The notes beneath the pieces are model-generated. The model saw nothing but the letters and a program-made list of their open reading frames with translations. It made no database searches and was not told where the DNA came from. From the IMG/VR virus record IMGVR_UViG_3300009705_000141, positions 1 through 22,396 of that record: DNA of 22,396 nucleotides; one strand, given 5' to 3'. This document shows positions 1-22,396 of this stretch, one piece after another. The first letter of the stretch is position 1, and the number at the start of each line of letters is the position of its first letter. Origin of the DNA: a virus. The position numbers and the translations under genes were made by a program.

Positions 1-12
1 CCATTCTAACAT
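1..12 (-). CDS. Start of an unidentified gene, cut by the window edge
   Basis: Only the first four codons (M-L-E-W) are inside the window. The start is supported by a strong Shine-Dalgarno sequence, AAGGAG at 20-25 on the minus strand, seven bases before the ATG. It lies just after the terminator that follows the gp32-like gene, so it probably begins or continues the replication-type gene run. Nothing can be said about its product. Confidence 0.6.
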
Positions 13-34
13 TATATGTCTCCTTCTGTTGATT

Positions 35-70
35 AAAAATGCGGCAGAGTATTTGTGTGCCCGCTCTGCC
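35..70 (-). terminator. Rho-independent terminator after the gp32-like gene
   Basis: On the minus strand, GGCAGAG (64-70) can pair with CTCTGCC (43-49) across a 14-base loop. This is followed by GCA and five T (35-39). It begins 26 bases after the stop codon of the gp32-like gene and ends just before the ribosome binding site of the next gene. The stem is only seven base pairs and the loop is rather long, so termination may be partial. Confidence 0.6.
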
Positions 71-96
71 AGCGGCCATTATAAACAAGCTTGAGA

Positions 97-876
97 TCAA
101 CCTGACATTAGTTCGTCAAATGCCCGGTCCACATCATTCTTTCCACTCTTGTTTTGGTGGTTGTATGATGTTGTCTCAGATGAACGACTTTCGGCGGTTT
201 TATCGCCAGCCAGCTGCTCATCGAGAATCACATCTACCTGCTCTGGAGTAAGACGCTCAAAAAGAGACTCAAACTCTGGAATACCATCTAGGAGGGCGGG
301 GATGGCTTCATTATCCTCAAGCAGGGGTGAAGTGTTTCTACGCATCTTCAAGCTTGTTTGTGGGTACGCGCCCGGCTTATTGGGCTTCGTATAAGTTAGG
401 GTGATATCGGTGCCCTCCTGCACATCAGTGACATCACCGTATTCGGGATCAAGAATGTATCCGAGCAAAAGTTCATACGCCTGCTTTCCGTAGCCGTAAA
501 TCTTCGCTCCTTCGTCCTCTCGACCTCGTACAACGACTGGTGAGAAGTACCGGGTGCGTACAAAGAGTGACTTTGCTAGCTTCTTGGTTTCCTCGTCGTT
601 TGTTTCTGTTCCTTCACGCCACAACTGTGAGGCAAAATCGCAGATAGGGCAGCGTTCTCCGTAGTTTCGCTTCGGACACACAACACCTCCCCTGTGATCT
701 CCCACGTTATAGTGAAAGAACATTTCCTTCAACGGATCTCCATCCGCTGTTGGCACGATACGGATGTCCGTATCTCCCTCGTCTGGTTTGAACCAGTGTG
801 AAGTTCCGTCAGAACCTCTTCCGTCACCGCGCAAAGTTGCGAGCTTGCGGCGCATAAGCTCCATGTCGATTCCCAT
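97..876 (-). CDS. 32: gp32-like single-stranded DNA-binding protein
   Basis: The 259-aa product resembles T4 gp32, the replication and recombination protein that coats ssDNA. A zinc-site pattern is visible: H55, C67, C76 and C79 (CPKR...CPICD). Its spacing closely matches the His-Cys-Cys-Cys site known for T4 gp32. The N-terminus is basic (about residues 9-20), as expected for the cooperativity region. The last 12 residues are acidic (DVDRAFDELMSG), like the gp32 tail that recruits replication partners, and a Ser/Asn/Gln-rich linker precedes them. At 259 aa it is somewhat shorter than T4 gp32 (about 300). The ATG has AAGGAG at good spacing. A sigma70-type promoter lies directly upstream and a terminator downstream, so the gene can be a separate transcription unit. 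Confidence 0.9.
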   Translation of the reverse strand: MGIDMELMRRKLATLRGDGRGSDGTSHWFKPDEGDTDIRIVPTADGDPLKEMFFHYNVGDHRGGVVCPKRNYGERCPICDFASQLWREGTETNDEETKKLAKSLFVRTRYFSPVVVRGREDEGAKIYGYGKQAYELLLGYILDPEYGDVTDVQEGTDITLTYTKPNKPGAYPQTSLKMRRNTSPLLEDNEAIPALLDGIPEFESLFERLTPEQVDVILDEQLAGDKTAESRSSETTSYNHQNKSGKNDVDRAFDELMSG

Positions 877-899
877 AATGTTTCTCCTTTATGATGGGT

Positions 900-927
900 A
901 GTATAACACTCTATTCAGAATTGTCAA
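900..927 (-). promoter_or_regulatory. Sigma70-type promoter for the gp32-like gene
   Basis: The minus strand reads TTGACA (922-927), a 16-base spacer, then TATACT (900-905). The -35 is a full match and the -10 matches at five of six positions. The start site would fall near 890-895, giving a leader of roughly 15-20 bases that still contains the AAGGAG ribosome binding site. The element overlaps the last codons and stop of the FtsZ-like gene. The match is seen in the sequence; its use by host sigma70 polymerase is inferred. Confidence 0.7.
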
Positions 928-1771
928 GAGTATTTGTTTGAATTGCGTTAGTGTGGGCAACGCAGAGCCCGAAATCTTGCTCATGAAAAGTTTCATAGAT
1001 TGCATATGAGTGGCGTAAATAGGCGTTTGAATTCTTTCTTTTCAGACTTTCAACAATCCGCTTATGGAGCCCTCCATCGCTTTCTAATTTTTTATCATTT
1101 ACACATAGATAATAACATATCTCACGAGGATTGTCAAGCGGAAAGAACCAGTTTTCTTGAAGTTTCTCTACGGTGGCAAATCCTATCGCGCGGATTCTAT
1201 TGATCTCTTTAGGTCGGCTTACATTACCAATCTCCGGTTCGTTATGAGTGAAATAGTTAATAAAATGAACAGCTGAAACAATAGTCTTATTTAAGGAATC
1301 ATAAAAGTTCTTAATAGGCACCGTGTCCCCCATGGCCCGCTCTACGAATTCATTGGAAATTATAGTAAGGCTATGAAGCAAGCCTGAACGAGCATATTCC
1401 TGCAGGATTCCACCGACGACTTTCTCTATCTTTGCTGGAGTCTCAGGTAATAGATCCGTATCAGGCTTTATGTAAAAGACATCCACTTTCTTATCCTTGA
1501 GTTGCTCCAAAATTCCTAGTGAGTAGTTTGAGCTTAACGACGATCCCATAACGAAAACTTGTACATGCTTGTCTATATCTTTAAAGAAGCTTTTTAAATT
1601 AGGGATGCTCTCTTCATACTCTTCTGGATCGTTGAAATGTTTAAGTTTGAAATTCTCTTTACCTGTCTTTTTAACTTTGCTATTTAAACAGTAAATATTG
1701 TATTGAGCGTGCTCTTTGAATCTCGCGGCTATAGCGCTGGCGCCATTACCAATGCCCACTATCGACATCAT
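911..1771 (-). CDS. Divergent FtsZ/tubulin-like protein
   Basis: The 286-aa protein is not a textbook family member, but its order of elements matches FtsZ. It opens with a strand and glycine loop, IVGIGNGASAIAARF (4-18), like the FtsZ T1 region. Strand VQVFVMG (70-76) leads into the T4-loop position. VDVFYIKPDTDLLPE (96-110) sits where FtsZ has its VVTKPF strand. LLHSLTIISNEFVERAMGD (131-149) matches the FtsZ stretch DSLIVIPNDKLL. NKTIVSAVHFINYF (161-174) matches the helix before the T7 loop. The C-terminal part ends in a strand, DFGLCVAHTN (266-275), comparable to ELRVTVVATG. The GGGTGTG signature is replaced by GSSLSSNYS (76-84), and no acidic T7 catalytic motif is visible, so GTP binding and hydrolysis are doubtful. 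The fold is inferred by eye. The start ATG overlaps the polymerase stop (ATGA), which implies translational coupling. Confidence 0.6.
   Translation of the reverse strand: MMSIVGIGNGASAIAARFKEHAQYNIYCLNSKVKKTGKENFKLKHFNDPEEYEESIPNLKSFFKDIDKHVQVFVMGSSLSSNYSLGILEQLKDKKVDVFYIKPDTDLLPETPAKIEKVVGGILQEYARSGLLHSLTIISNEFVERAMGDTVPIKNFYDSLNKTIVSAVHFINYFTHNEPEIGNVSRPKEINRIRAIGFATVEKLQENWFFPLDNPREICYYLCVNDKKLESDGGLHKRIVESLKRKNSNAYLRHSYAIYETFHEQDFGLCVAHTNAIQTNTLDNSE
1109..1137 (-). promoter_or_regulatory. Intragenic sigma70-type promoter in the FtsZ-like gene
   Basis: The minus strand reads TTGACA (1132-1137), exactly 17 bases, then TATTAT (1109-1114), with TG one base before the -10 (extended -10). It lies about 235 bases upstream of the gp32-like start, inside codons for LDNPREICYY, so it may act as a second promoter for that gene. 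Coding constraint could create such a match by chance. The consensus fit is seen; activity is inferred. Confidence 0.5.
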
Positions 1772-2955
1772 AGCTTTAACTCATTTAGGTCTAAATAATT
1801 GGGACCAGCAGACAGGTTTACAAGATATTGACCAAGGCGATTATTAGCGAAAGTTTCTTTAATCTCTGGTACAAGGTGCTTTTCTTCGTCATTTAAATCT
1901 ATAACAATTTCATCGTGCACAATATGCGAAATAAATGACTTCTTATTCTTCAGCAATTGCGAAATTCGACAGGCGCGCTCTAATACTAAATCAGATGTAG
2001 TACTCTGAATCAGATAATTAAGGGCTCGCCGGCGATCCACTTTGATTTCCCTTCCAAACATAGTATTAATATACCCTTCGGAGTACCACTTGTCAAGTAC
2101 TTTTTCTCGATCATAATAATCGGTACTAATCGCTTTAGAATCAGGGTTGTAAAGCCATGCAAAGAAAATGGTCTTAGCTTCTTCTCGTGGCATATCAACG
2201 CGCTGCAGAACATGTTTTAAGTTCCAAGAGTGAATGTCTTCTGTTGGCTGGGAGACGCCGCTAAGTGCCAGGAGGGTGCGGACTTCTGCTCCGTTGTAGT
2301 CCAGTGACAAAAACCAATCATTGCGAGGCTTTACTAGCCTTCTAAGCTCCTTTCTCATAGTTAGCATAGGGAAGGAGTTAGGTCTTGTGGTAAGCCGCCC
2401 TGTGACGGTACCAAACAGGTTGTAGTCAATGTAGTTTTGTCTATTGAGATACTTTTGGGATTCTTTACGCAGAGCGCTCTTTACAAAAATTTCACGACAA
2501 CCCTCACTACTTAAGCTGAGTGTCTGATACTTGATCTGATGCAGGAGAGCTTGCACATCATTTAAAAACTTATAGTTATTAGGCTTCTCACATGTTTGAA
2601 AAACATGTTCCGTGATCTTATTTTTTACTTCTAAGAATCTCAAGATAAAATCGTGAGGCACCAGATCAAAAAAGCAATGCTCGTATAGATCTACCTTGGC
2701 CAGCTCAAAAGAGCGACGATAAGCCCTCATTTTTTTGGCCGCTGAGTCATACTCTTCTTTGAGCGATTCAGGGCATGCAGCCTCTAAAGAAATGCCGCCA
2801 CAGTATAACCATGCGTATTCGGCGGGGGAGTCTTCTAGCGTGCCTGAGTATTTCCAAGTGCGCTCTAAGTTAGGGGGAATTTCATCGAAAAAGAGTTGTC
2901 CGTCCTGATAAACCCCTACGCACTCTTTCTTGTCGTCGATCGTTTGGAAGTACAT
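1768..2955 (-). CDS. Minimal family A (PolA-type) DNA polymerase
   Basis: The 395-aa product has the polymerase core motifs of family A. TGRLTTRPNSFPML (185-198) precedes the palm. Motif A is SLDYNGAEVR (217-226), with D219 as the metal ligand and E224 as the steric-gate position. Motif B keeps the O-helix pattern R257, K261, F265, Y269. GYINTMFGR (294-302) and NYLIQSTTSDLV (313-324) match conserved finger and palm segments. Motif C is HIVHDEIVID (344-353), with D348 and E349. All key catalytic residues are present. No 3'-5' exonuclease motifs are visible in the first 180 residues, and the motif A-B and B-to-GR spacings are shorter than in Pol I, so this is a very compact enzyme (E. coli Klenow fragment is about 605 aa). 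T4 itself uses a family B polymerase. The gene starts 5 bases after the 431-aa gene and its stop overlaps the next start. Confidence 0.88.
   Translation of the reverse strand: MYFQTIDDKKECVGVYQDGQLFFDEIPPNLERTWKYSGTLEDSPAEYAWLYCGGISLEAACPESLKEEYDSAAKKMRAYRRSFELAKVDLYEHCFFDLVPHDFILRFLEVKNKITEHVFQTCEKPNNYKFLNDVQALLHQIKYQTLSLSSEGCREIFVKSALRKESQKYLNRQNYIDYNLFGTVTGRLTTRPNSFPMLTMRKELRRLVKPRNDWFLSLDYNGAEVRTLLALSGVSQPTEDIHSWNLKHVLQRVDMPREEAKTIFFAWLYNPDSKAISTDYYDREKVLDKWYSEGYINTMFGREIKVDRRRALNYLIQSTTSDLVLERACRISQLLKNKKSFISHIVHDEIVIDLNDEEKHLVPEIKETFANNRLGQYLVNLSAGPNYLDLNELKL
2068..2096 (-). promoter_or_regulatory. Intragenic sigma70-type promoter in the polymerase gene
   Basis: The minus strand reads TTGACA (2091-2096), a 17-base spacer, then TATATT (2068-2073), a full -35 and five of six -10 bases. 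It lies inside the polymerase gene, about 300 bases upstream of the FtsZ-like start, so it could supply transcript for the FtsZ-like and gp32-like genes. It overlaps codons for LDKWYSEGYIN, so a chance origin is possible. Confidence 0.42.
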
Positions 2956-2960
2956 TCACC

Positions 2961-4256
2961 CTACTTTTCTAAATCAATTCTATCGAACTTCTTTTTAATA
3001 TAGCTCAAAGAGCCAATATAGTCAAACGTTTTATTTAAGATTCTTTCAAAAGTGTCGAGGGCCACCATTTCGTTGCGTCGGAATACTTCCATGCAGTTGT
3101 CAATAAGTAAATTTCTTTCATTGGGCGTAAAATGACTTTCCTCTTCCACAAATCTAATGGTGCAGTAAAGACGAAAAAAATAAAATTTGTTGTAACGAGC
3201 GGCAAGACTATCGGGCGTGTAGTCAATCGGCTTTGTTGCCTTAACTACCGTCTTTTGGCTCTTGCCACAACTCGTAGCCTCATAGGCAGGATATTTAACT
3301 TGGTTATAGAACCTAAGCATTGAATTCCTAAAATTTGGATAATAACGACGATGGGCTGGGATATAAGCTGTTCTTAAAATTTTGTCGGTGTCTCCTAGAT
3401 TACTCTGCGCGGCCTTTCTCAACATGGCGCTTGAGGCTATGTCGGCTACGAGGCGCCAAGGATAGAACTTATCAACCATAAACCCATAAGACCTACAGGC
3501 GTTCAGATAGAATAGCCAGTTTCTACTATTGGTGAATTTCAAAACCTTATCCAGATCTGCAGCGGGCTTGAGGTCTGCTATTTCAATCACAAGCCCTGAG
3601 CTATGTATGGACCCGTAATTGCTTTTTACAAAAGCTGGAAAAGTAAACGGCTGCTTGCGAGCTGTTTTTTGGAGAAACGGCATTAGTTTGTTTATAAACT
3701 CATCAAAGTTAGTGATTGGCACTTCTTTTTCCTTAAAAAGAGAATCGATTGTTGACGTATAAATTTTCAAATGGGAGGCATATACTTTCTCAGGATTTTC
3801 ATATGCCTTATAAACCAAAAGCTCCGATAAATATTTATCCGAGGGGTTAATCATCTGCGACATTGTTGCTTTTTTAAACTGGTAAGCCATCTCGGTAAAG
3901 TTTTTCTCCACAAAATCCAGCGCTTTAAACTCTGCTTCGGCTTTGCTGCTCTGCTTCAGGGCTACAAGTTGGGCGCCAATATTGGATGGAATGATAGGTA
4001 CAAATGAGCGACTGGTGCGGCCGTAAAGGTGTTTTTCGGCAAAATTAAAATCAACCAAATTTGAATACTCTTCACCAAACCGTGCAATTTCATTTTTATA
4101 AAGGATCCTTTTATTATACACATCTTTCGTAGTGTTCGCAGCGTTAATGCCTTTAAGATACCAGTCTTCCAGATTCTGAGGAGTACTGTCGCCTGCCTCC
4201 GCATCTATATCTGCTGGTGATTCACTTTGTTTATATATTAATTTATTGGTGGCCAC
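2961..4256 (-). CDS. Conserved-looking 431-aa protein of unknown function
   Basis: I do not recognise a family. The protein starts with GTG, preceded by AGGAG at good spacing. The first 30 residues are polar and acidic (SPADIDAEAGDSTPQNLEDW), which suggests a flexible N-terminus. The rest looks like a folded, mostly helical, aromatic-rich and basic protein, with no signal peptide or membrane segment. A segment near residues 245-290 is rich in Tyr, Phe and Trp (NWLFYLNACRSYGF onward). Five Tyr/His/Arg-rich turns follow around 300-320. It is packed between the putative hub gene (11 bases upstream) and the polymerase gene (5 bases downstream). It could be a virion or injected protein, by its upstream neighbours, or a replication accessory, by its downstream neighbours. 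The sequence does not decide between these. Confidence 0.85.
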   Translation of the reverse strand: MATNKLIYKQSESPADIDAEAGDSTPQNLEDWYLKGINAANTTKDVYNKRILYKNEIARFGEEYSNLVDFNFAEKHLYGRTSRSFVPIIPSNIGAQLVALKQSSKAEAEFKALDFVEKNFTEMAYQFKKATMSQMINPSDKYLSELLVYKAYENPEKVYASHLKIYTSTIDSLFKEKEVPITNFDEFINKLMPFLQKTARKQPFTFPAFVKSNYGSIHSSGLVIEIADLKPAADLDKVLKFTNSRNWLFYLNACRSYGFMVDKFYPWRLVADIASSAMLRKAAQSNLGDTDKILRTAYIPAHRRYYPNFRNSMLRFYNQVKYPAYEATSCGKSQKTVVKATKPIDYTPDSLAARYNKFYFFRLYCTIRFVEEESHFTPNERNLLIDNCMEVFRRNEMVALDTFERILNKTFDYIGSLSYIKKKFDRIDLEK

Positions 4257-4267
4257 TGGTTACACTC

Positions 4268-7200
4268 CTACTTTTTCTTGCTGACATTATCTTTCGGTTC
4301 TTTATTTTTTTTGTCTTTATTGGCTTTTGAAGCAATATTGTTAGCTTTTTTCAGATATTGACATTTTTCTTTCTTCTCTTTTTTATCGACTTTACGAGTT
4401 TCTTTATCTTCTTTCTTCTTAGCGATCTCTGACACCCACGTGGCGTTTATTGTGGTATTTGCCTCTCCAGCGCCAAACTTATGAGAAGAGCGGATTATCA
4501 TATAATACCCTCCGATACCATAGGTACTTAGCTCTTGGGCACTAATATCACCTGGACTAACTTTTGCGTTAAAGGTCATGTTTGGCACTAAACCTCTCGG
4601 ATTGACAAATATGTAACTTCCTGGAAACGCACTAACATTCGCATAGGTGTTGATAGTGACATTATACACCTCTCTCATCTGCTCAAGTCCATTATATCCT
4701 TCTTGTTCATACCTTACCTCTTTAAGCCCGGGAGTCTCGGTTTTTTGGAATTTGATATTTTTTACAATTCCCCTATCTTTGCCTGCTGTGTAGTGCATGA
4801 TGCCGTTGGGGGTGTCCTCTCCAATTATACCATTCATTTTCTCGTTGGGGGCGGTACGACCAGCATAATAACAAACGTAGTTTATTTCATAAGGGGTGTC
4901 CCTGACGTTGATTGGGCTGCCTGGTGGTCCGGACATTTCTAAAATAGGCCAGGACTTTATTGGGTTCGAAGCATGCTGCACACCAGTCATATCCGCCCCA
5001 TTATGGTAGTGCAGATGTAATCGCGCAACATCATATGAGGTTCGGTCTTCCGTATCAACCCTGTAGTCAGATAGCATTTGACTGATTGTGTCATAGCTAT
5101 TGGGGCGCTTATTGTACGCAGTTACCGCTGCTTGCATAAGGAACGTCTTTTGTTTTGATTGTCCTCTCCCTCTTGGAAAGCAATGTCCATCGTTAATAAA
5201 GCCGTTCACTAATCCATTAATAAAGTCATTTAGGAAAGCAGAGATTGCATAATAGGGGCGGTCTTTAGAGAGTGTGCGCCCAGTGAGCCACTCCATAAAA
5301 TACTTAAATGAAATAGGTAAATCACCAATATTTACACATGCGCTATTTGCAGGATTTCGAGGATCTACAATTTCTATTGGACCCAAAAGACACCTGTATC
5401 TTTTAAAGTTTTCCTGCATTCGGAGAGTTCTACGCAAATCCAGTTCGGCTTCCCGCAGAGAGTGTTGCTTGAATTCTTCTTTCATGGTGTCGATGGCATG
5501 CCAATCTTCCCATACATTTTTGGCTCTATGGGCATCTCGTTGTTTTTGATCTTCCTCCGTGGGAGGAGTTTCAATAGTACTTTTTATTTTTCTATGATAG
5601 ACCGCTGTTGTTTCGAGATCATCATCGATTCCTTTCAAAATAACGTCTAATAAATCGCTAATATAAAAGTAAACTAACGCAATCTGCTGAGTGCTATTGG
5701 CGTTCTTGTTATCTTTGTGCCCTTTTCCTGCAGCAGTCGGGTTTTTTGAATATTCTTTGATGGCGCGGGCTAAGCCGTTGCGCTGACCCGACGTCGCGTC
5801 TCTTAGATTATTGATATCCAAGGCATCAGCCTCAGCCTTTAAAAGATCAAAATAGGGACCTTTTTCTTGAAATTCTCGAAGGGAACTATACTTTAAATTT
5901 ATAAATCGTAGTTTTCCACTATTTTTAAGATCTTTCCACATTGCGGCCCGGGCTTGGGCCAGTTCTTTAGCGACATCAGCTGCCATTTTTTCTTTATATT
6001 TGGCTAGCTCTTCGGATTCGCAGTTTTCCTGGAATTTGCGATATATTGATTCGCGGTTTTTCTGGTTTTCGATGATGGTAGAGTCACTAAAGATACTATA
6101 ACTTGGTTCATCGAAGAAATCATCGATATAAGCAAGATATTGAATCTTAAATATGACACGACCCATCTCATCAAAATCAAATGTGTGGATAGTGGGGGTC
6201 AGGTTTATCGTCACAAAAGAAGTATTCAGCATATCAGCTATCCCTTTTGGGTTTGACAGCCCCTGTATTCCGGGCGGTTTCATCCACCCTACTACCGCCT
6301 TTAACCTAAAATTTAATTTAGAAAGATTGTACAGTCGGTTGCGTTCATCTTGACTCATATCGCTGCCATGTTTTTGGATATACTTCTCCATAGTCGAATA
6401 GCCGCCCGTTTTAAGAGCAAGGTCTATGTAGGAATAGCCGCCGCGGTCTGTTGTAAGCTCATCAAACGTATTGGCAAAAATTGTTAATTCAGCACTAATA
6501 CTCTTTTTTAGAGCAAACGGATTACTGGCTTCATAATTAACAGAAAAGTTTTTAATGCCGGCTCCAAAACCACGTTTTCCTGTCGGCTTCATAAACTCCT
6601 CAAGATCCTGCCTAGTTGTAGAAGTATTAAACACCATCTCTTTAGATGTTTCCACCATTTGCCCTGTAGACTCGTCAGCTGTTTCCACAACTCGGAATAA
6701 GCGTATCTGAGGCTGCAATTGAGATAGATCCGGCGTACTTAAGTTAAGGAAGTTTTGTTGCTCGGGGTACTGGGTTAGTCTATTCATAAAGCCATACGGG
6801 GTGAGAGCATCCACCATTAGGCATGCATTGGATGGTCTCCTGACTTGTTCTCCTTCTTCTGTGGTTGCTCCTTCGTCTACATAAGGCAAATACTTATGTT
6901 CCTCTTCATCAATAGCCTCGATCTTGTGTTCTACAATTTTAAACACTTGTGACAGTAGAAAGCACTGCTCTCGATACTCTACTGTATCATACGCGATGCC
7001 GGCCCTTGATATTGTTTCCGCTGTTGAGTCTTTTGGAGCAGGCGGTGAAGCTGCTTTTTTAGCTTCCTCTTTAGCGCGCGTTAATAGATCACCTGTAAGG
7101 CTACTATGCGCTAAACTGGGGGAGCCGGCTTTGTCATTGTTCTCAGCCGTGTCCCTTAAGTGCCCCTTTAATGGCCCGAGTACCTTTAGTGCAATTCCTT

Positions 7201-7711
7201 TGCCGGCGTGCAGCATAGAGGGGACGCCGCCGGGATGCCACGCGTCGGGCATTACACCATACTTGACTATAAATTCTGCTAATTCGGCGCCTGTCTGTAT
7301 ATTGTCTATGTCGAGGATGGGATCCGTGACCATCTTGGTGGCGATACCGGCTCGCGAGCCGTGGCCATAGGTGGCGCTGCCTTCAGAATAAGCCATATCC
7401 ACGGCGGCGCCGGCATCTGCCGATTTCTTCCATGATGATATATGTTCACCCTCGCCGCGGTATACTCCGTCTGCATCTTGTGAAATACCCGTGGTTCCGT
7501 AGCGGCCGCCCCAAAGATCCCTAACAGCGTCCCACGATTCACGGTCTCGTTTTAAGTCATCCCACTCTGAATGTAGTTTCGCCCACTGTCCCTGCATCTG
7601 CTCTTTATACGCAGCTTTCAGGCGTGTTTTGGCGGCCTCGACTTCAGCATCGGTTTTCCAGTAATCTGCGCGGTCGCCCGTTGTCCCGTATGCTACTCCC
7701 TCAACTCCCAT
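4268..7711 (-). CDS. Large putative baseplate hub protein with Lys-rich tail
   Basis: The 1147-aa product is one of the two largest proteins in the window. Its position after the tape measure, tube-initiator and LysM genes is where contractile-tail phages carry baseplate hub components (T4 gp27 or P2 gpD type). The beta-strand-rich middle (about residues 330-450, with IRLFRVVE, KNFSVNYEASNPFAL and ELTIFANTFDEL) and a late segment (about 1030-1090, SPGDISAQELSTYGIGGYYM) would fit hub beta domains. Charged helical stretches lie around 570-620 and 740-810. The final roughly 55 residues, from about 1093, are dominated by Lys and Glu and are probably disordered. There is no transmembrane segment. 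The ATG comes one base after the stop of the LysM gene, so translation is probably coupled. The hub role is inferred from position and general composition; the reading frame itself is certain. Confidence 0.6.
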   Translation of the reverse strand: MGVEGVAYGTTGDRADYWKTDAEVEAAKTRLKAAYKEQMQGQWAKLHSEWDDLKRDRESWDAVRDLWGGRYGTTGISQDADGVYRGEGEHISSWKKSADAGAAVDMAYSEGSATYGHGSRAGIATKMVTDPILDIDNIQTGAELAEFIVKYGVMPDAWHPGGVPSMLHAGKGIALKVLGPLKGHLRDTAENNDKAGSPSLAHSSLTGDLLTRAKEEAKKAASPPAPKDSTAETISRAGIAYDTVEYREQCFLLSQVFKIVEHKIEAIDEEEHKYLPYVDEGATTEEGEQVRRPSNACLMVDALTPYGFMNRLTQYPEQQNFLNLSTPDLSQLQPQIRLFRVVETADESTGQMVETSKEMVFNTSTTRQDLEEFMKPTGKRGFGAGIKNFSVNYEASNPFALKKSISAELTIFANTFDELTTDRGGYSYIDLALKTGGYSTMEKYIQKHGSDMSQDERNRLYNLSKLNFRLKAVVGWMKPPGIQGLSNPKGIADMLNTSFVTINLTPTIHTFDFDEMGRVIFKIQYLAYIDDFFDEPSYSIFSDSTIIENQKNRESIYRKFQENCESEELAKYKEKMAADVAKELAQARAAMWKDLKNSGKLRFINLKYSSLREFQEKGPYFDLLKAEADALDINNLRDATSGQRNGLARAIKEYSKNPTAAGKGHKDNKNANSTQQIALVYFYISDLLDVILKGIDDDLETTAVYHRKIKSTIETPPTEEDQKQRDAHRAKNVWEDWHAIDTMKEEFKQHSLREAELDLRRTLRMQENFKRYRCLLGPIEIVDPRNPANSACVNIGDLPISFKYFMEWLTGRTLSKDRPYYAISAFLNDFINGLVNGFINDGHCFPRGRGQSKQKTFLMQAAVTAYNKRPNSYDTISQMLSDYRVDTEDRTSYDVARLHLHYHNGADMTGVQHASNPIKSWPILEMSGPPGSPINVRDTPYEINYVCYYAGRTAPNEKMNGIIGEDTPNGIMHYTAGKDRGIVKNIKFQKTETPGLKEVRYEQEGYNGLEQMREVYNVTINTYANVSAFPGSYIFVNPRGLVPNMTFNAKVSPGDISAQELSTYGIGGYYMIIRSSHKFGAGEANTTINATWVSEIAKKKEDKETRKVDKKEKKEKCQYLKKANNIASKANKDKKNKEPKDNVSKKK

Positions 7712-7712
7712 C

Positions 7713-8051
7713 TTATAACCCTAAAACTTCGAGCACCTTCGATGCGTTGACCGGGATACTGATTTGGTCTCCGGGAAAAATATCTGCTTCGGTGGGGGTG
7801 CCGTTGTACCACGCGATAATCCACCACAATCGAGAGTCACCGTAATATTGATGTGCAACTTGGTAGAATCGATCGCCGTATTTCCAGATATAGGCGTTTG
7901 TCATTAAACTGGCGCGCGCAGCGGGGCCCGGGTTGACTAGCTGCGGTGTTGCATACTGGATTATGCGCTTCTTCGCATTTCTTTTCTTGCGCAAGAATTC
8001 GTAATAATCGCTGCCATTAATGAGGTGGTCTGTGTCTTGATATCTTCCCAT
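7713..8051 (-). CDS. LysM-domain baseplate protein, gp53-like
   Basis: The 112-aa protein contains a LysM-like unit at about residues 53-101: a strand YIWKYGDRFYQVAHQYYG, an aromatic-rich middle (RLWWIIAWYN), then DIFPGDQISIPV. This matches the usual LysM pattern (G-D-T/R-...-A-...-Y-G, W...N, G..I.IP). Small LysM proteins next to the tube initiator and hub are standard in contractile-tail baseplates. T4 gp53, a wedge protein, carries such a domain, and P2 gpX plays a similar part. It is shorter than T4 gp53 (about 196 aa). Here LysM probably mediates protein contacts in the baseplate rather than peptidoglycan binding. The start ATG has AAGGAT eight bases upstream, and the gene sits 12 bases after its upstream neighbour. 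Confidence 0.8.
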   Translation of the reverse strand: MGRYQDTDHLINGSDYYEFLRKKRNAKKRIIQYATPQLVNPGPAARASLMTNAYIWKYGDRFYQVAHQYYGDSRLWWIIAWYNGTPTEADIFPGDQISIPVNASKVLEVLGL

Positions 8052-8063
8052 AGTTTATCCTTA

Positions 8064-9182
8064 TTAGTCCCAGACGCCCTTGGGTGGCGCGCCACTCGTC
8101 CATTGTTCAATGTCGGCATAGTCAGAGCCTACAGCCCCAGCTAGGGCCCCTGCTTCGTATTCATTGAGTTTTCCTTTGCCCGCTCTTCTCAGGTCTCTTC
8201 CGGCTCTGCCCTTCCCAATTCCAAAGGGACCAGAGGTGCCAAACATGCCGCCGTAGCGTGCTTTTGCATCATCAATCTGTTGCTGGCGCAGATCGCGCTC
8301 GTTCCGTTCCGCTTCAGCTAACGCAGCTCTTTCGTTGAAGGTACCAGCCTCTGCACCTTCTTCATAAGGCTCTTCTAAAACCACATTGTATGGAAATCCC
8401 GGCGCTAGTTCATTACCCTGCGAGTCGAAACCGATGGTTTGTTCATGAATGCAGTTAAAGGTTACCGATACATCAATCAATTTGGGCAAAACAGTATTAA
8501 AACCTTTTTCCAGAACGCCTTCTTTTTCCAAGTTATGATCTATCTGGACAGATGAAATTACACCAAGTATACCTTGATTAGCTATGTTGGTTGATTTATA
8601 TTGGTCGAAAAGGGCTGAGCCAGACATGGTGGAAGCGTTATATTTATGCACCGCGGCCGCGCCCTCGAGTCCACTTGAATATGCACTTGCGCCGCCGGCT
8701 TGTCCATAGGCACCAATTTGTGCCAAGTTCATTACTTTCATGCGGATAAGCGGAGATTGCCCAATGATTCGTGAGGCTCCCTCCTCTACATAAGACGGAT
8801 AAAGATACTGAGTTAACTTTTGTACTCTGCCTAAGTTTTCGTATGCCTCGCCTTCTGAGAAAGCCGGCACTTTAAAGTTTAACGAGATCTGGCGCTGTGT
8901 TCCTTTAAACATGTAAATCGGATCGGTTCGTCCATATACAGTCTCAGATGCCCAATCGCTGCTAAAGCTTTCGTTGTAGGCAACGATGAAAGCTTTGAAA
9001 TATACAGCCTTTTGGCTCGGAACGTGGAAGAACGACAATTGCATCCCTCGACCATGAGAGCTTGCATAAGGATCAGACGGATCAACCTCGATAACAGGCA
9101 TGCCAGTGCCTTTAACGCCAGTTGTAGTTTTGCCATATTTTCCGCTTCTAAATTGATCTGTCCAGTTTTGCCAATCAGCCAT
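8064..9182 (-). CDS. Tail tube initiator / baseplate protein, gp48-gp54-like
   Basis: The 372-aa product has a tube-like beta domain in its first 260 residues. The segment AVYFKAFIVAYNESFSSDW, followed by YGRTDPIYMFKGTQRQISLNF and a helix that ends in LTQYLYPSYVEE, is typical of the proteins that cap the baseplate and seed tube polymerisation (T4 gp48 and gp54). A later strand, PKLIDVSVTFNCIHEQ (about 233-248), completes that domain. The last 110 residues differ: a Glu/Arg-rich helix (about 275-310) and then a Gly/Arg-rich stretch. The family usually has 320-365 aa, so the length fits. The ATG has AGAGGA eight to nine bases upstream, and the gene follows the tape measure gene by 21 bases, the usual order. 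Whether it matches gp48 or gp54 cannot be told by eye. Confidence 0.7.
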   Translation of the reverse strand: MADWQNWTDQFRSGKYGKTTTGVKGTGMPVIEVDPSDPYASSHGRGMQLSFFHVPSQKAVYFKAFIVAYNESFSSDWASETVYGRTDPIYMFKGTQRQISLNFKVPAFSEGEAYENLGRVQKLTQYLYPSYVEEGASRIIGQSPLIRMKVMNLAQIGAYGQAGGASAYSSGLEGAAAVHKYNASTMSGSALFDQYKSTNIANQGILGVISSVQIDHNLEKEGVLEKGFNTVLPKLIDVSVTFNCIHEQTIGFDSQGNELAPGFPYNVVLEEPYEEGAEAGTFNERAALAEAERNERDLRQQQIDDAKARYGGMFGTSGPFGIGKGRAGRDLRRAGKGKLNEYEAGALAGAVGSDYADIEQWTSGAPPKGVWD

Positions 9183-9203
9183 TGTCGTTGTTTCCTCTTA
9201 ACA

Positions 9204-11801
9204 TCATCCTATTCCTCCCGTGCTAGCCATGCCTTGATAGCTAACAGCGCCCAGTCGACCGTCTACTATCTCGGTTACTACTGTACCTAGTTGGTCCTTG
9301 CCAATACTGATCGGAATACTTACTTGAGTTGTTTGTGGGCCGGCTTGGGCGGGGGTTGCTCCTGCATTTTCTCGGAAGGCGGATTTTTGCGCGCGCTGTG
9401 CGGCGTAGTCCGCATTAGAAAACCGGGTTTCTTGAAGCCCGGGCTGGAGTTTCTGTGGTGTGGCAGTTAGTGGTTTAAGGTTTTTTGCTGCCATTGCCGG
9501 CACGTCGCCATATACGTCGTCCACAAGCTTCGGCATCTTGGCGGCTACTGATTGCATTGGCTGAACGAAGGTTGGGTCCATCACTTCTCGCTCCATTCTT
9601 TTGGATGGCGAGGATATTTCCATTTCGGTTTTGATGCCTGTTAACGATTCAGCCCATTCGCCGGGGATCCACTTAACAAAATCTGTTACACTAGTCTTAA
9701 TACCGGCGAAATTGAAGGTTTCTGCTAGCATGTGTCCCAAAGATTTTAACATCTTTCCAAGAGCTACAATCGGAGCGAAAAACAGCTCTATAGCCTTTGA
9801 GGCTAGCTTGAAGCCTTTTTCTAAGACGCCTCCTGTAAACAAATCAAGGAAACTCGGGGAATTTCTCTTTTTGAGTGAAGCCCAGAACTTGGAAATGCCT
9901 ACACCCATCATCAGGAGAAGCTTCCAAAACATCCGCGTTGGGTATGAGAGATCCCACATGAACACAGCCAGCGCCTTCATATCGTCTGCAAATCCCTTGA
10001 TCATGGGTCTATTCTCATTGAGCCAGTCGGATACCAAAGTAAACTTGCTTATGACATCTTTAATCATATCCGGTAGCGCTAGCATTCCAGGAATGAGCAG
10101 TTCCTCCATTAAATATTCAAACGACTTCCCGAGTTCTTTAAGCGGACCTTCGCCATCGGCAAAAGCATCCAACATCTTCTGAAGTGGCTTCTGTAGTTTT
10201 TGCATCGTGGGGAGAAAGGAGGTTAACGTATTTTTAAGAATTTCCATTGTGGTTTGCCAGCTTTTAGCCTTTGCTCGTTGGTCAGCATAAGATTTGGAGG
10301 TCTGGCCAATATTGCCATCTAACGCACCCATATCTCCGGACATCATCGCTGCCAATTCACCCACATCTTTTAGTCCTGCAGCATTCGCATAAAACTTCTT
10401 CTGGTAATAACTCATATCGTCAAAGGACCCAGCAGCGTCTAGAATGCTATCTCGAATCATATTAAAGCGGTCCACGGGATCGGTCGTCATCATAAGATCC
10501 ATCGCATTGACCATATTACCACCAATTGCTGCATTCAGCTGTCCGGCTTGTTTTGCAGCGCCTTCGAAAGTATCAAATTTCTCGGTGATTGCAAGAATGC
10601 GTCCGATCTCCATTCCTGTGACCTTAGAAACCATCGCAAGCCTCTTGAACACTCTCTCACCGTCGTTGCCAAAACGCTTGAGTTCATTGGCACTGGCCGC
10701 GAAGTCTTCTGCCATCTTGCTGATGGGAACACCGATATCTTGAGCATGGGCGGATAGCCCCAACAGAAGTTCGTCTGCGCCACCGATACCTATTCCCAGT
10801 CCCTTGGTGGCATGCTGCGCGATCTTAGCGGAAGTTCCTACACTCACGCCGAATTCTCCCATAAGGGCGGTTGTTTTCAATAAATCTTTCCTTGCACCAG
10901 CAGAAGCCATCGTGTAATCAGTTGTGCTAGTATAAAGTGCGTTCTGGGCTGCGGTCGCTTCTTCCATGGAAACGCCTACCGCACGCATATTATACTCCAA
11001 TGCGGGAATTGCTGCACCAAATTTTGCTGCTGCGCCGGTGGCGCGCTGGAAGGCAACTGCTGCATCTCTCGTCTTGACTGCTAGCCCTATCGTCCATTCT
11101 ACAAGTTTGGCGATGGCGCCGACTACTAAGAGAATTATGCCGATGCCAAGAGCAGCGGTGAGCGTGCTCGCAGATATTGCGCCAGCCTTAAGAGCTAAGT
11201 TAAGTCCCTTCGCCATCTTCCACATGCTGTGTAAGCCCTTCCCTCCTGCCATAATTGCAGAGCTAAGCTTAGACGATCCGAGAGCGCGCGCGCCAAGATT
11301 TTTAAGCATCGTTTTGCCTTGGCTGACTGCCTCATTGCCAAGTTTTAAGTTTTTCTCATTTGTTTTGATCTGCTTTTTGTTATTTCTAATCTTCTGTTCT
11401 TGTTTTTTTATTTCTTCATCAGAAGCTTTACCAACATCTTTCATTAGCTTGAGTTTTGCCTCCTGGATCGAAAGCGTTTCTTTGGATATCTCCATCGTTC
11501 TCTCTGCTACTTCTTCATGCAGTTCCATTCGCTTGCCAAAGCTAATGGAGAACCTGGCTTTTTTCTCCAGATTCGCAATCTCGACCTCGTCTTTCGCGAG
11601 CGCAGCGGTTCGGTCTTGCAAAGACTGCGCTTGCCGTGCACGTCTTTTTTCAAGGTTTGCGGCTTCTTTGGTAGCATATTCTTCTTGCGCAAGAAGCTTC
11701 TTCTCGGCGATCTTTAAGTTCTTTTCGTTGAGGGCAATACCTTCGCGAATAAGCTCATTTTCCGCCGCTAGGGTCTCTACGCTTTTTCCGTCTTTTGCCA
11801 A
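9204..11801 (-). CDS. Tape measure protein
   Basis: The 865-aa product sets tail length and occupies the tube lumen in contractile phages. Residues 10-165 are almost entirely charged heptad-like sequence (Lys, Glu, Ala, Leu), a long coiled coil. A hydrophobic stretch at about 205-232 (AGAISASTLTAALGIGIILLVVGAIAKL) is the usual membrane-active segment. Residues 250-500 are Ala/Gly/Met-rich helices typical of the family. A second Trp- and Leu-rich hydrophobic zone follows at about 560-690. The TTG start at 11801 is chosen because GAGGT lies seven bases upstream and no ATG is better placed. By the usual rule of about 0.15 nm per residue, the tail would be roughly 130 nm, longer than in T4. The gene is preceded by an apparent terminator and by the two tail-assembly frames, the classic order. 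Confidence 0.9.
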   Translation of the reverse strand: MAKDGKSVETLAAENELIREGIALNEKNLKIAEKKLLAQEEYATKEAANLEKRRARQAQSLQDRTAALAKDEVEIANLEKKARFSISFGKRMELHEEVAERTMEISKETLSIQEAKLKLMKDVGKASDEEIKKQEQKIRNNKKQIKTNEKNLKLGNEAVSQGKTMLKNLGARALGSSKLSSAIMAGGKGLHSMWKMAKGLNLALKAGAISASTLTAALGIGIILLVVGAIAKLVEWTIGLAVKTRDAAVAFQRATGAAAKFGAAIPALEYNMRAVGVSMEEATAAQNALYTSTTDYTMASAGARKDLLKTTALMGEFGVSVGTSAKIAQHATKGLGIGIGGADELLLGLSAHAQDIGVPISKMAEDFAASANELKRFGNDGERVFKRLAMVSKVTGMEIGRILAITEKFDTFEGAAKQAGQLNAAIGGNMVNAMDLMMTTDPVDRFNMIRDSILDAAGSFDDMSYYQKKFYANAAGLKDVGELAAMMSGDMGALDGNIGQTSKSYADQRAKAKSWQTTMEILKNTLTSFLPTMQKLQKPLQKMLDAFADGEGPLKELGKSFEYLMEELLIPGMLALPDMIKDVISKFTLVSDWLNENRPMIKGFADDMKALAVFMWDLSYPTRMFWKLLLMMGVGISKFWASLKKRNSPSFLDLFTGGVLEKGFKLASKAIELFFAPIVALGKMLKSLGHMLAETFNFAGIKTSVTDFVKWIPGEWAESLTGIKTEMEISSPSKRMEREVMDPTFVQPMQSVAAKMPKLVDDVYGDVPAMAAKNLKPLTATPQKLQPGLQETRFSNADYAAQRAQKSAFRENAGATPAQAGPQTTQVSIPISIGKDQLGTVVTEIVDGRLGAVSYQGMASTGGIG

Positions 11802-11838
11802 AGTGATTACCTCGCTATAGAATAATTAGTATGAATAC

Positions 11839-11866
11839 AAAAAAGGCAAGAGTTCTATCTCTTACC
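11839..11866 (-). terminator. Terminator between the chaperone frames and the tape measure gene
   Basis: On the minus strand GGTAAGAG (59-66 of the 118xx block) pairs with CTCTTGCC (45-52) with one G-T wobble around a six-base loop. It is followed at once by six T (11839-11844). The loop contains the TAG stop of the 79-codon frame, so ribosomes finishing that frame would cover the hairpin. It lies 38 bases upstream of the tape measure start. Confidence 0.7.
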
Positions 11867-12094
11867 TTTTCCGGGGGGCCCATGCATGCCTTTGGGCTGG
11901 TTATGCGATGACAACGTCTGGCTTGAAGAACCACCTCGTTGTGAATCTTGCATAGCTGCATTTTCGTCTTCGATCTGTTTGGATAGACGCTGGGTAAACC
12001 ATAGCCTAAGCCCAACGGGCAAATTATAAGATTCAGTAAGCGACCATCCGCCGGCGTATTTTAGGAAGAAGAACTGCTCATATACGTTCTGCAT
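11855..12094 (-). CDS. Second tail-assembly chaperone frame, probably reached by frameshift
   Basis: The 79 codons from the ATG encode a short folded part (residues 1-40, VYEQFFFLKYAGGW then LPVGLRLWFTQRL) and a disordered, Gly/Ser/Lys-rich end. No clear ribosome binding site precedes the ATG. The same frame is open upstream to 12112 and beyond, coding GLTDEY just before the Met. It can therefore be joined to the preceding gene by a +1 or -2 shift at the T7 run at 12113-12119. That gives a fusion of about 368 residues. Its place between the tube gene and the tape measure gene, following another short gene with a slippery run, is the conserved site of frameshifted tail-assembly chaperones in tailed phages. 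Independent translation from the ATG by coupling, seven bases after the upstream stop begins, is the alternative. Confidence 0.65.
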   Translation of the reverse strand: MQNVYEQFFFLKYAGGWSLTESYNLPVGLRLWFTQRLSKQIEDENAAMQDSQRGGSSSQTLSSHNQPKGMHGPPGKGKR

Positions 12095-12098
12095 ATAC

Positions 12099-12962
12099 TC
12101 ATCGGTCAGGCCAAAAAAAGTCCGCTGTCAACGGCACCTCCATTTCCTGCTCGTGATCGCACTCAGAGCATACAAACTCTTGCGTAAGATCCAGGTCCGG
12201 ATTGGTGGCTTTATATGCGTTTCGCAAATATCGAGAATCAAGCGATGGAAGGTTTTCGACTACATATGAAATGAGTTTTGGATCATCATCACCATTAACC
12301 TGCTCAATAATTGTTTTAAGCTGTTGGGTAATATTGTGTTCTCCGTCCTTCTTGCGCTTTGAACTTTCGAGAAGCTTTAAAAGCCTCTTTTCTTCGCGGC
12401 CGGTCATTAAACTAAAAGTAACATCAATTTCAGTGCGAGGAAGAGCAACGTTAAACGTACCATCCCCATTGGGGGTTACACCAGCATCTTCAGCTTCGTC
12501 AGCTGTATCCTTTGCCTCGCACTCATTTAAATCAAACATAAACTCTTGATTAACTCCGCATGCTGGGCACGTAACACCAGTTGTGTACTCATTGCCATAA
12601 CCCGAAACACGGGTTGCAACAACAATTGCGTTTTTATCTCCGATAAGAAGACTGTTAACATCAATGCGCTTATCAATAATAACATTGCGTAAAACTCTAT
12701 CAAGAGCAATTCCCTTTTTAAGTAATGATCTCGAAGTAAGGATATCTTCCTCTTTCGCAGTCATTTGCTTTATTTCAATTGTGGACTCATTATGCAGGGG
12801 GTGATCCTCTGCGTAAAAGCGCCCACCAGATGGTAGGTCCACGAAGGAAGTAGGAACGACGAAGGAAAAGGGGGATTCCTGCGCTCCTTCTGTTGCTTGT
12901 GGAACGGGTGGATCAGCATGTGTTTGCTTTGTGCCACCTACACGTTCTCTATTTCTTGACAA
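12099..12962 (-). CDS. T4 baseplate-protein family (PF12322-like) tail-assembly protein
   Basis: The 287-aa product has the signature of this family. FVDLPSGGRFY (40-50) is followed by MTAKEEDILTSRSLLKKGIALDRVL (67-91), then a GD-containing segment (105-123). It carries CPAC at 132-135 and CSEC at 265-268, which together could form one four-cysteine zinc site. In T4 the relatives are baseplate hub and assembly proteins. Here the position before the tape measure gene, with a second frame behind it, suggests a tail-assembly chaperone. Start choice: TTG at 12962, because AGAGGTG lies eight bases upstream and no ATG lies near. The last codons (D-F-F-W) run over the T7 slippery stretch, and the stop follows four codons later. 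An acidic, low-complexity patch lies at 147-162. Confidence 0.82.
   Translation of the reverse strand: MSRNRERVGGTKQTHADPPVPQATEGAQESPFSFVVPTSFVDLPSGGRFYAEDHPLHNESTIEIKQMTAKEEDILTSRSLLKKGIALDRVLRNVIIDKRIDVNSLLIGDKNAIVVATRVSGYGNEYTTGVTCPACGVNQEFMFDLNECEAKDTADEAEDAGVTPNGDGTFNVALPRTEIDVTFSLMTGREEKRLLKLLESSKRKKDGEHNITQQLKTIIEQVNGDDDPKLISYVVENLPSLDSRYLRNAYKATNPDLDLTQEFVCSECDHEQEMEVPLTADFFWPDR
12113..12119 (-). other. Candidate programmed frameshift site (T7 run)
   Basis: On the minus strand the end of the 287-codon gene reads GAC TTT TTT TGG CCT GAC CGA TGA. Slipping +1, or -2, on the seven T moves ribosomes to GGC CTG ACC GAT GAG TAT ATG, the frame of the next small gene, which is fully open. 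The run is the longest T run inside any coding sequence of this region that I noticed. The shift itself is inferred from the chaperone position and the open fusion frame. Confidence 0.55.
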
Positions 12963-12993
12963 TATACACCTCTCAGATTATGGATTGTCTGTT

Positions 12994-13596
12994 TTATACA
13001 CCGAAGAATTCGTTTCCGCCGCCGGCAATTGCTGCAGAATTATTTGCTGTCTGGACGCGGGCCCAATCATATTTAAGCGTAACGCTCAGCTCAGTTAACT
13101 CATCTTCGCCATAAGAAAGATCACCGTACTTAACATCTGTAATGAAGGCATTCCATAGGGTCCAAGTTTCAAGCGGCTTGCCGTCGGAATCAATCTGTGT
13201 AATATAGACTGTTCCAAGTGCTCCAGCGGCTTTAGCTTTAGACATAGTTCCCATTTGATCCGCATCAATAGCATTAGTAGGGGGTGAATATCCTGATTGT
13301 ACCACAATGTCAGAAAGAGTTGCAGTCAAATCTGGAGTTACCGGGTCAACAAGAGTAATTGCACACTCGTTCCAAGTAACAGAGCCTGGGTACTGAAAAG
13401 TATGGTTTAGATACTTGTGTTCTGCAGTACTAATACTAAAGGAGGGCTTTTGAACTGACTTTGCATACCAAAGAGTCGATGAGTTTCCATTGGGATCTTG
13501 AATTCCCGTGAATTGTACTGTAAATCTAAAGGACCTCTTTGGATCTTTTAAGGGGGTGCTTCCTTCAGCACCAAAGTCTACGGACCAGAATGGCAT
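12994..13596 (-). CDS. 19: Tail tube protein
   Basis: The 200-aa protein is a gp19-type inner tail tube subunit, stacked as hexameric rings inside the sheath. It is beta-rich and begins with a short segment leading to RSFRFTVQFTGIQ (23-35). The core features KPSFSISTAEHKYLNHTFQYPG (50-71) and VTWNECAITLVDP (73-85) are typical of the family: a kinked loop on an outer hairpin and the W-x-x-x-x-x-x-L-V-D-P strand. A C-terminal strand, ELTELSVTLKYDWARVQ (168-184), closes the barrel. T4 gp19 has 163 aa, so this one is modestly longer, mostly in the region around 85-125. The ATG has AAAGGAGA ten bases upstream. The gene directly follows the sheath gene, the universal order. Confidence 0.92.
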   Translation of the reverse strand: MPFWSVDFGAEGSTPLKDPKRSFRFTVQFTGIQDPNGNSSTLWYAKSVQKPSFSISTAEHKYLNHTFQYPGSVTWNECAITLVDPVTPDLTATLSDIVVQSGYSPPTNAIDADQMGTMSKAKAAGALGTVYITQIDSDGKPLETWTLWNAFITDVKYGDLSYGEDELTELSVTLKYDWARVQTANNSAAIAGGGNEFFGV

Positions 13597-13619
13597 TTTA
13601 AGTTATCTCCTTTGATATT

Positions 13620-13628
13620 GTAACTAGT
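13620..13628 (-). promoter_or_regulatory. ACTAGTTAC, member of a recurring intergenic motif
   Basis: The coding strand of the 46-base gap between the sheath and tube genes holds ACTAGTTAC. It differs by one base from the ACTATTTAC motif found in four other gaps of this window. It lies 23 bases before the tube start, upstream of the ribosome binding site. A late promoter or processing role is inferred only from recurrence. Confidence 0.35.
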
Positions 13629-13642
13629 TTGTTCATAATTTA

Positions 13643-16600
13643 TTAGTCGTCAAAAGACGCTCCAGTTGATGCGATAACAAAGTCGATCGCAATGAACTCG
13701 ATGGCGCGTGCTGGCTTGACCATAATCTTCGCATACATGATGTTTTGATCAATCAAGTCAGGGGTGGTGGTGGTTTCGTCGAGGATCAACTTGTAGTCAG
13801 TGATACCGAAGGTGACCTTGACATTGGCGAGGAATGGTTCAACTAATGAACGGAACCTGTCCCAAGTTGCCTGTACATTCTGCTCGAAGAGAATCTTGGA
13901 CGAGATGATGGAGATTTGCTTCTTCAAGTAAATCACCAAGCGGCGTACATTGATTCTGTCCAGTGCCGACTGGCGCTCTTGTAGCGTCTTCTGACCGAAG
14001 ACTACGATTCCAGTGGATGGGAAAGACGCAATCGGGTTGATGCGTGCTTCGTAAAGAATATCACGTTCCTTAGAAGTTAGACGCTGGGTTACATTCAGAA
14101 TTGGTAGTCCTGCTGCACCTTCGGTAAGGCCGCCGCGGTTGAAACCGGCGGGAGCGAACCAAAGTTGCGACTTCTTCTGTGAACTTGCAAGAACACCCAT
14201 CATAGCGACAGTTGGCGGAATCCAAAGAAGCTTTCCGGTACCCTCGTCCCGGGTTTGAACCCATGGGTAGAAAGTGGCGCCGTAGCTTGTGTCAATCTTA
14301 TGATCTCGTAAAGATGTAGCTGCTTGATTCGGAGTGGAAGCAAGGCGGTCTGCTTTATCAGCTTTGTAGATCTCGTGAGTCGGCAAATATACGTCTGCTA
14401 AGTCGATGAGAGCCATAGCATCGCCGCGTGCCGCGCAGATATCCATCGCTTTCTCGGTTAATTGGTTGTTTGTAAGTCCGGGGGCGACGAGCATGTTCAT
14501 ATCCACTGCTTCAGGATCTGCAACTGTGTCCATTGCGCGGGCCCAGGTATGGAAAATATAATCATTGAGTTCCGTAGATGTACCAGGCGTCATTCCCTTG
14601 TTATATGAGGGATCTGGTTTCGTAATGTCCCAGCCATCGAATGCACCCCAAAGAGGCACAGTGAACTTGTTGTATCCTGCGTCTAGAATAGCTTTCCAAC
14701 TACCAGTTGTGTAGGACTCCTCCCTAGTACGAGAGCCGGAAGCGTAGTAGAATACACCAGTTGAGCCTGAGATAATATCGTCGAGTGAGAAGACATATCC
14801 CCAACCGTTATATCCACGATCACCAATTTGGGCCGCTGTGGCGGTTGCAGTTGGATCATCTGGCCAGTTTTTGGACCACATTCTGTGCATTTCACCAATC
14901 CCAGGGGTTGAGATGGTACTGTTTGTTCCGCGAGATGTTTGCATACCGAAGTAAGCATTTCGAGGATCAGTAAGTCCACCAGCAGAAGCCGAATATCTAA
15001 GACGTGCCTTCGGGAATTCCATTTTGAGAGCAAGGGTGTCGATTGTACCACTACCCGCCATGAGTCCGTGCTCCGGCGAAGCGAAGCCCCAGTCGCTGGG
15101 GCACCAGGAGGCTGAATTGGGTATCGAGAACCCGGGTGAGTTATAACCGGCTCCCGTGGTTCCGCCAGCGAGAGAACCAGAGCCGAGGAACGACACGTAA
15201 GTTCCGGAGACACTGTTAACTGAGACGGATATCCCATGTCCGCCGGCGACCATTTTTCGACTCGTGGCACCCGAAACATCCAGAAGTTTTGGAGGCCCGA
15301 AGTAACCGAAAGGAAGTGTAACGGCATCAATTGCGCCGGCTTCGACGTCGGCGTTCATTTGAATGTATACAAACTTGGAATTGTTGTCGTATTCGCCGTA
15401 CGTACGTAATCTCTTCTCCTTGGAGTCCCACTTAACATACTTATCACCGATCTTTCGGGCGACAAAGTTGGGGCTAGCTGGATTGAGAGTGCACTCGTCA
15501 TAACGCTCAAGGACGACAACATCATTATCTGAGTCATTCATATCACGAAGGATGACCGAGAATGTTCCATAATCGCTAACGGAGCTGTTAGATTGGCGAA
15601 CATTGCTAATTGAAATCTTAACATTGTCCATAAGCCATTCGCCATGGCCGCGGCCCACGAGGCGGAAAAGCTTTTGCTTACCTGGAGCATAATATTCGTC
15701 TGCGGCTCCTAAGTCCTGCCCAATGATCCAACTTGTACGCCCCTCGGTGGAGGCGACTTTCTTCATCTGGGCTGGGGTGTTCTCGGTGTCTAAGCCAGTC
15801 GACTTTTTGTCAGCGGCAAGATTATTATATCCCAAAGCGGTGATCATTCCAACCACTTTCTTGTTAGTGGACAAACCACGGTCAAGCAAATCTTGATCAA
15901 AAGTTTCTCCGAGGAAATAGTTAACTTCGCTAGCAGGCGGGTAGAAATCGCCCGCAGTCTTCAGTTGTGGGTTCGTATTAAGCTTCTTGCGAATGTAGTT
16001 CTCGGAAGAGTCGTTAAGGTCGAACTTAATTTTCTTGTTCACTGACGAAGCGGTGTAGATGAGGGCGAAAAGTCCATCGCTGCCGGCTTCAATCATAGTG
16101 TTGATTCCCTGAACGCCGTGCGTTCCAGCCTTCCCATCGGAGTCTGTGGCGCCGACCGTTCCAGTTCCGTATAAGTTTCCTGACAAAACGGGAACACCGG
16201 TCTGCGTGTAGATAATTGCGGCAAGGGACGCTGTTGCAGCGGCTCCAGAAATAATGGCGTCCGCGCCAACTGTCGATCCCGATTGTGGGAAAACCCAAAG
16301 TCCCCATGCTCCACCAGTGGTGCCTATGGCAGCTGTTGGTCCTGCATTCGTTGTAGCCCAACCTGCGGCGGCGGCGCCACCAGCGGTTCGGCCTGCGTCA
16401 GTCTGTTGTCCGAGAAGTCGCACGTAAGTAACAGGTGCGACGTTAGAGCGGAGGAAAGCCTTGGCAGCGTAGCCACCATACATAGGGGAAGTATAGTTGC
16501 CTTCGCGGTAAATATCGCTATTTCCGCCGCCAGGTACGGTATCTCCAAACATCTCAACAAATTTTGAGTATGATTCAACCTTAACGGGGGTCATTGCCAG

Positions 16601-16723
16601 GCCGCGGCGCGCGCGGCCGACGACTACTGGTCCAATCTCTGGAGCGTTTCTTGGTATAAAGGAGTTATCAATTTCATTAATGAAAACTCCTGGAGATACA
16701 AATTTAAAATTCTTTACCGACAT
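13643..16723 (-). CDS. 18: Tail sheath protein, enlarged
   Basis: The 1026-aa product is a contractile sheath subunit. The N-terminus has the family opening VSPGVFINEIDNSFIPR (9-25) and EIGPVVVGRARRGLAMTPVKV (29-49). The C-terminal third carries the conserved sheath domain: WVQTRDEGTGKLLWIPPT, FAPAGFNRGGL (about 855-865), GIVVFGQKTLQ, RLVIYLKKQI, and the final strand ARAIEFIAIDFVI near 1008-1020, which links neighbouring subunits. T4 gp18 has 659 aa; the excess lies in residues of about 110-650, which read as Gly/Ser/Thr/Ala-rich beta domains, presumably displayed on the sheath surface. The ATG has AGGAAGG at suitable spacing. The gene follows a 119-base gap that contains inverted repeats and the ACTATTTAC motif, suggesting its own transcription start. 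Confidence 0.93.
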   Translation of the reverse strand: MSVKNFKFVSPGVFINEIDNSFIPRNAPEIGPVVVGRARRGLAMTPVKVESYSKFVEMFGDTVPGGGNSDIYREGNYTSPMYGGYAAKAFLRSNVAPVTYVRLLGQQTDAGRTAGGAAAAGWATTNAGPTAAIGTTGGAWGLWVFPQSGSTVGADAIISGAAATASLAAIIYTQTGVPVLSGNLYGTGTVGATDSDGKAGTHGVQGINTMIEAGSDGLFALIYTASSVNKKIKFDLNDSSENYIRKKLNTNPQLKTAGDFYPPASEVNYFLGETFDQDLLDRGLSTNKKVVGMITALGYNNLAADKKSTGLDTENTPAQMKKVASTEGRTSWIIGQDLGAADEYYAPGKQKLFRLVGRGHGEWLMDNVKISISNVRQSNSSVSDYGTFSVILRDMNDSDNDVVVLERYDECTLNPASPNFVARKIGDKYVKWDSKEKRLRTYGEYDNNSKFVYIQMNADVEAGAIDAVTLPFGYFGPPKLLDVSGATSRKMVAGGHGISVSVNSVSGTYVSFLGSGSLAGGTTGAGYNSPGFSIPNSASWCPSDWGFASPEHGLMAGSGTIDTLALKMEFPKARLRYSASAGGLTDPRNAYFGMQTSRGTNSTISTPGIGEMHRMWSKNWPDDPTATATAAQIGDRGYNGWGYVFSLDDIISGSTGVFYYASGSRTREESYTTGSWKAILDAGYNKFTVPLWGAFDGWDITKPDPSYNKGMTPGTSTELNDYIFHTWARAMDTVADPEAVDMNMLVAPGLTNNQLTEKAMDICAARGDAMALIDLADVYLPTHEIYKADKADRLASTPNQAATSLRDHKIDTSYGATFYPWVQTRDEGTGKLLWIPPTVAMMGVLASSQKKSQLWFAPAGFNRGGLTEGAAGLPILNVTQRLTSKERDILYEARINPIASFPSTGIVVFGQKTLQERQSALDRINVRRLVIYLKKQISIISSKILFEQNVQATWDRFRSLVEPFLANVKVTFGITDYKLILDETTTTPDLIDQNIMYAKIMVKPARAIEFIAIDFVIASTGASFDD

Positions 16724-16760
16724 CTTTTGGTCCCTTCCTCTCTTTTAAAGTAATTTGAGT

Positions 16761-16811
16761 ATGATTGTCAATCATCTGTAAATAGTATTTTCAACTTCAA
16801 AAGTCTTGAAG
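16761..16811. repeat. Two inverted repeats flanking the ACTATTTAC motif
   Basis: In the 119-base gap before the sheath gene, a perfect 7+7 palindrome (ATGATTG, one base, CAATCAT, 16761-16775) and a perfect 6+6 hairpin (CTTCAA, five bases, TTGAAG, 16795-16811) lie on either side of the motif at 16778-16786. A third, weaker one (TAAAAT, two bases, ATTTTA) lies at 16820-16833. None has a proper T run, so they do not look like terminators. They may be operator or transcript-structure elements. Confidence 0.5.
16778..16786 (-). promoter_or_regulatory. ACTATTTAC motif upstream of the sheath gene
   Basis: The coding strand reads ACTATTTAC, 54 bases before the sheath ATG. It is identical to the copy before the 123-aa gene and one base off the copy before the gp13-like gene. 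It could be the -10 part of a late promoter or another recognition site. Function is inferred from repetition in gaps only. Confidence 0.4.
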
Positions 16812-16842
16812 AGAATCAATAAAATGTATTTTACTTCCTGAA

Positions 16843-17718
16843 CTACTTCTCAAAAAAGCCTTCGTTGCCGGGAACAGGTGAAACTTCACGCGGAAATGTA
16901 ACCTCAACTGTGTTTTCGTCGACACGCACAATAGGTCTATCGTCGTTCACACCTTCGCCGATTAGATACCCCAAGACTCTGATTCCTATCTCTGTTGTAT
17001 ACATACGCATCTCTTCTTGTAGATCATCGACGTTGTTCGTCTGTGCAAAGTCTTGATTGATAAAAGCTTCGTATAAGTGTCCGTTTCTTTTTAAAGTAAA
17101 AGCATTGATTTGTCCTGTTCTCGCGATAAAAGGGGCTACCAAGCTGTTCATCTGTTCCTGATACTCAGATTTTAAAATAATCTTGTATTCTAAATTTATG
17201 TACACGGGGATTGGAATGGATAAGGATTGGATTACTACCTTTTTATTCACGCGAGGGTAATAAGCCTGGCCCGGCTCACCCACTATTTTCTTCATGCTCG
17301 CGGCAACGGCAAAGTTTCTCGTCTTATCTTGCACGATTTTCTTTGCAATAACGATACGGCCGGTTCTTCCATCTTTATTACTAGAATAAAGGTTTGCCTG
17401 GAAGGAACCTTTACGAGTCGGATCTTTGGCAATAGAAGTGCGCGTGATGCTAACGATTGGAAGTTTAAGTGCACCGCCATTATCCCGAAGAGACTTTTCG
17501 TGCTTAATCTGATATGATCTCTCAGGGGCTTGCCACAACACAGGAACTTTCGTAAATCCTTCATTTGTGCGAGCGGATAGATCAAGGTCATGTTTTAACC
17601 ATGACGTAATCGCATAATCAATGCTTTCGATACTAGATCCAAGCATTCCTATATCTTCAAGTGTACCTTCTTTAAAATCAGGAGGCAACATTGCAAAATC
17701 AAAATTTTCAGGAAGCAT
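16843..17718 (-). CDS. 15: Tail sheath stabiliser / tail completion protein, gp15-like
   Basis: This protein caps the sheath and tube end and mediates head joining in T4-like phages. Visible family features after the start are an acidic N-terminus, NEGFTKVPVLWQAPERSYQ, LKLPIVSITRTSIAKDPTRKG, and two strand pairs (VIQSLSIPIPVYINLEYKIIL; RMYTTEIGIRVLGYL). I chose the ATG at 17718 (291 aa), which has AAAGGGG nine bases upstream and overlaps the previous stop by only 11 bases. A further in-frame ATG at 17784 would give 313 aa but lacks that ribosome binding site and would overlap by 77 bases. T4 gp15 has 272 aa, so 291 fits. Its stop is followed by the longest gap of the tail region. Confidence 0.82.
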   Translation of the reverse strand: MLPENFDFAMLPPDFKEGTLEDIGMLGSSIESIDYAITSWLKHDLDLSARTNEGFTKVPVLWQAPERSYQIKHEKSLRDNGGALKLPIVSITRTSIAKDPTRKGSFQANLYSSNKDGRTGRIVIAKKIVQDKTRNFAVAASMKKIVGEPGQAYYPRVNKKVVIQSLSIPIPVYINLEYKIILKSEYQEQMNSLVAPFIARTGQINAFTLKRNGHLYEAFINQDFAQTNNVDDLQEEMRMYTTEIGIRVLGYLIGEGVNDDRPIVRVDENTVEVTFPREVSPVPGNEGFFEK

Positions 17719-18196
17719 CGAATAACCCCTTTCTTGCTCTTCTGCATCTTGCAGAAATTTCAAAACCATGCTCAACTTGACCAAATAGTTTTGTGTCTTC
17801 GCTTAACTTAACTATCTCGTAATAATAATCTCCGTACAAAACAAAGTCACCTTCTCGAACATACATGTCTTGATCTTGTTCTAAGCGGCGTTTATGGAAA
17901 TGTACGTTAATCTCCCAAGTCTTGTCGATGCCGGCATCTGCCAAATAATCGGTGGAGAATTCGGTGAATTCGACCAAAGCATAAACACGGACGGGTGGGA
18001 GATAAGTTTTTTCTATAGCTTCCCCATACATATCGTGAAAGTCGGTCCTTTCAATGTCAATCGGGTAATAAAGGATCTGCTGTCCAATGACCTTCTCTAT
18101 AAGCTCGTCATTGACTTGTTTAACCAGATCACGCTCTTTCTTGCCAAAGAAAAGCGGTGGTGGCGGGTTCTTAGGTCTGTTCCATTCGTTCGCCAT
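17708..18196 (-). CDS. Neck protein, gp14-like
   Basis: The 162-aa product fits the gp14 neck family, which with gp13 forms the collar that joins the filled head to the tail. A basic, proline-rich start (RPKNPPPPLF) is followed by a helix (ERDLVKQVNDELIEKVIGQ, 21-39), then ILYYPIDIERTDFHDMYGEAIEK, a pattern common in this family. Beta strands around VRVYALVEFTEF, TWEINVHFHKRRL and DFVLYGDYYYEIVKL complete the domain. T4 gp14 has 256 aa, so this is a shorter version. The start lies 5 bases after the gp13-like stop and its end overlaps the gp15-like start. These three genes thus form a tightly coupled group, which supports the assignment. Confidence 0.72.
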   Translation of the reverse strand: MANEWNRPKNPPPPLFFGKKERDLVKQVNDELIEKVIGQQILYYPIDIERTDFHDMYGEAIEKTYLPPVRVYALVEFTEFSTDYLADAGIDKTWEINVHFHKRRLEQDQDMYVREGDFVLYGDYYYEIVKLSEDTKLFGQVEHGFEISARCRRARKGLFDAS

Positions 18197-18201
18197 TCAC
18201 A

Positions 18202-19473
18202 TTACCCCACGAATATCGGCAGTGGGGAATTCTTAAAGGTTGTGGCCACTGCCTCGGTCTTCTCGCTATCTTGTTTGGCGAGGGCGCCGTACTCCATCTC
18301 TTTCAACATCTCTACTAGCTTGTCTTTAAGCTCAGTCTGTTCATCTTTTGCCTGCGAAAGCAATTCGCTATGGTTTAGCGTTACACTATCCCCAGGAATC
18401 GGCATCGTAGTAAACTTACCTCGAATCTGCCCCAGCATCTCTTTACAAAGCGCAAGACAATACTTTCTAATCCACTGTTTACCCATGGAATTGATATTTT
18501 TATAAGGTAGATTGCTGAATGGCAGTGTATTAACGTTATTAACACCCTCGGTGCCATCTGCCATATTTGAGTTAGAGTCCCATGCATCCGGCATGACATA
18601 GAACCTTAACCACATGCGATCCATGTCGGAAATGTCCCAGTGGCCCGGAGTTGGGTAAAGTCTGAGTTTATTATCGATTAGTTCATAAGAATAATGTGAT
18701 GTGCGAGTGAATAAGGAGTCCTCATACATAATCGCCTGCATCTTGTTCTGCCATGTTGGGATCACCTCAAAAGTAGAGTCATCCGCATACTGTCCGTATG
18801 TCGCCATGTTTCCCACGACGCCCATGCCGCCATAATAACCGTAAAACCTCCACATTGCTCTTGGAGATTTATAAAAGACTTTAGTGACATAAACACGCTT
18901 GCCGTCGACTGCACCGGAGTACGGGACTGGCTTTCCTCGGTCGTCATGGCCCGCTTTGCTAGCACTATTAATGATTGTTTGAATATCATAGTCTTGTTGT
19001 TGAGCTTTTGGTCTAAAAGAAGCCGAATATTCCGGCACAGTACCACCGAAGCCGGCAATTGCCGACAATCCATCGCCAACGCGCTTGGCATAAGTCATTT
19101 GGAACCGAGTGAACCGCAGGGCACTCCCTGACGGACCATCTACTCGTTCGCCTTGATGGTTAAACGTACCAGTGGTATTCCCGAGGGCATCCGAAAGAAT
19201 ATTTTTGCCTTGGTGCAGGTTAACAATATAAGAATACTCTAACACTGCCTCTTCATAGGCAGAATAGACGTTAGATGGCGTTAATTCGATGTCTACGACG
19301 TCCCCACCAAGCTTTTTATAGACATAGGCGACCTGGGTTGAGGCACCACTCAAAAATTCGTTAGAGCCGGTATAAATACCAAATGGTACAGCGGCAGCAA
19401 CCAGGGCGGCACTGCCGGTACTGGTTAGAATAACCGTGCTAGTATTTGATTTCGGATTAAGTTGTGTGGGCAC
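18202..19473 (-). CDS. Head-tail connector / neck protein, gp13-like
   Basis: The 423-aa product holds a connector-like helical motif: TQVAYVYKKLGGDVVDIELTP, then NVYSAYEEAVLEYSYIVN (46-85). This is the arrangement of adaptor proteins that bind the portal ring (a short strand with an L-G-x-x-x-x-x-E-L box, then helices with E-x-A-x-x-x-Y). The rest is beta- and aromatic-rich, with a helical C-terminal part (about 335-405, WIRKYCLALCKEMLGQIRGK and EQTELKDKLVEMLKEM). T4 gp13 has 309 aa, so this version is larger, with a Tyr/Gly/Met-rich middle that may be an added domain. A GTG start at 19473 is chosen because AGGAGGG sits nine bases upstream. It heads the gp13-gp14-gp15-like group. Confidence 0.68.
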   Translation of the reverse strand: MPTQLNPKSNTSTVILTSTGSAALVAAAVPFGIYTGSNEFLSGASTQVAYVYKKLGGDVVDIELTPSNVYSAYEEAVLEYSYIVNLHQGKNILSDALGNTTGTFNHQGERVDGPSGSALRFTRFQMTYAKRVGDGLSAIAGFGGTVPEYSASFRPKAQQQDYDIQTIINSASKAGHDDRGKPVPYSGAVDGKRVYVTKVFYKSPRAMWRFYGYYGGMGVVGNMATYGQYADDSTFEVIPTWQNKMQAIMYEDSLFTRTSHYSYELIDNKLRLYPTPGHWDISDMDRMWLRFYVMPDAWDSNSNMADGTEGVNNVNTLPFSNLPYKNINSMGKQWIRKYCLALCKEMLGQIRGKFTTMPIPGDSVTLNHSELLSQAKDEQTELKDKLVEMLKEMEYGALAKQDSEKTEAVATTFKNSPLPIFVG

Positions 19474-19491
19474 CCAAAGTCCCTCCTAAGA

Positions 19492-19500
19492 ATAAATAGT
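19492..19500 (-). promoter_or_regulatory. ACTATTTAT motif upstream of the gp13-like gene
   Basis: The coding strand reads ACTATTTAT in the 71-base gap, 18 bases before the GTG and just upstream of the AGGAGGG ribosome binding site. It shares eight bases exactly with the copies at 16778 and 19944. If it were a -10 element, the leader would be very short but would keep the ribosome binding site. Confidence 0.38.
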
Positions 19501-19544
19501 AAAGAGGCGTACAAAACTCAAATCAATGCGCAGAAACGTTTATT

Positions 19545-19916
19545 TTATGTAGTTGCGTCAATTGTTTTGGTTTTTGTAGCTTTTCTACGTGGCTTACGGG
19601 TAGTGGCCTTCTTTTTGGTGGTGGTCTTCGTAGTCGGCTTGGGTGCAACGGTTTTTGCTTTCAACTTAGGAGTAGCTATTACTATCTCCTCAATTGGGGC
19701 AGCTATAACCTCTTCGGTCACCACTTCTGGTGGCGCTTCGATTACTGGTGCCATTTCAACTTTTGCAACCGTCTTAGGTGTGGGGGGTGTAGCCTTTATT
19801 GCTGGCTCGGGGGTAGTTGTTTCTGTCGCGGCTAAAATTGCTCGCATTCTTGGGTGATTGCCGTGTTTCACTGCAAACTTTTTAGTTGCGGACAACATTC
19901 TTCTTTTCTTTCCCAT
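19545..19916 (-). CDS. Small Lys/Thr/Pro/Ala-rich, H1-like disordered protein
   Basis: The 123-aa product has a compact basic N-terminus (MGKKRRMLSATKKFAVKHGN, then HPRMRAI). A Pro/Glu/Val-rich middle (34-80) follows, then a Lys/Thr/Pro/Arg-rich end (about 80-120) with repeats of the KPTTKTTTKKKATTRK kind. Such composition resembles histone H1 tails and DNA-condensing proteins and is certainly low-complexity. No enzyme motif exists. The ATG has TAGGAG at good spacing, which confirms the minus frame; the long antisense frame on the plus strand is a by-product of composition. It sits between the 196-aa virion-type gene and the neck genes, so it may be an internal head protein, a DNA-binding factor or an assembly factor. 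Function is unknown. Confidence 0.75.
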   Translation of the reverse strand: MGKKRRMLSATKKFAVKHGNHPRMRAILAATETTTPEPAIKATPPTPKTVAKVEMAPVIEAPPEVVTEEVIAAPIEEIVIATPKLKAKTVAPKPTTKTTTKKKATTRKPRRKATKTKTIDATT

Positions 19917-19943
19917 GGGAACTCCTATGTGTTTAGTTCAGTA

Positions 19944-19952
19944 GTAAATAGT
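19944..19952 (-). promoter_or_regulatory. ACTATTTAC motif upstream of the 123-aa gene
   Basis: The coding strand reads ACTATTTAC, 27 bases before the ATG of the 123-aa gene and downstream of the terminator of the preceding gene. That is where a new transcript would have to begin. It is identical to the copy at 16778-16786. Confidence 0.4.
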
Positions 19953-19967
19953 TGATATCTCGCCTAA

Positions 19968-20011
19968 ACGAAAAAAAAGGAAAATCTCAAAAAATTGGAG
20001 ACGAAAAAAAA
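19968..20011. repeat. Direct repeat of ACGA8 in an A/T-tract-rich gap
   Basis: ACGAAAAAAAA occurs at 19968-19978 and again at 20001-20011, 33 bases apart, with a further A6 tract at 19989-19994 between them. The gap of 177 bases (19917-20093) has no reading frame of note. It holds, in coding direction, a palindrome at the preceding stop, the terminator at 20033-20064, these T tracts and the ACTATTTAC motif. The tracts may bend the DNA upstream of the motif. Confidence 0.4.
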
Positions 20012-20032
20012 TTAGGAGTTCGACCTTTTCAA

Positions 20033-20064
20033 GAAAAACCCCCCAACCTAAAAGGGAAGGGGGG
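20033..20064 (-). terminator. Rho-independent terminator after the 196-aa gene
   Basis: On the minus strand CCCCCC (20059-20064) pairs with GGGGGG (20039-20044) around a 14-base loop that can pair a little further. Five T follow (20034-20038). It starts 29 bases after the stop codon of the 196-aa gene. Confidence 0.8.
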
Positions 20065-20093
20065 AAAATAAAGTTATATTTTAAATTCTAAAT

Positions 20094-20684
20094 TTAGAAT
20101 GTCGTGAGCGCTGTGGAGCCGGCAGAGCCAATCCACTTAAGGTACACAACAATCTTTCCACTAGTTTTTGCAGTGGTTCCGTTGCCGGTGCCCCCGTTGA
20201 TCCAGCAGAGTTGCGTTCCCGCGCCACCATCACCAACGTAATCGGCGGTTCCGGCGGCAAAAGTGGCACCAGTGATGCCACCTAGAGCACCAGCGGTAGC
20301 ACTACCGAGGTCAATACCGGTAAGGATACTAAACGTTGGTACCACAGTGGCGTCAGCCGTCAGTGTTGTGGCTGTAAGTACCAAATCGCTTAAATTTACA
20401 TTGTCGTCACTAAAAACTTCACTGCAAATAATGTGGCAACTCAATATGCGTGCACTGGCTGGCAATGTTGCAATAGTTTTCTGCAGTCCGTCGTCGGTAG
20501 CTGTGGCAGTATAACTACCAAAATCAGTCTCGTACACGGCTTCGTATACGCCATAACCGTCTTGTTCTGGTGCCATTCCCACCTGCTCAACTCCGGTAAG
20601 CTGGCTACCGTTTAGCTTCAATTCTCTCTTTAAATTTTGTATTAGTGCTTGGGTTCTAGCCAAGCCCACTCTTTTACTTCCCAT
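20094..20684 (-). CDS. Probable virion protein next to the capsid gene
   Basis: The 196-aa product has a basic helical N-terminus (MGSKRVGLARTQALIQNLKR) followed by an acidic/aromatic patch (YGVYEAVYETDFGSYTATAT, about 44-63). A Thr/Ala/Gly-rich beta-type C-terminal domain follows, with a strand-rich end (KIVVYLKWIG). That shape, and its place directly behind the major capsid gene with its own strong terminators on both sides, suits a capsid decoration or other abundant virion protein. I recognise it only as the type often seen beside gp23 in marine T4-like phages; no enzyme or fold signature is evident. The ATG has GGAGG nine bases upstream. A perfect palindrome (20085-20100) covers the stop codon. 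Confidence 0.75.
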   Translation of the reverse strand: MGSKRVGLARTQALIQNLKRELKLNGSQLTGVEQVGMAPEQDGYGVYEAVYETDFGSYTATATDDGLQKTIATLPASARILSCHIICSEVFSDDNVNLSDLVLTATTLTADATVVPTFSILTGIDLGSATAGALGGITGATFAAGTADYVGDGGAGTQLCWINGGTGNGTTAKTSGKIVVYLKWIGSAGSTALTTF

Positions 20685-20709
20685 TTTTATAATCCTCCGT
20701 TTGTAATCA

Positions 20710-20742
20710 TATCATAAAAAATACGAGCCTCCGAAGAGGCTC
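20710..20742 (-). terminator. UUCG-tetraloop terminator upstream of the 196-aa gene
   Basis: The minus strand reads GAGCCTC, TTCG, GAGGCTC (20725-20742). This is a perfect seven-base stem with the extra-stable UUCG loop, followed by GTATTTTTT (T run 20716-20721). It ends 25 bases before the 196-aa gene, so it acts as the second of two terminators after the capsid gene, or as an attenuator for the next gene. Confidence 0.85.
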
Positions 20743-20746
20743 ACCT

Positions 20747-20755
20747 ATAAGTAGT
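20747..20755 (-). promoter_or_regulatory. ACTACTTAT, member of the recurring intergenic motif
   Basis: The coding strand reads ACTACTTAT, one or two bases off ACTATTTAT/ACTATTTAC, between the two terminators that follow the capsid gene. As a promoter it would produce a transcript that meets the UUCG hairpin before the 196-aa gene. Weakest member of the set. Confidence 0.25.
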
Positions 20756-20768
20756 TCTACCCAAAATG

Positions 20769-20796
20769 AAAGCCCCCGTTAAAAAACGGAGGCTTT
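20769..20796 (-). terminator. First terminator after the major capsid gene
   Basis: On the minus strand AAAGCCTCCGTT (20785-20796) pairs over twelve bases, with one T-G wobble, with AACGGGGGCTTT (20769-20780) across a TTTT loop. A short T-rich tail follows. It begins 28 bases after the capsid stop codon. Confidence 0.75.
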
Positions 20797-20824
20797 GCAT
20801 TATAATAGGTTACTAAGCTATTGT

Positions 20825-22396
20825 TTACGCGCCAGTAGAGCCGGCTTCGCCGAGCATGCCACGGATAATAACTAGACCGTACATATCGGGTCTAACCATC
20901 TTCTTCGCATAACGAGTCATCACGCCCTTGCGAGGCACGAAGTCTTCTGGTCCGAAGATTGTGGGAGTGGTCTGCAGTGGGACATACGGTGCGTACACGT
21001 ATCCGCTTTCAAGGAAAGAGGAGCCGCGCCGGCCGATGAGGACCACATTGCGGAGGAAGTACGGGTCAACAATGACATCGAACTTCTTGCTCAAGGAACC
21101 AACCTTGACTGAACCAATACTACCCTTATCGTCGTCAGCAGTAACGCTGGCACGGAATCCAGCGGTGAACTCAAGGACGTTAGCAACTTCAGGTCCGCAG
21201 ACAACAAAGTTAGCTCCGCCGCGAAGAGTCTTGCGGTGAATTTGTGCAGACACATCATTGATGGTCTCAACGAGAGTCTCGTACCACTCGGAAACAGTAC
21301 CAGTGAAGTCGGGAGCAGCAGAAGATGCACCGATTTCAATGCCTGTGACCTTGTTCAAGAACAAGCCAGGTGAACGCGACCAGTAGTAGGTAGCAGCAGT
21401 TGCGCCGTTAACAAGGTCACCAACGATCTCGCGATCGATCTCAAGAGCAATCTGCTCAGAGAGGATACTTGTAAGCTCAACCTCGGCATCAAGGTTGTGG
21501 TAGGCGTTAAGGTCTTGACCTAACTCCGGTGACCACTTAGCCTTGAGCTTCTTGGTACTAGCGGTGACAGCCACGGAATCGACTTTGATGTCAATCTCAG
21601 GAATGTCAGCGTTGTTCTCAAGTCCCCACTCGGCAGCACCAACGACAGCACCAATGGCACCGGCAGCGTTGAAGTTGTCACGAATCGGAACCTGAGCAGT
21701 CGAGATGCCGACCGCGATGTTGGCTGCAGCAGAAACTGCAATGTAACACATACGGACAGCAGAACCACTAGTGGTTGCCGCTTCAGTAGAATCCACAAGC
21801 TGAGTCAGACGACGAATCTGACGCCAACCATTAACACCAGCAACAATAGTAGCGTTAGCAGGGGTTACAGTGAAAGCACCAAGGTTATCGAAATCAGCAT
21901 CTTGTGCACTATAACTCTGCTTATCAGTGTCAACCACAAGAACATTATATTCTGTACCTGAGCCCGAAAGAGCAAGGATGTCCGGATCAAAGCTAATGAG
22001 CTTCTTCTGTGCTTCTGTAGCTTTAGCCACGTCGAAAGTATCTTTCTCTTCACAAGTGTTTGCGTTATCAGCACAAACAACTGAACCCGTTGGGGAACCG
22101 TAAGCATAACCGCGAGCAGAAACAGTACGAGGACCAGAAAGGTCAATACCAGAACTACTGAGCAAGTTAAGACCACCGGTCAACTGTGAACCAACCTTGT
22201 CGCCACCATAGATGGAGCCAGTGGTTGATACGTTACCAAAGCGGACATTTTGTGCACCTTCAGTGCCACCCAGATCTGACGAGAACGTGAAATCCAGGAA
22301 GAAGATGAGGCCCGAAGGGAGACTCATCGGCTGAACACTAACAAGATCGTTAGCGATCAGACCCGCGAAAACACGACGAACGATTGGGAATGCGAC
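20825..22396 (-). CDS. 23: Major capsid protein, gp23-like (N-terminus outside window)
   Basis: The last 523 residues of a T4 gp23-type shell protein are present. The frame is open to the window edge and its first visible residues, VAFPIVRRVFAGLIANDLVS, are a strongly conserved gp23 segment, so the Met at 22327 is internal. Other family marks are KAKWSPELGQDLNAYHNLDAE, EQIALEIDREIVGDLV, GANFVVCGPEVANVL, FDVIVDPYF and the C-terminal TRYAKKMVRPDMYGLVIIRG. The segment missing at the N-terminus would hold the propeptide that the head protease removes in T4. An extra stretch with CADNANTCEEKD, near visible residue 70, may be part of the insertion domain. Two terminators follow the stop. Codon use is more GC-rich at third positions than in the left part of the window, as expected for a highly expressed gene. 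Confidence 0.96.
   Translation of the reverse strand, partial: VAFPIVRRVFAGLIANDLVSVQPMSLPSGLIFFLDFTFSSDLGGTEGAQNVRFGNVSTTGSIYGGDKVGSQLTGGLNLLSSSGIDLSGPRTVSARGYAYGSPTGSVVCADNANTCEEKDTFDVAKATEAQKKLISFDPDILALSGSGTEYNVLVVDTDKQSYSAQDADFDNLGAFTVTPANATIVAGVNGWRQIRRLTQLVDSTEAATTSGSAVRMCYIAVSAAANIAVGISTAQVPIRDNFNAAGAIGAVVGAAEWGLENNADIPEIDIKVDSVAVTASTKKLKAKWSPELGQDLNAYHNLDAEVELTSILSEQIALEIDREIVGDLVNGATAATYYWSRSPGLFLNKVTGIEIGASSAAPDFTGTVSEWYETLVETINDVSAQIHRKTLRGGANFVVCGPEVANVLEFTAGFRASVTADDDKGSIGSVKVGSLSKKFDVIVDPYFLRNVVLIGRRGSSFLESGYVYAPYVPLQTTPTIFGPEDFVPRKGVMTRYAKKMVRPDMYGLVIIRGMLGEAGSTGA

Follow-up and report, generated by a model that had tools for sequence, protein, structure and literature searches.

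Evidence for a +1 ribosomal frameshift joining two probable tail assembly chaperone frames in a far-T4 myovirus

Introduction

A frameshift that produces the G and GT tail assembly chaperones of phage lambda was reportedly described by Xu, Hendrix and Duda in 2004. The lambda G/GT system has been reviewed, and the 2016 review regards tail-chaperone frameshifting as widely conserved in long-tailed phages, with T4 as an exception (PMC5009743). The T4 proteins gp26 and gp51 are classed among the chaperones of hub assembly (PMC3004832). The gp51 of cyanophages is said to be without about 200 N-terminal residues (PMC3037559). No description of a gp26-gp51 frameshift turned up in a search of the open-access literature. 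On 70S ribosomes, +1 slippage is stimulated by a Shine-Dalgarno (SD) helix adjacent to the E site or by a refolding hairpin, and an SD sequence 8–11 nt upstream stimulates −1 slippage (PMC6321510).

The DNA analyzed here, called the window, is a stretch of 22,396 nucleotides (IMG/VR record IMGVR_UViG_3300009705_000141); these 22 kb belong to a far-T4 myovirus. Its gp26-like gene, A, overlaps at the 3′ end with a second frame, B. Judged from the sequence and its relatives, it is highly probable that A and B constitute a tail assembly chaperone of the lambda G/GT type made by +1 frameshifting.

Results

Tail genes of the window and their relatives

The capsid protein of the window resembles T4-type capsids. 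Over its full length it is best matched by Microcystis phage Mel-JY01 and Rhodothermus phage RM378; an uncultured phage of 484 kb and Flavobacterium phage immuto match half of its length. The tail genes occupy the minus strand, where the sheath gene is followed by the tube gene (13596–12994), A (12962–12099), B (to 11855) and the tape measure candidate (11801–9204). The tube protein, 5′ of A, matches phrog_4542 tail tube (E 3.5e-26). The tape measure candidate, 3′ of B, is proposed by its size (865 aa), position and coiled-coil-like sequence, and a search of Pfam profiles gave no match for it. In immuto and LIS04, annotated tape measure genes come after A-B. The preliminary description placed the two frames at the tail-chaperone position before the tape measure gene, and the neighbors on both sides agree with this placement. 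As in lambda, the overlapping frames are found between the tail tube and tape measure genes.

Two further features of these genes were observed. The tail sheath protein (13643–16723, minus strand; 1026 aa) has its profile matches chiefly in the C-terminal third. TTG is the apparent start of both gene A (12962) and the tape measure candidate (11801), each with a GAGG-type SD sequence. SD-like starts occur in 11 of the 17 window genes checked, which makes SD pairing plausible in the host.

Two sets of homologues were read at the A/B junction, one of 80 from IMG/VR with 54–100% identity and a wider second set. The 149 distinct homologues come from many separate assemblies, with identity down to about 30%.

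Gene A and frame B

Gene A (12099–12962, minus strand) encodes a zero-frame product of 287 aa with two CxxC zinc-type sites. The product matches PF12322 T4_baseplate (E 6.2e-18; 65.7 bits, exceeding the gathering cut-off of 24.5), a match shared with T4 gp26 and gp51, and the phrog_150 baseplate hub (E 1.3e-18). Unlike in lambda, a gp26-type zinc protein stands in place of the G sequence. AlphaFold2 models were made for A and B separately. The best PDB fold match of the A model (pLDDT 86.6) is the HK97 tail assembly chaperone 2ob9, a weak match (E 0.33, probability 0.80), and a search of the PDB for sequence relatives of A returned none. The position of the genes, the listing of T4 gp26 and gp51 and the modeled folds are together suggestive of a chaperone role.

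The 3′ end of A reads GCG GAC TTT TTT TGG CCT GAC CGA TGA, with the TGA at 12101–12099. The stop thus comes four codons after the T run (W P D R stop), as had been noted earlier. One base past the frame of A, the sequence reads GGC CTG ACC GAT GAG TAT ATG and onward. This +1 frame becomes open 29 nt before A's stop codon ends and continues to the stop codon 11857–11855, so the second frame is indeed continuously open as first described. The coding part of B (11858–12112, minus strand) comprises 85 residues from GGC with three predicted helices. Translation across the shift yields a predicted A-B fusion of 368 residues (11858–12962, minus strand), the size of about 368 originally proposed. A short product and a predicted longer one carrying a T-like C-terminal extension again parallel lambda G and GT.

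Substitutions in B fall 106/45/365 on the three codon positions of the B frame. With 113 homologues and 32 independent pairs, the mean dN is 0.056 and the mean dS 1.0 (dN/dS about 0.06). B is under purifying selection and evolves as a protein in the +1 frame.

The B model (pLDDT 80.6) matched no fold in the PDB; its viral fold matches, weak with E above 0.3, include P-HM1 gp51 as well as proteins that bear the name tape measure chaperone. Window B matches a cyanophage B/gp51 profile (E 2e-5, probability 76%), and a direct profile comparison with the T4 gp51 C-terminus is not significant (E 0.47). By these profiles B is linked to T4 gp51 only by way of cyanophage intermediates, a remote relation. 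Membership of B in DUF6760 (PF20546) was considered and rejected, as window B scores 16.9 bits, below the gathering cut-off of 27. The DUF6760 profile is matched by 10 of 18 B proteins (best E 2.5e-4), and the resemblance may be taken as a lead to kinship only. DUF6760 was sought in 14 control genomes and in loci L100, L082 and L086, and was found in none. In three loci of bacterial genomes (L203, L204 and L207) one open frame encodes a DUF6760 domain fused to a gp26-like zinc protein; in another, L206, a TGATG restart separates the gp26-like and DUF6760 parts.

The shift site and the direction of the shift

The shift site, UUU UUU U (12113–12119, minus strand), consists of codons 282–283 and the first base of UGG. 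TTTTTTTGG is present at this place in 133 of the 149 distinct homologues, and a related form in a further 13. B lies in the +1 frame in 139 homologues, is truncated in 7, and lies in the −1 frame in 3 remote relatives. The slippery site and the frame relation are thus both conserved. The +1 relation is also retained with the variants TTTCTTTGG, TTCTTTTGG, TTCTTTCGT, TTTTTTCAC and others. A rule common to the sites is UUU followed by U or C, to which LIS04 (TTT TTT AGT) conforms at its first UUU. All +1 users form one supported clade in the tree.

A run of seven Ts invites the suspicion of a sequencing or assembly error, since homopolymers are error-prone, or of a decayed pseudogene. Both are excluded by the conservation, however: 139 of the 149 homologues, drawn from many assemblies and as low as about 30% in identity, have this frame relation, and purifying selection acts on B. 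RNA polymerase slippage on the run, yielding a mixed mRNA population, is conceivable in that seven Ts could slip at a low level. The frames nevertheless remain unchanged where the run is broken as TTT C TTT, TTC TTTT or TTC TTT C. These interruptions of the homopolymer argue against polymerase slippage as well as sequencing error, and the SD and hairpin signals described below implicate the ribosome, leaving slippage of the polymerase extremely improbable.

The preliminary description left the shift as +1 or −2. A −2 ribosomal shift, known in phage Mu (PMC5009743), would bring about the same frame and give DFFFGL in the product, and the run of seven Ts would let tRNA-Phe re-pair two bases back. 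The variants separate the two directions. TTC TTT TGG is found in L147, L148, L155 and L160, and TTC TTT CGT in Streptococcus phage vB_SagM-GXN1. On both, the tRNA-Phe of the second codon finds a perfect match one base forward, whereas two bases back it faces UCU; TTC TTT variants thus keep the frame where Mu-type re-pairing fails. In L082, with TTT CTA, +1 re-pairing on UUC is possible and −2 re-pairing on ACU is not. TTT CTT variants are uninformative, for wobble pairing is possible in either direction. Variants that pair at +1 but not at −2 indicate that the shift is +1, and the −2 half of the original proposal, very unlikely in our estimate, is not upheld. A +1 programmed frameshift at the T run is, from this comparison, very likely. 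The shift was also called unusual; this is so, but +1 and −2 shifts in tail chaperones have already been reported in a few other phages (PMC5009743).

Initiation of B

An alternative to fusion is that B is a separate gene started from the ATG at 12094, or reached by termination-reinitiation. The ATG is 5 nt past the stop of A, and restart arrangements do exist in some distant relatives and tail-like bacterial loci (Cygsa01, TAATG; L206, TGATG). In the window this ATG is without an SD sequence, in line with the first account, and it is kept in 70 of 113 homologues and missing in 43. The window's group was examined for homologues whose second gene has a normal ribosome binding site and does not overlap A, and an ATG with an SD sequence near the shift site was found in only 7 of the 113. 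Moreover, G-L directly behind the shift point never varies within the window's group when read in the B frame, and G-L-[TSDN], 5′ of the ATG, is retained in that frame from the point of the shift onward. The conserved GGAGGT upstream also has no start codon within a usable distance. Independent initiation of B is accordingly rated as most improbable, and the comparison favors B being made as a fusion only. With B selected, its start not conserved and the +1 relation prevalent, the earlier proposal of a programmed shift fusing the two frames is strongly supported.

RNA signals upstream of the shift site

In 114 non-redundant homologues, synonymous conservation in gene A is strongest at 7 of the 121 testable codons, all of them among its last 13: GAG275, CCG277, GCG280, GAC281, TTT282, TTT283 and CCT285. 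Conservation of the shift site is far beyond chance. Since codons 275–281 are read in frame 0 only, the constraint there acts on RNA.

Two elements lie in this region. The first is an internal SD sequence, GGAGGT (12136–12141, minus strand), in codons 274–276. GGAGG is kept in 97 of the 114 homologues, while 1000 synonymous shuffles average 32 and never exceed 46. Codon 274 is ATG, CTG, TTG, GTG or ACG, always ending in G. The anti-SD energy at GGAGGT averages −8.9 kcal/mol against a median of −0.2, the lowest of all aligned segments.

The second is a small hairpin, CCGU-UGACA-GCGG, between the SD sequence and the shift site (12122–12134, minus strand; arms 12134–12131 and 12125–12122). The consensus among homologues is CCGC-N5-GCGG. 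The 15-nt segment holding it has a mean MFE of −4.7 kcal/mol compared with −0.4 in synonymous shuffles, the lowest of 269 segments. Several divergent relatives have hairpins of other sequence at the same place, such as one of 7 pairs in L082, and those of L093, L095 and L096 exceed their own synonymous nulls. Over 29 sequences, which are related and of which several are without a hairpin, the combined p is 2e-6. Covariation is not significant: 87% of the cells are paired against 25–55% when slid, and letter shuffles are not clearly beaten. The hairpin therefore rests on synonymous conservation and on the different-sequence hairpins of some relatives.

Neither element is universal. The hairpin is absent in several +1 relatives including SP-15, LIS04, GXN1 and immuto, and the first three of these +1 phages have neither SD sequence nor hairpin. 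In the lineage of L144, L146, L147 and L158 the SD sequence, AAGGAGGT, lies 6 nt farther upstream of the shift site with a different or weak hairpin, and the effective spacing from SD to site is thus not constant. Downstream RNA structure was rejected as a stimulator, because the 83 nt that follow the run are less stably folded than shuffled sequences (z +1.8).

Gp26 and gp51 in other T4-related phages

In cyanophages, pelagiphages and several further phages related to T4, the gp26 gene has a canonical −1 heptamer at its end and is accompanied by a B-type frame in −1. The heptamer is T TTT TTC in DSL-LC02, P-TIM68, Syn1, S-RIM2, avDM12, YB07 and OLIVR6, T TTT TTG in RL2RES, and T TTT TTT in HTVC008M and C48C1. 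All 79 distinct cyanophage-like loci from IMG/VR possess the TTTTTTC −1 site. GAGGG is located 9 nt upstream in 55 of 78, and any SD-like motif upstream of the −1 site in 56 loci, against a shuffle mean of 38 and a maximum of 52. The gp26-gp51 of Kyanoviridae (cyanophages and pelagiphages) therefore resembles A-B in having a short B-type frame that overlaps gp26 and a shift site at the gp26 end, and differs in having B in −1 at T TTT TTC with the SD-like GAGGG 9 nt upstream. The preliminary account recognized the T run and the fusion, but overlooked the internal SD sequence, the hairpin and this −1 counterpart.

For the cyanophage-like and related T4-type phages with this −1 arrangement (L210–L289, L182, L184–L190, L193 and L194), none of the records seen annotates gp26 and the gp51-like B as a joined feature. 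In the jumbo Pseudomonas phage Paride (L089, about 3790–3816), the end of the gp26-like gene, AGT TTT TTC with an open −1 frame, is a canonical −1 site; the gene is apart from the sheath and tube genes. In Vi01, D532 and Cygsa01, A and B overlap without a canonical site, and B may be made by restart.

T4 itself does without a frameshift and encodes the two proteins in separate genes, one on each strand. Its gp26 (208 aa; 4303–4929, minus strand, of L090) and gp51 (249 aa; 4980–5729, plus strand) both match PF12322 and group together in the tree, weakly and on long branches. About 48 residues of T4 gp51 are C-terminal to the PF12322 domain and match cyanophage B with 97% probability.

Discussion

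In the scheme deduced from these comparisons, most ribosomes would read A to its TGA and produce the 287-residue gp26-like chaperone. In a minority, the P-site tRNA-Phe on UUU in UUU UUU U would slip one base forward and re-pair on the overlapping UUU, and these ribosomes would continue at GGC through B to the 368-residue fusion. GGAGGT and the intervening hairpin probably stimulate the shift. GGAGG and the run are 17 nt apart in the linear sequence; with the 13-nt hairpin folded the gap would be about 4 nt, a close spacing favoring +1. The SD helix and hairpin would then push the ribosome forward with UGG waiting in the A site. This stimulation is plausible. For the proteins, a place of A and B in the G/GT chaperone scheme is likely: A would form a coat on the tape measure protein, and the B end would recruit the tail tube.

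The proposed reaction differs from that of lambda in being +1 rather than −1, at UUU UUU U, with an upstream internal SD sequence and hairpin. It resembles E. coli prfB in that a P-site tRNA on a U-rich codon slips by +1 and an internal SD sequence lies upstream. Unlike in prfB, the A site holds UGG instead of a stop codon, the SD sequence is 17 nt away linearly with a hairpin between, and autoregulation is not expected. A hairpin that follows an SD sequence and shortens the effective spacing has a precedent in the split ribosome binding sites of T4 genes 25 and 38, the former located at the gene 26-25 junction (PMC3014915). The T4 hairpin serves AUG initiation, whereas frameshifting is proposed here.

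The comparison suggests that the T4 superfamily does use tail-chaperone frameshifting, +1 in the far-T4 group and −1 in cyanophages, pelagiphages and others, and that T4 genes 26 and 51 are a two-gene replacement of the frameshifted chaperone. A two-gene chaperone without frameshift in phage 0305phi8-36 is a published parallel (PMC2147016). A broader proposal is that the whole superfamily has a frameshifted gp26-gp51 chaperone whose direction is set by the effective SD spacing, 9 nt giving −1 in cyanophages and 17 nt shortened by the hairpin to about 4 giving +1 in far-T4 phages, the T4 shift being lost by a split into the paralogous genes 26 and 51. We put this forward tentatively, our doubts slightly outweighing our belief.

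If the A-B reading is true, the fusion protein is missing from thousands of annotated genomes. The poorly understood gp26 and gp51 of T4 would gain a testable role as the G-like and GT-like proteins that chaperone the tape measure protein gp29. The reading accounts as well for the cyanophage gp51 that seems to miss its first 200 residues (PMC3037559), as gp26 would supply them through the shift. The internal SD sequence and hairpin would offer a natural system for studying how the spacing of an upstream duplex sets the direction of the shift.
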